Positions 1 through 64,000 of a stretch of 64,000 bases of DNA are shown piece after piece; the stretch's first letter is position 1, and each line of letters begins with the position of its first letter. The DNA lies in contig JAQXLA010000015.1 of NCBI GenBank assembly GCA_029011315.1, forward strand, positions 1 through 64,000, given 5' to 3'. The position numbers and the translations under genes were made by a program. This stretch comes from Desulfovibrionaceae bacterium. Lineage in GTDB: Bacteria; Desulfobacterota; Desulfovibrionia; Desulfovibrionales; Desulfovibrionaceae. The notes under the pieces are model-generated. The model had not been told where the DNA came from, did not search any database, and saw only the letters and a list, made by a program, of their open reading frames with translations.

Positions 1-297
1 GTGCTGTTCAGCGATATCGATGGTCTGTACGATGCCAATCCGCGTGAAAATACCGATGCAAAGATTATTCCTCTTGTTCGGGAATTGACGCCTGAAATCT
101 GTGCCATGGCCGGCGGCAGCGGATCAGAGCACGGAACCGGAGGCATGGTCACGAAGCTGCATGCTGCGGAAATCGTAATGAAGGCTGGAGTAGAAATGGT
201 CATTGCCAATGGCAGCGACATGGATAAACTGTATGACATTGCGGCTGGAAAGAACGTCGGGACGCGTTTCCTGCCATCTGAGGGAGTGAGAGCATGA
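1..297 (+). CDS. proB: Glutamate 5-kinase, C-terminal part (cut by window start)
   Basis: This is the 3' end of the kinase that phosphorylates glutamate in the first step of proline synthesis. The visible 98 residues hold the amino-acid-kinase motif FSDIDGLYDANPR, the Gly/Ser-rich loop GGSGSEHGTGGM and the end of the kinase fold (VGTRFLPSEG). The protein stops right after the kinase domain, so it has no PUA domain, which many ProB proteins (E. coli, for example) carry here. The GTG at base 1 is probably an internal Val codon, because the gene should extend about 160 residues upstream of the window. Its stop overlaps the proA start (ATGA), which indicates translational coupling. Confidence 0.93.
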   Translation: MLFSDIDGLYDANPRENTDAKIIPLVRELTPEICAMAGGSGSEHGTGGMVTKLHAAEIVMKAGVEMVIANGSDMDKLYDIAAGKNVGTRFLPSEGVRA

Positions 298-1538
298 CGC
301 TGAAGGAACAGGGAGCGGCGGCCAAAGATGCTGCCAGAAAACTGGCTGTTGTCGGAACGGAAGCGAAAAACAGGGCATTGGAGCGTATTGCCGGAGCCCT
401 GCTTGATCATCGCCACGCTTGGCTGGAGGCCAACGCCGAAGATTTGGCGGTGGCTGAGGCCGCTGGAATGCGCCGTTCTCTGCTGGATAGACTTCGGCTG
501 ACAGAAGACAGAATTGCATCTATAGCTGCCGGAGTCCGCAGTGTCATCGCTCTGCCGGATCCGATAGGCCGTACGGATCGGACTGAAACGAGGCCGAACG
601 GACTGATAATTAGCCGCCGTCGCGTCCCGCTTGGCGTCATTGCCATGATTTTTGAAGCCCGGCCAAACGTAGCGGTCGATGCTGCCGTGCTTTGCCTGAA
701 ATCCGGCAATGCCTGTATTCTCCGCGGAGGCAGTGAGGCTTTTCGATCCAACATCGCCGCTGTGAGAATTATGCGGGAGGCTTTATCTGGATCCGATTTG
801 CCGGAGGACTGTATTTCTCTGGTTCAGGATGCAGGCAGGGAGACTGCGCGGGAATTGATGCACCTGAACGAATATGTGGATGTGCTCATTCCCCGCGGGG
901 GTGCCGGACTGATTCGGAGCGTAGCGCGGGAGGCGACAGTTCCCGTCATCCGTACAGGCGAAGGCGTATGCCACCTGTACATTGACGAAAAAGCTGATTT
1001 GGATATGGGAGCGCAAATTTTGCACAATGCCAAATGCTCCCGTCCGTCGGTTTGCAATGCCGTGGAATGCGTGCTGATTCATGAAAAAATTGCAGATGCG
1101 TTTTTGCGCCGGGCTGTGCCGCTTCTCGATGCCGAACATACAGAGCTGCGCTGTGACGAAAATGCCCTGGCGTTGCTTGGCTCTCGGGGCGTTCCGGCCA
1201 GGGATGCCGACTGGGATGCAGAATACGGCGATTATATCCTTGCCGTGCGCATTGTCAGCGGACTGGATGAAGCCTTGGATTTCATTGCCGAACACGGAAC
1301 GGGACATTCGGAAGGCATTGTAACTGACAGTCTTGCCTCAGCGCAGCGTTTCACCCACGAAGTGGATGCGGCCGCTGTTTACGTAAATGCTTCAACACGC
1401 TTTACTGACGGCGGAGAATTCGGATTCGGTGCGGAGATCGGTATCTCCACTCAGAAAATGCACGCGCGCGGCCCCATGGGCTTGGAAGAGCTCACATCCT
1501 GGAAATATATTGTATGCGGCTGCGGACAGATTCGCTAG
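294..1538 (+). CDS. proA: Gamma-glutamyl phosphate reductase
   Basis: ProA reduces gamma-glutamyl phosphate to glutamate semialdehyde with NADPH, the second step of proline synthesis in the cytoplasm. The product is 414 residues, the normal length. The aldehyde-dehydrogenase fold is recognisable from IFEARPNVAVDAA near residue 118, the nucleotide-site stretch LKSGNACILRGGSEA, and the catalytic Cys in RPSVCNAVE near residue 254. The start overlaps the end of proB by four bases and proC follows after 15 bases, so proBAC is one operon covering the whole route from glutamate to proline. Confidence 0.97.
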   Translation: MTLKEQGAAAKDAARKLAVVGTEAKNRALERIAGALLDHRHAWLEANAEDLAVAEAAGMRRSLLDRLRLTEDRIASIAAGVRSVIALPDPIGRTDRTETRPNGLIISRRRVPLGVIAMIFEARPNVAVDAAVLCLKSGNACILRGGSEAFRSNIAAVRIMREALSGSDLPEDCISLVQDAGRETARELMHLNEYVDVLIPRGGAGLIRSVAREATVPVIRTGEGVCHLYIDEKADLDMGAQILHNAKCSRPSVCNAVECVLIHEKIADAFLRRAVPLLDAEHTELRCDENALALLGSRGVPARDADWDAEYGDYILAVRIVSGLDEALDFIAEHGTGHSEGIVTDSLASAQRFTHEVDAAAVYVNASTRFTDGGEFGFGAEIGISTQKMHARGPMGLEELTSWKYIVCGCGQIR

Positions 1539-1553
1539 CCGGAGGGGAAGAAG

Positions 1554-2357
1554 ATGGCGACATTTGGTTTTATTGGCGTGGGCAACATGGGCGGTGCTCT
1601 GGCTCGCGCAGCGGCTCGGAGCGAAGGTGGAGAGAAACTGATGGTATCCAGCCGTACGCGGAGCAGGGCGGAAGCGTTGGCTCAGGAACTTCGCTGCAGG
1701 GCTGTATCCAATGAGGAAATAGCTTCCCAGGCGGATTTTATTTTTCTGGGGGTGAAGCCGCAGATGCTTGGCTCTCTGCTTGCCGGACTGGCTCCTATTC
1801 TCAGAGCCAGAATCGATCGTTTTGTATTGGTGAGCATGGCTGCCGGAACGCCTATCGCCAAAATTCAGGCACTGCTTGGCATGGAGTGCCCTGTGATCCG
1901 CATTATGCCGAATACGCCGGTTTCTGTAGGTGAGGGCATTATTCTCCATGCCTGCAGCGGTGAAGTGACGGAAAATGAGCGGAACATGCTGATCGGATCC
2001 CTGCGTGAAGCGGGGATGCTGATCGCGCTTCCCGAAAATCAGATTGATGCCGGAAGCACCGTATCGGCCTGTGCACCTGCCTTTGCGGATCTGTTCATGG
2101 AGGCTTTGGCTGACGGAGGCGTTGCGTGCGGTCTTCCGCGAGCTGCGGCTATGGAAATGGCCGCGCAGATGCTGGTAGGATCCGGCAAGCTTCTGTTGGC
2201 GAGCGGCCGTCATCCCGGAGAACTGAAAGATGCCGTATGTTCTCCTGGTGGCACCACTATTCAGGGGGTTCGCAAATTGGAGCAGTCTGGATTCCGAGGA
2301 GCGGTGCTTGAAGCCGTGATCGCGGCGTTTGAAAAAAACAGAGAGTTTGCGAAGTAA
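1554..2357 (+). CDS. proC: Pyrroline-5-carboxylate reductase
   Basis: ProC reduces pyrroline-5-carboxylate to proline. The product is 267 residues, typical for the family. The N-terminus is a Rossmann dinucleotide site (GFIGVGNMGGAL). RIMPNTPVSVGEG lies mid-protein, and the C-terminal dimerisation domain contains SPGGTTIQGVRKLE. The ATG follows GGAGGGGAAGAAG, a good ribosome binding site. It is the last gene of the proBAC group. No clear terminator hairpin was seen in the 81 bases before the next gene. Confidence 0.97.
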   Translation: MATFGFIGVGNMGGALARAAARSEGGEKLMVSSRTRSRAEALAQELRCRAVSNEEIASQADFIFLGVKPQMLGSLLAGLAPILRARIDRFVLVSMAAGTPIAKIQALLGMECPVIRIMPNTPVSVGEGIILHACSGEVTENERNMLIGSLREAGMLIALPENQIDAGSTVSACAPAFADLFMEALADGGVACGLPRAAAMEMAAQMLVGSGKLLLASGRHPGELKDAVCSPGGTTIQGVRKLEQSGFRGAVLEAVIAAFEKNREFAK

Positions 2358-2438
2358 GAGGCGAATGTCTCAGGGCAAGCTGTTTTTTTCTTCAATTATT
2401 CAATCGGCTTCGGCCGTTCAGATATAGAATGCGCTTTC

Positions 2439-4430
2439 ATGAAAATTACCCTGCAAAATATTAGCAAGGCTTTCGGCGGCAAAGATATTTTTAATAATTT
2501 TTCTCTGGACATTGACTCCGGCTGCAGACTGTGTGTCTGCGGTCCGAATGGCTGCGGCAAATCTACGCTCATCAGGATTATCGCCGGTGCGGAACAACCG
2601 GATTCCGGACAGATTTTTCTGCCGAAGAACAGCCGGATTGGCTATGTGGAGCAGACTCTTGATCAGGACGCATTAGGCACTCCGTTGCTGGAATGGGTGC
2701 TCGATGTCCTGCCGGACTGGCATGATTTTTGGGAAGAATGGGAAAAAGCTGTTCAAAACGGAGATTCGGATGCGCTGATGCGTCTGTCTGCACACCAGAC
2801 AGAGCTGGAAGCCGTGTACGGATACAATCCGGAACACAAAGCCCGAGCGGTTCTTTCGGGTCTGGGGTTTTCCGATGAGCGGCTGCATCTGCCTTTGGCG
2901 CAGCTGTCGGGCGGATGGAGAGAACGAGCCAAGCTGTCCCGTGTTCTGGTGGCTGGAGCCGATATCCTGCTGCTTGACGAGCCCACGAACCATCTTGACA
3001 TAGAGGCTGTTGAATGGTTGGAATCCTTTCTGAAGGAATATCAGGGCGTTCTGGTGTTTGTTGCTCACGATCGCGTCTTTATGGATCGAGTAGGGACGCA
3101 CATTTTATACGTCGGAGCAGCCCGACCGGTATTTCGCAAGGCGACTTTTACGCAGTTTGTCGCACTTCAGGAAGCTCTTGAGGAACAAAGGGAGCGGGAA
3201 GCCAAACGGCTCAATGAGGAGCTTGAGCACAAAATGGATTTTGTGCGCCGGTTCAGTGCCAAGGCTACCAAGGCCAGGCAGGCGGCGTCCCGACAGAAAA
3301 TGGCCAGAAAGCTTCAGAAAGAGCTGGAAGAGTTCCGACCTGAAATCAAACGTCGGGAATTGAGCTTTCGCTGGCCTGAAGCCCCAAAATCGGATAAAAC
3401 GGTACTTGCTGCGGCCGATCTCGCTTTTGCCTTTCCTGACGGAAAAAAACTGTGGCCTCCTCTGACCTTTACCATCTTTCGGAGTCAGCGTATCGCTCTC
3501 GTCGGTCCGAACGGCTGCGGCAAATCTACGCTTCTGAAAATCCTGGCGTCGCATCTGGAGCGTACAGGCGGCAATTTTCAGATGGGTTCTCTTGTGCGGC
3601 TCGGATATTACAGTCAGCATCAGACAGATATATTGAATGCGGAAAACACGGTTCTCGGTGAGATCCGACGTCTTGCCGATCCGCATATGACCGAAGAGGA
3701 ACTGATGAGTGTACTCGGGCTGTTCCTGCTTGGCCAGCCGTTTTTTGATCGCACCGTATCAAGTCTTTCCGGCGGTGAGCGAAGCCGTCTTGTATTGGCA
3801 TCGCTCTTTCTCAAAAGGGCGAATTTTCTCATACTTGACGAACCGACAAACCATCTGGATTTGGAGAGTCGTGAAGCTCTTATCGAAGCGTTGCACAGCT
3901 TTGACGGTACGGTGCTGCTCGTCGCGCATGACCGATATTTTCTTTCTGAAGTCACTGAAGAAGCCTGGGCTGTTTCTGAAAAGGGCATTACCGTTTATGA
4001 ACGGGGATTTGCCCAATACGATGCGGCGCGTCTCGCTGCGGCAGAATCCAGAAGTGAAAAAAACGAAAGAAATCAGGCAACTCAGCAGAGTCAAGTGCGT
4101 ATTCTCGATCGTGAGGAGCTGAAGAAACTGAAGCGAGAACAGGGCGAACGGCGAAATGAGCTCTACAAGCGGATCCGTCCTCTAAGAGACCGGTATGCAG
4201 AACTCGAAAAAGAACTTGAAGCTTTACTTCAAGAACAAAGTGAGCTTGAGAGCAAAATTGCTGATCCTGAAACCTATGCCGACGGGTATCCTGCGGAACT
4301 GATTCAGCATTTTGAAGCCGTCAAGGCTGACAGCGAGCAAATGTTTGAAGAGTTGTCTGGACTGGAGGAACAGATTGAATCGCTTGAGGCGCAGAGGGCT
4401 GAACTTTCTGTTGACGGAACGGTAGCCTGA
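2439..4430 (+). CDS. ABC-F family ATPase (Uup/EttA type)
   Basis: This is a soluble duplicated ABC ATPase of 663 residues with no membrane segments. Proteins of this type act on the ribosome, in translation or antibiotic protection, or in genome stability (Uup). Both halves have Walker A GPNGCGKSTL (near residues 35 and 356), a signature (LSGGW, then LSGGERSRL) and Walker B ending in DEPTNHLD. Between the halves is a charged linker rich in Glu, Arg and Lys, the usual place for the ABC-F interdomain arm. After residue 545 comes a long Glu/Leu-rich coiled coil, as in Uup. The exact subfamily cannot be fixed by eye. Confidence 0.92.
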   Translation: MKITLQNISKAFGGKDIFNNFSLDIDSGCRLCVCGPNGCGKSTLIRIIAGAEQPDSGQIFLPKNSRIGYVEQTLDQDALGTPLLEWVLDVLPDWHDFWEEWEKAVQNGDSDALMRLSAHQTELEAVYGYNPEHKARAVLSGLGFSDERLHLPLAQLSGGWRERAKLSRVLVAGADILLLDEPTNHLDIEAVEWLESFLKEYQGVLVFVAHDRVFMDRVGTHILYVGAARPVFRKATFTQFVALQEALEEQREREAKRLNEELEHKMDFVRRFSAKATKARQAASRQKMARKLQKELEEFRPEIKRRELSFRWPEAPKSDKTVLAAADLAFAFPDGKKLWPPLTFTIFRSQRIALVGPNGCGKSTLLKILASHLERTGGNFQMGSLVRLGYYSQHQTDILNAENTVLGEIRRLADPHMTEEELMSVLGLFLLGQPFFDRTVSSLSGGERSRLVLASLFLKRANFLILDEPTNHLDLESREALIEALHSFDGTVLLVAHDRYFLSEVTEEAWAVSEKGITVYERGFAQYDAARLAAAESRSEKNERNQATQQSQVRILDREELKKLKREQGERRNELYKRIRPLRDRYAELEKELEALLQEQSELESKIADPETYADGYPAELIQHFEAVKADSEQMFEELSGLEEQIESLEAQRAELSVDGTVA

Positions 4431-4471
4431 TTTTTTTTCAGATTGATATGTGAACAAGGACAATTGCCATT

Positions 4472-5062
4472 ATGCGAAATACGATTACAGACCGGAGAAG
4501 AAAGAAGCTGGAGCAGGTTCTGGCGCATCGCCAAAAGGATTTGACGCTGGTTCTGGCCAATATTCATGACCCTCACAATGTATCGGCCATTTACCGCAGT
4601 GCCGATGCTTTCGGCGTTCCGGAAATTCATCTGTACTATACGGATACGCCTTTCCCTGTGCTTGGACGGAAGACATCGGCTTCAGCCCGCAAATGGGTGG
4701 ACACCGTGCGCCATACGTCCCCGGAGGATCTGCGGAGCAGTCTGAAGGCAGGGAATATGCGTATTCTGGCAACAAGTTGCTCTCCAGATGCGCGTCCTGT
4801 TTCGGAGTATGATTTGACACTGCCTACGGCTATTATCATGGGCAATGAGCACAGCGGTGTTCCGGAAGAGCTGCAGAGCGTTGTAGACGGAGAGGTATAT
4901 ATTCCCATGTACGGTATGATTCAGAGCTTCAACGTCTCTGTCGCTGCGGCAATTTTGCTTTCTGAAGCTTCGCGTCAACGGGTAGCGGCGGGAAAATACG
5001 ATGCTCCGACGTATGATAAAGAAGAATATCAGCAGCGTTTGGAGCAATGGCTTGAAAAATAA
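4472..5062 (+). CDS. TrmH/SpoU-type RNA 2'-O-methyltransferase
   Basis: This is a SPOUT-fold methyltransferase of 196 residues that probably methylates a ribose in tRNA or rRNA using S-adenosylmethionine. The three family motifs are present: NIHDPHNVSAIYRSADAFG near residue 28 (with the conserved Asn and Arg), IIMGNEHSGVP, and the knot-forming IPMYGMIQSFNVSVAAAIL. The length and the position of motif 1 near the N-terminus resemble TrmH, the tRNA Gm18 enzyme, but the substrate is not certain. The next gene starts seven bases after its stop. Confidence 0.9.
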   Translation: MRNTITDRRRKKLEQVLAHRQKDLTLVLANIHDPHNVSAIYRSADAFGVPEIHLYYTDTPFPVLGRKTSASARKWVDTVRHTSPEDLRSSLKAGNMRILATSCSPDARPVSEYDLTLPTAIIMGNEHSGVPEELQSVVDGEVYIPMYGMIQSFNVSVAAAILLSEASRQRVAAGKYDAPTYDKEEYQQRLEQWLEK

Positions 5063-5069
5063 GGGAGAT

Positions 5070-6578
5070 ATGGTTCTTTTGACCGTTTTGGATAAAAACG
5101 GCGGAGAACATTCTGTTTCGGCCGATTCTGCAGATACGATCGCGGAAAGTCTTGCTCTTTCTGGGCTGTTTGAGCCTCTGGCCTTGTGTTCTGGAATCGG
5201 AAATTGTGGACGATGTCAGGTACGTCTGGAAAGGGGAATTCCGGAAACCACGCCTGAGGAAAAAAGGTTGCTCTCTGAGAGCAGGCTTCAACAGGGATGG
5301 CGTCTGGGATGCAGGCATCGGGTGAAACAGGGAATGCGCATATTTGTTCCTGCTGAGTTGCGTCGGAATGCGGCGTCAGTTCCGGAGTTTTTCGACGGAG
5401 AAACGGTGCTGGCCGTAGATCTCGGCACAAGCTCAATTTGGTGGCGGTGCGCTGATCGATCTGGCAGATGTCTTGCAGAAGGGCATTTTCCAAATCCGCA
5501 GCTGGGGACAGGAAGCGATGTCGTATCCCGCATCGCGTTTGCGCTGGATCCGCACGGACGAATCAGGTTGCGTGAAGCTGTGCTGAAAGCACTCCGGCGA
5601 ACGGCCTCCAGATGCCCTGGTCGACTTTCCGCCATGTGCGTAGCGGGCAATACGGCCATGACAGCCATTCTGCTTGATGCCGATGTGCATACTCTGGCGT
5701 CGGCTCCTTACGGCATTCCGGATCCTGGAGACAGAACGGTTGTTTTTGAAGGACTGCCTCCATGCCGTATTCCGCCGCAGATTGCGCCGTTTGTCGGTGG
5801 AGATGTGTCCGCTGGATTGGCGGCCTTGTTGTTGCGGCAGAAGCCGCCTTTTTTACTGATCGATATGGGCACAAACGGAGAATTTGTGCTGGTGACAGAG
5901 CATGGAGCGGCGGTCTCGTCGATTCCGCTCGGTCCGGCTCTTGAAGGCATGGGACTGAGCTGCGGTGGTATTGCCGAACCTGGGGCTGTATCGGCTTTCA
6001 GTGTCTCGCCGTCCGGACTTCAGGCCTCCGTCATTGGCGGCGGTGAAGCGCAGCATCTGTGCGGCGTCGGCGCACTTTCCCTGACGGCACTGCTCGTTCG
6101 AATCGGTGTGCTGAATCGCGATGGCCGTCCAGCTGTAAAAGCCTCTTTGCCTTTGGCAAAGAGGCTTTTACAGAATATAATCAGAGATGATTCCGGATGG
6201 AAACTGAAGATTCCCGGCGGTTTTCTGACGGGCAGGGATGTTGAGGAAATTCTGAAAGTAAAGGCGGCTTTTTCCATGACTTTGGCGCATCTTGCTGCAG
6301 AGTATGCCGAAGAGTTTGCCAATCAGAACCTTGAGTTTGTGCTTTCCGGAGCTTTTGGCGCACATATCAGTCCGGAAAATTTGGAAACCCTGAACTTCCT
6401 GCCCCCGGGAAGTGCATCACGGACGATAGTTGCAGGAAACACTTCGTTAGACGGCGCGGAAGCATTGCTCCTCTATCCGGATATAGAATCGTCACTGCGG
6501 AATCTATGCCGTCAGTGCGCCGTGGTATCCCGCATTCCCGATCATTCCGCAGAATATATCAGTCACATGCATTTTTGA
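5070..6578 (+). CDS. RACo-like 2Fe-2S/ASKHA activator protein
   Basis: The protein has 502 residues from the ATG at 5070, which follows AAGGGAG just after the upstream stop; an earlier in-frame ATG at 5001 lies inside the upstream gene. The N-terminal 90 residues are a plant-type 2Fe-2S ferredoxin domain, with C-x5-C-x2-C in CSGIGNCGRC and a fourth Cys in LGCRH. The rest is an ASKHA ATPase-like domain (DUF4445) with phosphate loops AVDLGTSS and LIDMGTNGEF. Proteins of this build reductively reactivate corrinoid iron-sulfur proteins or methyltransferases using ATP. No corrinoid protein or methyltransferase is adjacent, so the partner is unknown. A perfect 19-bp inverted repeat lies inside the gene. 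Its 3' end overlaps convergent pyrF by 16 bases. Confidence 0.88.
   Translation: MVLLTVLDKNGGEHSVSADSADTIAESLALSGLFEPLALCSGIGNCGRCQVRLERGIPETTPEEKRLLSESRLQQGWRLGCRHRVKQGMRIFVPAELRRNAASVPEFFDGETVLAVDLGTSSIWWRCADRSGRCLAEGHFPNPQLGTGSDVVSRIAFALDPHGRIRLREAVLKALRRTASRCPGRLSAMCVAGNTAMTAILLDADVHTLASAPYGIPDPGDRTVVFEGLPPCRIPPQIAPFVGGDVSAGLAALLLRQKPPFLLIDMGTNGEFVLVTEHGAAVSSIPLGPALEGMGLSCGGIAEPGAVSAFSVSPSGLQASVIGGGEAQHLCGVGALSLTALLVRIGVLNRDGRPAVKASLPLAKRLLQNIIRDDSGWKLKIPGGFLTGRDVEEILKVKAAFSMTLAHLAAEYAEEFANQNLEFVLSGAFGAHISPENLETLNFLPPGSASRTIVAGNTSLDGAEALLLYPDIESSLRNLCRQCAVVSRIPDHSAEYISHMHF
6133..6173. repeat. Perfect 19-bp inverted repeat inside the RACo-like gene
   Basis: The left arm CTGTAAAAGCCTCTTTGCC (6133-6151) and the right arm GGCAAAGAGGCTTTTACAG (6155-6173) are exact reverse complements separated by TTT. 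The repeat is translated in frame as part of the ASKHA domain. With runs of A and T flanking a GC-rich core it has the shape of a bidirectional intrinsic terminator. Confidence 0.9.
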
Positions 6579-7267
6579 GTCTTGCGGATTTCCTCAGCGA
6601 TGTCTGCTGCGGCCTCGGCCGGATTTTCAGCTTTGGTGATCGGCCGTCCAACGACTAGAAAATCACTTCCGGATTTGACCGCCATAGTCGGCGTCATGAC
6701 GCGCTTCTGATCCTGCATCGCGCTGTTTGCGGGTCGAATGCCGGGAGTCAGGCAGAGGAGACCTGGATTTTCCTTTTTGATTGCTGCGGCTTCATGACCG
6801 GAGCAGACGACTCCGTCAAGTCCCCAGGATGCAGCTTTGACGGCCAGTTTTTTTGCAAATGAGGATACTGGCTCGGAGACGCCGGGCAGATCGCCGTCTC
6901 CCATGCTGGTGAGAACCGTGACTCCGAAAAGCAGCGGGCGGAATCCTGTGCGATCGGCGATGATCGCAGCTTCTTCAACCGCACCACGAATCATGCTTTC
7001 GCCGCCCATCATGTGCAAAGTAAGAATTTCAGCTCCCTGTGCACAGCAGGATCGAACGCCTCCGCGAACAGTATTGGGAATATCGAAAAGCTTCAGATCC
7101 AGCATGATGTGGAAACCCAGTGTGCGGAGTTCCCGCATAATCTGCGGTTCAGCAATAAACAGTTCCATGCCGACTTTCATCCAGGAATCTTCAGGATTCA
7201 GTTGCCGGGCGAGGTTCAGAGCGGCGGAAGCGGTTGGATAATCCAGTGCGGTAATCAATTCGGCCAC
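6563..7267 (-). CDS. pyrF: Orotidine 5'-phosphate decarboxylase
   Basis: PyrF decarboxylates OMP to UMP, the last step of de novo pyrimidine synthesis. The product is 234 residues, normal for the bacterial single-domain enzyme. The start ALDYPTASAA, the catalytic Lys/Asp cluster in MLDLKLFDIPNTV (near residues 55-67) and the phosphate-binding C-terminal end with VVGRPIT identify it. It lies two bases downstream of gmk, so the two nucleotide genes are cotranscribed. It converges with the RACo-like gene and overlaps it by 16 bases. Confidence 0.97.
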   Translation of the reverse strand: MAELITALDYPTASAALNLARQLNPEDSWMKVGMELFIAEPQIMRELRTLGFHIMLDLKLFDIPNTVRGGVRSCCAQGAEILTLHMMGGESMIRGAVEEAAIIADRTGFRPLLFGVTVLTSMGDGDLPGVSEPVSSFAKKLAVKAASWGLDGVVCSGHEAAAIKKENPGLLCLTPGIRPANSAMQDQKRVMTPTMAVKSGSDFLVVGRPITKAENPAEAAADIAEEIRKTQKCM

Positions 7268-7269
7268 TG

Positions 7270-7890
7270 TTATGCTCCAAGAATGCCGGCAAGAAGTGCC
7301 GGGCGAAGGTTTGGACGAAGACAGGCCGCCGCATAGACGGATCGCAGTTCTTCGTAAGCCAGATTGAGATCGTCGTTGACGATGACGGCATCAAACTTTG
7401 CAGCCTGCATGATTTCCCTGCGGGCATTGCGCAGACGCTTGCTAAGGCTTTCTTCGGTTTCCGTGCCTCTGGAGCGCAACCTCCGTTCCAATTCATCCAG
7501 TGACGGCGGAAGGATGAAGACAAAGCAGGCATTGGGAACAGTTTTGCGGAGCTGATCGGCTCCCTGAACGTCGATATCAAACAGAATATCTTTTCCGGCA
7601 TCGAACTGTTCTTGAAGAGCCTTGAGCGGTGTTCCGTAGAAATTGCCGTGTACGGACGCCCATTCGGCAAAATGTCCGTTGTCTCTGAGACTGAGAAATG
7701 TTTCCTGAGAGAGAAAGTGATAGTCAACATCCTGGATTTCTCCATCGCGCGGCGGGCGTGTTGTACAGGAAACGGAGTAGGAGAGATTGGGAAATTCGCT
7801 GCGGAGACGGCCTGTCAGCGTTGTTTTTCCCGCTCCGGATGGAGCGCAGATAACAAGAGCGATGCCCTTTCGAGCGGAGCCGTGAGCCAT
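7270..7890 (-). CDS. gmk: Guanylate kinase
   Basis: Gmk phosphorylates GMP to GDP. The start chosen is the ATG at 7890, preceded by AGAGGTG, which gives 206 residues, the usual length; upstream in-frame starts would add an unrelated tail. The P-loop is CAPSGAGKTTL, followed by YSVSCTTRPPRDGE (GMP site) and DIDVQGADQLRK. Gmk sits directly before pyrF. The YicC and DUF370 genes that often precede gmk are absent; a 382-base gap separates it from the divergent oxidoreductase gene. Confidence 0.96.
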   Translation of the reverse strand: MAHGSARKGIALVICAPSGAGKTTLTGRLRSEFPNLSYSVSCTTRPPRDGEIQDVDYHFLSQETFLSLRDNGHFAEWASVHGNFYGTPLKALQEQFDAGKDILFDIDVQGADQLRKTVPNACFVFILPPSLDELERRLRSRGTETEESLSKRLRNARREIMQAAKFDAVIVNDDLNLAYEELRSVYAAACLRPNLRPALLAGILGA

Positions 7891-8272
7891 ACGCACCTCT
7901 GTTTTCATTTCCGTAGTTGGCATTGAATTTCGCACCTGGCTATCGATTGATTGCAGACGGATAGAATTTAAAAATTCTAAAACGGAATAAGATAGAGAGC
8001 AAGCTATTTGCATACGTAAAGTGATGAATACTCCGAAGACAATATCCTGATATTGCCATGAAGAATTTTTGTGAGATCTTGTTGGATAACAGCTACAAAA
8101 TTCGCAAATTATAAGTAAGACTGTGATAGCCCGAGGGGTGTTCTTGCCAAAGTATGAGGAAACGGATAGAAGAGAAGAGTCTTTTTCTACCACTGAAAAT
8201 GTATGAATATTCAGAATGCGTCCGCTTTCCGGAGCTGGACGCTGTTTGATTTTTCAAGTAAGGAAGTGTGAT
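7891..8272. other. Divergent intergenic region between gmk and the FAD/Fe-S oxidoreductase
   Basis: These 382 bases hold no credible gene. They must carry the promoters for gmk (leftward) and the oxidoreductase (rightward), but I could not pick a convincing -35/-10 pair for either. The region is AT-rich in the middle and contains a palindrome at 7963-7978. Nearer the rightward gene, GCGTCC (8218-8223) and GGACGC could form a small hairpin about 40 bases before its start. Confidence 0.6.
7963..7978. promoter_or_regulatory. 16-bp palindrome, possible operator
   Basis: AGAATTT-AA-AAATTCT is a perfect palindrome with 7-bp arms, in the gap between two divergent genes where a regulator could act on either. 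No regulator gene is adjacent, and the motif matches no operator I can name. Confidence 0.4.
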
Positions 8273-11200
8273 ATGCCTCATAAAGGTCCGCATATTTCCA
8301 TTCATCCCGATTTTGTCGTCAACCGCATTCTCCGGATTAATTTGGATGATTTTGCGGCATGGCCGGAATCTGTTCGCAATTTTGCTGCTGAAATTGCTGA
8401 AGAGCTCTTTTTGGTCGCTTACAATCCGTTTATCAGAGCGCAGGAAGTCAAGCGCAGCGTCAATGAACGCTTCGAAAAAGAAAGCTTTTCCCTGGCTCAT
8501 CACTATGCCAATTCCATCAGCGAAGGTATTACGCTGTTTTGGAGTGCCCATGAAGCTGAAAATGCCTTCCGGGAAGAATTGAAAGGACATCTGAGGACGA
8601 TTTTGCCTGCTGACGCGATCGTGACCCGTCCGAGTGCCCTAGTTGCCTGTGTTACCGATGCGACGGATTTGCGCATGGAGCTGCCGTTGATGGTCGTTGA
8701 GCCGGAAACCGTGGATCAGATCAGCGCCTTGATTCGGATGGCCAATGAGCTGAAATTTTCCCTTGTGCCTCGCGGCGGTGCATCTGGCATGACTGGCGGT
8801 GCTGTTCCAGGCCGTCAGCGCTGCGTGATCGTGCGCATGACGAAATTTGCGAAAATCAATCCAGTCGATCGCGGCAAGATGACAGTGACCGTCGGTGCAG
8901 GCGTGATAACCCAGCAGGTCATTGATTCCGTTGATCGGGATGGATTCCTTTTTACGGTGGATCCGGCTTCAAAAAGTGCTTCGACCATCGGCGGCAATAT
9001 CGCGGAAAACTCTGGCGGTCCTTATGCCTTTGAATACGGCACTACCCTCGACAACCTTCTTGCCTGGCAGATGGTGACGCCTACAGGTGAAATTATCACC
9101 GTGGAACGGAAGGATCATCCACGGCATAAGATTCTGCCGGATGAAACCGCTGTTTTTGAAGTCAAAGATTTGAGTGGCGGCGTGCGCAGTGTGGTGGAGC
9201 TGCACGGCAGCGAAATTCGCCTTCCGGGTTTGGGCAAAGACGTTACGAATAAGGCGCTTGGCGGACTTCCGGGCATGCAGAAAGAAGGAGTGGACGGTCT
9301 GATCACCGAAGCGACGTTTATCGTCCATGAAAAGCCGACGCAGTCCCGGGTTATGGTGCTTGAGTTCTATGGCCGATCCATGCAGCAGGCGGCTGTGGTG
9401 ATTAGCCGTATTGTGGAATTGAGAGATCATATCCGCAGAGAGGGAGACTACGCGCATCTTTCGGCACTGGAGGAATTTAACGCCAAATATGTGCAGGCCA
9501 TAGAATATGTGCCTAAAGCGCACGGGCGCAGGGAGCAGCCTGTATCCGTGGTCATTATTCAGATTGACGGAGACAGCCCTGAGCTTTTGGATAAATGTAT
9601 TCAGGAACTGAAGTCAATTGTTTCCGAATACGAGAATATTGAAATCATTCTGGCCAGGGATGAACGGGAGGCTGAGCTGTTCTGGGAGGATCGGCATCGC
9701 CTTTCGGCTATTGCCAGGAGGACTTCCGGCTTCAAGATGAATGAAGATATTGTCATTCCGACGCAGCGTATTCCGGATTACGCGGAATTTCTTGCCAGTC
9801 TGAATGTTTCCTGCGCTGCGGCCGCCTATCGCAAGGCTCTTCTCGCCGTTGGTCAGCTTCCCGGGATGCCTCTTGAAGAAGGCCGAATGACGGAAGAATA
9901 CGCATTGGCTATGCGGCTGGAGAAGGGAAGAGGATCGGATGAGGAAAATTTGCTGACCGATGACGCTGTTGAAGCCCGTGCCTGTGCCTTTTTAGAGGAG
10001 TGCGCTGAAGCCAATCCCGGACTTTCCCGGCAAATACTTTCCATTCGGGATAAAATGCGCGCTGGACGTGTAATCGTTGCCAGTCACATGCACGCCGGAG
10101 ACGGTAACTGCCACGTGAATATTCCCGTCAATTCCAACGATCTTGAGATGCTTCGTACTGCTGAAGAAGCAGTCGTGCGAATTATGAATGAGGCTAAAAA
10201 GGTCGGTGGTGCGGTGTCTGGAGAACACGGCATTGGCATTACCAAAATCAGCTTTCTTGATGAATCTAAAATGGAGGCCATTCGCCTTTTCAAGGATCGG
10301 GTCGATCCTCGTGGCGTGTTCAATCCGGCCAAGCTGACTATGAGAGAACTGCCGGTTCGGCCGTTCACATTCTCTTTCAACCGGTTGATTGAAGATATTC
10401 GCAACAGCGGCCTTCCTGACAAGGAAAAGCTGATCGGGCCTCTGCAGGCAGTGCAGGCTTGCACGCGTTGCGGCAAATGCAAGCAGGTGTGCCCGATGAT
10501 GGCTCCGGACTGCTCTTATCATTATCATCCTCGCAATAAAAATATGGTGCTGGGTGCGATTATCGAAGCCCTGTATTATTCTCAGATTACGACGGGGCAT
10601 CCGGATATGTCGGCACTCAGCGCGCTGAGAGAGCTGATGGAGCACTGTACGGGATGCGGCCGCTGCACATCGGTCTGTCCGGTAAAGATTCCGTCAGCGC
10701 AGGTTGCTATGGATCTGCGGGCTTTTCTGGAACACGAAGGTGCCGGCGGACATCCTCTGAAATCGCAGATGCTGCGCTGGATTGTCGAAAATCCGAATAA
10801 ACGGGTGCTTCAGGCCGCAAAGCTGGCGTCTCTGGGACAGATTACGCAGAATCGCATTCTCGGTGTTGTGCCGTCGCTGTTTCTGAAACGTCTCTACAAT
10901 CCTCTTCTTGCTCACAAGGGGCCTGTTCCTGGATATCGCAATCTGTATGAGATGCTGCATCCGGAACAGTGCAATGTCTTTCGTGCGGTTTTCTCCTCGC
11001 CGGAGGAGCAGAAAAAAGTTGAGCCGAACCGTGGAACGGCTGTACTGTACTTTCCGGGATGCGGCGGAGGCGTACTGTCCCGTTCTATCGGCATTGCCGC
11101 GTTGGCAGTGCTGTTGAAAACGGGTGTTACGGTGATTGTTCCGGATCGCCATCTGTGCTGCGGATATCCGTTGATGTCTTCCGGGCAGGATGAGCTTTTT

Positions 11201-11884
11201 CAATCCAATCTTGAGAAAAATCGGGAAATTCTTCGCAACACAGTGGAAAAGGCCAAAAAGCTCGGTCTGCACGTAACACATCTTCTGACGGCATGCGGTT
11301 CCTGCCGCGAGGGGATTGAAAAGCACGGCAACTTCTGGAATGACGAATCCGAGCATGAACCGTTGGCATTGATGAACGTGATGCAGTTTGCTTTGCCCCG
11401 CCTGTCTGAAGGGGAGGAACCGCTTTTCGAGGGCGATGCCGTGTATCATGTTTCCTGTCATGCGGAATGGTCAGGCATTCATCGCGTGAAGGGGATTAAG
11501 ACACAGAAATCGGCACTTGAGAAGTTTTCCGGCGCGGCACTTCATCTTTCAGCGGGATGCTGCGGCGAGTCGGGTATGGGGGCGATTGCCTCTCCTCTGG
11601 TTTATAATCCCTTGAGAAAACGGAAAAGTGAATCGCTGTCCCGGATGTTGGCGGATCTTCCTGCAGAAACACCGGTTTTGGTGGGATGTCCGTCCTGCAA
11701 GATAGGCATTTCGCGCATTTTAATGACGAACAGATTGAGCAATCCCGTAGGGCATGTTACTGAATGGGCTGCGTCGCTCCTGTTCTCTTCAACATGGGGC
11801 AAGAACTGGTATCGCATGTTCCGCAGACGCTTAAAATCCTCAGAATCCTCCGGAGGTATTCGGGAAATTCATTTTGATTCTTAA
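8273..11884 (+). CDS. Fused FAD-binding oxidase / 4Fe-4S / CCG-domain oxidoreductase (lactate or glycolate dehydrogenase type)
   Basis: This 1203-residue protein combines activities that are separate subunits in GlcDEF-type enzymes. Residues about 130-370 are a PCMH-type FAD domain with PRGGASGMTGGAVPG near 165, followed by a FAD-linked oxidase C-terminal domain (SHMHAGDGNCHVNIP, GEHGIGITK). Near residues 728 and 792 are two 4Fe-4S motifs (CTRCGKCKQVCP and CTGCGRCTSVCP). The C-terminal third has two CCG cysteine domains (YFPGCGGG with CCGYPL, then SCHAEWSG with CCGESGMG), as in GlpC and HdrD. The likely role is oxidation of D-lactate or another 2-hydroxyacid with electrons passed to quinone or a redox partner; the substrate is inferred. 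The start follows AAGGAAG; an earlier in-frame ATG lacks such a site. Confidence 0.9.
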   Translation: MPHKGPHISIHPDFVVNRILRINLDDFAAWPESVRNFAAEIAEELFLVAYNPFIRAQEVKRSVNERFEKESFSLAHHYANSISEGITLFWSAHEAENAFREELKGHLRTILPADAIVTRPSALVACVTDATDLRMELPLMVVEPETVDQISALIRMANELKFSLVPRGGASGMTGGAVPGRQRCVIVRMTKFAKINPVDRGKMTVTVGAGVITQQVIDSVDRDGFLFTVDPASKSASTIGGNIAENSGGPYAFEYGTTLDNLLAWQMVTPTGEIITVERKDHPRHKILPDETAVFEVKDLSGGVRSVVELHGSEIRLPGLGKDVTNKALGGLPGMQKEGVDGLITEATFIVHEKPTQSRVMVLEFYGRSMQQAAVVISRIVELRDHIRREGDYAHLSALEEFNAKYVQAIEYVPKAHGRREQPVSVVIIQIDGDSPELLDKCIQELKSIVSEYENIEIILARDEREAELFWEDRHRLSAIARRTSGFKMNEDIVIPTQRIPDYAEFLASLNVSCAAAAYRKALLAVGQLPGMPLEEGRMTEEYALAMRLEKGRGSDEENLLTDDAVEARACAFLEECAEANPGLSRQILSIRDKMRAGRVIVASHMHAGDGNCHVNIPVNSNDLEMLRTAEEAVVRIMNEAKKVGGAVSGEHGIGITKISFLDESKMEAIRLFKDRVDPRGVFNPAKLTMRELPVRPFTFSFNRLIEDIRNSGLPDKEKLIGPLQAVQACTRCGKCKQVCPMMAPDCSYHYHPRNKNMVLGAIIEALYYSQITTGHPDMSALSALRELMEHCTGCGRCTSVCPVKIPSAQVAMDLRAFLEHEGAGGHPLKSQMLRWIVENPNKRVLQAAKLASLGQITQNRILGVVPSLFLKRLYNPLLAHKGPVPGYRNLYEMLHPEQCNVFRAVFSSPEEQKKVEPNRGTAVLYFPGCGGGVLSRSIGIAALAVLLKTGVTVIVPDRHLCCGYPLMSSGQDELFQSNLEKNREILRNTVEKAKKLGLHVTHLLTACGSCREGIEKHGNFWNDESEHEPLALMNVMQFALPRLSEGEEPLFEGDAVYHVSCHAEWSGIHRVKGIKTQKSALEKFSGAALHLSAGCCGESGMGAIASPLVYNPLRKRKSESLSRMLADLPAETPVLVGCPSCKIGISRILMTNRLSNPVGHVTEWAASLLFSSTWGKNWYRMFRRRLKSSESSGGIREIHFDS

Positions 11885-11896
11885 AGCATACGCAGT

Positions 11897-11939
11897 GCAA
11901 GAAGAGGGATCGCAGGCTCAATACGATCCCTCTTCTTGC
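11897..11939. terminator. Long hairpin after the oxidoreductase gene
   Basis: GCAAGAAGAGGGATCG (11897-11912) and CGATCCCTCTTCTTGC (11924-11939) form a perfect 16-bp stem with an 11-base loop, beginning 12 bases after the stop codon. Neither side has a T-run, so it may protect the mRNA 3' end or act as a weak terminator. Confidence 0.6.
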
Positions 11940-12022
11940 GCAGCGCTGGCGATGCGCCGGCAGAGAAAAAACATTTCTTTTATTTTTTTGCATATTCAGC
12001 TTTTTTCAGGTATACCAGTCTG

Positions 12023-12153
12023 AATGGTACCGCGTCCGTGTACGCTGTGTCGAAACGGTTTTGTCCGGAGTCAGGCACGGCAGAAGTGCAACGGCGATTC
12101 TCCTATTGGTTGGGGTGCGGTAGAGTTTGCAGACTTTGCCGCGCTCCTTTTTT
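12023..12153 (+). ncRNA. Candidate small RNA
   Basis: A promoter-like pair, TTGCAT (11988-11993) and TATACC (12011-12016) spaced 17, is followed about 130 bases later by a strong terminator. No start codon with a ribosome site opens a plausible frame between them. The end is well supported by the terminator. The 5' end is only a guess, since the promoter matches consensus weakly. The alternative is that this is the far 3' UTR of the oxidoreductase gene. Confidence 0.3.
12112..12153 (+). terminator. Rho-independent terminator, rightward
   Basis: GGGGTGCGGTAGAGT (12112-12126) pairs over 15 positions with ACTTTGCCGCGCTCC (12133-12147) around the loop TTGCAG, followed by TTTTTT. Four of the pairs are G-U wobbles that become mismatches on the other strand, so the element is oriented rightward. 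Confidence 0.75.
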
Positions 12154-12276
12154 AAGCCGTTGCATCGATTCAGAAAGCAAAGAAGGAAGTATCTGCATAC
12201 CTCGCAGAGTTTTTCTTGAATCTGGTTCAAACATTTGGAAAGCAGTTCCCGCTGTTTGCGGCTGCAAAACGTCGTC

Positions 12277-14505
12277 TTACTCTGCTTCAGCTGTTTTGCG
12301 CACGACTTCGATGACATTGGGGATATGGCGAAGACGATCGATGATCTGATACAGATGCACGAGATCCCGTACCATAATCTGCATATCAGCTTCGCTGCGT
12401 CCGTCCACCATGGCCTGAATCATGCAGCGTTCAATATTGACATCTTCGTCCCTCAGAATAATGGCAATGCTGGCCAGCATGCCTTTTTCATTCTTCATGA
12501 GCATATGAATGCCGACAGGGAAGGGATGGTTTTCCTGTCCTGCCCATTGCGCCGAAATCATGCGCTCGGGTTCCATCGTCTGGATAGTAGGGCAGCTGGC
12601 TGTATGGATGATAACACCGCGTCCGCGGCTGATAAAGCCGACAATCTGATCTCCGGGAACAGGATTGCAGCAGCGGGCGATGCGGATCAGCATATCATCC
12701 ATTCCGCGTACCAGAATCCCGGAAGATGGCTTCTTTTCCTCTGGATCTTTTTCTTTTTCCTTTTTAGCTTTGATGTTCTTTCTGTGCAGCGCAACGCCGT
12801 CAATGCTGTCTTCAGAATGGTTTTCGTCCAGTCCCATCAGTTTCTGCAGTCTTCTCAACACGGGTTTCGCCTGAAGACGGGCGTACCCCAGAGAAGAGAA
12901 CAGTTCGTCTACAGATCCGGCGGCCAGAACATTGGTCAGCTGAACAAGCCAGCCATCCTTTTCGGCACGCTGGATGTTGATGCCCATTTTGCGGCCTTCT
13001 TTTTCCAGAATTTCCCTGCCGAGGCCGACAGATATGGCTCGTTCTTCTGTGCGCAGATACTGCTGAATGCGGTTTCTCGCCTTGGCCGTCTTGACGATTT
13101 TCAGCCAGTCTCGGCTTGGATGCCGGTTTTTATCCGTAAGCACCTCAACGGTATCTCCGTTTTTCAGAGGCGTGGAAAGAGGCTCCAGTTTTCCGTTGAT
13201 TTTTGCTCCCGTACAGTGAAATCCCACTTCGGAATGGATCAAAAACGCGAAATCCAGGGGAGTGGCTCCTTCCGGGAGCTCCTTGACAGCTCCTTTTGGC
13301 GTGAAAACATACACTTCGTCGCTAAACAGATCCATGCGTAGTGAACGCATAAATTCCTTGGAATCGGCCTCATCTCCCTGGCGGCTGACTATTTCGCGCA
13401 GCCATTCGAATTGCGGGGCATCCTTGATATTGACTGCATGATTCCTTTCCTTGTACAGCCAATGCGACGCAACGCCGTGTTCCGCCATGCGGTGCATCTC
13501 TTCGGTACGGATTTGAATTTCAATGCGTTCACCTTCGAGCCCGATGACCGTTGTATGCAGACTTTGATACCCGTTGGCCTTGGGCATGGAAATATAATCT
13601 TTAAAGCGGCCGGGAACGGGTTTCCATTCGGCATGGACCAGACCAAGCACGGCATAGCAGTCCCGTACGTCCCGAACGATAGCCCGGAAAGCGAGAATAT
13701 CGTGCATATCATCCAGCGTAAGATGCTGTTCGGTCATCTTGCGATAAATGCTGTAGATATGCTTGATGCGTCCAAAGACCGTGCCGGAGATGTCATTGTC
13801 TTTGAGAATTTTTTCGATATGGCTGATGATTTTGGAAATAATCTGACGTTCAACGACCTGATTGGTCGTCAGCCATTCTTTTATTTGCGCGTATTTGTCC
13901 GGCTCAAGATATTTAAAGCTGAGTTCTTCAAGTTCCAGCTTGATGCGATGCAATCCGAGACGGTTCGCCAGAGGGACATAAATATCCATGGTTTCCCGTG
14001 CGATACGCTGCTGCTTGTGCACTTTTTGAAAGTCAAGCGTACGCATATTGTGTACGCGGTCAGCAAGCTTGACAATCGGAACCCGAATATCATGCGATGT
14101 GGCAAGAATCATCTTGCGGATGCTTTCCGCCTGCTGTTCTTCTTTGGAATCGAAGATAAGACGGCTTATTTTGGTAACGCCGTCTACAATATCGGCAACC
14201 TGTTCTCCAAATTCCTCATCAATGTCGTCGATAGTGGCACCGGTGTCTTCAACCGTATCGTGAAGCAGGCCTGCTGAAATGGCATGAACGTCAAAACCCA
14301 GTTCTGCGAGAATTTCTGCAACAGCAACAGGATGCGAAAGATAGGGTTCCCCGGACAAACGCATCTGCCCAGCATGCGCTGCGGCGGCATAGGCATACGC
14401 TTTCCGAACAAGATTTTTTTCTTCTTCTGTGGAACCGACTGAAAGCTTGTTGAGAATATTTTGAAGCTGCTGAGGCAATCCGTTATCGGAATCTGAAGTA
14501 GGCAT
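12277..14505 (-). CDS. rsh: Bifunctional (p)ppGpp synthase/hydrolase (RelA/SpoT homologue)
   Basis: This enzyme makes and degrades (p)ppGpp, the stringent-response signal. The start MPTSDSDNG at 14505 gives 742 residues. In order it has an HD hydrolase domain with an intact HDTVEDT motif near residue 80, a RelA/SpoT synthetase domain (with YQSLHTTVIG), a TGS domain starting around VYVFTPKGAVKELP near residue 395, a conserved Cys/His region (ARCCNPVPGD) and a C-terminal ACT domain from about residue 660. The intact HD motif argues that it can hydrolyse as well as synthesise. It lies downstream of radC behind a terminator-like hairpin, so it may have its own promoter. Confidence 0.95.
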   Translation of the reverse strand: MPTSDSDNGLPQQLQNILNKLSVGSTEEEKNLVRKAYAYAAAAHAGQMRLSGEPYLSHPVAVAEILAELGFDVHAISAGLLHDTVEDTGATIDDIDEEFGEQVADIVDGVTKISRLIFDSKEEQQAESIRKMILATSHDIRVPIVKLADRVHNMRTLDFQKVHKQQRIARETMDIYVPLANRLGLHRIKLELEELSFKYLEPDKYAQIKEWLTTNQVVERQIISKIISHIEKILKDNDISGTVFGRIKHIYSIYRKMTEQHLTLDDMHDILAFRAIVRDVRDCYAVLGLVHAEWKPVPGRFKDYISMPKANGYQSLHTTVIGLEGERIEIQIRTEEMHRMAEHGVASHWLYKERNHAVNIKDAPQFEWLREIVSRQGDEADSKEFMRSLRMDLFSDEVYVFTPKGAVKELPEGATPLDFAFLIHSEVGFHCTGAKINGKLEPLSTPLKNGDTVEVLTDKNRHPSRDWLKIVKTAKARNRIQQYLRTEERAISVGLGREILEKEGRKMGINIQRAEKDGWLVQLTNVLAAGSVDELFSSLGYARLQAKPVLRRLQKLMGLDENHSEDSIDGVALHRKNIKAKKEKEKDPEEKKPSSGILVRGMDDMLIRIARCCNPVPGDQIVGFISRGRGVIIHTASCPTIQTMEPERMISAQWAGQENHPFPVGIHMLMKNEKGMLASIAIILRDEDVNIERCMIQAMVDGRSEADMQIMVRDLVHLYQIIDRLRHIPNVIEVVRKTAEAE

Positions 14506-14523
14506 TGCGTGACATCCGAACGT

Positions 14524-14552
14524 AAAAAGGTTCTGATCCGCCGGAAAGAACC
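14524..14552 (-). terminator. Probable terminator after radC
   Basis: Read leftward, GGTTCT and AGAACC pair around a 12-base loop and are followed by five T (14528 down to 14524). The stem is short, so this may be only a partial stop between radC and the (p)ppGpp gene. Confidence 0.45.
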
Positions 14553-14561
14553 GGATCCCTA

Positions 14562-15305
14562 TCATCTTTTTTCAGTATAGGACGTTTCCGCATACCTTTC
14601 AACGGGTTCAGATTTATCCCTCTCAGAGAAAGATATATCTTTTCCCTGGCGCATGCTGAAGCAGAATCCATCACAGATAATGAGATGATCGAGGAGCTCA
14701 ATGCCGATTTGATCCGTCATGCTTTGGAGAATCCCGGTAAGCCTCTGATCCTCTGCCGATGGCTGACGTGTTCCTCCCGGATGATTGTGTATCAGAACAG
14801 CGGCACTTGCCTTTCGCCTGAGAAGGCATTCCAGCACAGCGCGGGGTGAAACATTGACGCCGTCAGCCGTTCCACGCGACAGGCATTCCCAGGCAATTTT
14901 TCGGCATCCGGCATCCAGAGAGAGAATCCAGAATTCCTCAGTGAGTCTTCCGGAAAGTCTTGCTGCGGCTGCTGCAGCCACGGATTCAGGCGTGAGGCTT
15001 TTTTTGCTGTTTAAATGGACTTCTTCCGCACACCGAGCTTGAAGTTCATGAAGAATGCGGCGAAAGACAGCCAGTCCCGGACCAGCATCCGGAATCGCAA
15101 GCAGCACCTCATCATCATCGGAAGCAAGAAAAGACTGAATCGATCCGAAATGGGAGAGAAGGCGCTTTGCCAGAGGTTTGGTATCAATACGGGGTCTGGC
15201 ATATCCGAGAAGCAGTTCAAGAAATTCGTAATCGGGCAGATCGGAAGGAGATGTGAGAAACCGAGAACGGAGACGTTCTCGATGCCCTTTGGCACTGTCA
15301 TCCAT
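14562..15305 (-). CDS. radC: RadC family protein (JAB metalloprotease-like domain)
   Basis: The product is 247 residues from MDDSAKGHRERLRSRF. An N-terminal helix-hairpin-helix-like region (YEFLELLLGYARPRIDTK) is followed by a JAB/MPN domain with the metal-site motif HNHPGGTRQPSAED. Despite the name there is no firm evidence that RadC repairs DNA; the domain resembles deubiquitinase-like metalloproteases and is common near housekeeping and mobile loci. The start overlaps the end of holA by eight bases, placing it at the tail of the rib-leuS-holA run. Confidence 0.9.
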   Translation of the reverse strand: MDDSAKGHRERLRSRFLTSPSDLPDYEFLELLLGYARPRIDTKPLAKRLLSHFGSIQSFLASDDDEVLLAIPDAGPGLAVFRRILHELQARCAEEVHLNSKKSLTPESVAAAAAARLSGRLTEEFWILSLDAGCRKIAWECLSRGTADGVNVSPRAVLECLLRRKASAAVLIHNHPGGTRQPSAEDQRLTGILQSMTDQIGIELLDHLIICDGFCFSMRQGKDISFSERDKSEPVERYAETSYTEKR

Positions 15306-16281
15306 GGATGAGATGTCCTTTGGGGACACTATACTTCTGTAAAAAGCAGGCAACAAGCCTTTCCGTTCCCTGTTCTGGTGACAGCATGCCGTTTTTGATT
15401 TTTGTTTCATTGTCAAACAAACAGTCAAAAAGCTGAACGATTGTCCGCTTCCCGAGCCGCTGCGCCAGACTTCGTTTTTGCCTTTCCTCGGCTGGAAAAA
15501 GAAAGCGGAGAGCCGGATCGTTGCTGAGAATCTGCCAGAGCTGGCATAATTCTCTATGCAGAAGAGTTTGAAGAAGAAAGAAAAAATCGGATCCGCGACT
15601 TTCTTCCCTCAGGAGCATTTTCCATACTTCTGCGCTCCGACCTTCACGGAGCATGGTCATAAAATCAAAAATGTTGAAAGTCCCGCTGTCCGCACTGTTG
15701 ATGTCTTTACCCGGAAAAACACGATGCAGCAGATCGATCCGATTGAGTTCATTGTAAACGGCCGAAGCCTCAAGAGGGAGAGCTGATACGAGTTCATGTA
15801 TTTGCCGGTCTGACAGCTTCAGTCTCATACCTGCGGCCTGTTCTGTGACATACCGGCGCATGGTCGCTGCCGTCAGCCCAGGTCGGCTCCAGATCCAGTT
15901 TTTTTTCTGGGCAAAAGCGAAGCAGGGTGATTTTTTAACGTATTCCGGCAGAACGAACTGATTTTTTTTCCAGGGGCTTTCAAAGCAGAGGACTATCCAG
16001 ATTTGCCTGAGTGGACGGCTCAGCAGTGTTGAGATCCTTTTCCAGGTCTTTTCATCGAAAAGGTTGGCTTCCCGAACGATGATCATTTTATTGGCAGGAA
16101 TGAGAGAGAACGATCTTCCAATATTCCAGAAGTCATCGGCGAGTCCTTCCCTCTCTGCCCAGAACACCTGTCGTTCCCATTTTGGAGAAGCGGGAAACAG
16201 ACAGCAGAGTTCCTCCTGTCGTGCGCGGAGAAACCTGCTGTCCGGACTGATGAGAATGGAATATCCAGGGCGATCAGGCAT
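15298..16281 (-). CDS. holA: DNA polymerase III, delta subunit
   Basis: HolA is the clamp-loader subunit that opens the beta clamp. The product is 327 residues, close to the usual 330-345. Recognition rests on the weakly conserved delta-subunit pattern (RQIWIVLCFESPWKKN, ARRYV-like helices, FNIFDFMTMLREGRSAEVWKM) and on the conserved position after leuS and lptE, the order found in many Gram-negative bacteria. It starts eight bases after lptE and overlaps radC. The family call leans partly on context. Confidence 0.85.
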   Translation of the reverse strand: MPDRPGYSILISPDSRFLRARQEELCCLFPASPKWERQVFWAEREGLADDFWNIGRSFSLIPANKMIIVREANLFDEKTWKRISTLLSRPLRQIWIVLCFESPWKKNQFVLPEYVKKSPCFAFAQKKNWIWSRPGLTAATMRRYVTEQAAGMRLKLSDRQIHELVSALPLEASAVYNELNRIDLLHRVFPGKDINSADSGTFNIFDFMTMLREGRSAEVWKMLLREESRGSDFFFLLQTLLHRELCQLWQILSNDPALRFLFPAEERQKRSLAQRLGKRTIVQLFDCLFDNETKIKNGMLSPEQGTERLVACFLQKYSVPKGHLIHG

Positions 16282-16289
16282 GGCTTTTA

Positions 16290-16811
16290 TCAGAATTGCT
16301 GCTGCATTCTGTCAATGCAGCGGCGTACCAACATGGTGAGCATATTTTTGACCGATTCCTCTTCGTCCATATTTTCATAGCGATCCGTATAGACGATGGA
16401 TCCTGAACGCCAAATTTCTCTGTTCGAAGCGTCAAACAAGGAGATTTCAGCGCGGATTTCAGCCTCAAAAAGCAGCGTTTGATTACGGTATTCTCCGGCA
16501 CTGGAAATCTTCAGACTGCGGACATGAACGGCTAATGCGTAATCTGCCATGCCGGAATCAACCCATTTGGCCATACCTCTTGCATTGATTTCATCGCGGA
16601 ATTGCGAGCGCAGGCGATAGGTCAGCCACGGATAGATTGTGGCATGATCCACTTCCTGAATCTTGAGTGTCTTGCCTGGAGGGATGATACGGTTTTCTGA
16701 AGAGTCAATTTCCTGACCTCTCCAAGTATAGCCGCATCCTCCCTGCAAGATGACAGAAAAAGCCAGCAAAGCGCAGGCGGCACCGTTGCTCAATCGGCGA
16801 AAGATCGTCAT
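16290..16811 (-). CDS. lptE: LPS-assembly lipoprotein LptE
   Basis: LptE is the outer-membrane lipoprotein that plugs LptD and helps insert lipopolysaccharide. The product is 173 residues with a signal peptide and a lipobox ending at Cys (ILQGGC near residue 26), followed by GYTWRGQ. The rest is a mixed alpha/beta domain with a C-terminal conserved region (EEESVKNMLTMLVRRCIDRMQQQF). The position between leuS and holA is the standard place for lptE. It overlaps the leuS stop by one base. Confidence 0.9.
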   Translation of the reverse strand: MTIFRRLSNGAACALLAFSVILQGGCGYTWRGQEIDSSENRIIPPGKTLKIQEVDHATIYPWLTYRLRSQFRDEINARGMAKWVDSGMADYALAVHVRSLKISSAGEYRNQTLLFEAEIRAEISLFDASNREIWRSGSIVYTDRYENMDEEESVKNMLTMLVRRCIDRMQQQF

Positions 16812-19321
16812 CAGTTGGCAACCACGTTGACGAGTTTTCCGGGAATGACAATGATCTTGCGTACGGTCAGATTTTCCAGATGACGGGCGATATTGGGTTC
16901 GGCCAGAGCCAGTTTCCCTGTTTCGTCCTTGGAAGTATCTGCCGGAATGTCAATCTTGCCGCGCAACTTGCCGTTAATCTGAACCACAATCGTTACAGTA
17001 TCCCGTATAAGCGCATCTTCATTCCACTGAGGCCAGGGTTCACTGTTCAGCAGCGTTTTGTGGCCAAGATCTTCCCACAGTTCTTCGCACAGATGAGGAG
17101 TGACGGGATAAAGAAGCGTGATAACGGTTGCCATAGCGGAAGAGAGCACTTTCGGGCCTGCAGGATCTGCCATCAGGCTTTCTTTTGCCTGATAGATGCT
17201 GTTGACCAGTTCCATGACTGCGGCGATGGCTGTGTTGAACTGGAAGCTGTTTCGATCGAGATCGGCAATGAACTTTTTGACAGTCGCATGCTCTTTCAGT
17301 CGGAGTTCCCTGGCCAGAGAGCCGGAAGCTTCAGAAGCTGAGGAAGAACAGGCATGTTCGGGACGCAGAATGCTCTTCAGATCCTGATGCAGACGCCAGA
17401 CACGGTTCAGGAAGCGGAAGGATCCTTCAATGCCGGTTTCGCTCCAGTCGAAATCTCTTTCCGGAGGCGCAGCGAACAGACAGAACAGGCGGACAGTATC
17501 GGCACCATATCGTTCAATCATTACGCCAGGATCGACCACATTGCCTTTGGATTTCGACATCTTGGAGCCGTCTTTCAGCACCATTCCCTGTGTCAGGAGA
17601 TTGGTAAACGGTTCGTCCAGTTCCCTTGGAAAATATCCCAGATCCCGCAGAACCTTCGTAAAGAAGCGGGAGTAGAGCAGATGCAGAATAGCATGTTCCA
17701 CACCGCCGATATACTGATCGACGGGGAGCCAATAGCGCAGAGCTTCTTCGGTAAAAGCCGAAGTATTGTTGACGGCATCGGTATACCGGGCAAAGTACCA
17801 GGAAGATTCCACAAAGGTATCCATGGTATCGGTTTCCCGTCTGGCTTTGCCTCCGCATTTGGGGCAAATGCATTCCACAAAAGACGGCGTATGCGGCAGA
17901 GGAGAGCGTCCGTCATTAAATGTCTGCACATCGAGCGGCAGTCTGACAGGAAGATCCTTTTCAGGAACGGGAACCATGCCGCAGTGTTCGCAGTACATGA
18001 CAGGAATGGGAGCCCCCCAATAGCGCTGACGGGAAATGTTCCAGTCGCGGAGGCGCCAGTTGACAGCTTTTTTGCCCTTGCCCTCTTTTTCCAGTTTTTC
18101 TACGATGCTTTTTTTGGCTTCTTCACTGGCCATGCCGTCGAACATCCCCGAGTTCATGAGAATACCGGAATCGACATAGGCTTCAGTCATGCTTTCTGCC
18201 TGAATCTCTGCGCCTTCAGGACGGATGACGGCAATGCGGGGAATGCCGTATTTCTGTGAGAAATCAAAATCCCGCTGATCATGAGCCGGAACAGCCATGA
18301 CTGCGCCAGTGCCGTATCCAGCAAGGACAAAATTGCCCAGCCAGATGGGAACGCGGCGTCCATTCAGCGGATGAATACAGTATTTTCCGGTAAAGACGCC
18401 TTCCTTTTCCAGCGTGTTGGACTGTCGATCGATGCGATCCATATTACGGGTTCGCTCAATGAACTCTCGGGCTTTCTGTTCATCAGGCTGCCCGGCAATC
18501 AGCTTTTCCGCCAGCGGATGTTCTGGTGCCAGCGTCAGGAACGTAACGCCGAAAAGGGTATCGGGACGAGTTGTGAAAACCTGAATGGTTTCATCGCTGT
18601 TCTCAATCGGGAACAGAATTTCCGCGCCGATGGATTTGCCAATCCAGTTGCGCTGCATACTGATGACGCGTTCAGGCCAGCCTTTGTCAATTTTTGACAG
18701 ATCCGTCAGCAGTTCATCGGCATACGCCGTAATTTTCATAAACCACTGCGTCAGATCCTTCTGCACGACGGGGGTGTCGCACCTCCAGCAGAGACCGTCC
18801 ACGACCTGCTCATTTGCCAGGACGGTATGGCAGGACGGACACCAGTTTTGCGGAGATTTCTTGCGGTATACCAATCCTTTTTCCAGAAGTTTCAGAAAGA
18901 AACCCTGTTCCCAGCGATAATAGCTTTCATCGCAAGTAGCGACTTCCCGATTCCAGTCATAGGAGTACCCAAGGCGGCTGAGCTGGGAGCGCATGTTGTC
19001 AATATTGGCATGAGTCCAAACTGCAGGATGAATGCCGTGCTTGATAGCCGCATTTTCAGCAGGCAGACCAAAAGCATCCCATCCCATGGGATGAAGGACG
19101 TTAAATCCCTGCATGCGCTTGTAACGAGCGACGACATCGCCTATGGAATAGTTTCGGACATGCCCCATATGAATGTTTCCGGAGGGATAGGGAAACATTT
19201 CCAAAACGTAATACTTGGGTTTGTCCGGATCGATACGGCACTGAAAAACACCGCTTTCCTGCCAGCGTTTCTGCCATTTTTCCTCAATGGCTGCCGGATT
19301 GTACTTATCGGAATCTGTCAT
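16811..19321 (-). CDS. leuS: Leucyl-tRNA synthetase
   Basis: LeuS charges tRNA-Leu. The product is 836 residues. The class I signatures are PYPSGNIHMGH (HIGH-type, near residue 43) and KMSKSKGN (near residue 583). The inserted editing domain lies between them, with TTRPDTLFGVT and the AVPAHDQRDF region that proofreads mischarged tRNA. Zinc-type Cys pairs are visible (CPSC with CWRC, and CPKC). It lies 14 bases after nusB and its stop overlaps the lptE start. Confidence 0.98.
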   Translation of the reverse strand: MTDSDKYNPAAIEEKWQKRWQESGVFQCRIDPDKPKYYVLEMFPYPSGNIHMGHVRNYSIGDVVARYKRMQGFNVLHPMGWDAFGLPAENAAIKHGIHPAVWTHANIDNMRSQLSRLGYSYDWNREVATCDESYYRWEQGFFLKLLEKGLVYRKKSPQNWCPSCHTVLANEQVVDGLCWRCDTPVVQKDLTQWFMKITAYADELLTDLSKIDKGWPERVISMQRNWIGKSIGAEILFPIENSDETIQVFTTRPDTLFGVTFLTLAPEHPLAEKLIAGQPDEQKAREFIERTRNMDRIDRQSNTLEKEGVFTGKYCIHPLNGRRVPIWLGNFVLAGYGTGAVMAVPAHDQRDFDFSQKYGIPRIAVIRPEGAEIQAESMTEAYVDSGILMNSGMFDGMASEEAKKSIVEKLEKEGKGKKAVNWRLRDWNISRQRYWGAPIPVMYCEHCGMVPVPEKDLPVRLPLDVQTFNDGRSPLPHTPSFVECICPKCGGKARRETDTMDTFVESSWYFARYTDAVNNTSAFTEEALRYWLPVDQYIGGVEHAILHLLYSRFFTKVLRDLGYFPRELDEPFTNLLTQGMVLKDGSKMSKSKGNVVDPGVMIERYGADTVRLFCLFAAPPERDFDWSETGIEGSFRFLNRVWRLHQDLKSILRPEHACSSSASEASGSLARELRLKEHATVKKFIADLDRNSFQFNTAIAAVMELVNSIYQAKESLMADPAGPKVLSSAMATVITLLYPVTPHLCEELWEDLGHKTLLNSEPWPQWNEDALIRDTVTIVVQINGKLRGKIDIPADTSKDETGKLALAEPNIARHLENLTVRKIIVIPGKLVNVVAN

Positions 19322-19335
19322 CTTTTCTGTATTCC

Positions 19336-19833
19336 TTAAAGGCTTCTGCCGCTGATGCGGCTGCGGAATGATTCGAGGTCTCCGGCTTCCAGAGCCTTCA
19401 GACCGGAATCAAGAATGCCGTTGATGAAACTGCCAGCCTTGGCGTCCACGAAACGAGCGGAAACTTCCATGGCTTCGTTAATGGCAACTTTCGGCGGCAC
19501 TTTTCCCTGAAGAAGTTCAAAAAATGCCAAGCGCAGAACTGTCAGCTCAAGATGCCCCAGACGTTCGACGCGCCAACGTTTGGAGAAGAGTGCGATGACT
19601 TCGTCGATATCGTGCAAATGCGTTCTGACACCTTCGACGATTTCCCATGCAAAGGGATCGGGCTGACGTTCCTCACCTTCGCCGCAGCTGTCAGGCATCG
19701 GAAGTGAATCAAAAACTTCGTGCAGCTGTTCAGCCGTTGTCTTTTCTGCAAAATGCAGGCTGTACAGGCATTGAAAGGCATAAATCCGGGCTTTGCGGCG
19801 GGATTTGATTTTGTCTGTTTTGACAGTGGCCAT
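19336..19833 (-). CDS. nusB: Transcription antitermination factor NusB
   Basis: NusB binds boxA RNA with NusE (S10) in rRNA antitermination. The product is 165 residues, with the family pattern RRKARIYAFQCLYSLHF at the N-terminus and VPPKVAINEAMEVSARFVDAKAGSFINGILD at the C-terminal end (two adjoining conserved segments). It directly follows ribH, the common ribH-nusB order, and precedes leuS by 14 bases. Confidence 0.97.
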   Translation of the reverse strand: MATVKTDKIKSRRKARIYAFQCLYSLHFAEKTTAEQLHEVFDSLPMPDSCGEGEERQPDPFAWEIVEGVRTHLHDIDEVIALFSKRWRVERLGHLELTVLRLAFFELLQGKVPPKVAINEAMEVSARFVDAKAGSFINGILDSGLKALEAGDLESFRSRISGRSL

Positions 19834-19848
19834 CAGAAACCTTCTTGC

Positions 19849-20319
19849 TTACAGCTGGCGGAGAACCTGAACGGTTTCCAGAACAGCGGCCGCGGCTTCA
19901 ACGCCCTTATTGCCGGCTTTTGTACCGGCTCGTTCTATAGCCTGCTCAATATTGTCAGTCGTCAGCAGACCGAAGCCGACGGGAACGCCGCTTTCCAAAG
20001 AAGCAAGAGCCAGACCCTTGGTTGCTTCCGCTGCCACATATTCAAAATGAGGCGTTCCGCCGCGAATAACGGCTCCGAGTGCGATAACGCCGTCATATTT
20101 TCCAGATCCCGCCATTTTTTTGGCGATAAGCGGCATTTCAAACGCGCCAGGAACACGGACAATAGTCATCCGATCCGGATCGGCGCCGTGGCGAACCAGA
20201 TAGTCGACAGCACCGCTGATGAGACGATCAACGATGAAGTCATTGAAACGCGTTGCCACGATGGCAAAAGACAAATCGGTTGCGACGAGTTGACCTTCAA
20301 TGGTCCTGATTTCTTTCAT
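19849..20319 (-). CDS. ribH: 6,7-dimethyl-8-ribityllumazine synthase
   Basis: RibH condenses the ribitylamino-pyrimidine with dihydroxybutanone phosphate, the penultimate step to riboflavin, usually as a 60-subunit capsid or a pentamer. The start [10 protein letters not shown] at 20319 gives 156 residues, the standard length; the longer frame would run into the end of ribBA. The motifs [28 protein letters not shown] (with the catalytic His) and [11 protein letters not shown] are intact. Confidence 0.97.
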
Positions 20320-20336
20320 AGTGTTCGTCCCGGGTG

Positions 20337-21572
20337 TTATTTGCAGGTTGAAGGGGTCACGCAGCAATGCAGCAAATGCCCCATTTTTTCTTTTTTCACG
20401 CGCAGATAGTCGCTGTTGCAGTCACAGGTTCCCGTTTCAATGGGTTCCCGAGAAACGACCTCAATGCCGTAGCCTTCAAGCCCAATGATCTTTCTTGGAT
20501 TATTGGTCAGCAGACGCATGCGGCTGATGCCGAGATCAACGAGAATCTGCGCTCCTACGCCGTAGTCTCGCAGATCTGGCTTGAATCCGAGTTTGATATT
20601 GGCTTCAACGGTATCATATCCCTGATCCTGAAGTGCGTATGCGCGAATTTTGTTGGCCAGACCGATGCCCCGGCCTTCCTGACGCATGTAAATCAGTGCG
20701 CCCCGTCCTTCTTTTTCAATCAGCGACAGAGCCGCTCCGAGCTGGCTTCCGCAGTCACAGCGAAGAGATCCGAAGGCATCGCCGGTGAGACATTCGCTGT
20801 GTACGCGCACCAGAACGGGATCGTTGCCTCCCTTCTGGGAAACATCTCCTTTAACGATCGCGACGTGCGTATCAGGGCTGATATCGTTTTCATAGGCAAT
20901 AATTCGGAAATCGCCGAATTTTGTCGGAAGGCTGGCTTCAGCTACACGGCGCACAGACAGCTGCTTGATACGCATATGGTAGCGAATAAGATCCCGAACA
21001 GTGGCGATCTTCAGTCCATGTTTTTCAGCGAAGATTTCCAGATCAGGCATTCTTGCCATCGTGCCGTCTTCGTTCATAATTTCACAGATGACGCCGGCGG
21101 GCTTCAGGCCTGCGAAGCGTGCCAGATCGACACTGCCTTCGGTTTGTCCGGCACGCGTGACGACGCCGCCAGGCTGAGCACGAAGAGGAAAAATATGACC
21201 TGGAGTTACGATGTCTTCGGAGCGAACGTTGTCAGCGATGGCTGTCTGAATGGTGTGCGCACGATCGGCAGCCGAGATTCCCGTCGTGACACCTGAACGA
21301 GCTTCAATGGAAACAGTGAAATTCGTGCCGAAACGGGATCCGTTTCTCTGGGTCATAAGAGGAAGATGGAGTTTGTCAACCAGAGCCGGATCCATTGACA
21401 GGCAAACCAGGCCGCGGGCGTGCGTTACCATGAAATTGATGTGTTCTGCTGTGACAAATTCCGCAGCGATGGTCAAATCGCCTTCATTTTCGCGATCCTC
21501 ATCATCCACAAGAATAATCATTCGTCCCTGACGAATTTCTTCAATCGCTTCTTCTGCCGTGCAAATAGCCAT
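20337..21572 (-). CDS. ribBA: Bifunctional DHBP synthase / GTP cyclohydrolase II
   Basis: This protein supplies both precursors for riboflavin. The N-terminal half makes 3,4-dihydroxy-2-butanone 4-phosphate from ribulose-5-phosphate (acidic site [11 protein letters not shown]). The C-terminal half opens GTP (zinc site with C-x10-C-x-C in [15 protein letters not shown], then RQEGRGIGL). The length of 411 residues is typical of the fusion. AAGGAG precedes the start. The last residues (CCVTPSTCK) are Cys-rich beyond the usual end of the fold, a minor oddity. Confidence 0.97.
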
Positions 21573-21590
21573 CTGTATAGCTCCTTCCTT

Positions 21591-21612
21591 CTTTGTTCTG
21601 CCTTTGTTCTGC
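21591..21612. repeat. 11-base tandem duplication before ribBA
   Basis: CTTTGTTCTGC occurs twice head to tail in the 61-base gap between ribE and ribBA, just upstream of the ribBA ribosome site. It is probably a recent slippage event, and no function is evident. Confidence 0.7.
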
Positions 21613-21633
21613 TTAATGATCAGATATGTTCTG

Positions 21634-22290
21634 TTAAAAGCCGTTTTCCCTCAGGAAGGCTTCCGTAATGCGGGATTCCCCGGATGAATCTGTTCCGTGC
21701 GTATCCATACCGATCATATGCCGCACATATTTGCCGAGCACATCCGTTTCCATATTGATAAATGATCCGGGCTTCCACTGGGAAGCCGTCGTATTTTTCT
21801 GCGTTTCAGGGATAATATTGACTTCCAGATAATTACTTCCGCAGGCATTGATCGTAAGACTGATGCCGTCCAGAGCTACTGATCCCTTTTCGATGACTTC
21901 AGGACCACGTTCCTTGGGAAAAGTGATGCGAAATTTTTTAGATTCTCCCGCCACTTCTACATCGGCAATCGTCGCGACGCAGTCAACGTGTCCACTGACG
22001 ATATGGCCGCCAAGCCGATCCCCTATGGCCAGAGCCCGTTCTAAATTTACAACGCTGCCAGATTTGAGTCTGGAAAGAGTTGTCCGGTTCATCGTCTCTT
22101 CCGATATATACACAGAAAACTGGCGCTCTCCGGGAGTTTCAACGGTAAGACAGGCTCCGTTGACGGCGATAGATTCTCCAGGAATGATATTGTCGAGCTG
22201 AAAGAGAGCCTGAATTGTCAAGCGGTATTCTTTGCCCGTCCGGGCAAGAGAGATAATCCTGCCCTGTCCCTGTACAAGTCCGGTAAACAT
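21634..22290 (-). CDS. ribE: Riboflavin synthase, alpha chain
   Basis: RibE dismutates two lumazine molecules to riboflavin. The product is 218 residues built from two similar barrel halves, each with the family signature (NGACLTV in the first, DGISLTI in the second), and it begins with the diagnostic [10 protein letters not shown]. It overlaps ribD by one base. The residues after HMIG, about 25 in number, lie past the second barrel and look unstructured. Confidence 0.97.
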
Positions 22291-23408
22291 TAGTATTGCC
22301 TCCGCATGCGTAAAAAGCAGTCCTGACCGCAGATGGATGCCTCCGCAAGGCGGAAGTTCAGTGCCTCATTCATGCTGATCGGACTTCGCCCCTTGAGAAG
22401 CGGAACGGCCTGATCATCGCCGAGAACCTTCGGAGCGAGGAAAACCTGCCATTCATCGACAAGATCCGCTTCAAGCAGAGAAAGCGCGAGCTGTCCGCCG
22501 CCTTCACAAAGGACATATGGACATCCTTCATCCTCTTTCAGTTGCTGAAGAGAGCTGCGCAGTGCTTCAGCCCCTCTTGTCTTGCCATAGGAACGTACGC
22601 GTACGCTATCTCTGCGTAGTGCTTCAGCCCGGGAGCTCCGGGCTTCCTCGAATCCTGTGAAAAGTATAGTATCTTCAGGGCGTTCTCTGAGAAGTTTCAG
22701 CGTTCCCGGTTCAGGAAGACGGGAAAGGAGAACGGCAGCCATCGGCTGATATTTGACGTTGTCGATGCGAGCCGTAAGCTGCGGATCATCTTGCAACAGT
22801 GTGCCGGATCCGATCAGCACGGCACCTCCTGCCAGGCCGATATTGGCGCGAAGCTCATGAACTCTGCGTCGGGATTCTTCGCAGGAGATCCAGCGGGAAT
22901 GGCCGGTTCTTGTGGCGATGCGTCCGTCAATGGTTGAGGCCTGCTTGAGAAAAACGTAAGGACGATACGCCGTCTGCCAAACCAGAAAATCTGCGACAAG
23001 ATCCCTGCATAATGCCTCGCAGACCCCTGTCTCCACACAGATCCCCGCCTCGCGAAGATGCTCGGCTCCACCCCTGGCTTTGGGGTTGGGATCGCGGAGA
23101 CCGATAACGACATGCCGAATGCCGGCTTTGACTACAGCCTCGGAGCAGGGCGGAGTTTTGCCATAATGGTTGCAGGGTTCCAGGGTTACCACAAGAGTAC
23201 AGTCCGCCGGATTGATGCCTTGACGCTGTGCATCGCGCAGACATTCGACTTCAGCATGGGATTTTCCGAAACAGGTATGCCATCCCCGGGCTACAATAAT
23301 GCCATTTTTTACCAGAACGGCTCCGACGACGGGATTCGGAGCTGTAATCCAGCGTCCCTGTTCCGCAAGGCGGATGGCTTCCTTCATGAAAGGAATCCAT
23401 TCAGACAT
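22290..23408 (-). CDS. ribD: Bifunctional riboflavin deaminase/reductase
   Basis: RibD deaminates and then reduces the pyrimidine intermediate after GTP opening. The ATG at 23408 follows AAGGAGCTGTCT and gives 372 residues. The N-terminal deaminase domain has the zinc ligands in HAEVECLRDA and PCNHYGKTPPC. The C-terminal reductase half has KQASTIDGRIATRTGHSRWIS in its opening strands and LCEGGGQLALSLL near the end. It heads the rib-nusB-leuS run. No FMN riboswitch precedes it; instead the glyA terminator ends about 33 bases upstream. Confidence 0.96.
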   Translation of the reverse strand: MSEWIPFMKEAIRLAEQGRWITAPNPVVGAVLVKNGIIVARGWHTCFGKSHAEVECLRDAQRQGINPADCTLVVTLEPCNHYGKTPPCSEAVVKAGIRHVVIGLRDPNPKARGGAEHLREAGICVETGVCEALCRDLVADFLVWQTAYRPYVFLKQASTIDGRIATRTGHSRWISCEESRRRVHELRANIGLAGGAVLIGSGTLLQDDPQLTARIDNVKYQPMAAVLLSRLPEPGTLKLLRERPEDTILFTGFEEARSSRAEALRRDSVRVRSYGKTRGAEALRSSLQQLKEDEGCPYVLCEGGGQLALSLLEADLVDEWQVFLAPKVLGDDQAVPLLKGRSPISMNEALNFRLAEASICGQDCFLRMRRQY

Positions 23409-23440
23409 AGACAGCTCCTTTTTCAATCATGGGGAAGCGT

Positions 23441-23480
23441 AAAAAACAGGGCTCCGCACACGGAAAAGCATACGGAGCCC
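23441..23480 (-). terminator. Rho-independent terminator after glyA
   Basis: Read leftward, GGGCTCCG and CGGAGCCC pair around a 16-base loop and are followed by TG and six T. It lies between the glyA stop and the ribD start. Confidence 0.85.
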
Positions 23481-23486
23481 GGAATA

Positions 23487-24725
23487 CTACCAGGCAAACA
23501 GCGGGAACTGACGGGCAAAAGCGGCCACTTCCTCGCGGATAGCATGGAGACGGGTTTCATTGGTGCGATTTTCAAGAGCCGCAATCATCCATGCCGCAAC
23601 TTTGCTCATTTCCTCCTGCTTGAATCCTCTGGTGGTCAGAGCGGCTGTGCCGACGCGAATGCCGGAAGTCACGAAGGGAGAACGCGTTTCGAAAGGAATG
23701 GTATTCTTATTGACGGTGATGCCGGCGAGATCAAGAGCCTGTTCAGCGTCTTTTCCGGTCATATCCTTATTGGTCAGATCCACAAGCATCAGATGATTGT
23801 CAGTGCCGTCGGACACCAGCTTGAATCCGGCTCCCATCAGTTCATCGGCAAGGAATTTGGCATTGTCTTTAAGCTGCTGCTGATATACGGCAAAGCGGGG
23901 AGCCAGAGCTTCCTTGAAAGCGACAGCTTTTGCCGCGATGACATGCATGAGCGGTCCGCCCTGAATACCGGGAAAAATCTGACTGTTGATTTTTTTTGCA
24001 AGATCTTCACCGGCCAGGATGATACCCCCGCGGGGACCACGCAGCGTTTTGTGCGTCGTAGAAGTGACGATATCTGCCACGCCGACCGGAGAAGGATGCA
24101 GACCTGCGGCTACAAGACCGGCGATATGAGCCATATCCACCATCAGCTTGGCACCGACCTTGTCGGCGATAGCGCGGAAGCGATCGAAATCAATAATACG
24201 CGGATAGGCACTGGAACCGGCAACAATCAGAGCCGGATGATGCTCTTCAGCCAGTTTTTCGACCTGTTCGTAATCGATGCGACCGGTTTCACGGCTTAAC
24301 CCGTAGGCAAAGAATGTATAGGTCTTGCCGGAAAAACTGACAGGGCTGCCGTGAGTCAAATGTCCGCCGTGGGAAAGATCCATGCCCAAAACCACATCTC
24401 CGGGCTTGATGAGCGCGCCGTAGGCCGCCATATTGGCCTGGCTGCCGGAGTGAGGCTGGACGTTCGCGTATTCGGCACCGAACAGCTTGCAAACGCGTTT
24501 GCGGGCGAGATCTTCCACGATATCGACGTATTCGCAGCCGCCATAATAGCGATGTCCAGGATATCCTTCGGCGTATTTATTGGTCAGAATGCTTCCCTGC
24601 GCTTCACGCACAGCAGAGGAAACGAAGTTTTCAGAAGCGATCATTTCCAGTTTGCTGACCTGGCGTTTGCTCTCAAGAGCAATAGCCTCGGCAATTTCAA
24701 AATCCTGAAGCAGAATATGATCCAT
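23487..24725 (-). CDS. glyA: Serine hydroxymethyltransferase
   Basis: GlyA interconverts serine and glycine and loads tetrahydrofolate with a one-carbon unit. The product is 412 residues. The PLP lysine lies in [12 protein letters not shown], the substrate region includes [18 protein letters not shown], and [13 protein letters not shown] lies in the cofactor domain. It starts 21 bases after fabF in the same direction and ends just before a strong terminator, so fabF-glyA form one transcript. Confidence 0.98.
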
Positions 24726-24746
24726 ACGAGTTTTCCTTCAAGGCGA

Positions 24747-25997
24747 TTAGCCATCGTATCTTTTGAAAATCAGGCTTCCATTGGTTCCGCCAAAGCCGAA
24801 AGAGTTCGACATGACGTATTCGGGATTTAATTTTTCGGAACCGGATCCCATGTAGTTCAGATCGCATTCGGGATCAGGCGTTTCATAGTTGATTGTGCCC
24901 GGAATAATGCCGGTGTGCAGAGCCAGAACGGAGAAGATGGCTTCGATTCCGCCGGCAGCTCCGAGAAGATGCCCCGTCTGCGATTTGGTTGCGGAAATGG
25001 CGATATCTTCGGCATGTTTGCCGAAAACAGCGCGGATGGCCCGCGTTTCACACAAGTCGTTTAAATGCGTCGATGTGCCGTGAGCATTGATGTGAGTGAC
25101 GCATTCCGGTGTCAGTTCTGCATCCTGAAGAGCACGGCGCATGGATGCGATCATGCCTTCAGCGTCTTCTCGCGGAGCTGTCATATGAAACGCATCACAG
25201 GATGCTCCGGTACCGACGATTTCCGCATAAATTTTTGCGCCGCGTTCCAGAGCATGATCCAGACTTTCGAGCAAAAGCAGCCCTGTTCCCTCACCCATGA
25301 CAAATCCGTCACGATTTTTTTCAAAAGGTCTGGAAGCCTTTTCGGGATCATCATTATGAGCAGTTGAAAGAGCTTTCAACGCCGTAAAGCCGGACATGCC
25401 CAATGGCGTGATTGTCGCTTCAACGCCACCGGTAATAATCGCATCGCAACGCCCCATGACAATATCCGTATAGGCCATTCCGATAGCATGCGTTGAAGAG
25501 GCGCAAGCACTGGTCACAACATAGTTTGGCCCTTTTGCACCCACGGCAATGGCAATATGCCCCGGTCCCATATTGGCAATCATCATTGGAATCGTGAACG
25601 GCGTCACGCGATTCGGGCCTGAGGAAAGCAACTTTGAATGGGAACTTTCCATCGTGCTGATTCCGCCCAGCCCGATGCCAAGCAGCACGCCGAGACGTTC
25701 TGCGTTTTTTTCAGTAACCGTATATCCGGAGTCCTGCATCAGCATATTGCCCGCAGCAACAGCAAACTGGGAAAAACGATCCAGCTTGCGGGTCTGCTTG
25801 GGATTCATGCCGTACTGCTCCGGCATGAAATTTTTGACTTCTCCGGCAATTTTTGAGGTGAATTCCGAAGCATCAAACAAGGTAACGGGCGCAATGCCGG
25901 ATTTTCCAGCTAGAAGATTATCCCAGGTCTCCGTCACATTGGCGCCGATCGGCGAGATGGCGGACAGACCGGTTACAACAACACGTTTTCTGTTCAT
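24747..25997 (-). CDS. fabF: 3-oxoacyl-[acyl-carrier-protein] synthase II
   Basis: FabF elongates acyl-ACP with malonyl-ACP in fatty acid synthesis. The ATG at 25997 follows AGGGGAG and gives 416 residues, the standard length. The catalytic triad is visible: Cys in TSACASSTHAIG, His in HGTSTHLND and His in KSQTGHLLGAAG. In many bacteria fabF directly follows acpP. Here it is about 16 kb away from acpP and paired with glyA, although both point the same way. Confidence 0.97.
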   Translation of the reverse strand: MNRKRVVVTGLSAISPIGANVTETWDNLLAGKSGIAPVTLFDASEFTSKIAGEVKNFMPEQYGMNPKQTRKLDRFSQFAVAAGNMLMQDSGYTVTEKNAERLGVLLGIGLGGISTMESSHSKLLSSGPNRVTPFTIPMMIANMGPGHIAIAVGAKGPNYVVTSACASSTHAIGMAYTDIVMGRCDAIITGGVEATITPLGMSGFTALKALSTAHNDDPEKASRPFEKNRDGFVMGEGTGLLLLESLDHALERGAKIYAEIVGTGASCDAFHMTAPREDAEGMIASMRRALQDAELTPECVTHINAHGTSTHLNDLCETRAIRAVFGKHAEDIAISATKSQTGHLLGAAGGIEAIFSVLALHTGIIPGTINYETPDPECDLNYMGSGSEKLNPEYVMSNSFGFGGTNGSLIFKRYDG

Positions 25998-26024
25998 GCT
26001 ACTCCCCTGAAACAGAATCTGAAC

Positions 26025-26044
26025 ATTCTCTCTCAAAAGAGAAT
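26025..26044. promoter_or_regulatory. Palindrome at the predicted fabF transcription start
   Basis: ATTCTCT and AGAGAAT are perfect 7-bp arms with a 6-base spacer. The palindrome begins where the fabF -10 box ends, which is the position of a repressor operator. No matching regulator gene lies nearby. Confidence 0.45.
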
Positions 26045-26072
26045 TAGTACAATACAACGGACTTCAATTCAA
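26044..26072 (-). promoter_or_regulatory. fabF: Predicted sigma-70 promoter for fabF-glyA
   Basis: Read leftward, TTGAAT (-35) and TACTAA (-10) are separated by exactly 17 bases, ending 47 bases before the fabF start codon. Confidence 0.55.
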
Positions 26073-26094
26073 CGATTATTTTTTTTCTCATACG

Positions 26095-26139
26095 ATGCGC
26101 GGGCGGAAACGGCATAAGACCGAAGCAGCCCGCGCGCAT
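26095..26139. repeat. GC-rich imperfect inverted repeat between the PEP synthase-like gene and fabF
   Basis: ATGCGCGGGC (26095-26104) can pair with GCCCGCGCGCAT (26128-26139) with a two-base bulge. It starts 28 bases after the stop of the leftward PEP synthase-like gene. A T-run is missing on the useful side, so it is not a standard terminator. Confidence 0.5.
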
Positions 26140-26166
26140 TCACAATCAAACGAAAGGGTATTTTTT

Positions 26167-29100
26167 TCAGTACAGGCAGCCCTGAGCCTTTCTTTGGGCG
26201 ATAAGTGCTTCAGCCTGTTCTTCGAATGACGAGAATCCTGCATGGTGCAGCGCATCGGAGACAGTTTCGTTCCAGTTCCAGGAAGCGTAGATAACCGGTT
26301 TATGGAATACGGAACGGAAATGTTTCAGAGCCTCACGTGCCGCAGCCTCGCGCGGAGAGGCGAGAGCGGCTTTGAGTTCGGCATGCAGACGGCTGCTTTC
26401 CCGTTCAAACCATGTCTTGATTTCTTCAGGATTGCGAGTCTGAACGGTATTTTCATAGCCGTTTTGCACAAGGAGCTTTTCCAGTTTTGCAGCGTGCTGT
26501 TCGCTGAGCCAGGAGCCCAGATCTGCGGCCGTAAGGCCTTCAGCTTCTACAGCGGCCAGATCCTGCTTCGTGCGAAAATAGGTATCGGGTACGACGGAAG
26601 CGGAAGTGATGCCGCTGATGGCGACAAGCCCCCGAAGAATCGGACTGTTGGCAACGCCCTGTCCGCAAAATCCGACTTTTTTGGCGTATTTTGTTCCGGT
26701 GAAGATGGTGACGAGGATAGCCCAGACCACTGCGGGATCTTCTTCATCATAAATATGAGAAAGCGTAGCATTGTCCCGGTCTGTCGCAAGTACCATTTGA
26801 GTCATGTCATTGGATCCTATGGAGAATCCGTCGAATTCACTGATGAATTCCCTGGCAAGAATTGCGTTTGAAGGCAGTTCAGACATCAGAATGAGCTTCA
26901 GACCGTTTTCGCCGCTGCGCAAATCGTGCACATCGCTCAGATAGCGGCGCATGGATCTGGCCTGTTCAATAGTACGGACAAAGGGTAGCATCATCTGCAG
27001 GTTTGAAGCCCCGTATACGTTGCGGGCCTGTTTGAACGCCTCGATTTCCCAGTCATGAATGTCGCGAGCAACGCCTCGATATCCCAGCATGGGATTGGGT
27101 TCGGTCTCTTCAAACAGCACCCCTCCGAGGAGATTGCGGTATTCATTGCTCTTGAAGTCCGTAGTCCGGTATACGATTGGCTTGCCGTAGAAAGCCATGG
27201 CAAACATGGCGAGGTTGCGGGAGAGTGTTTGAACGTAATGCTCATGTCCGGTTTTGTGGCCTTTGGAGCGGATAAGAGTGCCGATTTTTCCGGGAATAGA
27301 GCGCAGTTCCTCTATTTCCCGAGTCAGTCCGCACCTTGCTCCGACATCAGCTCTCAGTGCTTCGATACGCTTCAGATTTTCCTGAACCTGAGGATTCAAG
27401 GCCGCATCAGCAACTTTTTCAGCAATATTTCGTTCGATAGCTTCGCGTTTCCTGCGAATTTCCGGATCATTGCCGCTTAAGAGAGCCAGCTCTGCGTCAT
27501 ATCCCATAATCAGTCGGACATGCTCTTCAAGATCGGCACTGGTTTGGAGAAGCGCATAGTATTTCGCCGCCGCTTCCGTAGCCAGAACAAGCTGCTGTTC
27601 CACTTCACGTGTCCTGCGGTATACGGCCATGATTTCTTCCGGATTGTGCAGATCTTCCCGGGCAGAAAGTCGGGCCAGTTCCTCAGAATACCCTGTAATG
27701 CCGCCTACATGTTCGCGCAGGGAGAATTCCAGCGCGACAAGTCCGGCATCCAGCTGTTCCCGTACGGTTTTTCTTAGGCGGCTTTCCAGCTCGTCAACTT
27801 TTTTCTGAACGGCCTTTTCCAGCTCTCCGGAGTCAAAGGCGCGCAAGGCGTCCGGATGCGCCCCGATGCTTCCCAGCATGAATTCCGCACGAAGCAGTCC
27901 GATTTCAAAATCCGGAACATTGCGCAGTCTGGAGAGAAAGAGAGCCTGACCGACATCGGCAAGAACCAGACCAACTTTGGTTTTTGTGGTCGGCAGAGTC
28001 GAGACGTCCATCTCTCCGCCCACTTCGCGCAGGGGCAGAAGGCCGCGGTAGACTCGTCCCCTGGTTCCATCCACTGTAACATCGAGACCGTCAAGAGCCT
28101 GAAGTGCCGTAGGATTTTGAATGCCGATAACTGCTGCTATTCCCAATTCTCTGGATGTAATGGCGGCGTGGCTGGTGTCTCCGCCGACATCAGCGAGAAT
28201 GGCTGAGGCAACGCGCATCCCGGGAACCATATCGGGATCCGTCCGTCCGGCGGCTAAAATATCGCCTTTTTTGACGCGATTGAGTTCGAGAGCGGAGCGC
28301 AGATAACGCACTGTCCCCTGACCTGCTCCCCGTGAAGCACCATTGCCTTTCAGCAGTGTTTCTGCTCCTGCCAGAGCCTTGGGATCCACTTCCTTGCGCC
28401 GCATGAAAATAGTGTGGGGATGCAGTGCGAGTTCTTCATTCCAGCGGGTTTCCGGCCTAGCCTGTACGAACCACAGATCTCCTTTCGCATCAATACAGAA
28501 TTCCGTATCCATGATCATGCCGCCATAAGCCTTGCTGACGGCGCGTACACCTTTTGCCACCTGTTCAGCCTGTGTGACGGACAGGGCCCAAAGCTGAGCT
28601 TCGCGTTCCGGCACGTCGACGCTGCGCGTGCCGCCGTTTTCGTCGTAAACAATCTTCATGGATTTGGCACCCATGGATCGCAGAACAACTTCCGTTCCGT
28701 CATCGCGCTGATAAACATACAGCTTATCCGGCGTTACCATGCCGCCTACTACAGCTTCGCCAAGGCCGAAACTTGCATCAATGCTCACAAGATCGTTTCG
28801 TATCGTGCCGCGGCAGCCCGTCGCCGTATCCGCACTGAACGCTGTCCCGGCGACAACTGGATTGATCATGCGCATGATACAGACAGAGAGGGAAGTATTT
28901 TCGATAGCCCATTCCGATCGCGCCTGCATTGCGATCGCTTCTTCGCCGGTTTCTTCCGATTTGGCGACTGCATCCAGAATAGCTTCTCGGCGGTATGTCA
29001 TGGAGCGGAGATTGTACGCCGAAGCGCAGTCCCAATGGTAGGCCGTAACCACGGCATCTTCTCCTGACATGTTCAGGAACGTATCCTGAAGACCGGCGAA

Positions 29101-29736
29101 CGCTTTTTTGCGGGAATCTTCTCCGGCGGCGGAGGATCGAACGGCTACAGGCACATCGCCCTCTTCACCGGATTCTGCGCAGATATCGCGATATGCCTGA
29201 CGTACCACGGCATCGACTTCTGCGGGGAGAGGTGTGGAAAGAATTGCGACCTGCACAAGCACAGAAATTTTGCGAAGATGATCGATGCTTTCGTGCGAAG
29301 AAGCAAATCCGTCAACGACGTTATTGATGAAGGTCCGGAGACGAACCCTGCAGGAATCAGGATTCAGCCGGGTTTGTTCTCTGACTGCGGCGGCGGTTTC
29401 GCGTACGAATCTGGGCAGAAAATCATGATCGCGGGTAACATCTTCAGAAGACCAGTCTACGCTTGAATAGGCCTGTTCCACCATGGATCTGACCAGGGCA
29501 GCATTGACCCGGCACTGATTCAGGACAATATGAAAAGCTGCTGAGGAAATGGCGCGGAACTGCGGCGTATGTACGCCTGCATTGCTGATGATGGCGGTAT
29601 TGTAGTTCTTGCCGCCTACAAGTGTTTCTGCCTCGGCACCGATCGAAATGATTTCGGCTCCGGTGAGCATCAGTTTGTTAAAAAGATCCGCTTTTGCGGC
29701 GCTGGATGCCGCTGCATCGTCCTTTTTCTTCATCAT
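26167..29736 (-). CDS. ppsA: PEP synthase-like enzyme, extended (PEP/pyruvate-binding and PEP-utilising domains)
   Basis: The product is 1189 residues, against about 790 for E. coli PpsA. The N-terminal part is an ATP-grasp pyruvate/PEP-binding domain (PVAVRSSAAGEDSRKKAFAG near residue 205, the Ala/Arg-rich nucleotide site). The phosphohistidine domain has GGDTSHAAITSRELG near residue 520. The C-terminal TIM barrel contains GSNDMTQMVLATDRD near 980 and the Cys motif GFCGQGVANSP near 1020. Between the His domain and the barrel is a long Glu/Leu/Arg-rich insert of about 250 residues, probably helical. The expected reaction is pyruvate + ATP to PEP + AMP + Pi. The fold is certain; the exact substrate is inferred. 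Its start overlaps the biotin ligase gene. Confidence 0.87.
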   Translation of the reverse strand: MMKKKDDAAASSAAKADLFNKLMLTGAEIISIGAEAETLVGGKNYNTAIISNAGVHTPQFRAISSAAFHIVLNQCRVNAALVRSMVEQAYSSVDWSSEDVTRDHDFLPRFVRETAAAVREQTRLNPDSCRVRLRTFINNVVDGFASSHESIDHLRKISVLVQVAILSTPLPAEVDAVVRQAYRDICAESGEEGDVPVAVRSSAAGEDSRKKAFAGLQDTFLNMSGEDAVVTAYHWDCASAYNLRSMTYRREAILDAVAKSEETGEEAIAMQARSEWAIENTSLSVCIMRMINPVVAGTAFSADTATGCRGTIRNDLVSIDASFGLGEAVVGGMVTPDKLYVYQRDDGTEVVLRSMGAKSMKIVYDENGGTRSVDVPEREAQLWALSVTQAEQVAKGVRAVSKAYGGMIMDTEFCIDAKGDLWFVQARPETRWNEELALHPHTIFMRRKEVDPKALAGAETLLKGNGASRGAGQGTVRYLRSALELNRVKKGDILAAGRTDPDMVPGMRVASAILADVGGDTSHAAITSRELGIAAVIGIQNPTALQALDGLDVTVDGTRGRVYRGLLPLREVGGEMDVSTLPTTKTKVGLVLADVGQALFLSRLRNVPDFEIGLLRAEFMLGSIGAHPDALRAFDSGELEKAVQKKVDELESRLRKTVREQLDAGLVALEFSLREHVGGITGYSEELARLSAREDLHNPEEIMAVYRRTREVEQQLVLATEAAAKYYALLQTSADLEEHVRLIMGYDAELALLSGNDPEIRRKREAIERNIAEKVADAALNPQVQENLKRIEALRADVGARCGLTREIEELRSIPGKIGTLIRSKGHKTGHEHYVQTLSRNLAMFAMAFYGKPIVYRTTDFKSNEYRNLLGGVLFEETEPNPMLGYRGVARDIHDWEIEAFKQARNVYGASNLQMMLPFVRTIEQARSMRRYLSDVHDLRSGENGLKLILMSELPSNAILAREFISEFDGFSIGSNDMTQMVLATDRDNATLSHIYDEEDPAVVWAILVTIFTGTKYAKKVGFCGQGVANSPILRGLVAISGITSASVVPDTYFRTKQDLAAVEAEGLTAADLGSWLSEQHAAKLEKLLVQNGYENTVQTRNPEEIKTWFERESSRLHAELKAALASPREAAAREALKHFRSVFHKPVIYASWNWNETVSDALHHAGFSSFEEQAEALIAQRKAQGCLY

Positions 29737-30661
29737 GGCTGTGTTTCCCTGCCGAAAACGGCATCGAGTCGTATTGAGGCATCAAATTTCCACATAAAAA
29801 AGACGTTCCTTCATGACCTGAAAGGAGGATGCCTCCATCTTCATTCAAGCCGAGCAGGACGCCACTGTATGTTTTCCTCCCATCATCCAAGATAGCAGGA
29901 CATCCGCGAAGAAGCAGAAATCTTTCGGCTTCAAAACGCCAGCTTTTTCCGGAAATATCATTCTGTGCGCAGTGTGCAGGTAAAAAAGAGGCAATATGCA
30001 GCCACAGTTCGAGAAGGGTTGCTGAGCAAGGTTTGAGTATGCCGGCCGGCATCATGCGATCTCTGCGCATGGCTTCGTCGGAAGGTGAGGACTGGAGATT
30101 GAGTCCAATTCCGGCGATGATGCAGGGCTGTCCTCCATGGGGGTCGGGTCGTTCCTCAATGAGAATGCCCCCGACTTTTCGCCATACTCCCTTTTCATCC
30201 TGCTGGATAATGTCATTGGGCCATTTCATCATGACAGGGATGCGCAGCGCATCTATGGCTGAAGCGATCAGTCCCCCGGTTGCCGGTGCTGCAGATGTTG
30301 ACAGAAATGTAGTGGTGAAAGGCAGACGGATAGCCGCATACAGATTCCCTTCGGGCGAACTCCATTTTCGTCCAAGTTGTCCCCGTCCGCTTTTTTGCGA
30401 TGACACCAGGATACTGCTCCAAACTGGAAAAAGATTGTTCTGAAACAGATAGAAAGCCGCATCCATGGCGGAGGAGACTTCTCCGCAGAGAATGACGGGA
30501 GCCGGAAGAGTGTCGGGAATTTGAAGCCTGGCATCGTTCCCGGGGACAAAAGAAGAGTCGGGTGCATTGAAAAAAATATGCGGTGCATCAAACGGCTTCC
30601 GTACGGCGAAAACGCCGTGCAGATCCGTTTCGATAACATGAGGGTCGTCAGACAGGTTCAT
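29678..30661 (-). CDS. birA: Biotin--[acetyl-CoA carboxylase] ligase
   Basis: BirA attaches biotin to the carrier domain of biotin enzymes such as acetyl-CoA carboxylase. The product is 327 residues. The biotin-ligase motif GRGQLGRKWSSPEGNLYAA is clear, followed by KWPNDI and GGILIEERP. There is no N-terminal helix-turn-helix, so this is the non-regulatory form. The C-terminus overlaps the start of the PEP synthase-like gene by 59 bases, in a different frame. Confidence 0.93.
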   Translation of the reverse strand: MNLSDDPHVIETDLHGVFAVRKPFDAPHIFFNAPDSSFVPGNDARLQIPDTLPAPVILCGEVSSAMDAAFYLFQNNLFPVWSSILVSSQKSGRGQLGRKWSSPEGNLYAAIRLPFTTTFLSTSAAPATGGLIASAIDALRIPVMMKWPNDIIQQDEKGVWRKVGGILIEERPDPHGGQPCIIAGIGLNLQSSPSDEAMRRDRMMPAGILKPCSATLLELWLHIASFLPAHCAQNDISGKSWRFEAERFLLLRGCPAILDDGRKTYSGVLLGLNEDGGILLSGHEGTSFLCGNLMPQYDSMPFSAGKHSHDEEKGRCSGIQRRKSGSF

Positions 30662-30742
30662 GAAAAATCCAGGCCTCCGCAGGCAGGATGGTGATGACGC
30701 ACAGACACGCGATCGTGCCGTTTAAGTTTGCCCTCTCTGGAT

Positions 30743-30770
30743 ATAGTAAAGTGAAATTTCAAAAAGGCAA
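30743..30770 (-). promoter_or_regulatory. birA: Possible promoter for birA
   Basis: Read leftward, TTGCCT and TACTAT are separated by 16 bases, about 80 bases before the birA start. The -35 match is only partial. Confidence 0.35.
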
Positions 30771-30806
30771 GATCTTTCCCTTATTGCTGCTGAGTGTTCT
30801 GCTCGG

Positions 30807-30855
30807 TTTTTCGTCCAGACAGATTTTGCCGCAGAGAATCTGTCTGGGCGAAAAA
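30807..30855. repeat. 19-bp inverted repeat between trpA and birA
   Basis: TTTTTCGTCCAGACAGATT (30807-30825) and AATCTGTCTGGGCGAAAAA (30837-30855) are complementary apart from one T-G position. The T-run is on the 5' side for rightward RNA, so it is not a normal rightward terminator. The right edge abuts the trpA terminator and shares its T-run. Confidence 0.8.
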
Positions 30856-30886
30856 GAAGACGAAACGCCTTTTGCGCTTCGTCTTC
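30851..30886 (-). terminator. Rho-independent terminator of the trp operon
   Basis: Read leftward, GAAGACGAAGCGC pairs with the reverse complement ending in TTCGTCTTC (one G-U pair) around a short A-rich loop, and is followed by five T. It begins five bases after the trpA stop. Confidence 0.85.
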
Positions 30887-30891
30887 AGCTT

Positions 30892-31668
30892 TTAGTTTTG
30901 TTGAGTCCAGAGTTGCATGAACGATTTCGGAGTCTTTCCCGATGCGATATGCGTCAGCAGCGAACTGCCGAATACCGCGGCATCAGGTCTGGTTTCTGAG
31001 CTGAGAGCGTTGAGCTGCTCGGGCGTTTTTAGGCCAAACCCGAGGGCTACCGGCAAAGAGAAGTTTTTTCGAGATCTGGAAATCACTTCGGGAACTTCCC
31101 GGGGCAAGGCGTCGCGCTCTCCAGTCGTGCCCATGACAGAGACGACATATACATAGCCTTCCGAAACATCGGCATACAGCTTCATGCGCGCATCATCAGT
31201 ATTTGGGCCGACCAGAGGAATCAGGGCGATACCGTGCTGTTTGAGGATGGTGCGGAATTCTGCGGCCTCATCATAGGGCAAATCGGGCACGATGCATCCT
31301 TTGACGCCGGCTTCTGCCGCTTCAGAGGCAAAATTTTCCAGACCGTAGCGTAGAAATGGATTGAAGTAGCCCATCAAAACCAGTCCGGCCTGCATTGCTC
31401 CGGCATATTTTTTCAGATCGGATAAAATGCCGCGTAACGTTACGCCGTCTTGCAGTGCCTGGACGGAAGCGGCTTCCACGACAGGACCATCGGCAACAGG
31501 ATCAGAAAACGGAACGCCGATTTCAATGATATCGGCTCCGGATTGATCCAACTCCATGACGGTTTCCCAGAACCTGTCTGGAGCAGGAAATCCGGCGGTC
31601 ACAAAGGGAATAAGAGCTATGCGACCCTCTTTTCGAGCGGTCAAAATTTTTTCTTCAAGAATATGCAT
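30892..31668 (-). CDS. trpA: Tryptophan synthase alpha chain
   Basis: TrpA cleaves indole-3-glycerol phosphate and passes indole to TrpB. The start at MHILEEK (31668), after AAGGA, gives 258 residues. The catalytic Glu is in IEIGVPFSDPVADGP and the second acid is in VPDLPYDEA. It is the last gene of the operon, 13 bases after trpB, and is followed at once by a terminator. Confidence 0.97.
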   Translation of the reverse strand: MHILEEKILTARKEGRIALIPFVTAGFPAPDRFWETVMELDQSGADIIEIGVPFSDPVADGPVVEAASVQALQDGVTLRGILSDLKKYAGAMQAGLVLMGYFNPFLRYGLENFASEAAEAGVKGCIVPDLPYDEAAEFRTILKQHGIALIPLVGPNTDDARMKLYADVSEGYVYVVSVMGTTGERDALPREVPEVISRSRKNFSLPVALGFGLKTPEQLNALSSETRPDAAVFGSSLLTHIASGKTPKSFMQLWTQQN

Positions 31669-31681
31669 GATGTATTCCTTC

Positions 31682-32851
31682 TTATAGGCCAAGAGCGTGT
31701 TCGATAATGTCCATATCTTTATCGCCGCGTCCGGAGAGATTAATCAAAACTCGGCTGCCCCTGCGGAATTCCTCCGGATGGGCTAGCACATAGCCAAGAG
31801 CATGAGAAGATTCCAGAGCCGGCAGAATGCCTTCGTCATGACAGAGAGCCTGAAAAGCATTCAGAGCGTCTCTGTCATAAGCAATAGTGTACTGTACACG
31901 GCCGCTTGTGCTCAGATGCACATGTTCGGGACCAACGCCCGGATAGTCGAGGCCAGCTGAAATGGATCCTGAAGGCAGAATTTGGCCCTCGCGATCCTGA
32001 AGAAGCATCGTATATTCTCCATGCAGAACTCCGGGAACTCCGAGATTGATGGCGGCGGAGTTGAGACATCCAGGTTCACCCGTGCCGCCGGCTTCAACTC
32101 CGATGATATTGACTTCTCCGTCCGGGACAAATGCATGAAACATGCCAATGGCATTTGAGCCTCCGCCCACCGCAGCAACCACGTAATCCGGCAGCGATCC
32201 GGTTTCCTCCAGCATTTGGGATCGGGCTTCGCGTCCGATGACGCTTTGAAAATCTCGAACCAGCTGCGGAAACGGATATGGTCCGGCTGCTGTGCCGAAG
32301 CAGTAGTGCGTCGTTTTCTGGGAAGATATCCAGGCGCGCAGGGCAGCGTTAATGGCGTCTTTCAGCGTGCGGGATCCGTTTTCGATAGGTCGAACTTCAG
32401 CTCCGAGAAGTCGCATGCGGCGGACATTCGATGACTGGCGTTCTACGTCTTCAGCTCCCATGTAAATGGTGCAGTCCATACCCAGACGTGCTGCGGCTGC
32501 TGCTGTGGCGACGCCATGCTGGCCGGCTCCTGTTTCAGCGATCAGAGCCGTCTTGCCCATATACTTAGCCAGAAGAGCCTGACCAAGGGTGTTGTTGATT
32601 TTATGGGCTCCGGTATGCAGAAGGTCTTCACGCTTCAGCCAGATTTCAAATCCGTATTTTTCGGAGAGCGTCGGGCAGAATGTTATCGGAGTCTTGCGTC
32701 CAGCATAGTGAACGAGGAGGTCATCCAATTCCTTTTGAAACGATTCGGTCGGCAGAATGTCGGCCATGGCCTTTTCAAGTTCCAGCAGGGGCGGCATCAG
32801 CAGTTCCGGAACGAAACAGCCTCCGAATTTACCGAAGTAGCCTTTTTTCAT
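31682..32851 (-). CDS. trpB: Tryptophan synthase beta chain
   Basis: TrpB joins indole and serine to tryptophan using PLP. The start MKKGYFGKFGG at 32851 gives 389 residues, the standard length; the longer frame would add a tail across the trpF-trpB gap. The PLP lysine is in HTGAHKINN near residue 83, with GAGQHGVATA and the phosphate loop GGGSNAIG. This is the common TrpB1 type that works with TrpA. Confidence 0.97.
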   Translation of the reverse strand: MKKGYFGKFGGCFVPELLMPPLLELEKAMADILPTESFQKELDDLLVHYAGRKTPITFCPTLSEKYGFEIWLKREDLLHTGAHKINNTLGQALLAKYMGKTALIAETGAGQHGVATAAAAARLGMDCTIYMGAEDVERQSSNVRRMRLLGAEVRPIENGSRTLKDAINAALRAWISSQKTTHYCFGTAAGPYPFPQLVRDFQSVIGREARSQMLEETGSLPDYVVAAVGGGSNAIGMFHAFVPDGEVNIIGVEAGGTGEPGCLNSAAINLGVPGVLHGEYTMLLQDREGQILPSGSISAGLDYPGVGPEHVHLSTSGRVQYTIAYDRDALNAFQALCHDEGILPALESSHALGYVLAHPEEFRRGSRVLINLSGRGDKDMDIIEHALGL

Positions 32852-32909
32852 GAGAGTCCAGTCCTTATTATTCGTTATTAAGTTGAAGATCAGAAGAAAA
32901 ATCCGTGTT

Positions 32910-33521
32910 TTATGACTGCAGGGAACGGATTGAGGACAGTGCCTGCCGCATTTTATGCGGATCCTTTTTCCCGGGTGAGCTTTCCAGCCGTGAATTGAGA
33001 TCCAGTCCGTCCGGATGCAGAATGCTGAGGGCTTCAGCCGCATTTTCAGGGCCTATTCCGCCGGAAAGAAACCAGGGATGGGGAAAGTGCAGGGAGGAAA
33101 GACCTTTCCAGTCCAGTATTTTTCCGCTGCCCATCCCTGCATCAAGAAGATAAAATCCGCAGGTATCGGCAAAGCTGTCAATGGTCCGCTGCAATGCTGC
33201 TGCAGAGGTGTGCTTTCCGGGCCAAAGCACGCGGATCACTTTGTCCCGGGGAAGTTTGGCGGCTTCCTCAGCACTTTGAGACCCATGCAGCTGGAAAAGA
33301 TCCAAAGAGGCGATTTGTGCAATATGCAGGATGCGTTCTGCGTCCTGATCGACAAAAACGCCTGTTCTGAGCATGGATGACGTTTTCAGGCCAGCGGCCT
33401 GTTCCGGCGTCAGGTTGCGCGGACTTGGAGGATAAAAGATGAATCCGCATAGATTGAAGCCCAGTTCTTCGGCGAGATTCAGCGTCTTCTGATTGATCAT
33501 GCCGCAAATTTTAACAAGCAT
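32910..33521 (-). CDS. trpF: Phosphoribosylanthranilate isomerase
   Basis: TrpF rearranges phosphoribosylanthranilate to CdRP. The product is 203 residues. It starts with the diagnostic MLVKICGM (catalytic Cys), and GFIFYPPSPRNLTPEQA and WFLSGGIGPENA follow the TIM-barrel pattern. Its ribosome site GGAGG lies inside the end of trpC, which it overlaps by 11 bases, so the two are translationally coupled. Confidence 0.97.
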   Translation of the reverse strand: MLVKICGMINQKTLNLAEELGFNLCGFIFYPPSPRNLTPEQAAGLKTSSMLRTGVFVDQDAERILHIAQIASLDLFQLHGSQSAEEAAKLPRDKVIRVLWPGKHTSAAALQRTIDSFADTCGFYLLDAGMGSGKILDWKGLSSLHFPHPWFLSGGIGPENAAEALSILHPDGLDLNSRLESSPGKKDPHKMRQALSSIRSLQS

Positions 33522-34323
33522 CTCTGTCCTCCTGACGAAGCATACGGCGCAGAGAAATACCGGGCATTCCCTTTTCCATTAATGAAGATCCCACGAGAGC
33601 CGCATCGTATCCGGCATCAGCCGCATCCCGCAAATCCTGATTGGAGCGCATGCCGCTGGCGGCAATCCAGAGCTCTCCGCGTTCTGGGGGGCAGCTCTGA
33701 ATCAGCTTCAGACAGGCAGTGCGGTCAACGTGCAAGGTCTCCAGATCTCTGGCATTGACCTGAATGATATCGGCACCGCTTTCCCGTGCCAAATTCAAAT
33801 CCTGCTGATTGAAAACCTCTGTCACGCACTGGACTCCGCCGCGTTCAGCCTGCTCACGCAGGGATCTCAGAAGCCGGACATCCGGAGTCAGCCGTACAAT
33901 GAGCAACAGGGCGGAAGCCGGCGTCGCAATCGTTGCTGCAATCTGCACAGGATGCAAGATAAAATCCTTGCGCAACAGAGGTATCAATGCGCCTGTTTTG
34001 GAAAAATGGCTGGAGATCCGCTCCAAAAAAGCGATATCGCCGTGAAAATACTGTCGTTCCGTGAGAACGGACATGGCAGATGCACCTGCCTGAGCGTACT
34101 GAGAGGCGGTTTCCTCCGGGCTCAAGCTTTCACAGATGACTCCGCGGGAAGGCGAAGCCCGTTTGTATTCCGCAATGACAGCTGGAAGCCCGTTATGTGC
34201 TCCTTTTTTCAGAGCTTCGCGGAAGTCCGGCCGAAAGCCTGTATAGGGCTGCGGCAGAACCTCTGCACAGAGAAGCGCCTTGATTTCCGCTTGTTTGGCT
34301 TCATGAAAGCGTGCGAGATCCAT
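33511..34323 (-). CDS. trpC: Indole-3-glycerol phosphate synthase
   Basis: TrpC closes the indole ring from CdRP. The product is 270 residues, one TIM barrel. VIAEYKRASPSRGVI holds the first catalytic Lys, PLLRKDFILHPVQI the second, and IIQVNARDLETLHVD is also typical. It is separate from trpF, unlike the E. coli fusion. Its start codon shares one base with the trpGD stop (TGATG). Confidence 0.97.
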   Translation of the reverse strand: MDLARFHEAKQAEIKALLCAEVLPQPYTGFRPDFREALKKGAHNGLPAVIAEYKRASPSRGVICESLSPEETASQYAQAGASAMSVLTERQYFHGDIAFLERISSHFSKTGALIPLLRKDFILHPVQIAATIATPASALLLIVRLTPDVRLLRSLREQAERGGVQCVTEVFNQQDLNLARESGADIIQVNARDLETLHVDRTACLKLIQSCPPERGELWIAASGMRSNQDLRDAADAGYDAALVGSSLMEKGMPGISLRRMLRQEDRDAC

Positions 34324-35909
34324 CAGGCCAACACCCGACTTCCTGCGCCTTCCAGAACGCCTCGGCGTGCCTTGGCGACAGCTTCTTCCAGACTGACGGA
34401 TCCGTCTTCCAGAAGGAAGACGGCAAATCCGGCATTCAAGGCGATCATGTCCTGCATGGCTTTGGGACCGTTGCCGGACAGAAGATCGCGCAGAATCTGC
34501 ACAGCTTCCTCCTTTGTATGAACTTCCAGATCCTCGGGACTGCAGGGGGAGAAGCCGAACGACTGCGGATCGACAATCATTTCATCCCTTTTTCCGTCAG
34601 AAATCAGGATGACGCGGTTTTTCCCCATGCAGGTCAGTTCATCGTATCCTCCGGCTCCATGGAATACCGCAATGCGGCGGATGGGACGCTGTGAAAGGGC
34701 TCCGGCAACCAGTTCGACGGCATCAGGAGATCCGACGCCCATCATGAGGTGATCAGGGCAGGCCGGATTGATCATTGGGCCGAGAATATTGAAGATGGTT
34801 CGGATTCCAAGCTGTTTGCGGACAGGCGCGATGTTGGCAAAAGCCGGATGGAAATAAGGTGCGAACTGAAAGGTAAAGTTTGTGCGCCTGAGAGCGTCAA
34901 GAATCGCTTCGGGATCTCTTTCCAGTTTCATTCCCAGGCCTTCAAGAGCATCTGCAGCCCCGGATGTGGAGGAAACAGCTCTGTTGCCGTGCTTGACACA
35001 GCGGTATCCCATTCCGGCAATTGTCAAGGCCGAAGCGGTAGAGCAGTTAAAGGAATGCTTGCCGTCGCCTCCGGTACCGACGATATCAATGCAGTGCTCG
35101 GGAATATCCCGGACGCGTACGGCGTGATCCAGCATGACGTGAATGGCTGCGGCGACTTCCTGCGGTTTTTCCCCTTTCATCCGCAGAGCCGTAAGAAAAC
35201 TTCCGGCCTGTGTGGGAGACATCGTGCCGTCAATCATGGCATTAAAGGCTGCCTCTGCCTGTTCAACCGTTAGATCGCGCTGATCAGCCAAAGTATTGAG
35301 AATAGACGTTACGGATGGAATTTCTGCGGCGGGCATAATATTCTCCGGGAAGTTTTTCAGCAGTTTCAGGCCGTCTGGTGTCAAAATGGATTCCGGATGA
35401 TATTGAACTCCAACCCATGGGCGATCTTTATAGCGCATGGACATTACTTCTCCCTGCGGTCCGCGCGCTGTTACTTCCAGATTGCTGTTGGGATGTTGTT
35501 CGTCGATACGGACGACAAGAGAATGGTAGCGCCCCACGGTCATGGGATTGGGTACGCTGCGGTAAAGCCCCCTGCCGTTGTGCACGATATCAGATGTCTT
35601 GCCGTGCATGATGACCGGTCCGCGCACCACTTCGGAACCGGCGAAAAGGCCGAGCACCTGATGACCGAGGCAAACGCCGAGCACGGGGATGCGGGGGCTG
35701 AGACGGCGGAGAAATTCCATGCAGAAGCCCGCTTCAGAAGGATGTCCGGGACCGGGAGAAATACATACGGACTTCAATCTGGGATCCGTAGCCATGGCAA
35801 CAAGTTCGGGATCGTCATTTTTTATGACAACAGGCTGTTTGCCGAGACGGCAGAATGCCTGCACCAGATTGTAGGTAAAGGAATCATAGTTATCGATGAG
35901 AAGGAACAT
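34323..35909 (-). CDS. trpGD: Anthranilate synthase glutaminase fused to anthranilate phosphoribosyltransferase
   Basis: One 528-residue protein carries two steps. Residues 1 to about 190 are the class I glutaminase (starts MFLLIDNYDSF; nucleophile Cys in GVCLGHQVLG; His in VQYHPES), which feeds ammonia to TrpE. The remainder is the phosphoribosyltransferase TrpD (VGTGGDGKHSFNCSTASA, KHGNRAVSSTSGAAD). The fusion has the same order as in E. coli. The start at 35909 overlaps the end of trpE by 20 bases. Confidence 0.97.
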   Translation of the reverse strand: MFLLIDNYDSFTYNLVQAFCRLGKQPVVIKNDDPELVAMATDPRLKSVCISPGPGHPSEAGFCMEFLRRLSPRIPVLGVCLGHQVLGLFAGSEVVRGPVIMHGKTSDIVHNGRGLYRSVPNPMTVGRYHSLVVRIDEQHPNSNLEVTARGPQGEVMSMRYKDRPWVGVQYHPESILTPDGLKLLKNFPENIMPAAEIPSVTSILNTLADQRDLTVEQAEAAFNAMIDGTMSPTQAGSFLTALRMKGEKPQEVAAAIHVMLDHAVRVRDIPEHCIDIVGTGGDGKHSFNCSTASALTIAGMGYRCVKHGNRAVSSTSGAADALEGLGMKLERDPEAILDALRRTNFTFQFAPYFHPAFANIAPVRKQLGIRTIFNILGPMINPACPDHLMMGVGSPDAVELVAGALSQRPIRRIAVFHGAGGYDELTCMGKNRVILISDGKRDEMIVDPQSFGFSPCSPEDLEVHTKEEAVQILRDLLSGNGPKAMQDMIALNAGFAVFLLEDGSVSLEEAVAKARRGVLEGAGSRVLA

Positions 35910-37335
35910 ACTGATCTCCGGAAAGTGTGCATACCTTGCGCATGATGGCCGATTTGTTTCGGACTTCCTTCCATTCCAGGGCAGGATTGGAATCAAAGAC
36001 AATGCCGGATCCGGCCTGCCAGTTCAGCTTGCCGTCTCGAACCCACATGCTGCGGATGGTAATGCCCGTATCGAGATGAACGCTGTCTTTATCCAGACCG
36101 ATCCAGCCGATGCATCCTGCATAAGGTCCGCGGGGAAGGCGTTCTGTCCGTGCGATAATTTCCATAGCGCGCAGCTTGGGTGCGCCGCTTACGGTTCCTG
36201 CCGGAAATGTTGCTGCCAGAACATCCATCGCGTCCAGTCCGTCACGAAGTTCAGCTGTGACATTGCTGGTCAGATGCATGACATGGGAAAAGCGTTCTAC
36301 GGCCATTAAACTGTCGACATTGACGCTGCCTGGCTTGGCCAGACGGCCAAGATCGTTGCGTCCCAGATCAACGAGCATCATATGCTCCGCCCGTTCCTTG
36401 GGGTCGTCAAGCAACTCTCTGGCCAGTCTTTCGTCTTCTTCTGACGTATGGCCTCTTCGCCGCGTACCGGCGATGGGAGCTGTAAGAAGTCTGCCGCCGG
36501 TGCAGCGAACCATGACTTCGGGAGAAGCTCCGAACAGAGTGATGTCAGGAAAGCGCATGAAAAACATGTAGGGAGAGGCGTTGTCGCACCGCATGCGGCG
36601 GTACAACGTGATGGGGTCGCTGTCAAAAGGCATGCTGAAGCGGGTTGATGGCACAACCTGAATGGCTTCACCGTTGCGGAGCATTTCCCGAATCGCGTCG
36701 ACAGCGGCCATATAGCCCGCACCGTCCGGGGTGGACTGAATAGAAGATTCGTCAAGGGGAGCGTTGTTTGCGAGACTTTCCGTATAGAATTCCGATGAAT
36801 GTGCGCCGAAGACCGGGGCATGTCTGCCAAGACTGACCTGTGCCAGCTTATTGTAAAGATGGTCAAACAGCATCAGCGTGCCAGGAAGGCAAAGCGTGCA
36901 TTCCGCTTCTTCGGGAGGAAGAACAGATGACAGCTTGCTGTTAAACAGTCCTGCCATGCCGAATCCGAAATAGCCGCAGAGCGAACGCGTAATGGGAGGA
37001 AGATCCGCATAGAGGGAATCGGGCAGAATATCGAGATTTCGCATCACTCCCCGAATGCCTTCGACAAAAGGCAGACCGTTGAAGCAGGACAGAGGCCTAA
37101 GCCTGTCATCTTCGATGCGGAGTTCTAACAGACCCTGTTTGCAGGACAGCGTTAATGCCATATCGCAGGCTAGAACGCTGTATCGTCCCCAGCGTCCGTC
37201 AACTTCAGCACTTTCCAGAAGAATGCCGGTTTTGTTTTGGGCCATCCCCATAAACAGACTTATGGGCGAATCCATGTCCGCTGGAAGCCAGCGGACATGC
37301 TGCCTGAGTCGTATGGGAAATTTTTGTGTATCCAT
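35890..37335 (-). CDS. trpE: Anthranilate synthase component I
   Basis: TrpE converts chorismate to anthranilate. The product is 481 residues. The chorismate-binding core has PIAGTRRRG, EHMMLVDLGRNDLGR and TFPAGTVSGAPK. Near the N-terminus is GILLESAE, matching the LLES element that binds tryptophan for feedback inhibition, so this is TrpE rather than PabB or an isochorismate synthase. It is the first structural gene of the operon, with AAAGGA before its start, just after the leader terminator. Confidence 0.97.
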   Translation of the reverse strand: MDTQKFPIRLRQHVRWLPADMDSPISLFMGMAQNKTGILLESAEVDGRWGRYSVLACDMALTLSCKQGLLELRIEDDRLRPLSCFNGLPFVEGIRGVMRNLDILPDSLYADLPPITRSLCGYFGFGMAGLFNSKLSSVLPPEEAECTLCLPGTLMLFDHLYNKLAQVSLGRHAPVFGAHSSEFYTESLANNAPLDESSIQSTPDGAGYMAAVDAIREMLRNGEAIQVVPSTRFSMPFDSDPITLYRRMRCDNASPYMFFMRFPDITLFGASPEVMVRCTGGRLLTAPIAGTRRRGHTSEEDERLARELLDDPKERAEHMMLVDLGRNDLGRLAKPGSVNVDSLMAVERFSHVMHLTSNVTAELRDGLDAMDVLAATFPAGTVSGAPKLRAMEIIARTERLPRGPYAGCIGWIGLDKDSVHLDTGITIRSMWVRDGKLNWQAGSGIVFDSNPALEWKEVRNKSAIMRKVCTLSGDQYVPSHR

Positions 37336-37352
37336 TTGCCGATCCTTTTGTT

Positions 37353-37385
37353 AAAAAAAATACCGTCCCCGAAAGAGGACGGTAT
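37353..37385 (-). terminator. trp leader terminator (attenuator strands 3 and 4)
   Basis: Read leftward, ATACCGTCC (37385-37377) and GGACGGTAT (37368-37360) form a 9-bp stem with an 8-base loop, followed by seven T, 18 bases before the trpE start codon. Strand 3 can instead pair with strand 2 (37432-37443). Confidence 0.85.
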
Positions 37386-37412
37386 TTGATGATATCTTTT
37401 CTTCTTATGGTA

Positions 37413-37502
37413 TCAGTCTACGCACAAAGACCGCATCCTCTTCTTTATGAAGGGGATACGCCACCACTGGATACCAAAAAAATTGCATACGAACGCTTGC
37501 AT
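37413..37502 (-). CDS. trpL: trp leader peptide with tandem Trp codons
   Basis: This is a 29-residue open frame from an ATG at 37502, preceded by GGAG at a normal distance, running to a TGA at 37413. It contains two adjacent Trp codons (residues 13-14, in GIQWWRIP; TGGTGG at 37466-37461). A ribosome stalled there would cover strand 1 (37460-37449) and leave strand 2 (37443-37432) free to pair with strand 3, so the downstream terminator could not form. The position between a promoter and trpE, the codon content and the alternative pairings all fit ribosome-mediated attenuation. The peptide itself is expected to have no other role. Confidence 0.85.
   Translation of the reverse strand: MQAFVCNFFGIQWWRIPFIKKRMRSLCVD
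37432..37460 (-). promoter_or_regulatory. trp leader 1:2 (pause/anti-antiterminator) hairpin
   Basis: Read leftward, CGTATCCCCTTC (strand 1) pairs with GAAGAGGATGCG (strand 2) around ATAAA, with one mismatch and one G-U pair. Strand 1 begins directly after the second Trp codon. GAGGA and CGGT of the strand 2 region (to 37429) can alternatively pair with ACCGTCCTC of strand 3, with a two-base bulge. Confidence 0.75.
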
Positions 37503-37528
37503 ACTAATAACTCCAAAAGTATGTAAAA

Positions 37529-37557
37529 TACATAGTCGATTTCGGATAGGTCGTCAA
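37529..37557 (-). promoter_or_regulatory. Predicted trp operon promoter
   Basis: Read leftward, TTGACG (-35) lies 17 bases before TATGTA (-10). Transcription would begin near 37522, giving a leader of about 170 bases to the attenuator. A perfect inverted repeat, TATGTA-AAA-TACATA (37520-37534, plus strand), covers the -10 box and could be an operator. Confidence 0.5.
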
Positions 37558-37692
37558 GTTTTTTGTCCAATTTTTTGGGGGATGAAGGACAATTTGTCAG
37601 AGAACGGAAAAAGGAGTAAATGCAGGTATTCACGCTACTGAATTGTCAGCTGCGGCAGCTATAGTTCGATCAGTTCAGAATATGGAGAAAAT

Positions 37693-38025
37693 ATGCGCAG
37701 AGGAATGATCTTGATTTTTGCGGTGCTGATTTCTGCAGTTGGTTTTTCAGTTTCTGATGTATGGGCTGATGCGTGGGGAGATCCCCGTACGGGTATTTAT
37801 CATACACGGGGCTGTCCGTTCAGCCGCAATGCCCATGTGCATTTCAAAAAGGAAAAGGACGCGAGGGCGCACGGATTTCGATCTCAGTGTACAGAATGCC
37901 GCCGTATAGAAAAATGGGAAGCTGAACGGCGCCGGCGCCAGAAATGGGATAGAGAACATGGATACGGACATGCCAGAGATTGGGATCATCGTCCTTCTCA
38001 CCGTTCCCGTCATTGGGACGACTAA
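37693..38025 (+). CDS. Small exported Cys/His-rich protein of unknown function
   Basis: The product is 110 residues. An N-terminal signal peptide (hydrophobic residues 5-22, cleavage likely after VWA or ADA near 26) indicates export to the periplasm. The mature part has YHTRGCPFSRNAHVHF and, 25 residues further, CTECRRIEKW. This G-C-P then C-x2-C pattern resembles the small Ada-like zinc motif found at the ends of some secreted nucleases. The C-terminal third is very rich in Arg, His, Asp and Trp and looks disordered. GGAG lies before the ATG. Divergent from the trp promoter and 36 bases upstream of the deaminase gene. No function can be assigned. Confidence 0.7.
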   Translation: MRRGMILIFAVLISAVGFSVSDVWADAWGDPRTGIYHTRGCPFSRNAHVHFKKEKDARAHGFRSQCTECRRIEKWEAERRRRQKWDREHGYGHARDWDHRPSHRSRHWDD

Positions 38026-38061
38026 TCCTGATCAATCCTAAGAAGGGAGGAAAGGGGAACG

Positions 38062-38523
38062 ATGGAAGATCGCATGCCTTGGGAAGAATACTTCATGCGT
38101 ATTGCGTTCATGGTATCTGATCGATCTACCTGTCTCCGCCGTCATGTAGGGGCTGTAGCCGTTCATAATCGCCGTATTTTGGCGACGGGATACAACGGTG
38201 CTCCGGCAGGCTTGGCTCATTGCCTGGAAACAGGCTGTCTTCGTCAGAAGCTGGGCATTCCTTCGGGGCAACGGCATGAAATCTGTCGGGCTATTCATGC
38301 GGAGCAGAATGTAATCGTTCAGGCCGCGACGCACGGCATTGTCCTGCAGGGATCGGATCTTTTCTGCACGACGTTTCCCTGTGCGCTGTGCGCCAAAATG
38401 CTGATAAACTGCGGTATTCGGCATATTTATTATGTTGAGGGCTATCCTGATGAGCTTTCCCGCTCTATGTTGCAGGAAGCGGGAGTTGAGATGACAGCTC
38501 TGCCAAGACCGAGTGGATGCTGA
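38062..38523 (+). CDS. Deoxycytidylate (dCMP) deaminase family protein
   Basis: This is a zinc-dependent deaminase of 153 residues, most likely converting dCMP to dUMP for thymidylate synthesis (ComEB/DCTD type). The zinc and proton-transfer site is HAEQNVI near residue 79, with the Cys pair PCALC near residue 107. The N-terminal block [15 protein letters not shown] and [14 protein letters not shown] match dCMP deaminases rather than cytidine or tRNA deaminases. AGGGGAACG precedes the start. Confidence 0.9.
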
Positions 38524-38627
38524 AGACTAGATAAGCAGGATGGACGTTGCGTTTTTTCAATGATACGGCTGCGAGTAATTTTCAGAACATCCTATTTCAA
38601 AATCCTTTCAATAAACAGCGCACGGAG

Positions 38628-41345
38628 TTAGTTCTTTTTCCTCATCCGTTTTGGCTTTTCAGGTTGAGCAAGTTTTTCCTGCTCAATCAGCTTTTCATAG
38701 CGATTCAGAAGATCGGCTACGATCTTTGGTTCGGTTATATTGGAAGGAAGACCGTATAGAGACAAAACGGCGACATCAAGTTTTTTGTGTGCCTTGAGTA
38801 GGTCGGAAGGTGTAAACAAAGGGTCATACAGGTCGGCAAGTGACCTATCAGCGTATCGGTTGCGGATATCAAGAATTTGTTCAGACAACGTTTCAACGTT
38901 GGTCCTTTGTTCGTCTGTCACGTTTTCAGGCCAAGGGAAATTATTATACACAATATCCTTGGAGTAACGGTAACGCATTTCTAAACGACCGGCTATTACC
39001 TTCATCCAAGCCATATGAACGATAGAACTAAGAACCCCAAAATGATAGTGACTGGCGTTGGCGATAATCTGTATCTGATTTGTAGGTATAGTATCCTTAT
39101 CAAAGTAACACATTGGCAAATATGTTCTTCTTTCTGAAGATACCATAGGTAACGCAATATAAAATTCAGGATTATTGGTATCTCTGAAAGTTGTCGGCCT
39201 GTCTGCCAATTTCTGAGTTCCTTTGTCTTTCATAGAAAGACGATTTTTCCTACAAAGTTCCACACGTCTCAACACTTCTTTGTTTGCTTTGATTTCGGAG
39301 GGAGAAGCGTCAACGAGCCACAAAACATATCTCTTTTCGTTATGTAAGAGTTCACGACCGCCAATTAGACGCTTTATATATTTGAAGTCTCCAAATTTAT
39401 CTATATCTTCACATTCAATTTTAAGAGCATCACCGTCAAGAGGAACATTGCCATTCTTCATTTGTGGAACATCACAAATAGGTTTTGAACGAATGTTGAT
39501 ATACACATCTGGAGCATCTATTAGATAACCATTGATATTTGTTGCAGTATTAGCATTACCAATTTCATCATAGATAGTCTTATTAATATTATTGTAAAAA
39601 CTATATCCAATAATGACACAATGAACGGCGGCTTTTTCCTTTGCTTCATTACTCCATTTGAATGTTTTATATGCATAGTTTATGATAATGCCATTATTAT
39701 TAAGTTCATTCCACAATGCTTGAACTTGTTCTCCCTGAGAAATAGAATTAGTTGCAACAAAGCAAGTTTTGATTGCTTTGTTTTGAAGCATAAAATGATA
39801 TGCCTTTTTAAACCAGCAACAAACATAATCTATATCTTTGTATTCAAAATATTGAGCGACCTCTTTTATTTGTTCTTCTGTTCTATATCGTCTTCCAAGA
39901 AACGGAGGATTACCGAAGATATAAGACAACTCCGAGGAAGGAACAACGTCATTCCAGTCTATTCTCAGGGCATTGGCATTAACGATAGAGGCAGACTGTT
40001 TCAGAGGCAAGCGTGCAAAATATTGTCCGAATTGCTCCGATACTTTCATGTTCATCTGATGGTCGATGAGCCACATGCCGACTTGCGCGACCTGGCAGGG
40101 GAACTCCTCAATTTCTATGCCGTAGAACTGCCCTACGTTGACCTTCACATAGGGAGAGATATCTATAACACGTTGGCGAGTACCAATTTTCATTTTGAGG
40201 ACTTCAAGTTCCAATTTGCGAAGTTCCCTATAGGCAATGATGAGGAAGTTGCCGCAACCGCAAGCAGGGTCGAGAAACTTTAGGGAAGCAAGTTTTGTAT
40301 GGAACTGCTCAAGCTGTAATGGACTGGCCTTCACGCGCTCGAACTCAGCATAAAGGTCATCCATAAACAGAGGATTGATAACTTTCAGGATATTCTCTTC
40401 AGAGGTGTAGTGCGCTCCAAGGTCATGACGTTCCTTTTTATTCATCACACCTTGGAACATAGAACCGAAAATAGCGGGAGAAATATTGTTCCAGTCAAAA
40501 CTGCATGACTCAAGCAGAGTTGCCCTCATTTTGGCGTCAAAGTCCGCAAAATCCAACTTCTCGGCAAAGAGACCACCATTGATATACTGGAACTGAAGCA
40601 AGTCCTGTTTCAGCAAGGATTTCTTCTTGCGTACATCGACTGGCATATTAAGGACTTCAAAAAGCCTTTCCAGACGCGCCGAAAGATTAGAACCATCCTC
40701 ATTTGAGTTCTCTACATAGCTCTGAAAACTTCCCTTTGGGAAAATGCCTGTGTCATCAGCAAAGAGGCAGAAAAGAAGCCTTACAAGATAAACTTCAAGG
40801 CTATGCCCTTCATAGCCGATGGACTCCATAGCGTTATGGAGGGCAGCCATTTTGGAAGCCGCTTTGACATTGACTCCCTGCTGCTTCTCATAGGTTCGTG
40901 TTGTTTCGTAGCCTGCGATATCGGCAAAATGTCTTATATACTTTCTGAGGTCTTTTGTTTTGAAGGAAACTTTTTCTCCAGAAGTTCTTTTGTAGAGAAT
41001 GATATTCTCAAAGTCGCAGACCATGAGAAGACTGGGGATTTCATCGGCCTTTAGATGGATAACGTAATTCTGAAGTTGTTCAAAAGCCTTTTTGAGGTCT
41101 TTCTTTGAACTCTTCATTTCAACGGCGATTTTCTGGGGAAACAGATAATCTATGTAGCCATTGTGATTATCATCGAGAGGGACTTTATATTCAAAAACAC
41201 CGAAAGAAATCAGGTCATCAATCCCAAAGACTTTGAAAAAGTCTCTCAGAAACGATTGGACTTCTGCTTCTTCGCGGTGTGCGGTTTCCCATTTCTTAGA
41301 GAACGTAATTGCTCTTGCCTGAATTTCCTCCCATGAGAGTTGCAT
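38628..41345 (-). CDS. MmeI-type (type IIL) restriction enzyme and DNA methyltransferase
   Basis: This single 905-residue protein should both cut and methylate DNA. The N-terminal nuclease has D66-x9-E76-x-K78 (GYIDYLFPQKIAVEMK), the same D-x9-E-x-K spacing as recalled for MmeI. A helical spacer leads to an adenine methyltransferase with motif I DPACGCGNFL near 357 and catalytic motif NPPF near 476. The remainder should be the target-recognition domain and a helical C-terminal cap. The gene is visibly more AT-rich than its neighbours and has no partner methylase or specificity gene, as expected for this class. The ATG at 41345 follows GAGG; a GTG 12 bases upstream is an alternative. Recognition sequence not predictable by eye. 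Confidence 0.9.
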   Translation of the reverse strand: MQLSWEEIQARAITFSKKWETAHREEAEVQSFLRDFFKVFGIDDLISFGVFEYKVPLDDNHNGYIDYLFPQKIAVEMKSSKKDLKKAFEQLQNYVIHLKADEIPSLLMVCDFENIILYKRTSGEKVSFKTKDLRKYIRHFADIAGYETTRTYEKQQGVNVKAASKMAALHNAMESIGYEGHSLEVYLVRLLFCLFADDTGIFPKGSFQSYVENSNEDGSNLSARLERLFEVLNMPVDVRKKKSLLKQDLLQFQYINGGLFAEKLDFADFDAKMRATLLESCSFDWNNISPAIFGSMFQGVMNKKERHDLGAHYTSEENILKVINPLFMDDLYAEFERVKASPLQLEQFHTKLASLKFLDPACGCGNFLIIAYRELRKLELEVLKMKIGTRQRVIDISPYVKVNVGQFYGIEIEEFPCQVAQVGMWLIDHQMNMKVSEQFGQYFARLPLKQSASIVNANALRIDWNDVVPSSELSYIFGNPPFLGRRYRTEEQIKEVAQYFEYKDIDYVCCWFKKAYHFMLQNKAIKTCFVATNSISQGEQVQALWNELNNNGIIINYAYKTFKWSNEAKEKAAVHCVIIGYSFYNNINKTIYDEIGNANTATNINGYLIDAPDVYINIRSKPICDVPQMKNGNVPLDGDALKIECEDIDKFGDFKYIKRLIGGRELLHNEKRYVLWLVDASPSEIKANKEVLRRVELCRKNRLSMKDKGTQKLADRPTTFRDTNNPEFYIALPMVSSERRTYLPMCYFDKDTIPTNQIQIIANASHYHFGVLSSIVHMAWMKVIAGRLEMRYRYSKDIVYNNFPWPENVTDEQRTNVETLSEQILDIRNRYADRSLADLYDPLFTPSDLLKAHKKLDVAVLSLYGLPSNITEPKIVADLLNRYEKLIEQEKLAQPEKPKRMRKKN

Positions 41346-41348
41346 ATC

Positions 41349-41376
41349 ACGCCTCACTTATATTTGAGCGAGGCGT
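41349..41376 (-). promoter_or_regulatory. Hairpin covering the ribosome site of the MmeI-type gene
   Basis: Read leftward, ACGCCTC and GAGGCGT are perfect 7-bp arms with a 14-base loop. The second arm is the ribosome binding site (GAGG) and ends three bases before the ATG, so folding would hide the site and lower translation. Confidence 0.55.
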
Positions 41377-41545
41377 TTTGTATTGAAATAACAGGATTTT
41401 TGTGTTGTCCTGTACTGCGCATATTCTATTCCTCTCAGGAGGTTATCGGTAAGAAACTTTCCGTATCTCTAATCTTATTTCTCGATATATGGAATTTTCG
41501 TTAGCGATGTCTATTTCTAGCTAATCTGACTTCCTATGATTCAGC

Positions 41546-41591
41546 AAAAAAGATGCCGGAATACCTTTTCAGGAAATTCCGGCATCTTTTT
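41546..41591. terminator. Bidirectional terminator downstream of acpP
   Basis: AAAAAGATGCCGGAAT (41547-41562) and ATTCCGGCATCTTTTT (41576-41591) form a perfect 16-bp stem with T-runs in both reading directions. It serves acpP, whose stop is 14 bases away. Confidence 0.9.
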
Positions 41592-41605
41592 GAGTTCGCG
41601 AAAAA

Positions 41606-41839
41606 TTAGGCAAGCTTGGAATTGATGTAGTCGACAGCGTCTTGGACTTTCAGGATCTTCTGAGCGGCGTCATCGGCGATTTCAATGTCAAATTTTTCTT
41701 CCATCGCCATGATCAGTTCAGTCAGATCGAGAGAGTCGGCTCCAAGATCTTCAATGAAGGAAGCTTCAGGTTTGACGGCGCTTTCATCGGCACCGAGCTG
41801 TTCAACAATGATGTTTTTCACTTCAGCAAAAACGTCCAT
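41606..41839 (-). CDS. acpP: Acyl carrier protein
   Basis: AcpP is the small acidic carrier that holds growing fatty acids on a phosphopantetheine arm. The product is 77 residues, rich in Asp and Glu, with the attachment Ser in [12 protein letters not shown] near residue 37. It is the last gene of the DUF177-rpmF-plsX-fabH-fabG-acpP run, 56 bases after fabG, and is followed by a strong terminator. fabF, its usual neighbour, is elsewhere in the window. Confidence 0.98.
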
Positions 41840-41895
41840 GGTAAACTCCTTAAAAGGGTTGATTCAGAAGAAGCGGCTGGGCTTCTTCGTATGTT

Positions 41896-42639
41896 CTAGC
41901 AGTACATGCCGCCGTTGACGGCAAGAACCTGCCCTGTGATGTATCCGGCCGCGGGGGAGGCCAGAAATGCAACGGCATCCGCGATGTCCTGAGGTGTCCC
42001 CAGACGCTTCAGCGGAATACTGTCAACATACGATTTTTTGACTTCTTCGGGAAGTACGGCGGTCATATCGGTTTCAATGAATCCCGGTGCTACCGCATTG
42101 ACCGTAATGCCCCGTCCAGCCAGTTCCTTGGCCGCGGATTTGGTCAAGCCGATCAGACCCGCCTTGGCAGCGCAGTAGTTCGCCTGTCCGGCATTGCCCA
42201 TCTGACCGCAAACTGATGAAATATTGATGATGCGTCCGCTGCGCTGCTTCATCATGATCTTTGCCGCTTCACGCAGGCAGATGAAAGATCCGCGCAGATT
42301 GATTTGCAATACGCGATCAAAATCCTCATCCTTCATGCGAATGAGAAGTGTGTCTTTGGTAATGCCGGCATTGTTCACCAGAACGTCAAGAGAGAATTTG
42401 CCTCGGATTTCATTGTTAAAGAAATCACTGACGGCTTCCGCATCACCGACATTGAGCTGAAAAGCTTGCGCGTTTCCTCCTGCTGAGGCAATTTCTGCAA
42501 CAGTTCTTTCTGCCTCTTCAGGACGGCTGACATAGGTGAGCAATACTGTGTATCCGGCTTTGGCTAGTGTAATAGCACAGGCTTTTCCGATACCCCGGGA
42601 GCCTCCTGTAACGAGTGCTGCGGACTGAAGTTCGTTCAT
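41896..42639 (-). CDS. fabG: 3-oxoacyl-[acyl-carrier-protein] reductase
   Basis: FabG reduces 3-oxoacyl-ACP with NADPH. It is a 247-residue short-chain dehydrogenase with TGGSRGIGKACA (cofactor loop), NNAGITKDTLLIRM, the Ser in NISSVCGQMGNAGQ, the catalytic Tyr/Lys pair in YCAAKAG and a C-terminal GYITGQVLAVNGGM. Its position between fabH and acpP supports the fatty acid role over other short-chain dehydrogenases. Confidence 0.97.
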   Translation of the reverse strand: MNELQSAALVTGGSRGIGKACAITLAKAGYTVLLTYVSRPEEAERTVAEIASAGGNAQAFQLNVGDAEAVSDFFNNEIRGKFSLDVLVNNAGITKDTLLIRMKDEDFDRVLQINLRGSFICLREAAKIMMKQRSGRIINISSVCGQMGNAGQANYCAAKAGLIGLTKSAAKELAGRGITVNAVAPGFIETDMTAVLPEEVKKSYVDSIPLKRLGTPQDIADAVAFLASPAAGYITGQVLAVNGGMYC

Positions 42640-42673
42640 ACTTCCCTCTCTTTTTCAAAAACGGATACGTTTC

Positions 42674-43675
42674 CTAGTCTGCCGCATCGGGAGCGGAGAA
42701 CTGCAGAATGGCGGAACCATAGGTAAAGCCTCCTCCGAATGCCGTAAGCAGAACACGTGCGCCAGCCGGGATGCGTCCAGCTTCCATCGCTTCATGCAGC
42801 GCAATAGGTACAGAGGCTGCCGAAGTGTTTCCGAATCGATCAAGATTCACAAACACCTTATTCATAGGTGCTTTGAGCCGGGAAGCAACCGATTCCACGA
42901 TACGCAGATTCGCCTGATGCGGAATAATGACGTCGATGTCTTCTGTCGTCAGGCCTGTTTTTTCCAGAATCTGCACGCACATTTCCGTCATGCGGCGCAC
43001 GCCGTTGCGGTATACTTCACGCCCCTCCATGCGGATAAAGAAGTTTTCATCCACAGGATCCCCGTTTTTGACATGGAAGGCCGTGCCTCCGCCGATCGAC
43101 AGTGGATCGGGAGAGCGGCCGTCAGCATGACAGCAGACTTCCGTAACCTGAGCAAGACCTTGGGGGGAACGCGCTAAAACAGCAGCTGCGGCACCGTCTC
43201 CAAATAGAACGCAAGTCGTGCGATCTTCCCAGTTTACGCGTCTTGTCAGAGCTTCGGCACAGACGAACAGTACGACGGCATCGGGACGGTTGGCCAGAAT
43301 GCCCCCGGCCACTTCAAGTCCGTAAAGAAATCCGGAGCAGGCTGCGTTCAGATCAAAGGCCATAGCCCCTTTGATGCCAAGCTGATAGCTGACGAGGCAG
43401 GCCGTGTTTGGGCAGAGATGATCCGGAGAACAGGTGGAGACGATAACATGCGTGATCTGATCCGGAGAAATATGTGCATTATTCAATGCCTGCTGTGCGG
43501 CAAGAGCACCCATATCTGACGTATTCTGCGAATCATCGAGGACATGACGGGAACGGATGCCAGTGCGCGTGACGATCCATTCATCATCGGTATCGACGAT
43601 TTTCGCCAGATCATCATTGCTCAGGCTTTTGGCAGGAATAAAGGACCCCAGGCCGAGAATCTGATAGGGAGTCAT
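42674..43675 (-). CDS. fabH: 3-oxoacyl-[acyl-carrier-protein] synthase III
   Basis: FabH starts fatty acid chains from acetyl-CoA and malonyl-ACP. The product is 333 residues. The catalytic Cys is in LNAACSGFLYGL near residue 113, the His in IIPHQANLRIV near 250, and the Asn is expected in the RFGNTSAASVP segment. TDDEWIVTRTGIRSRH near the N-terminus is diagnostic. The gene lies 11 bases after plsX. Confidence 0.97.
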   Translation of the reverse strand: MTPYQILGLGSFIPAKSLSNDDLAKIVDTDDEWIVTRTGIRSRHVLDDSQNTSDMGALAAQQALNNAHISPDQITHVIVSTCSPDHLCPNTACLVSYQLGIKGAMAFDLNAACSGFLYGLEVAGGILANRPDAVVLFVCAEALTRRVNWEDRTTCVLFGDGAAAAVLARSPQGLAQVTEVCCHADGRSPDPLSIGGGTAFHVKNGDPVDENFFIRMEGREVYRNGVRRMTEMCVQILEKTGLTTEDIDVIIPHQANLRIVESVASRLKAPMNKVFVNLDRFGNTSAASVPIALHEAMEAGRIPAGARVLLTAFGGGFTYGSAILQFSAPDAAD

Positions 43676-43686
43676 AATGATCCAAC

Positions 43687-44733
43687 TTAGGCGGTTTTCT
43701 GGCTTCGGTTCAGTTCTGCACTGGCGCCGATGGCCTGAATGAGCTTGTCATTAGTACGCTTTTCAACAAAAAGACTGGACATGCGGATGGCACTGCAGAT
43801 TGCCTTGGAATTGGAACGGCCGTGACAGACGATGGAAACGCTGCGCAGACCGAGGAGCAGTGCCCCGCCGTATTCTGCGTAGTCAACCACGTCCGCAAAA
43901 CGACGCAGAGCGGGCTTTGCCATCCAGATGCCGAGCTTGGGCAGAAGGCCGGAATTCATAATTTCCCGTTTCATAATGCGGGTGATGGAACTGCCGAGCC
44001 CTTCGCTGAGCTTAAGAGCAATATTGCCGACAAAACCGTCGCACACAGCGACATCAACATCGCCGGTAAAAATGTCGCGCCCTTCGATATTGCCGATGAA
44101 ATTCAGATGTTCTGCTGCTTTCAACAGGTCATACGCTTCTTTAACCTGAGCATTGCCTTTGCCTTCTTCCTCGCCAATGCTGAGAATTCCAACGCGGGGA
44201 GCAGAACTTTCAAACAGATCCTGAGCAAAAGCGTTGCCCATTAAAGCAAACTGAAAAAGATGCTGTGGGCGACAATCTACGTTTGCTCCGACATCAAGCA
44301 AAATAATGGGTTTTTTTTCCGTAGGCAGCAGAGTTGCCAGAGCAGGACGTTCTACGCCGGGCATCCGGCCGATGGTAAACATGCCGCAGGCTACACAGGC
44401 TCCTGAATGACCGGCACTGACGACGCTGTGCGCTTTGCCATCTCTGACAAGTCGGCAGGCCACCTGAATGGAAGCGTCTTTTTTATGCCGTAGAATATCA
44501 GACGGCTTTTCATGCATCTCCGCAACCTGCGAAGCGTGAACAATTTCAAAGTCGACGTCTGTACAGTCTGCTGAAGCAAGCTCCTTTTCAATATCGGGTT
44601 GCCTTCCCACTAAAAGGAGCTTCGCACCGGTTTCCCGTCCTGCCTTTAAGGCCCCAGGAATCACCACGGAGGGACCGAAATCTCCCCCCATGGCGTCGAC
44701 GGCAATAACGGCGGAACTAGTTCTGCTCTTCAT
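43687..44733 (-). CDS. plsX: Phosphate acyltransferase PlsX
   Basis: PlsX converts acyl-ACP to acyl-phosphate, the substrate of PlsY in phospholipid synthesis. The product is 348 residues, with AVDAMGGDFGPSVVIPGAL at the N-terminus, SVVSAGHSGACVACGMF, and VCDGFVGNIALKLSEG. Its start overlaps the end of rpmF by 17 bases. plsY is about 14 kb away in this window, so both halves of the PlsX/PlsY route are present. Confidence 0.97.
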   Translation of the reverse strand: MKSRTSSAVIAVDAMGGDFGPSVVIPGALKAGRETGAKLLLVGRQPDIEKELASADCTDVDFEIVHASQVAEMHEKPSDILRHKKDASIQVACRLVRDGKAHSVVSAGHSGACVACGMFTIGRMPGVERPALATLLPTEKKPIILLDVGANVDCRPQHLFQFALMGNAFAQDLFESSAPRVGILSIGEEEGKGNAQVKEAYDLLKAAEHLNFIGNIEGRDIFTGDVDVAVCDGFVGNIALKLSEGLGSSITRIMKREIMNSGLLPKLGIWMAKPALRRFADVVDYAEYGGALLLGLRSVSIVCHGRSNSKAICSAIRMSSLFVEKRTNDKLIQAIGASAELNRSQKTA

Positions 44734-44911
44734 TATCGGGTTTCTTCTCCACGACCTGGCGGGAGTTATATTTTCCGCAGGAGGGGCAGACGGAATGAGG
44801 CACGGTGGGTTCGCCGCAGCTGCAGTAAATTACGGTAGGAACGGCAATGCGGTCGTGGGAACGGCGCATACCCTTCTTGGAATGAGATTTTTTATTTTGC
44901 TGAACCGCCAT
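44717..44911 (-). CDS. rpmF: 50S ribosomal protein L32
   Basis: The product is 64 residues: MAVQQNKKSHSKKGMRRSHD at the N-terminus and a zinc-ribbon with Cys pairs CSC and CPSC (YCSCGEPTVPHSVCPSCGKY). The ATG at 44911 is preceded by AAGGAG at good distance; the longer open frame in the same phase runs back into DUF177 and is not used. The order DUF177-rpmF-plsX is widely conserved. Confidence 0.97.
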   Translation of the reverse strand: MAVQQNKKSHSKKGMRRSHDRIAVPTVIYCSCGEPTVPHSVCPSCGKYNSRQVVEKKPDNEEQN

Positions 44912-44969
44912 GGTCGTATCTCCTTGTAAGCGGCCGAAACCGCTTCGTTTGGTTCGGAACAGATCCGAG

Positions 44970-45518
44970 TTATTTTTGTATTTTGAGCTGACGCAGAATG
45001 GCCAGACGGGGATCTCCGCCGTTTTCTTCGCAGCCGCACGGCCCGTCGTTGAGATTCTTCCCGCATTCGGGGCAGATTCCTCTGCAGTCCGGTCGGCAAA
45101 GAATTTTGACAGGCAAGGCCAGAACAAATTCCTCCCATAGCAGTCCGGCGAGATTCAGCACGGGGACACCATTCTCTTCGGACATGACAAGATCGTCGAT
45201 GCCTTCTTCGGAAAAGGCATTTTCTTCAGATTCGTCCTCAGAACTGCCATAGGGTTCAAAGGAATCAAAGCGGTGATCAATGGGGATGGCGGTCTCTTCA
45301 GCGCACCGCGTACAGGGCACGACGACTTCGCCGCGGAGTGTTCCCCGGATCAGACAGCCGTCTTCCTGAGGAAGCACAGTGAGTTCTCCTCGAAGAGGCG
45401 TTACAATGCGGCAGTGCATGGAGCATTCGCGGATGGGATCCGCCCAGATGGAGGGATCCTCAAGCACGAAAGTCTTGCCTGTGGCAGGTATGGAATTCAG
45501 GGCAACAGTGCGTGACAT
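44970..45518 (-). CDS. DUF177 (YceD-like) protein
   Basis: The product is 182 residues from MSRTVALNS (45518), with GAGG nine bases before the ATG. DUF177 proteins are almost always found directly before rpmF and have been linked to 23S rRNA or ribosome maturation in plants and bacteria; the biochemical role is not settled. Two Cys clusters are visible: CTRCAEE mid-protein and a C-terminal Cys-rich tail (CRPDCRGICPECGKNL, then GPCGCEE), which may bind zinc. Confidence 0.92.
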   Translation of the reverse strand: MSRTVALNSIPATGKTFVLEDPSIWADPIRECSMHCRIVTPLRGELTVLPQEDGCLIRGTLRGEVVVPCTRCAEETAIPIDHRFDSFEPYGSSEDESEENAFSEEGIDDLVMSEENGVPVLNLAGLLWEEFVLALPVKILCRPDCRGICPECGKNLNDGPCGCEENGGDPRLAILRQLKIQK

Positions 45519-45611
45519 GATACACATCCTCAGACCGGAGCCAAATGACTCCAAATCGAAAAAAATTACTTACACATATGAAGAAAAAGTGTCAAGACGC
45601 AAAAAAGAAAC

Positions 45612-45651
45612 AAAAAGAGAGCCTCTCCGCGCAAAAAATCTGGAGAGGCTC
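45612..45651 (-). terminator. Terminator after hcp
   Basis: Read leftward, GAGCCTCTCC and GGAGAGGCTC form a 10-bp stem around a 13-base loop and are followed by TCTTTTTG. It separates the type VI operon from DUF177. Confidence 0.88.
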
Positions 45652-45675
45652 GAGAATGCTGGATTTTAAGAGAAG

Positions 45676-46155
45676 CTATTTGTTCCAATCGTCCGTGAAT
45701 TCGATATTGCCGTCATTATAGGTCCATGTAATCTTGGAATAGGTGAAGGACACGGATTCCATATCATGGTACGGCTTGTTTTCAGGCAGGAAAGTCAGAG
45801 GCGTTTCCTTCTTCATTGAAACAATGATGGCGTTTTCCATCTTGATAGTATAGTATTTTTCTTCTGTTCCGTCATCCTTAATACGGTAATGATCGATAGT
45901 TACGGTGCACTGTTCACCCTGACAGCAGGCCTTGTACAGCTTGGGACTGGCCTGATCAAGATGTTTGGAAACGGTAAGAGGATGGTGAATGCGCTGCCCC
46001 GTGGGAAGGCCGGTATGCGTATCCTTCGGAACTTCGACGACGTGATCGACAGCATACAGGATAATCTTATCCTTCTTATCGCCGCCCTGACGACAATCAC
46101 CCTTGATTTCGCCCTGAGCGTTTCCAGTAACCTGCATGTATGCGGTAAGTGCCAT
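45676..46155 (-). CDS. hcp: Type VI secretion tube protein Hcp
   Basis: Hcp (TssD) forms the hexameric rings of the type VI inner tube and is exported when the sheath contracts. The product is 159 residues, the usual length. The family pattern is visible: an early G-E-I-K-G-D strand, HPLTVSKHLDQASPKL, the ENAIIVSMK strand and the closing SFTYSKITWTY. It has a good GGAG site. It is the last gene of tssA-tssB-tssC-hcp, separated from tssC by 120 bases with a hairpin, and is closed by a terminator. No VgrG gene is adjacent. Confidence 0.95.
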   Translation of the reverse strand: MALTAYMQVTGNAQGEIKGDCRQGGDKKDKIILYAVDHVVEVPKDTHTGLPTGQRIHHPLTVSKHLDQASPKLYKACCQGEQCTVTIDHYRIKDDGTEEKYYTIKMENAIIVSMKKETPLTFLPENKPYHDMESVSFTYSKITWTYNDGNIEFTDDWNK

Positions 46156-46214
46156 GATCCTGACTCCTCGAGGTAAAATGTTTTGAAACTCTGATTGCGG
46201 AGAGGTTTGCTGTG

Positions 46215-46259
46215 AAAAGCTTTGAATCCTTCTCTTATTTGAGAAATAAAGCTTTTTTT
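46215..46259. repeat. Hairpin between tssC and hcp
   Basis: Two copies of AAAGCTTT (about 46216-46223 and 46248-46255), plus TTCTC and GAGAA inside, can fold into a hairpin ending in a short T-run on either strand. It could trim the tssC end of the message or partly terminate. Confidence 0.5.
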
Positions 46260-46275
46260 CCTGCTGTCAATACGT

Positions 46276-47751
46276 TTAATTTTTGTCCAGCTTGCCGACC
46301 AGAGAAAGCGTGAAGCTGGCGCCCATGTATTTGAAGTGAGGACGTGCCATAATGCTGACAGTGTACCAGCCGGGTTCTCCCTCCACATCGCTCACAACCA
46401 CTTTGGCTTCGCGCAAAGGACGTTTGCTTCGGGTAGCTGGATCGGGATCGTCCATTTCAGTCACATACTGGCCTATCCAGGCGTTCAATTCTCGATCCAG
46501 ATCGCCGCGTTCTTTCCACGTTCCGATATTTTCTCTTTGAATTACCTTGATATAGTGAGCCAGGCGATTCATGATCATCATATAAGGGAGCTGTGTTGAA
46601 AGACGGAAATTGAGTTCTGCCGCCTTACCCTCAGGCGTATTGGGAAAAACCTTGGGTTTCTGGCAGGAGTTGGCGGAGAAAAAGGCTGCATTGTCCGCTC
46701 CCTTGCGCATGGTCAAGGCTATGAATCCCTCTTCAGACAGTTCGTATTCCCGGCGTTCTGAAATGAGCACCTCAGTGGGGATTTTTGTCTGAATCTGTCC
46801 CATGGCTTCAAAATTGTAGATGGGAAGATTTTCTACAGTACCCCCTCCCTGAGGTCCGATGATGTTGGCGCACCAGCGGTATTTGGCAAAGCTGTCAGTC
46901 AGGCGGGCTGCGAAAGCGAAGGCCGTATTGCCCCAGCAGAAATCTTCAGTGCAGTTGGCTTCTTCCTCGAAGACGAAGGTCTTTGCAGGCACTGTGTCGC
47001 TTCCATAAGGCGTACGCAGCAGGAATCGGGGCAACGTCAGTCCAACATAGCGAGCGTCTTCCGATTCCCGGAAGCCGCGCCATTTCGTATATTGAGGCAT
47101 TTCAAAGATAGATTTGAGATCTTTGAGATTGGGAAGCTGTTCCCAGGAATCAATGCCGAAAAACTCTTTGCCGACAGCGGCGATAAACGGCGCATGGGAC
47201 ATAGCGGAAACGGAAGCTGCGTACTGCAGCAATTGAATATCCTGCGTTCCCGGACCAAATTCATAATTGGCGATGACAGCTCCTACAGGCTGCCCGCCGA
47301 ACTGGCCGTATTCCGCCGTATAGATATGGCGATACAGACCGGAACGCATGATTTCCGGCGTATCCTCAAAATCGTTGAGAAGATCCTCTTTGGAGACATT
47401 AAGAAATTCTATTTTGATATTCTGGCGAAAATCGGTATTGTCAACCAGATACTTTAGTCCGCGCCAGGCGCTTTCCATTTCCTGAAAGGCTTTGTCATGC
47501 ATGATGACATTGACCTGACTGGAAAGCTTCGCATCGAGATCGGCAAGCATGTTGTCAATGAGACGAGGAGCGACCTTCTGATCACCTGAGGTATTGACCA
47601 GCTGTTTCAGAAAGGCTTCAAGGCCGACACGAGTGGCAGTATATCCTTCGTCTCCGGGTTTGAGACGGGTAGCTTCGACAATTTCATCCAGCAAATTCAG
47701 CTCGGCTTCTGCTGCGGCCTGAGGCGTGGTCTGCAAATCTGTTTCGTTCAT
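46276..47751 (-). CDS. tssC: Type VI secretion contractile sheath large subunit TssC
   Basis: TssC (VipB/EvpB/ImpC) pairs with TssB to build the contractile sheath. The product is 491 residues, typical. Diagnostic stretches are MHDKAFQEMESAWRGLKYLV near residue 88, the GELGVIV-like region YEFGPGTQDIQLLQ, RFLLRTPYG followed by FCWGNTAFAFA, and the C-terminal conserved VSDVEGEPGWYTVSI. It starts 29 bases after tssB. Confidence 0.96.
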   Translation of the reverse strand: MNETDLQTTPQAAAEAELNLLDEIVEATRLKPGDEGYTATRVGLEAFLKQLVNTSGDQKVAPRLIDNMLADLDAKLSSQVNVIMHDKAFQEMESAWRGLKYLVDNTDFRQNIKIEFLNVSKEDLLNDFEDTPEIMRSGLYRHIYTAEYGQFGGQPVGAVIANYEFGPGTQDIQLLQYAASVSAMSHAPFIAAVGKEFFGIDSWEQLPNLKDLKSIFEMPQYTKWRGFRESEDARYVGLTLPRFLLRTPYGSDTVPAKTFVFEEEANCTEDFCWGNTAFAFAARLTDSFAKYRWCANIIGPQGGGTVENLPIYNFEAMGQIQTKIPTEVLISERREYELSEEGFIALTMRKGADNAAFFSANSCQKPKVFPNTPEGKAAELNFRLSTQLPYMMIMNRLAHYIKVIQRENIGTWKERGDLDRELNAWIGQYVTEMDDPDPATRSKRPLREAKVVVSDVEGEPGWYTVSIMARPHFKYMGASFTLSLVGKLDKN

Positions 47752-47780
47752 ACGTTTGAAATCCTTAGATTTAGCGGTTT

Positions 47781-48266
47781 TCAGGCATTCAGCCCGAGAG
47801 CCTTGAGCAGCTCTTCCCGGGCCTTTTCATCAGTGATGGTTTCCTGAATGCGGCGCCGAAATTCGGGAATATTGGAAAGAGGTCCTTTAAGAGCCTTCAG
47901 AGCATCACGGAGTTCCAGCATTTTTGCCAGTTCCGGAACCTGCCTGGCGATAGCGTCCGGCTCGAAGTCACGCAGATTTTGAAATTTCAGATCGACATTC
48001 ATTCGGCTGTCTGGATCGTCGGATAGCCGGTTGGGAACGCTGATTCTCAATCCCAGATTCTGGGCGTTCATCACATTGCCGAAATTGTCTTTATCTACAG
48101 AAACGACATCGCGATCCTCGACGGAGCGATCATCCGTGCGCATGGTAAAATCGCCAATCACCATCAGCTTCAGAGGAAGTTCCACATCTTCCTTGACATC
48201 GCCTGCAGAGGGTCGGTACACGATATTGACGCGTTCCTTGGGAGCAACGGATCCTTCTTTTGCCAT
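47781..48266 (-). CDS. tssB: Type VI secretion contractile sheath small subunit TssB
   Basis: TssB (VipA/ImpB) is the other sheath subunit. The start MAKEGSVAPKERVNI at 48266 follows AAAGGA and gives 161 residues, as expected; an upstream in-frame ATG has no such site. The motifs RVNIVYRP, ELPLKLMVIGDFT and the C-terminal helix (PEFRRRIQETI) match the family. The 160-base gap to tssA holds a small palindrome. Confidence 0.96.
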   Translation of the reverse strand: MAKEGSVAPKERVNIVYRPSAGDVKEDVELPLKLMVIGDFTMRTDDRSVEDRDVVSVDKDNFGNVMNAQNLGLRISVPNRLSDDPDSRMNVDLKFQNLRDFEPDAIARQVPELAKMLELRDALKALKGPLSNIPEFRRRIQETITDEKAREELLKALGLNA

Positions 48267-48313
48267 GATAGAATTCCTTTCGTATACGTGGTGTCTGTCG
48301 TTATCGGCCAGGT

Positions 48314-48330
48314 CACAGATTTTTTCTGTG
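48314..48330. repeat. Palindrome in the tssA-tssB gap
   Basis: CACAGA and TCTGTG are perfect arms with five T between them, about 50 bases before the tssB start. It may be a small regulatory hairpin or an operator. Confidence 0.45.
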
Positions 48331-48426
48331 CATCCGGGCATCCTGCTTTTTTGTGCCTCTTTTATTTTGATGAATACGCTGCTTTGCTATTTTTTACAAT
48401 AGGATAAGTAAGTAAGATGTTTTTAT

Positions 48427-50016
48427 TTATTCCCGCAGGGCTTTGGCCAGACGGAGAGCGGATCCTGGAGCGAGAGAGGTAAGTCGTTCGAGACAGCAGG
48501 AGGCTTTTTCGGGGCGATTGAGGAAACGCCAGACATCGTGCAGAACAGCCAGCGATTTTGCTGTTTCTTCCGCGTCCCAGCGTTCCATATCCTGAAGAAC
48601 CTTCTCCAGCTCCGTGGCCATAGGTGTCAGAAGCATGGACTGCTTCAGCCGCAAAACCCCGGAAAGAGCCTCCGTTCGGAATCGTACGGAAGCTGATCCA
48701 CCAAATTGCGGATTTCTGGCTGCCTGATGCAGGAGTGTCAGTGCCTCTTCGGCTTTGTCTTTTCGGAACAATCCGCGGCTTTTGAGAAGAATTGTTTCTA
48801 CAGGATCTTCAGGCGTGGTGTCATTGCCAGCGGATTCCCTTTGCAGATCTCGAACCCACTGCAGCGTTTGGGGATCGGCAAAGGGCGAACTGTCAGAAAA
48901 GCAAAGCTGTTCCGCTCCGGGGAGACGACGAAGAAAGAGGAGGATTTCTCCGCATACGGCGGCACGGGCGGATGCATAGGATCCCCCCATATTTTTCAAG
49001 GCATTTTCAATGATTCTATGGGGAGTCAGACAGAATGGAGACTCCGGAGCAAACCGTACAGCAGCCAGAGCTGCAGCGGGGTCATTTCCGGATCGTGCAA
49101 GCTTCTGCAGGGCTTCCAGTCGTTCACCATCCGGAGGAGGAAGCAGTGTTACTCCGTTTTCTGCGGGAGGCAGGGATGCAATCCGTCCCCAAAGAGCGAT
49201 GTAGAGCGCTTTCCAAGGCAGAACGGATGTCGGACATTCTTCAATAAAGGCATAGCTGAGATACAGATTCGCCGCATCGCATAGACGTGCGGCTGCTTCA
49301 GCGGCATCTTTGGCATCTTCTGCCGGAGGATGGGGAAGAGGAGGAATCGCTTTCTGGACGGGCAGTTTTTTTTCCGGATCCCTGGGAGGATCTGTTGTTT
49401 CGGCAGGAGAAATCAGATCCGGCGATGGGGCAGGGGAAGTTTCGGGAATGGGTTCCGGCTCTTTGGCAGGTTCCGGATTGCTGACTTCCAGGCGGGAAAG
49501 CCATTCACGGAGTTCCCGGTTTGGGGGAATATCAAGATCTTTTTCCGCAGCTATGCCATCGAATATGGAAATGGCATCCTGTATCTGCGCATACAGAGGC
49601 GGCGTGAGCGGATCATCGGTACGTTCGAAAATAATGAGGCTTTGCTCCTGCCACCACTTCAGAATATTGAGTCTGGCGCGCATGCGGCTTAATTTGGGAA
49701 AACCGTCCTCCCACCAGGAGGAGAGAACATCGCAGAGCACAGTTGTTCCTGTGCACCAGCCTTCCAGTCCTTCCGTGCGTCCGAGGGCTATGGAAAGATA
49801 GACGGCCGCTGCAATGTCCTTAGCTCTGGAGCGAAGAATTTCCGCTGCCATGTCGCGCACGACAGTCCAGTTTACAGAAGCCTCCCCCTGCAAAGAACTG
49901 ATTTTTGCGATTTCCTCCGCCATTTTTTCGTATTCCGGAGAATAGCGGGCCTCTTCACCCGCAGGATGCTCATCGGAAATGGGGATTTTGCCGATGTCTT
50001 GCAGCAGTTCGTTCAT
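48427..50016 (-). CDS. tssA: Type VI secretion protein TssA
   Basis: TssA primes and caps sheath and tube growth at the baseplate. The start MNELLQDIGKIPIS at 50016, with GGAGG before it, gives 529 residues. The N-terminal ImpA domain is clear (ARYSPEYEKMAEEIAKIS; DVLSSWWEDGFP). A proline/glutamate-rich linker follows at roughly residues 185-235, then a variable helical C-terminal part. A perfect -10 box TATAAT (read leftward, 50136-50131) lies about 115 bases upstream without a good -35. First gene of the operon, divergent from the hydrolase gene. Confidence 0.92.
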   Translation of the reverse strand: MNELLQDIGKIPISDEHPAGEEARYSPEYEKMAEEIAKISSLQGEASVNWTVVRDMAAEILRSRAKDIAAAVYLSIALGRTEGLEGWCTGTTVLCDVLSSWWEDGFPKLSRMRARLNILKWWQEQSLIIFERTDDPLTPPLYAQIQDAISIFDGIAAEKDLDIPPNRELREWLSRLEVSNPEPAKEPEPIPETSPAPSPDLISPAETTDPPRDPEKKLPVQKAIPPLPHPPAEDAKDAAEAAARLCDAANLYLSYAFIEECPTSVLPWKALYIALWGRIASLPPAENGVTLLPPPDGERLEALQKLARSGNDPAAALAAVRFAPESPFCLTPHRIIENALKNMGGSYASARAAVCGEILLFLRRLPGAEQLCFSDSSPFADPQTLQWVRDLQRESAGNDTTPEDPVETILLKSRGLFRKDKAEEALTLLHQAARNPQFGGSASVRFRTEALSGVLRLKQSMLLTPMATELEKVLQDMERWDAEETAKSLAVLHDVWRFLNRPEKASCCLERLTSLAPGSALRLAKALRE

Positions 50017-50294
50017 TTGGCTTTCCTCCGGATGTGTTGTACGTGGATTGTCTTTGTCTGTTTCATGTCCAGATGAACAACTGATCATGCCAATTGATTC
50101 GGGCGGCAATATCGCATATTCAGTGTTTTCATTATAGAAAAGAATGCACAAGAATAAAAGACTTTATCCATAGCTTGGAGTTCGGAGATTCTTTTCTTGC
50201 GGATCAGTGCAGTTCTGTCCGCTTGCTTTTCTTTCGGCTTACGCATAGCTTTGCTGCATAGTGTGTTTTTTTCAATCTGAGAGGGAAAAGAAAC

Positions 50295-51038
50295 ATGAGC
50301 AGCGGGAAACGTATCGGGTTTGTCCTTGTTCCGGGAGCATGGTGCGGCGGCTGGTGTTGGCGTCCAGTTATGCGCCGGCTGGCTGCTGCCGGATATGAGG
50401 CACAGGCGGTCACCTTTACAGGCGTTGGGGAGCGTCGGCATCTTCTTTCCTACGACATCAATATGGAAACACATGTGAACGATGTGCTCAACGCGGTGCG
50501 CTATTCCGGTTTTGATGAAGTCGTTTTAGCGGCGCACAGCTATGGCGGTGCGCCGTCTCTCATCGCGGCGGATCGGTATCCGGAGCTTTTTCGAGCACTG
50601 GTTTTGCTGGACAGCATGGTTCCGGAAAATGGAGAAACCTGCCTCGAACTGCTTCCTGAAGAACAGGCTCGAGAGCGCATGCTGCGATCCAGGGCGCATG
50701 ACGGACTGCTCAGCATGCCCGTTCCGGAACGGAAAGGACGTTTTGCCGAAACTGAGGCCGGCAAGCGTTTTTGGGATATGATGACTTCTCAGCCAATTCG
50801 TCCATACAGGGATCGAATCGTTCTGCACCGTCCTGTCGGAGCAGGTATCCCGACAACGTTCGTATCCTGTCAGCCTCCGCGTTTGCATGCTCCGGCTGCC
50901 GGCGCTATCCGTGCGGCCTCGTATGGGTGGAAGGTTATTCCGGCAGAATCCTCACATAACATCCATCTTCAGCATCCTGATTTGGTCACGGAAATTCTCG
51001 TCCATGCGGCTCAGTCTTCTGATCAAAATCGCAGTTAG
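50295..51038 (+). CDS. Alpha/beta hydrolase (salicylate/pyrethroid esterase-like)
   Basis: The product is 247 residues and has the alpha/beta hydrolase fold. The oxyanion region is VLVPGAWCGGWCW, the nucleophile elbow is AAHSYGGAP (Ser near residue 82), and the likely catalytic His is in AESSHNIHLQHP near the C-terminus. This layout is shared with plant methylesterases and related bacterial hydrolases. No signal peptide, so cytoplasmic. The natural substrate cannot be told. It ends with a four-base overlap with convergent dnaE. Confidence 0.85.
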   Translation: MSSGKRIGFVLVPGAWCGGWCWRPVMRRLAAAGYEAQAVTFTGVGERRHLLSYDINMETHVNDVLNAVRYSGFDEVVLAAHSYGGAPSLIAADRYPELFRALVLLDSMVPENGETCLELLPEEQARERMLRSRAHDGLLSMPVPERKGRFAETEAGKRFWDMMTSQPIRPYRDRIVLHRPVGAGIPTTFVSCQPPRLHAPAAGAIRAASYGWKVIPAESSHNIHLQHPDLVTEILVHAAQSSDQNRS

Positions 51039-54000
51039 CGTGCGGCCCAGCGTTCCAGATCCCGGAGCAGATCCTGACCCGGATTCACTTTCCAATCCTG
51101 GCCAAATTCTACGCGGCAGATAACACCGTCTGGAAATGAGATGTCCAGCTGAAATACTGTATCGCCTTTATGCTGGCTCAGCAGCGCCTTCAATTCTCGG
51201 ATTGCGGTATCGTCAAGCTGTGTCGCCGCAATGGGGAAGTCCTGAGGTGAAGCGTGATTGCTCTGGCTCATTTCCTTGAGCAGGGTGAGCTTCGTGCCAA
51301 GCAGACGGATGACTCTGGGCGCAGAATCTTCTTCGAGGTCGCTGTCCTGCTTTTCATCCCGACTTCTGTCGACTGTTGCGCTGAGCACAACAGGCTGCTC
51401 CGAGGAGATCAGTTCCCGTGAGGCTGACAGCTCTTCAGCAAAGAAGGTGACTTCTGCGGTTCCGGTCAAGTCTTCCACGGCGGCGAAAGCCATGCGCTTG
51501 CCGGTTTTGGTCGTGATTTCCCGAACAGAGGTGATAAGCACGGCGCACTGCACGGAAGTTTGATGGCTTAGCTCTCTCACATCTTCCAAAGTTTGCAGTC
51601 CAAGCCGCCGCAGTTCCCTGACATAGGGCTTAAGTGGATGACTGGATAGGTAAAATCCGAGTGTTTCCTTTTCAAACCGGAGTTTTTCTTCATTGCTCCA
51701 TTCTTCAACTTCCGGAAAATCAATACCCAGACCTTTTTCCTCTTTGACAGGCTGCTGCGGCAGAAGACCAAACAGGGAGATCTGATTGGAGTTCTGTTCC
51801 CGGCTTTTTTTCTGACTGCGCGAGATAATATTGTCCAAAGCCTGAAGCATGCGGGCGCGGGGTTCGCCAAAACAGTCGCAGGCACCGCTTTTAATCAGAT
51901 TTTCCAGAGTGCGCCGTGTGATTTTGCGGGGATTGGTTCTCAGGCAGAGATCGGAAAGCGATTGGAATGGACCGTCCTGTTCGCGGGCGCGTTCGATTTC
52001 CTGTACAACTTCTGCGCCGATGTTGCGAATGCCTGCCAGACCAAATACGATTTTGCCGTCATGGACTGAAAAGCGGCTTCGACTGAGCTGGACGTCCGGA
52101 GGAAGGATCTGCACTCCCATCCCGCTGCAGACATTGATGTATTTCAGGATATGATCCTGATTGCCGATTTCCGATGTCAGTACCGACGCCATAAATTCAA
52201 CGGGATAATAGGTCTTCAGATAGGCGGTGTGATACGTAATCTGCGCATAGGCTGCAGAATGGGATTTATTAAACCCGTATTCGGCGAATTTTTCCATCAG
52301 ATCGAAGATTTCTGAAGCCTTTTCTTCGGATGTGCCTCTCTCAATAGCTCCGCTTACAAAGCGTCCACGTTGTTCGGCCATCGCTTCGGCGTTCTTTTTG
52401 CCCATGGCGCGGCGGAGCAGATCGGCACCTCCGAGGGTGTATCCGGCCACAATCTGCGTGATCTGCATAACCTGTTCCTGGTAGACAATGACTCCGTAGG
52501 TATCCTTCAGGCATTGCTCCAAAGAAGGGAGAGGGTAGGTAACAGCAACTTCGCCGTGCTTGCGCTTGATAAATTCGTCGACCATACCCGAACCGAGAGG
52601 TCCTGGACGGTAAAGTGCCAGCATAGCGATGAGATCTTCAAAGCATGTGGGGCGGAGCATGCGTAGATATTGCCGCATGCCCGAACTTTCCACCTGAAAG
52701 ACGCCGTCGGTATCGCCTTTGGAGAACAGATCGAAAACTTTGGGATCGGATAGAGGCAGCGTATCGAGGTTCGGCGGGATTTTTTCTTGCTCGGCAATAG
52801 TTTTGAGGGTGCGATCGATAATCGTCATGGTGCGCAATCCGAGAAAGTCGAACTTTACAAGACCGACTTTCTCCACCATTTTCATATCAAATTGCGTGAC
52901 GAGTTCGTTTTTCTTGCCCCGGTACAGAGGCAGGTAATTTTCCATGGGCTTGTCGGAGATCACAACCCCGGCCGCATGTGTGGAAGCATGGCGTGAAAGA
53001 CCTTCGAGCCGCATGGAGATATCGATCAGCCGCCGGATATCCGGATCGCTCTTGTACAGCTTCATCAATTCCGGTTCGGCATCGAGAGCCTTGGAAATGG
53101 TGATTTTGAGATCTTCGGGTATCATTTTGGCGATGCGGTCAACATCTTTCAGGGGCATGTTGAATACGCGCCCCACGTCACGCACGACGGCTTTGGCCTT
53201 CATTTTTCCGAATGTAGTAATCTGGGCTACGGAATCGGCCCCGTATTTTTGCGTCACGTACTGAATCACTTTCGTTCGATTCTGTTCGCAGAAATCCACG
53301 TCGATATCAGGCAAGCTGACGCGTTCAATATTGAGAAACCGTTCAAAAATGAGATTGTAGGGGAGCGGATCGAGATTGGTAATGCGCAGAGACCATACCA
53401 CGACGGAACCTGCAGCCGATCCTCGACCCGGACCTACAGGAATGTCATGGCTTTTTGCCCAGTTGATAAAGTCCTGGACGATGAGAAAATAACCTGGAAA
53501 GCCCATTTTGCAGATAACGTCGAGCTCCATTTCCAGTCGATCCCAATAGGCCTGCTGATTGATATGATCCCGATCCGGATGTTCCTTGAGCCGACGTTCC
53601 AGTCCTTCCCGAGCCAGACGCTGAAACTCCGTTTCCAGCGTCATCCCTTCAGACAATTCATAGACTGGAAAGAAGTGCTTGCCGAAATCCATGGTTACAT
53701 CGCACTGTTCAGCGATTTTCACAGAATTTTCAATAGCTTCAGGGCAATCTGCAAAAGCTTCTGCCATTTCCTGCGGAGATTTGAAATATAGATCGTCGGC
53801 AGCGAAGCGAAACCGATCGGTATCTTCGTAATGTGCCTGCGTCTGAATGCACAGCAGCACATCGTGAGCCTCAACATCGTCACTATTCAGATAATGGCAG
53901 TCGTTTGTTGCGACGAGGGGCAGACCTGTTTCCAGAGCAATCTGCCGCAAACCACTGTTGACACGGGCCTGTTCAGGAAGACTGTTGGCCTGAATTTCGA

Positions 54001-54535
54001 GATAAAAGCCGTCACGGAAAATATCGCTGTATTCTCCAGCCAGATGGACAGCATCTTCATAGGTTCCTCCGCCGGGAATTTGGCGGTTTTTGCCCATCAA
54101 CGTACGGGGAATTTCTCCTGCAACACAGGCCGAAAGAGCGATAATGCCGCTGGAAAACTGCCGCAGCAGGGACTTGTCAACTCTTGGACGATAATGGAAC
54201 CCTTCGAGCCAACTGCGAGAAACGAGTTTGACGAGGTTGTGATAACCTTCGTTGTTCTTCGCCAGAAGAATGAGATGATGGCGAACTCTTGCAAGATCGG
54301 ATGTCTTATCCAGGCGATCAGGAGCAACATAGACTTCGCAGCCAATGACTGGATGCACACCGTAATCTTTGCACATGGAATAAAAATAGGCAGCGGCAAA
54401 CAGATTTCCATGATCCGTCACCGCAGCGGCAGGCATACCGAATTCCCGTGTTTTGGCGCAGAGATCCTTCAGGCGGATTGCGCCGTCAAGCAGGCTGTAT
54501 TCCGTATGGCAATGAAGATGGACAAAGCTGGACAT
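51035..54535 (-). CDS. dnaE: DNA polymerase III, alpha subunit
   Basis: DnaE is the replicative polymerase. The start MSSFVHLHCHTEYSLLDG at 54535 gives 1166 residues, typical of DnaE1. In order it has the PHP domain (HLHCHTEYS), the palm with PGRGSAAGSVV and the catalytic Asp pair in LPDIDVDF near residue 408, the fingers (GVFQVESSGM), the tandem helix-hairpin-helix region and a C-terminal OB-fold (CAVLITSVREITTKTGKRMAF). A longer upstream start would add a tail without a ribosome site. Confidence 0.98.
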   Translation of the reverse strand: MSSFVHLHCHTEYSLLDGAIRLKDLCAKTREFGMPAAAVTDHGNLFAAAYFYSMCKDYGVHPVIGCEVYVAPDRLDKTSDLARVRHHLILLAKNNEGYHNLVKLVSRSWLEGFHYRPRVDKSLLRQFSSGIIALSACVAGEIPRTLMGKNRQIPGGGTYEDAVHLAGEYSDIFRDGFYLEIQANSLPEQARVNSGLRQIALETGLPLVATNDCHYLNSDDVEAHDVLLCIQTQAHYEDTDRFRFAADDLYFKSPQEMAEAFADCPEAIENSVKIAEQCDVTMDFGKHFFPVYELSEGMTLETEFQRLAREGLERRLKEHPDRDHINQQAYWDRLEMELDVICKMGFPGYFLIVQDFINWAKSHDIPVGPGRGSAAGSVVVWSLRITNLDPLPYNLIFERFLNIERVSLPDIDVDFCEQNRTKVIQYVTQKYGADSVAQITTFGKMKAKAVVRDVGRVFNMPLKDVDRIAKMIPEDLKITISKALDAEPELMKLYKSDPDIRRLIDISMRLEGLSRHASTHAAGVVISDKPMENYLPLYRGKKNELVTQFDMKMVEKVGLVKFDFLGLRTMTIIDRTLKTIAEQEKIPPNLDTLPLSDPKVFDLFSKGDTDGVFQVESSGMRQYLRMLRPTCFEDLIAMLALYRPGPLGSGMVDEFIKRKHGEVAVTYPLPSLEQCLKDTYGVIVYQEQVMQITQIVAGYTLGGADLLRRAMGKKNAEAMAEQRGRFVSGAIERGTSEEKASEIFDLMEKFAEYGFNKSHSAAYAQITYHTAYLKTYYPVEFMASVLTSEIGNQDHILKYINVCSGMGVQILPPDVQLSRSRFSVHDGKIVFGLAGIRNIGAEVVQEIERAREQDGPFQSLSDLCLRTNPRKITRRTLENLIKSGACDCFGEPRARMLQALDNIISRSQKKSREQNSNQISLFGLLPQQPVKEEKGLGIDFPEVEEWSNEEKLRFEKETLGFYLSSHPLKPYVRELRRLGLQTLEDVRELSHQTSVQCAVLITSVREITTKTGKRMAFAAVEDLTGTAEVTFFAEELSASRELISSEQPVVLSATVDRSRDEKQDSDLEEDSAPRVIRLLGTKLTLLKEMSQSNHASPQDFPIAATQLDDTAIRELKALLSQHKGDTVFQLDISFPDGVICRVEFGQDWKVNPGQDLLRDLERWAAR

Positions 54536-54828
54536 GAATCCAATCCTTACAATCTGACAGTTTATTTTTTTATCATTTTGATTATGGCCTGTTTTTCTTG
54601 TAACGGTTTCAGTCTTGCGGTGCAAGCCAGCTAATCAGGTCAAAAAAGGATCCTTTCGGGAATAAAACTTTACATAATCTTTATTGTAATTTTTTATTAA
54701 TTTCATCATCAATATTCAAAAATCCTACAATAAACCAATCCATAAAGGAAAAGGCCTTGATCTTGAAAAAGCCTCAAAACCGGATCATAATTCCGCACAG
54801 AACATTTTATTTGCGAACGGAGGATACC

Positions 54829-55632
54829 ATGTCCGCTCAGAAACCATGGGAGCTGGCGTCTTACAGTACAGAATCTCCTGCGCCAAAATCAATGGCGGCT
54901 CGTTTTTTTACCTCGATTTATTTTTACAGTAAGGTTATGGGAACAATTTGGCGAGCTTCGTCTTTGGCGCAAAAAAATCTATATTCCGGCAAAGAATGGA
55001 TTGAAAGCAGTCGGGAAATTTTTCAATGGCTTGAAGAAGTTGGCTGCACGATAGAAATAGAGGGAATGTCGAATTATCAGAAACTTGATGCCCCCTGTAT
55101 TTTCATTGGCAACCATATGAGCACCTTGGAAACTTTCGTTCTTCCCTGCTTAATTCAGCCGTGGAAGGATATGACTTTCGTCGTGAAGGAAAGTCTTGTG
55201 CATTATCCCTTGTTTGGATCTGTTCTTCGAAGCCGGAATCCCATTGTCGTTGGACGGGTTAATCCCCGTGAGGATTTGGCTGCCGTGCTCGGGCAGGGCA
55301 TGGAGATTTTGAATAAGGGGCGCTCTTTGATTATTTTCCCGCAAAGCACACGAACCCAACGCTTTGATCCCAAGTATTTTAATACAATTGGGATAAAGCT
55401 GGCAAGAAAAGCCGGAGTGCCGGTGATTCCGTTGGCATTGCGAACGGATGCTTGGGGGACGAGCCGTCTGACGAAGGACTTTGGTCCGATTACGCCGTCT
55501 TCAGTGATTCATTTTGCTTTCGGCGAACCGCTCGTTGTTTCCGGGACTGGCAGGAATGAGCATCAGCAGATTGTTGACTTTATTTCCAGACGTCTGAAGT
55601 CATGGGGACTGCCTCCGGTTGAAAACGCCTGA
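54829..55632 (+). CDS. 1-acyl-glycerol-3-phosphate acyltransferase-like protein (PlsC family)
   Basis: This membrane-associated acyltransferase probably makes phosphatidic acid from lysophosphatidate. The ATG at 54829 follows GGAGG and gives 267 residues. The usual motif NHxSxxD is NHMSTLE, so the catalytic His is kept but Glu replaces Asp, and FPEGTRS is FPQSTRT. VIPLALRTDAWG is the usual late block. Such variants form a known-looking divergent group, so activity is likely but the acceptor is uncertain. The 293-base gap before it is AT-rich and holds no gene; TACAAT at 54726 is a possible -10. Confidence 0.85.
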   Translation: MSAQKPWELASYSTESPAPKSMAARFFTSIYFYSKVMGTIWRASSLAQKNLYSGKEWIESSREIFQWLEEVGCTIEIEGMSNYQKLDAPCIFIGNHMSTLETFVLPCLIQPWKDMTFVVKESLVHYPLFGSVLRSRNPIVVGRVNPREDLAAVLGQGMEILNKGRSLIIFPQSTRTQRFDPKYFNTIGIKLARKAGVPVIPLALRTDAWGTSRLTKDFGPITPSSVIHFAFGEPLVVSGTGRNEHQQIVDFISRRLKSWGLPPVENA

Positions 55633-55752
55633 ATCAGTGAATGACAAAGCATCTTTTCTATGGCATATTGCCATGAATCATCCGGACTTTATTCTCCGTA
55701 GAGAATTTTATGGGCTGTCCGGTAACCTTAAACAACCGTATGGAGTTTTTCC

Positions 55753-56079
55753 ATGAAAGTAACGCTTACACCTGAAGCTCTGAAGGAACTTGATGCTTTT
55801 TTTGCCGATAAAGAAAAGGAACCCATTCGTATTTATATCCAGTATGCCTGTTCTGGCGCGTATCTGGCTATAGCGCTTGATCCGGTAGACAGCCGGGATT
55901 TTACGGCTGAAGTCAATGGCTATACATTCTGCATGAATCAGGATCTGTATGGCAATACCGGTGACATTACCATCTCGAAGGAAGAAGGCGGTTTTGACGT
56001 TCAGTGTGAAAAGCCTCTTCCCAAACCGGCTGTCAGCCCTTGTGCCTCCTGTGGAGGCGGGTGCGGTACGACCCATTAA
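55753..56079 (+). CDS. HesB/IscA-type iron-sulfur protein with altered Cys layout
   Basis: The product is 108 residues. The start VTLTPEALKELDAFF and the strand IYIQYACSGAYLAIALDP match A-type Fe-S carriers, which keep a Cys in this position. The usual C-terminal C-x-C is not in its normal place; instead the protein ends in PCASCGGGCGTTH, a Cys/Gly-rich tail with three Cys. It may still hold a cluster or metal, but equivalence to IscA or ErpA is uncertain. It has no suf or isc neighbours. Confidence 0.8.
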   Translation: MKVTLTPEALKELDAFFADKEKEPIRIYIQYACSGAYLAIALDPVDSRDFTAEVNGYTFCMNQDLYGNTGDITISKEEGGFDVQCEKPLPKPAVSPCASCGGGCGTTH

Positions 56080-56094
56080 TTTTCAGATATTTCA

Positions 56095-56128
56095 AGGCGT
56101 CAGCATCAATCCTGCTGACGCCTTTTGC
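56095..56128 (+). terminator. Terminator after the HesB-like gene
   Basis: AGGCGTCAGCA and TGCTGACGCCT form an 11-bp stem with a 7-base loop followed by TTTT, and another T-run a few bases later. Confidence 0.88.
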
Positions 56129-56199
56129 TTTTTTGCGTTCCCTTTTGACCTTGTGAGATGCGGATCTCATTACTAGCTCTGCAAATCTGGAGGCAGTCG

Positions 56200-57072
56200 A
56201 TGAGTCGGGTAAAAAATCTTGCGATCATGCTGTGTGTTATGGGCAGTCTTGCAGTTTTTGCCGCATATGAGCTGCATATGGATGACAATGAAGGGAGAGA
56301 AATAAAAATCAATCCGTCTTCGGGCGGGGTACTGATGAAATCGCCCGAGGTATCTGAAGACAAAATGGCTTCTTCCGAAAGTATTCCCCAAGTTTCCGGA
56401 ACGCTGATGCCTCCACCTGTCGAATCTTCTGAATTGACTCCTCCTCAGGTTCTGCAGCTGCCCGATGATATGTTTAAAGCGGAGGAAAAGAGTAGCGGAT
56501 CTCTTTCTGACGGAAACAGTGCTTCGTTGAATTCCGCAGCCACTGGTTCTTCATCCGATCCTGATTTGCTGGAGACATCTGACAAAAATCAGTCGGAATC
56601 AGGGCAGTCATCTGATGCGCTGGCCGGAGCAGAAGAGAGAGCCGTGGTGCAGGATGCCGAAACTGCAACTTCGGATCGTCCTGCTGGACCTATTGTCCGG
56701 AAACAGGCATCCGGACCAAAAAATATCGTTGTCACCACCAAGTCTCCCAGGAAAGTTTCCGGAACACAGAAGATCGTGAAAGCGACACGTCTTTCTCTGG
56801 GAAAAAATATTGTTTTTCTTGTTACCGGCGAAGAAACGATGCATTGCAAAACAATGTTTTTGAAGAATCCGTATCGTTACGTTGTCGATATTCGCGGTAA
56901 TTGGATTATTGATGTTCCGGATGTGCCCAAAAACAGACTGCTGAAGACGATTCGAGTCGGAAGACAGAGCAATGGCTATACACGTGTTGTGCTGGAATGT
57001 TTGGGAAAACCGATGAAAACAGCTGTTCGCGGCAAAGATACGACGACGCTTGAAATTCGTGTAGAATACTGA
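56200..57072 (+). CDS. AMIN-domain protein with signal anchor
   Basis: The ATG at 56200 follows GGAGGCAGTCG and gives 290 residues. Residues 5-23 form one hydrophobic segment, a signal anchor or uncleaved signal. The middle (about 45-180) is low-complexity, rich in Ser, Glu and Pro, and likely disordered in the periplasm. The C-terminal 90 residues are an AMIN-like domain (YRYVVDIRGNWI, IRVGRQSNGYTRVVLECLG), which in other proteins binds peptidoglycan or localises envelope enzymes. No catalytic domain is attached. It ends at a terminator shared with ychF. Confidence 0.8.
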   Translation: MSRVKNLAIMLCVMGSLAVFAAYELHMDDNEGREIKINPSSGGVLMKSPEVSEDKMASSESIPQVSGTLMPPPVESSELTPPQVLQLPDDMFKAEEKSSGSLSDGNSASLNSAATGSSSDPDLLETSDKNQSESGQSSDALAGAEERAVVQDAETATSDRPAGPIVRKQASGPKNIVVTTKSPRKVSGTQKIVKATRLSLGKNIVFLVTGEETMHCKTMFLKNPYRYVVDIRGNWIIDVPDVPKNRLLKTIRVGRQSNGYTRVVLECLGKPMKTAVRGKDTTTLEIRVEY

Positions 57073-57098
57073 CTCCGGTATGACCCTTATCTCGTATT

Positions 57099-57127
57099 GA
57101 AAGAGCCGCGAAATTCGCGGCTCTTTC
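57099..57127. terminator. Bidirectional terminator between the AMIN gene and ychF
   Basis: GAAAGAGCCGCG and CGCGGCTCTTTC form a perfect 12-bp stem with a 5-base loop; short T-runs end both arms. It lies between two convergent genes. Confidence 0.85.
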
Positions 57128-57143
57128 AGATCTATGCAGAATG

Positions 57144-58244
57144 CTAAACATTGAAGAGAAAGTGCATGATATCACCGTCTCGAACGACATATTCCTTGCC
57201 TTCTGTTCTGAGGACACCTGCCGTTCTGCAGGCTGCTTCTGTTTTATGTGCAATAAAGTCCTCATAGCTGATGACTTCTGCCCGGATGAAGCCTTTTTCA
57301 AAATCTGTATGAATAACTCCGGCCGCCTGCGGTGCTTTCCAGCCGATGCTGATGGTCCATGCCTTGTTTTCTTTATCGCCTACTGTAAAATAGCTTTGCA
57401 GACCGAGAGCTTTGTATCCGGCCTGAATGACGTTTTCCAGGCTGCTGCGGGTAATATCGTAAGAAGAAAGGATTTCTTTTTGGTCTGCATCCGATAAACC
57501 CTGAAGTTCTTCTTCAAGTCTTGCACAGACAATAACGGTTTCTGCTCCCTGGGATGCAGCGATTTCCCTGAGTTCCTGTACATAGCTATTGCCTGATGTC
57601 AGACTGTCTTCATTCACATTGGCACAGAAAATTTTTGTTTTGGCAGTCAGCAGACCCATTTCCTTCATGATTCCGGCAATGGCGTCATCATCTTTTCCGG
57701 AAAAGCTGGATGCCGAATGTCCATCCATAAGATGTTGGAGGAGCTTTTCTAGAAGCGATACGGCACCTCGGGCGTCTTTGTCAGCCTTAGCGATTTTTTT
57801 CAGACGTTCCAGACGCCGAGACACGGTCTGTGAATCGGCAATCAGCAGTTCGAGTTCAATCGTTTCTACATCTCGGGCTGGATTCACGCTGCCGTCGACA
57901 TGGGTGATATTGTCGTCGTCAAAGCAGCGCACAACCTCAAGAATGGCTGAACAGTCGCGGATATTGCCAAGAAACTGGTTTCCGAGTCCTTCGCCTTGGC
58001 TGGCACCGCGTACCAATCCGGCAATATCGATAAAATCAACAGTGGCTTGTACTGTCTTTTGCGGATGCACGAGTTCCTCAAGAACAGCAAGTCGTTCATC
58101 CGGAACAGGCACCGTGGCCTTGTTGGGCTCAATTGTACAGAAGGGATAGTTAGCTGCCTGAGCATTCTGGGCTTTGGTCAGCGCATTGAACAGCGTGGAT
58201 TTGCCAACGTTCGGCAGTCCGACTATACCGATGCTTAATGCCAT
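57144..58244 (-). CDS. ychF: Ribosome-associated GTPase/ATPase YchF
   Basis: YchF (OLA1 family) hydrolyses ATP better than GTP and is linked to ribosomes and oxidative stress responses. The product is 366 residues. The P-loop is GLPNVGKSTLFNALTKA at residue 8, followed by FIDIAGLVRGASQGEGLGN (switch II), a coiled-coil insert and a C-terminal TGS domain (AWTISIGWKAPQAAGVIH, then GKEYVVRDGDIMHFLFNV). It starts 22 bases after plsY. Confidence 0.97.
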   Translation of the reverse strand: MALSIGIVGLPNVGKSTLFNALTKAQNAQAANYPFCTIEPNKATVPVPDERLAVLEELVHPQKTVQATVDFIDIAGLVRGASQGEGLGNQFLGNIRDCSAILEVVRCFDDDNITHVDGSVNPARDVETIELELLIADSQTVSRRLERLKKIAKADKDARGAVSLLEKLLQHLMDGHSASSFSGKDDDAIAGIMKEMGLLTAKTKIFCANVNEDSLTSGNSYVQELREIAASQGAETVIVCARLEEELQGLSDADQKEILSSYDITRSSLENVIQAGYKALGLQSYFTVGDKENKAWTISIGWKAPQAAGVIHTDFEKGFIRAEVISYEDFIAHKTEAACRTAGVLRTEGKEYVVRDGDIMHFLFNV

Positions 58245-58266
58245 GAAATACCTCGTTTTTCATTCA

Positions 58267-58854
58267 TTATTTTTTCAGCCAGGTTTTTTCCCGTCCTTCG
58301 AGGAGACGTCGAATATTGTCCCGATGGCTGTGCAGCACAAGAAGAAAGATAGCGCAGGACAGCGGAAAAGGACTCCATTTTCCGGAAAAGGCAAGGAGAA
58401 GCGGCATAACGGTAACAAGAGCCAGGGATCCAAGGGAAACAAAACCGGAACGCCAGATCAGCATAATGCAGATCAGGGCAGAAACAATGAGCTGCCAGAA
58501 TGCTATGGGAATAAGGACTCCGATAGACGTGGCCACAGCCTTGCCTCCTCTGAATCGGAGAAAGCAGGAATGAAGATGGCCGATAATGGCTGCAAGTCCG
58601 ACAGTTGTCAGAAACACAGTATCCTGATCAGCCAGGGAAACGGCGATGCTCATAGGAATGACACCCTTCAGAATATCGCAGACAAGGGTCATGAATCCCC
58701 ATTTTTTGCCACATAAGCGGGCGACATTAGTAGATCCGACATTGCCGCTTCCAGCAGTGCGCGGATCGATGCCGCAGAATGTTCGAGCCAGAATCAGGCC
58801 GAAAGGAATCGATCCGAGTACATAGGCACAAAAGGAAAGAAGCAATGTCATCAA
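58267..58854 (-). CDS. plsY: Glycerol-3-phosphate acyltransferase PlsY
   Basis: PlsY moves the acyl group from acyl-phosphate (made by PlsX) to glycerol-3-phosphate in the inner membrane. The product is 195 residues with about five hydrophobic helices. The three loop motifs are present: SGNVGSTNVARLCGKKWG, RFRGGKAVATSIG, and the C-terminal LLVLHSHRDNIRRLLEG. It overlaps the upstream RNase gene by four bases. Confidence 0.96.
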   Translation of the reverse strand: MMTLLLSFCAYVLGSIPFGLILARTFCGIDPRTAGSGNVGSTNVARLCGKKWGFMTLVCDILKGVIPMSIAVSLADQDTVFLTTVGLAAIIGHLHSCFLRFRGGKAVATSIGVLIPIAFWQLIVSALICIMLIWRSGFVSLGSLALVTVMPLLLAFSGKWSPFPLSCAIFLLVLHSHRDNIRRLLEGREKTWLKK

Positions 58855-60941
58855 TTCAGTATCTCCTCTATTTCCCGTGTTTCCAGAAGTTGAAAATCAT
58901 TCTGAAGAGGATTGATTTTGCCAATGCGCACTTCAATCGGCATGCCAATATGAGCTTTTTCATTAAAGAGCGCACGACGAGCTCTGACAAATATTTGTTC
59001 CTGAGGAAGTGTAGCCGTCAGGAACATGTCGTTTTCATCCGTAATAATAGCCTTGCGCCACACTTTGTCTCCCTGTTGTTTAAGCGCAAGAAGTTTCCAG
59101 TAACGGGGGCGCATGCGTTGAACCTGCGTTACGGCGTCGAGGCGGGCATTGAGACGAATGAGAAGAGCATCCAGTTCATCTGTAGTGAGAGCTGCAACGC
59201 CATTTTGCAGTATCGAAAGGATCTGAGCTTCATTGACCAAATCCGCATAGCGTCGCAAAGGAGAGGAAACTGTTGCGTAAACATCTGTTCCAAGTCCGGC
59301 ATGCGGTCTTGGCGTTGTTTCCATAACAGCTGGTGCCAGAGCACGGACAACACGGGAGATATCGACCGGATCATTCCATTCTCCGGCAAATTCCTTTGGA
59401 ATGGCCACATCCTGTGTGCGGTACAGCAGTCCGGCATTGTGATCTATAGCCCAGCGAGCCAGTGCCGTATTGATAAGAACCATCTGTTCTGAAACAATGA
59501 GATGCGCACGCGGACAGGGCGGTTCCTCATACATCGAAACCTGAATTTCCCGGCCTGTTCCGGAAAGTTCGATATGAAGATCCGGACGATCAATAATGAC
59601 GGCTCCCTGTTCAATTCTACGGCGTTTCAGAATCTCTGCCAGTTCCAGTCCAAATCGGAGTGTCTCCAGATAGGGAGAAGCAGGGGTCGTTGCCCCATCC
59701 AGAGCCGTTTCGCATTCCGTATAGGCAAGATTTGCATTGACGGTAACTGTCGCGATCGACGGCTCGCAGGACAGAATTTCTCCGTTGGTACTGATATGAC
59801 AGACGACGATCAGAGCCGGACGCGGTGATCCGGATTTGAGGCTGAAAGCATTTTCCGCCAGCTCATTTGGAAGCATATTCCATGTGCCTTCGGGAAGATA
59901 CAAACTTGTAGCTCGGTGCGACACTGCCTTGTCAAATGCGCTGCCAAAGCTCCAGTTCAGAGCAGGGCAGGCCAGAGCGACAGTCAGTTTAAAGGAGCCG
60001 TCTGTATGCTTTTCCAGAGTAAAGGCATCATCCATGTCCTTTGTCGTCTCGGCATCGATACTGAGCAGAGGCTGGCCAAAGACAATACTTTCTCGGTATG
60101 ATTCCGCCAGTGAGCTTTTTTCCCGCAGCGTATCGGCAAAGACTGACTGCCAGTCCGGAACGGGGTCGTAATCGGCTCGATCGAGCCAGAAATTATGATG
60201 CGGCGGCACGATGCCCCAGGATTCAGCCAGCAGAAGCGGAAGATACGGTGTCTCGGCAAGACCTCTGGTCACGATATTCCAGAGAGCTTCTTCCTCTTTT
60301 GTGTCAGGATCAGCAATCCTGGTCAGGAGCATCCGTCGCAGTGTTGTGGCAATATCCTGAATGTCTTCGTCCGGGACAGGAACATCAGGGTGACTTCTGC
60401 CGTGTTCCTGCAGCCGTCGGAAAAATGCGCTGCCACGACTGATAAGCTGTTCCCTTTCTTTTTGCTTTTCCAGTTCCTGAATCCGCCGAGTTACGGTTGC
60501 CGCATCGTAAATTTCAAAAACAGGCGGCGTGAAGCGAAAATGCGTTTTTGCCTGCATCAGGGCATGACCGCAGGCTGCGATATCGTCTGCCGTTGGAGCT
60601 GGAAAGATCAGTTCGGCAAACCATTGCGCCGTAGCTCTATCAAGATCTCCTGATGCGAGTTCCCACAGTTCCTGCGTGTTGATTTCTTTTTCTGCTTCAG
60701 CACGGATTTCCCTGCGGCTTTCGAGAAAGCGGATCATATCCTCCCTGTTCGATGCGGAGCAGACAGGTCCGGACCAGGGCAGGACGCGCGAAGATGAAAT
60801 AACCGATTCGCGTCGATTAGGCAGGAGAAGCCGGAGTCTTTCCTTTTTTTCTTCCAGGACGATGCCTATTTGTGGAGCATTGTCCTGCATAAATTCCACA
60901 ATGCAGCCCTGTCCGGGATATTGAACGGTGCCTTGAGCCAT
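58851..60941 (-). CDS. RNase II/RNase R-type exoribonuclease
   Basis: The product is 696 residues. The central RNB domain has the metal-binding acidic cluster DAETTKDMDDAF near residues 295-306, followed by YLPEGTWNMLP and the C-terminal part of the active channel (SSPLRRYADLVNEAQIL). It should degrade RNA 3' to 5'. The N-terminal 200 residues do not show clear cold-shock domains, and the C-terminal S1-like barrel is short, so it is a compact relative of RNase II/R, not a textbook RNase R. It is cotranscribed with plsY and 20 bases after the AICAR transformylase gene. Confidence 0.9.
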   Translation of the reverse strand: MAQGTVQYPGQGCIVEFMQDNAPQIGIVLEEKKERLRLLLPNRRESVISSSRVLPWSGPVCSASNREDMIRFLESRREIRAEAEKEINTQELWELASGDLDRATAQWFAELIFPAPTADDIAACGHALMQAKTHFRFTPPVFEIYDAATVTRRIQELEKQKEREQLISRGSAFFRRLQEHGRSHPDVPVPDEDIQDIATTLRRMLLTRIADPDTKEEEALWNIVTRGLAETPYLPLLLAESWGIVPPHHNFWLDRADYDPVPDWQSVFADTLREKSSLAESYRESIVFGQPLLSIDAETTKDMDDAFTLEKHTDGSFKLTVALACPALNWSFGSAFDKAVSHRATSLYLPEGTWNMLPNELAENAFSLKSGSPRPALIVVCHISTNGEILSCEPSIATVTVNANLAYTECETALDGATTPASPYLETLRFGLELAEILKRRRIEQGAVIIDRPDLHIELSGTGREIQVSMYEEPPCPRAHLIVSEQMVLINTALARWAIDHNAGLLYRTQDVAIPKEFAGEWNDPVDISRVVRALAPAVMETTPRPHAGLGTDVYATVSSPLRRYADLVNEAQILSILQNGVAALTTDELDALLIRLNARLDAVTQVQRMRPRYWKLLALKQQGDKVWRKAIITDENDMFLTATLPQEQIFVRARRALFNEKAHIGMPIEVRIGKINPLQNDFQLLETREIEEILN

Positions 60942-60961
60942 GGAAATTCTTCCGCTCCTGT

Positions 60962-62233
60962 CTAATGTTTGAAGGAGCGCTGTCCGGTGAAGACCATGGC
61001 AACCTGAGGCGTCTTTTCGTTGACAGCCATAATGACTTCATGGTCGCGCAGCGATCCGCCGGGATGAGCAATGGCGGTCACGCCTTCGGCCATACACAGA
61101 TCAACACCGTCCCTGAAGGGGAAGAAGCCATCGGACACAACGACGGAACCGATTAGTCCGCCGCGGGCTTTCTGTGTTTCAATTTGAATCGCCTGCAAGG
61201 CTTCCTCGCTTGCCGCATCGCTCAGAGCTTTTTGCTTCAATTCGTAAAGGGACAGTCCATGTCGGTCAAAGCAGAGTCCGTCGGCATATTTTGTATAGGC
61301 CTTGAACACAGCGATTTCCACACAGCCTACGCGATCCTGCTCACCAGTTCCGATAGCGACTGTCGCTCCGTCCTTGACAAAAATAACGGAGTTGGAAGTG
61401 ACTCCAGCTTCAACGGCCCAGGCAAAAAGCAAATCGTCAATTTCCCTGGCGGAAGGTTTGCGGGCGGTTACCGTCAGTCCGTCTTTTGTAGTGGCTGCAG
61501 CTGGAATGAAATCTTCGGCTGTGCGGATGCGGTTGAGAAAAGATTGCTGGAGAATCAGGCCGCCGTCCATCAGGCTCTTGATATCGAGGAAGGGGCGTTC
61601 GGCAAATGGTTCCAGATTGGCGAGCGCGGGAATTCGAAAGATTCTCAGGTTCTTGCGCTGTCTGATGATTTCCAAAACGCCTTCTTCGAAATCCGGAGCG
61701 GCGACGACTTCAAAATAGTTGGAACCGATCAAGTTTGCGGCTTCCATGTCAAGCGATCTGTTGACTATCACCGCTCCTCCGAAAGCAGCGATTCGATCAC
61801 ATCGAAAAGCCTTATTCAGCGCGTCGCCGACGCCTTTTTCAGACCAGGCTGCTCCGCAGGGATTGTTGTGTTTCAAAATGACAGCAGCAGGGCGTGCGGT
61901 AAGATACTGAAGAATATTGCAGCCGTTATCAACGTCGGTCAAATTGGTTTTTCCGGGATGCTTGCCTGCCTGGATCATTTCTGCTTCGGTTACAGCAGAG
62001 ATTATGCCTCCTGGAGCACGCCATTCCTGGCCGTCAACGGACAGGTATCCGTCTTTGAGGCGGTAAAGTGCCGCTGGCTGATCCGGATTTTCACCGTAGC
62101 GCAGGCCGCGGATTTCTCCGTTCAGTTCCCAGGTACGCCGTTCATAAATCAGGGTCGTATCGCCGATCGTTATTGTCAATGAATCAGGAAAGTGATCCCT
62201 GACGATGTTTTTATACATATCTTTCAATGCCAT
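60962..62233 (-). CDS. purH: AICAR transformylase (PurH without the IMP cyclohydrolase domain)
   Basis: This enzyme formylates AICAR to FAICAR with formyl-tetrahydrofolate near the end of purine synthesis. The start MALKDMYKN at 62233 gives 423 residues, versus about 525 for fused PurH. The transformylase site is intact: LRYGENPDQPAALYR, KHNNPCGAAW with the catalytic His, CDRIAAFGGAVIVN, and SDGFFPFRDGVD. The N-terminal MGS-like cyclohydrolase domain is absent, so a separate cyclohydrolase (PurO-type or a stand-alone domain) must exist elsewhere. Confidence 0.93.
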   Translation of the reverse strand: MALKDMYKNIVRDHFPDSLTITIGDTTLIYERRTWELNGEIRGLRYGENPDQPAALYRLKDGYLSVDGQEWRAPGGIISAVTEAEMIQAGKHPGKTNLTDVDNGCNILQYLTARPAAVILKHNNPCGAAWSEKGVGDALNKAFRCDRIAAFGGAVIVNRSLDMEAANLIGSNYFEVVAAPDFEEGVLEIIRQRKNLRIFRIPALANLEPFAERPFLDIKSLMDGGLILQQSFLNRIRTAEDFIPAAATTKDGLTVTARKPSAREIDDLLFAWAVEAGVTSNSVIFVKDGATVAIGTGEQDRVGCVEIAVFKAYTKYADGLCFDRHGLSLYELKQKALSDAASEEALQAIQIETQKARGGLIGSVVVSDGFFPFRDGVDLCMAEGVTAIAHPGGSLRDHEVIMAVNEKTPQVAMVFTGQRSFKH

Positions 62234-62283
62234 GATTTTTATCTCCGAAAAATGTTCAGTTATGGCCGGAAGCGATCTTCCGT

Positions 62284-62310
62284 GCTCCAATGATATTGCG
62301 GTTTTGGAGC
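62284..62310 (-). promoter_or_regulatory. 5' hairpin in the AICAR transformylase leader
   Basis: Read leftward, GCTCCAA and TTGGAGC form a perfect 7-bp stem right at the predicted transcription start, a common way to shield an mRNA 5' end. Confidence 0.4.
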
Positions 62311-62316
62311 GGAAAG

Positions 62317-62345
62317 ACAGTAGCAGATTCTGCATTCTGTCACAA
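62317..62345 (-). promoter_or_regulatory. purH: Possible promoter for the AICAR transformylase gene
   Basis: Read leftward, TTGTGA and TACTGT are separated by 17 bases, about 84 bases before the start codon. Both boxes match consensus only partly. Confidence 0.4.
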
Positions 62346-62355
62346 GTCGCGAATC

Positions 62356-62384
62356 TTGATATTTTATTCAGGTAACAGTATGAT
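62356..62384 (+). promoter_or_regulatory. adk: Predicted sigma-70 promoter for adk
   Basis: TTGATA (-35) and TATGAT (-10) are separated by exactly 17 bases and lie 59 bases before the adk start codon. Confidence 0.65.
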
Positions 62385-62443
62385 ATGGATCTTGCCTTGA
62401 TTAACGAGGCAACATCATGTTTGCAGAAAGGAGCAGTTTCCTC

Positions 62444-63115
62444 ATGAATATCTTGATTTTCGGACCTAACGGAAGCGGCAAGGGAACGCAGGGCTCTTTG
62501 CTGAAGAAGCAGTTCGGGCTGGCGCATATCGAATCCGGTGCTATTTTCCGTGAACACGTCGGCGGCGGTACGGAGCTTGGCAAAAAGGCCAAGGAGTATA
62601 TGGATCGCGGCGATCTGGTTCCGGATTCCATTACCATTCCCATGGTTCTTGAAACGCTGAAGAAGTCAGGATCAAACGGTTGGCTTCTGGATGGCTTCCC
62701 AAGAAATATGGAGCAGGCCAAGAAGCTTGACGAAGCTCTTAAGGAACAGGGTGTTGCTCTGGATTATGTCGTGGAGATTGAACTGCCACGTGAAACGGCG
62801 AAAAACCGGATTATGGGGCGCAGAATCTGTAAAAACGATGGCAATCATCCGAATAATATTTATATTGATGCCATTCGCCCGGAGGGCGATGTTTGTCGGA
62901 TATGCGGAGGCGAACTTTCTACCCGTTCCGACGATCAGAACGAGGAAGCGATCAATAAGCGCCACGATATCTATTATGATACTGAAAACGGAACGCTTGC
63001 TGCGGCGCACTATTTCCGTGCCGTATTTGCTGATCGTCCGGATTGCTATATTGTTCTTGATGGATGCGGTAGCATCGACAGCGTTAAGGAAACGCTTTTG
63101 AAAAAGTTAAAGTAA
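62444..63115 (+). CDS. adk: Adenylate kinase
   Basis: Adk interconverts AMP, ADP and ATP. The ATG at 62444 follows AAAGGAG and gives 223 residues. The P-loop is GPNGSGKGTQ, with the AMP-site block LVPDSITIPMV and DGFPRNMEQA. The lid is longer than in E. coli and holds CKNDGNH and CRICGG, so three Cys plus possibly a His could bind zinc, but the normal paired C-x2-C at the first half of the lid is not present. Confidence 0.95.
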   Translation: MNILIFGPNGSGKGTQGSLLKKQFGLAHIESGAIFREHVGGGTELGKKAKEYMDRGDLVPDSITIPMVLETLKKSGSNGWLLDGFPRNMEQAKKLDEALKEQGVALDYVVEIELPRETAKNRIMGRRICKNDGNHPNNIYIDAIRPEGDVCRICGGELSTRSDDQNEEAINKRHDIYYDTENGTLAAAHYFRAVFADRPDCYIVLDGCGSIDSVKETLLKKLK

Positions 63116-63149
63116 TAGATTAATTTTTTTTGATGCTTTTCATGATGTC

Positions 63150-63189
63150 GGCGGAGCAGTACGGAAACGGACAGCCCCGCCGTATTTTT
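63150..63189 (+). terminator. Terminator after adk
   Basis: GGCGGAGC and GCCCCGCC pair (one mismatch) around a 16-base loop, followed by GTATTTTT. It lies 26 bases before the trmI start. Confidence 0.6.
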
Positions 63190-63214
63190 GACCTTTACGC
63201 AACAGGAAGGGCAG

Positions 63215-64000
63215 TATGCCTGTATATGGCGAACTTGTCATAGTGGTCACACCGAGAGGCAAACGCGGACTGCATCGGGTGCTTGAAAATCAGGATCTTC
63301 ACACAAGAGACGGCGTTCTGCGCATGGCTGATATCGCTCAGGCTGAATACGGATCAGAGGTGCTGACCTCCCAGGGCGTTCCGTATCGTCTTTACAGACC
63401 AACACTTTCGGACCTGGTTCAGGGAGTGAAACGTCAAACGCAGATTCTGTATCCGAAGGATATTGGATACATTTGTACCCGTCTCGGTGTCGGTCCTGGG
63501 CGGACAGTTATCGAAGCCGGTACCGGATCGGGAAGTTTGACGGCGGCACTGGCATGGTTTTCCGGGCCGACCGGACATGTGCATACGTTTGAGGCTCGCG
63601 AAGAATTCCAGAAGTTGGCTGCCAAGAATTTGGACAAGCTTGGTCTATTGGGTGAAAACGTTACCATGCATCTGGGAGATATCGCCGAGGGCTTTGACGG
63701 CGTGACGGGGGCGGACGCGTTGTTTTTGGATGTTCGGACGCCTCAGGCATATCTTGAGCATATTCCTGAGGCCTGCTGTCCAGGGGCGGCACTGGCTTTT
63801 CTCCTGCCGACAGTCAATCAGGTCACTTTGCTGCTGGAAGGATTGGAACAAGGCCCATTTGACGACGTAGAGGTTTGTGAGCTGATGATTCGGAAATGGA
63901 AGCCGATTGTCGATCGTCTGCGTCCCGAAGATCGTATGATTGCTCATACTGGCTTTCTGATTTTTGCGCGTCTTCAGGAAAAATCTGATCTTTGGGAGCG
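63215..64000 (+). CDS. trmI: tRNA (adenine-N1)-methyltransferase, TrmI type (cut by window end)
   Basis: The first 262 residues are visible and no stop is reached. The ATG at 63215 follows AGGAAGG. The N-terminal small domain (residues 1-60, VIVVTPRGKRGLHRVL) is followed by TQILYPKDIGYICTRLGVGPGRTVIEAGTGSGSLT in two parts, the second being the S-adenosylmethionine loop near residue 106. ADALFLDVRTPQAYL is the catalytic-site strand. TrmI enzymes methylate A58 of tRNA as tetramers. Little of the protein should be missing, given the family length of about 250-290. Confidence 0.92.

Follow-up and report, generated by a model that had tools for sequence, protein, structure and literature searches.

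The trp operon of a Desulfovibrionaceae bacterium is preceded by an element that, judged by its anatomy, is a ribosome-mediated transcription attenuator with a probability of about 0.9. It lies on the minus strand of a stretch of 64,000 nucleotides, all of which was analyzed and which we call the window. A predicted leader ORF has a ribosome site and tandem Trp codons, a terminator stands before the first gene, and genes of Trp biosynthesis lie directly downstream. These parts, their conservation and the coevolution of strands 2 and 3 are supported by the sequence and by comparison. The features are the following.

37529-37557, minus strand: candidate sigma-70 promoter TTGACG-17-TATGTA, with 5/6 matches at -35 and 3/6 at -10
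37511-37514, minus strand: GGAG, predicted ribosome-binding site of the leader peptide, 8 nt before the ATG
37413-37502, minus strand: leader peptide ORF, 29 codons plus TGA, from reading of the sequence and the leaders of relatives
37461-37466, minus strand: adjacent Trp codons TGGTGG, the control codons, invariant in an alignment of seven leaders
37449-37460, minus strand: strand 1, from the fold, starting right after the Trp codons
37430-37440, minus strand: strand 2, partner of strand 1 or strand 3, from the fold and coevolution; G-rich and inside the ORF
37375-37383, minus strand: strand 3, the terminator 5′ arm, partner of strand 2 or strand 4, from the fold and coevolution
37353-37387, minus strand: intrinsic terminator 3:4 with an eight-T tail, from the fold and covariation
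35890-37335, minus strand: trpE (PF04715 and PF00425), predicted to be the first gene controlled
34323-36002, minus strand: trpG-trpD fusion gene, ORF as listed (PF00117, PF02885 and PF00591)

The leader ORF runs from the ATG at 37502-37500 to the TGA at 37415-37413 and translates as MQAFVCNFFGIQWWRIPFIKKRMRSLCVD, followed by the stop, with the tandem Trp codons as codons 13 and 14. A previous reading made from the sequence only had described a leader of 29 codons with two adjacent Trp codons and a ribosome site, and all of these are present on the minus strand, the peptide itself being a prediction. The leader contains one Trp less than those of its Mailhella relatives. The match to a promoter is weak, at p 0.25 for the window sequence alone. 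The distance from the -10 element to the Trp codons is 62 nt, as against 67 nt in a Mailhella locus (L102), and TTGACA-17 promoters are found at a similar distance in the relatives with free leaders. At the other end of the element trpE begins with the ATG at 37335, with AAGGA at 37347-37343, and trpGD is followed by trpC, trpF, trpB and trpA (named by translation and order) down to 30892. The genome measures 1.49 Mb, and its TrpE is nearest to that of Mailhella, at 76% identity, so that the bacterium is likely to be of the gut type within the Desulfovibrionaceae. Upstream of the leader lies a complete MmeI-type restriction-modification gene (38628-41357, minus strand) with N, helical, methyltransferase, TRD and C domains by Pfam.

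Folding of the leader region, suggested with the sequence-only reading as a check, upheld it: the 186-nt leader folds better than 200 of 200 dinucleotide shuffles (z = -4.4). In the minimum-energy fold an outer helix GGTATC/GATACC (37475-37470 and 37414-37409) surrounds the 1:2 hairpin together with the Trp codons, and takes in part of the stop codon. The 1:2 hairpin (37460-37432; -13.6 kcal/mol) had been placed directly after the second Trp codon; it is strong in the window (z = -2.7), but comparable significance is reached in only about 10% of leaders. In the 2:3 alternative GAGGA..CGGT (37440-37430) pairs with ACCGTCCTC (37383-37375), the strands proposed before. Within the window this pairing has an energy of -11.0 kcal/mol (z -1.8) and 78% of foreign arms pair better. 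It is thus not unusually specific, and the evidence for the 2:3 alternative comes from the whole set of loci. The terminator stem occupies 37387-37358, with 13 pairs and a core of -18.0 kcal/mol. The 3:4 hairpin and T tail are present as claimed, although the T run is of eight (37360-37353) rather than seven, and is separated from trpE by 17 rather than 18 nt.

How readily could such an arrangement arise by chance? The pattern of a WW ORF followed by a terminator recurs once in the 64 kb, at +2245, and because of this the parts alone are weak evidence. The second occurrence adjoins no trp gene, and we judged it to be a chance pattern and not a further attenuator. It does lend something to the view that the trpE-proximal hairpin just ends an upstream transcript or acts as a constitutive barrier, and that its WW ORF is accidental. 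We regard this as very unlikely. Among the listed ORFs no minus-strand gene ends just upstream of the leader. Moreover, the arrangement recurs before trpE. We examined 101 trpE loci, taken from relatives and from named genomes, and in 80 of them a Trp run is followed by a terminator and then by trpE. The distance from the last Trp codon to the terminator is 41-83 nt in 80 of 80 (within a search range of 25-140). The 80 loci comprise 38 freestanding leaders, among them that of the window, and 42 in which the Trp codons belong to tyrA (see below); for a few of the 38, in which the run is loose (WRW, for example), the call may be weak, and among the 21 loci without a call a few (L036, L112 and L125) show the device by eye. 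The coevolution of strands 2 and 3 described below is also unexpected for an accidental ORF. Position before trpE together with conservation thus makes the window element more than a chance occurrence.

Mailhella and other gut Desulfovibrionaceae, the closest relatives, retain the Trp codons, the strand-2 core and the terminator. An alignment of seven close freestanding leaders shows no variation in the codons TGGTGGCG or in TGCGG, the core of strand 2. Pairing in the terminator holds for 98% of cells, both sides having changed at 7 of 12 pairs, a result reached by 0 of 500 shuffles. The 1:2 and 2:3 pairings are kept at 80-84%, with covariation not beyond that of shuffles. Lack of conservation of the Trp codons or of the alternative stems in close relatives had been named as what would count against an attenuator; the alignment gives invariant codons and a covarying terminator instead.

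The pairing of strand 2 with strand 3 was compared across the whole set. For all 80 loci the stretch following the last Trp codon was paired with the 5′ arm of every terminator, and row and column means were removed. Pairs from the same locus are stronger than foreign pairs by -2.2 kcal/mol, which was equalled in 0 of 5000 permutations, whereas shuffled stretches give -0.0 to -0.8 kcal/mol. The advantage holds within the freestanding leaders, within the tyrA tails (0/5000) and after thinning to 68 loci. Over the 80 loci the comparison supports a 2:3 antiterminator exclusive with the terminator, in line with the earlier proposal of this alternative. In both classes strand 2 starts about 18-19 nt (medians) past the last Trp codon. 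Its end falls about 12 nt short of the last base of the stop codon in the free leaders, and about at the stop in the tyrA tails. If the ribosome is assumed to cover 12 nt past the A-site codon, strand 2 would start far enough along to be free during a stall on the Trp codons, and would end where a ribosome at the stop hides much of its length. For the window, strand 3 is predicted to be unpaired to a fraction of 0.30 when a ribosome is stalled on the Trp codons, 0.88 when one is at the stop and 0.64 when there is none; the contrast between stall and stop is partly built in, because a shorter RNA lowers pairing in any sequence.

From the anatomy of the leader and the well-studied case of E. coli (PMC1183508) we infer the order of events, and with it every dynamic step. 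The ribosome would follow RNA polymerase and translate the leader ORF. A shortage of charged tRNA-Trp would make it stall at codons 13-14, where it covers strand 1; strand 2, which starts 20 nt further on, would then be open to pairing with strand 3. With 2:3 formed no terminator could form, and trpE-A would be transcribed. When Trp is plentiful the ribosome would pass through strand 2 to the stop, 3:4 would pair, and transcription would end 17 nt before trpE. If the leader were not translated, the 1:2 hairpin would favor termination. In the relatives the C-terminal Trp codons of tyrA would form the leader of the same device, of which the window has the freestanding form.

Strand 1 of E. coli trpL contains the Trp codons, and the stop codon is located between strands 1 and 2. 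The window leader departs from this in two ways: its Trp codons precede strand 1, and its stop codon comes after strand 2. There is no recognizable sequence kinship with trpL, nor does the window genome have a TrpR partner. The short leader ORF, the two adjacent Trp codons, the exclusive 2:3 and 3:4 structures and the terminator before trpE are all shared with trpL (RF00513). The sequence-only reading had all parts and their order match the classical mechanism; the parts and their exclusive structures do, but the place of the stop codon does not.

Alternative structures alone do not name the sensor, and in principle the choice between them might be made not by a stalled ribosome but by some other factor that responds to Trp, such as TRAP, a T-box RNA or another RNA-binding protein. 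A search for TRAP (PF02081) found none in the window genome while detecting the B. subtilis positive control, and the leader gave no match to the T-box or any other Rfam family at gathering scores. TrpR (PF01371) is absent from 58 of 59 genomes, that of the window included, the E. coli positive control being detected. The Trp_leader family RF00513 did not match even at E 10. Sub-threshold Rfam scores for PyrR (27.5 of 54 bits) and Phe_leader (18.7 of 55) were judged to be chance or a likeness of shape. With no TrpR, TRAP or T-box found, stalling of the ribosome is left as the sensor. As any such other factor would also leave the invariant Trp codons without a role, we consider its involvement extremely improbable.

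At 42 of the 80 loci it is the gene directly upstream that supplies the Trp codons, normally WWW, at its C-terminal end; strand 2, the terminator and trpE follow. This gene encodes a protein of the prephenate dehydrogenase type (PF02153), TyrA, which diverts chorismate into tyrosine synthesis. Tails of this kind, such as ...LDIAAGGDLDLLSARASWWWRDKA (L040) and ...GLCAAGDVELLTQKALWWWRASSDKGGP (L017), occur in all six families sampled of the order. The loci concerned are L005, L007, L014, L015, L017-L022, L026, L027, L029-L031, L034, L035, L037-L047, L049, L050, L124, L128, L129, L132-L134, L136-L139, L141 and L142. In six of them (L014, L029, L040, L129, L138 and L141) the stop lies only 6-12 nt past the Trp codons, and strand 2 is outside the ORF. 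A sigma-70-like promoter signal before the Trp run (p < 0.05) is found in 0 of the 42 tails, as against 21 of 38 freestanding leaders. The window genome has its tyrA on a different contig, within a cluster that resembles aroA-tyrA-aroC-aroK (names from translation), and the tyrA product ends in ...RKVRWWDRQLSECNRG.

The Trp run could be merely the structural end of the TyrA protein and no sensor at all. TyrAs that are detached from trpE, or lack the terminator, often keep one to three Trp at the C-terminus, so that the WWW motif belongs in part to the protein, independently of the attenuator. Yet at least three Trp are present in 41 of 42 terminator-followed tails compared with about 12 of 26 others (Fisher 9e-7, from a hand tally uncorrected for kinship). 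The coevolution of strands 2 and 3 within the tail class alone likewise argues against a purely structural role, as does the retention of WWWR by freestanding leaders, where the enzyme is not involved. We therefore hold such a role to be unlikely as the full account. A further group of loci (L006, L009-L013, L140 and L156) has tyrA beside trpE with no recognized terminator, their TyrA still ending in WW or WWW; in these Desulfovibrionaceae the switch seems to have been lost.

Probably, then, much of the Desulfovibrionales has a trp attenuator without a leader peptide of its own, in which the ribosome finishing TyrA would act as the sensor. The terminal Trp codons of tyrA would read the supply of Trp for trpE-A and, when Trp is short, would delay completion of TyrA. 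The freestanding leaders, including that of the window, would be the same device after separation of tyrA and trpE or exchange of the operon.

The history of the two forms can be followed in part from trees. In those of TrpE the freestanding leaders mostly form one clade, with the tyrA tails as its sister clade. Two freestanding cases (G008 and G037) nevertheless fall inside the tyrA-tail clade; these placements are moderately supported, and at least three changes are required. The TyrA proteins of genomes with freestanding leaders nest among the attached TyrAs, with moderate support and some long branches. A single break-up of tyrA-trpE as the source of all free leaders was not upheld. Since their TrpE clade stands beside all the attached ones, the main freestanding group may equally well have arisen by lateral exchange of the operon as by such a break-up. 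Akkermansia and insect-gut-type lineages lie inside the freestanding TrpE clade. At seven Akkermansia loci (Verrucomicrobiota; L115, L118, L119, L126, L127, L145 and L155) TrpE belongs to the freestanding clade of Desulfovibrionaceae, and a leader ORF with Trp codons and a terminator are present at similar spacing. By sequence, the trp operon of Akkermansia was apparently transferred together with its switch. A search of plasmid DNA gave no match.

Ribosome-mediated trp attenuation is a known kind of control, to which the window element adds a further case. The use of an enzyme tail as the leader looks like a new variant. In the E. coli rph-pyrE attenuator the full upstream structural gene is the translated leader, and UTP is sensed via the coupling of transcription and translation. 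Both this and the tyrA-tail form use an upstream structural gene as leader, but rph-pyrE does not sense an amino acid through its cognate codons. We found no account of the tyrA-tail form in the open papers searched, though absence there is no proof that it is undescribed. Table 7 of Song et al. 2005 (PMC1173090) holds the nearest mention in print that we found, a line listing a putative attenuator, predicted from a database, in the aroA'-aroB'-aroQ-pheA-aroF-tyrA-[trp operon] cluster of Desulfovibrio vulgaris. That cluster belongs to the same bacterial order and has the same tyrA-trp junction as the tyrA-tail relatives; the passages concerned give no leader peptide, Trp codons, mechanism or role of the tyrA tail as leader.

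In the bacterium of the window, whose 1.5-Mb genome lacks TrpR, no Trp-specific control of the trp operon other than the predicted attenuator was found. More widely, the classic switch occurs both within an enzyme gene and as a mini-gene of its own, and with freestanding G008 and G037 inside the tyrA-tail clade the origin of a leader peptide becomes testable. Akkermansia, a gut bacterium of another phylum, has a related trp operon that carries a switch of this kind, which suggests that operon and switch travel together.
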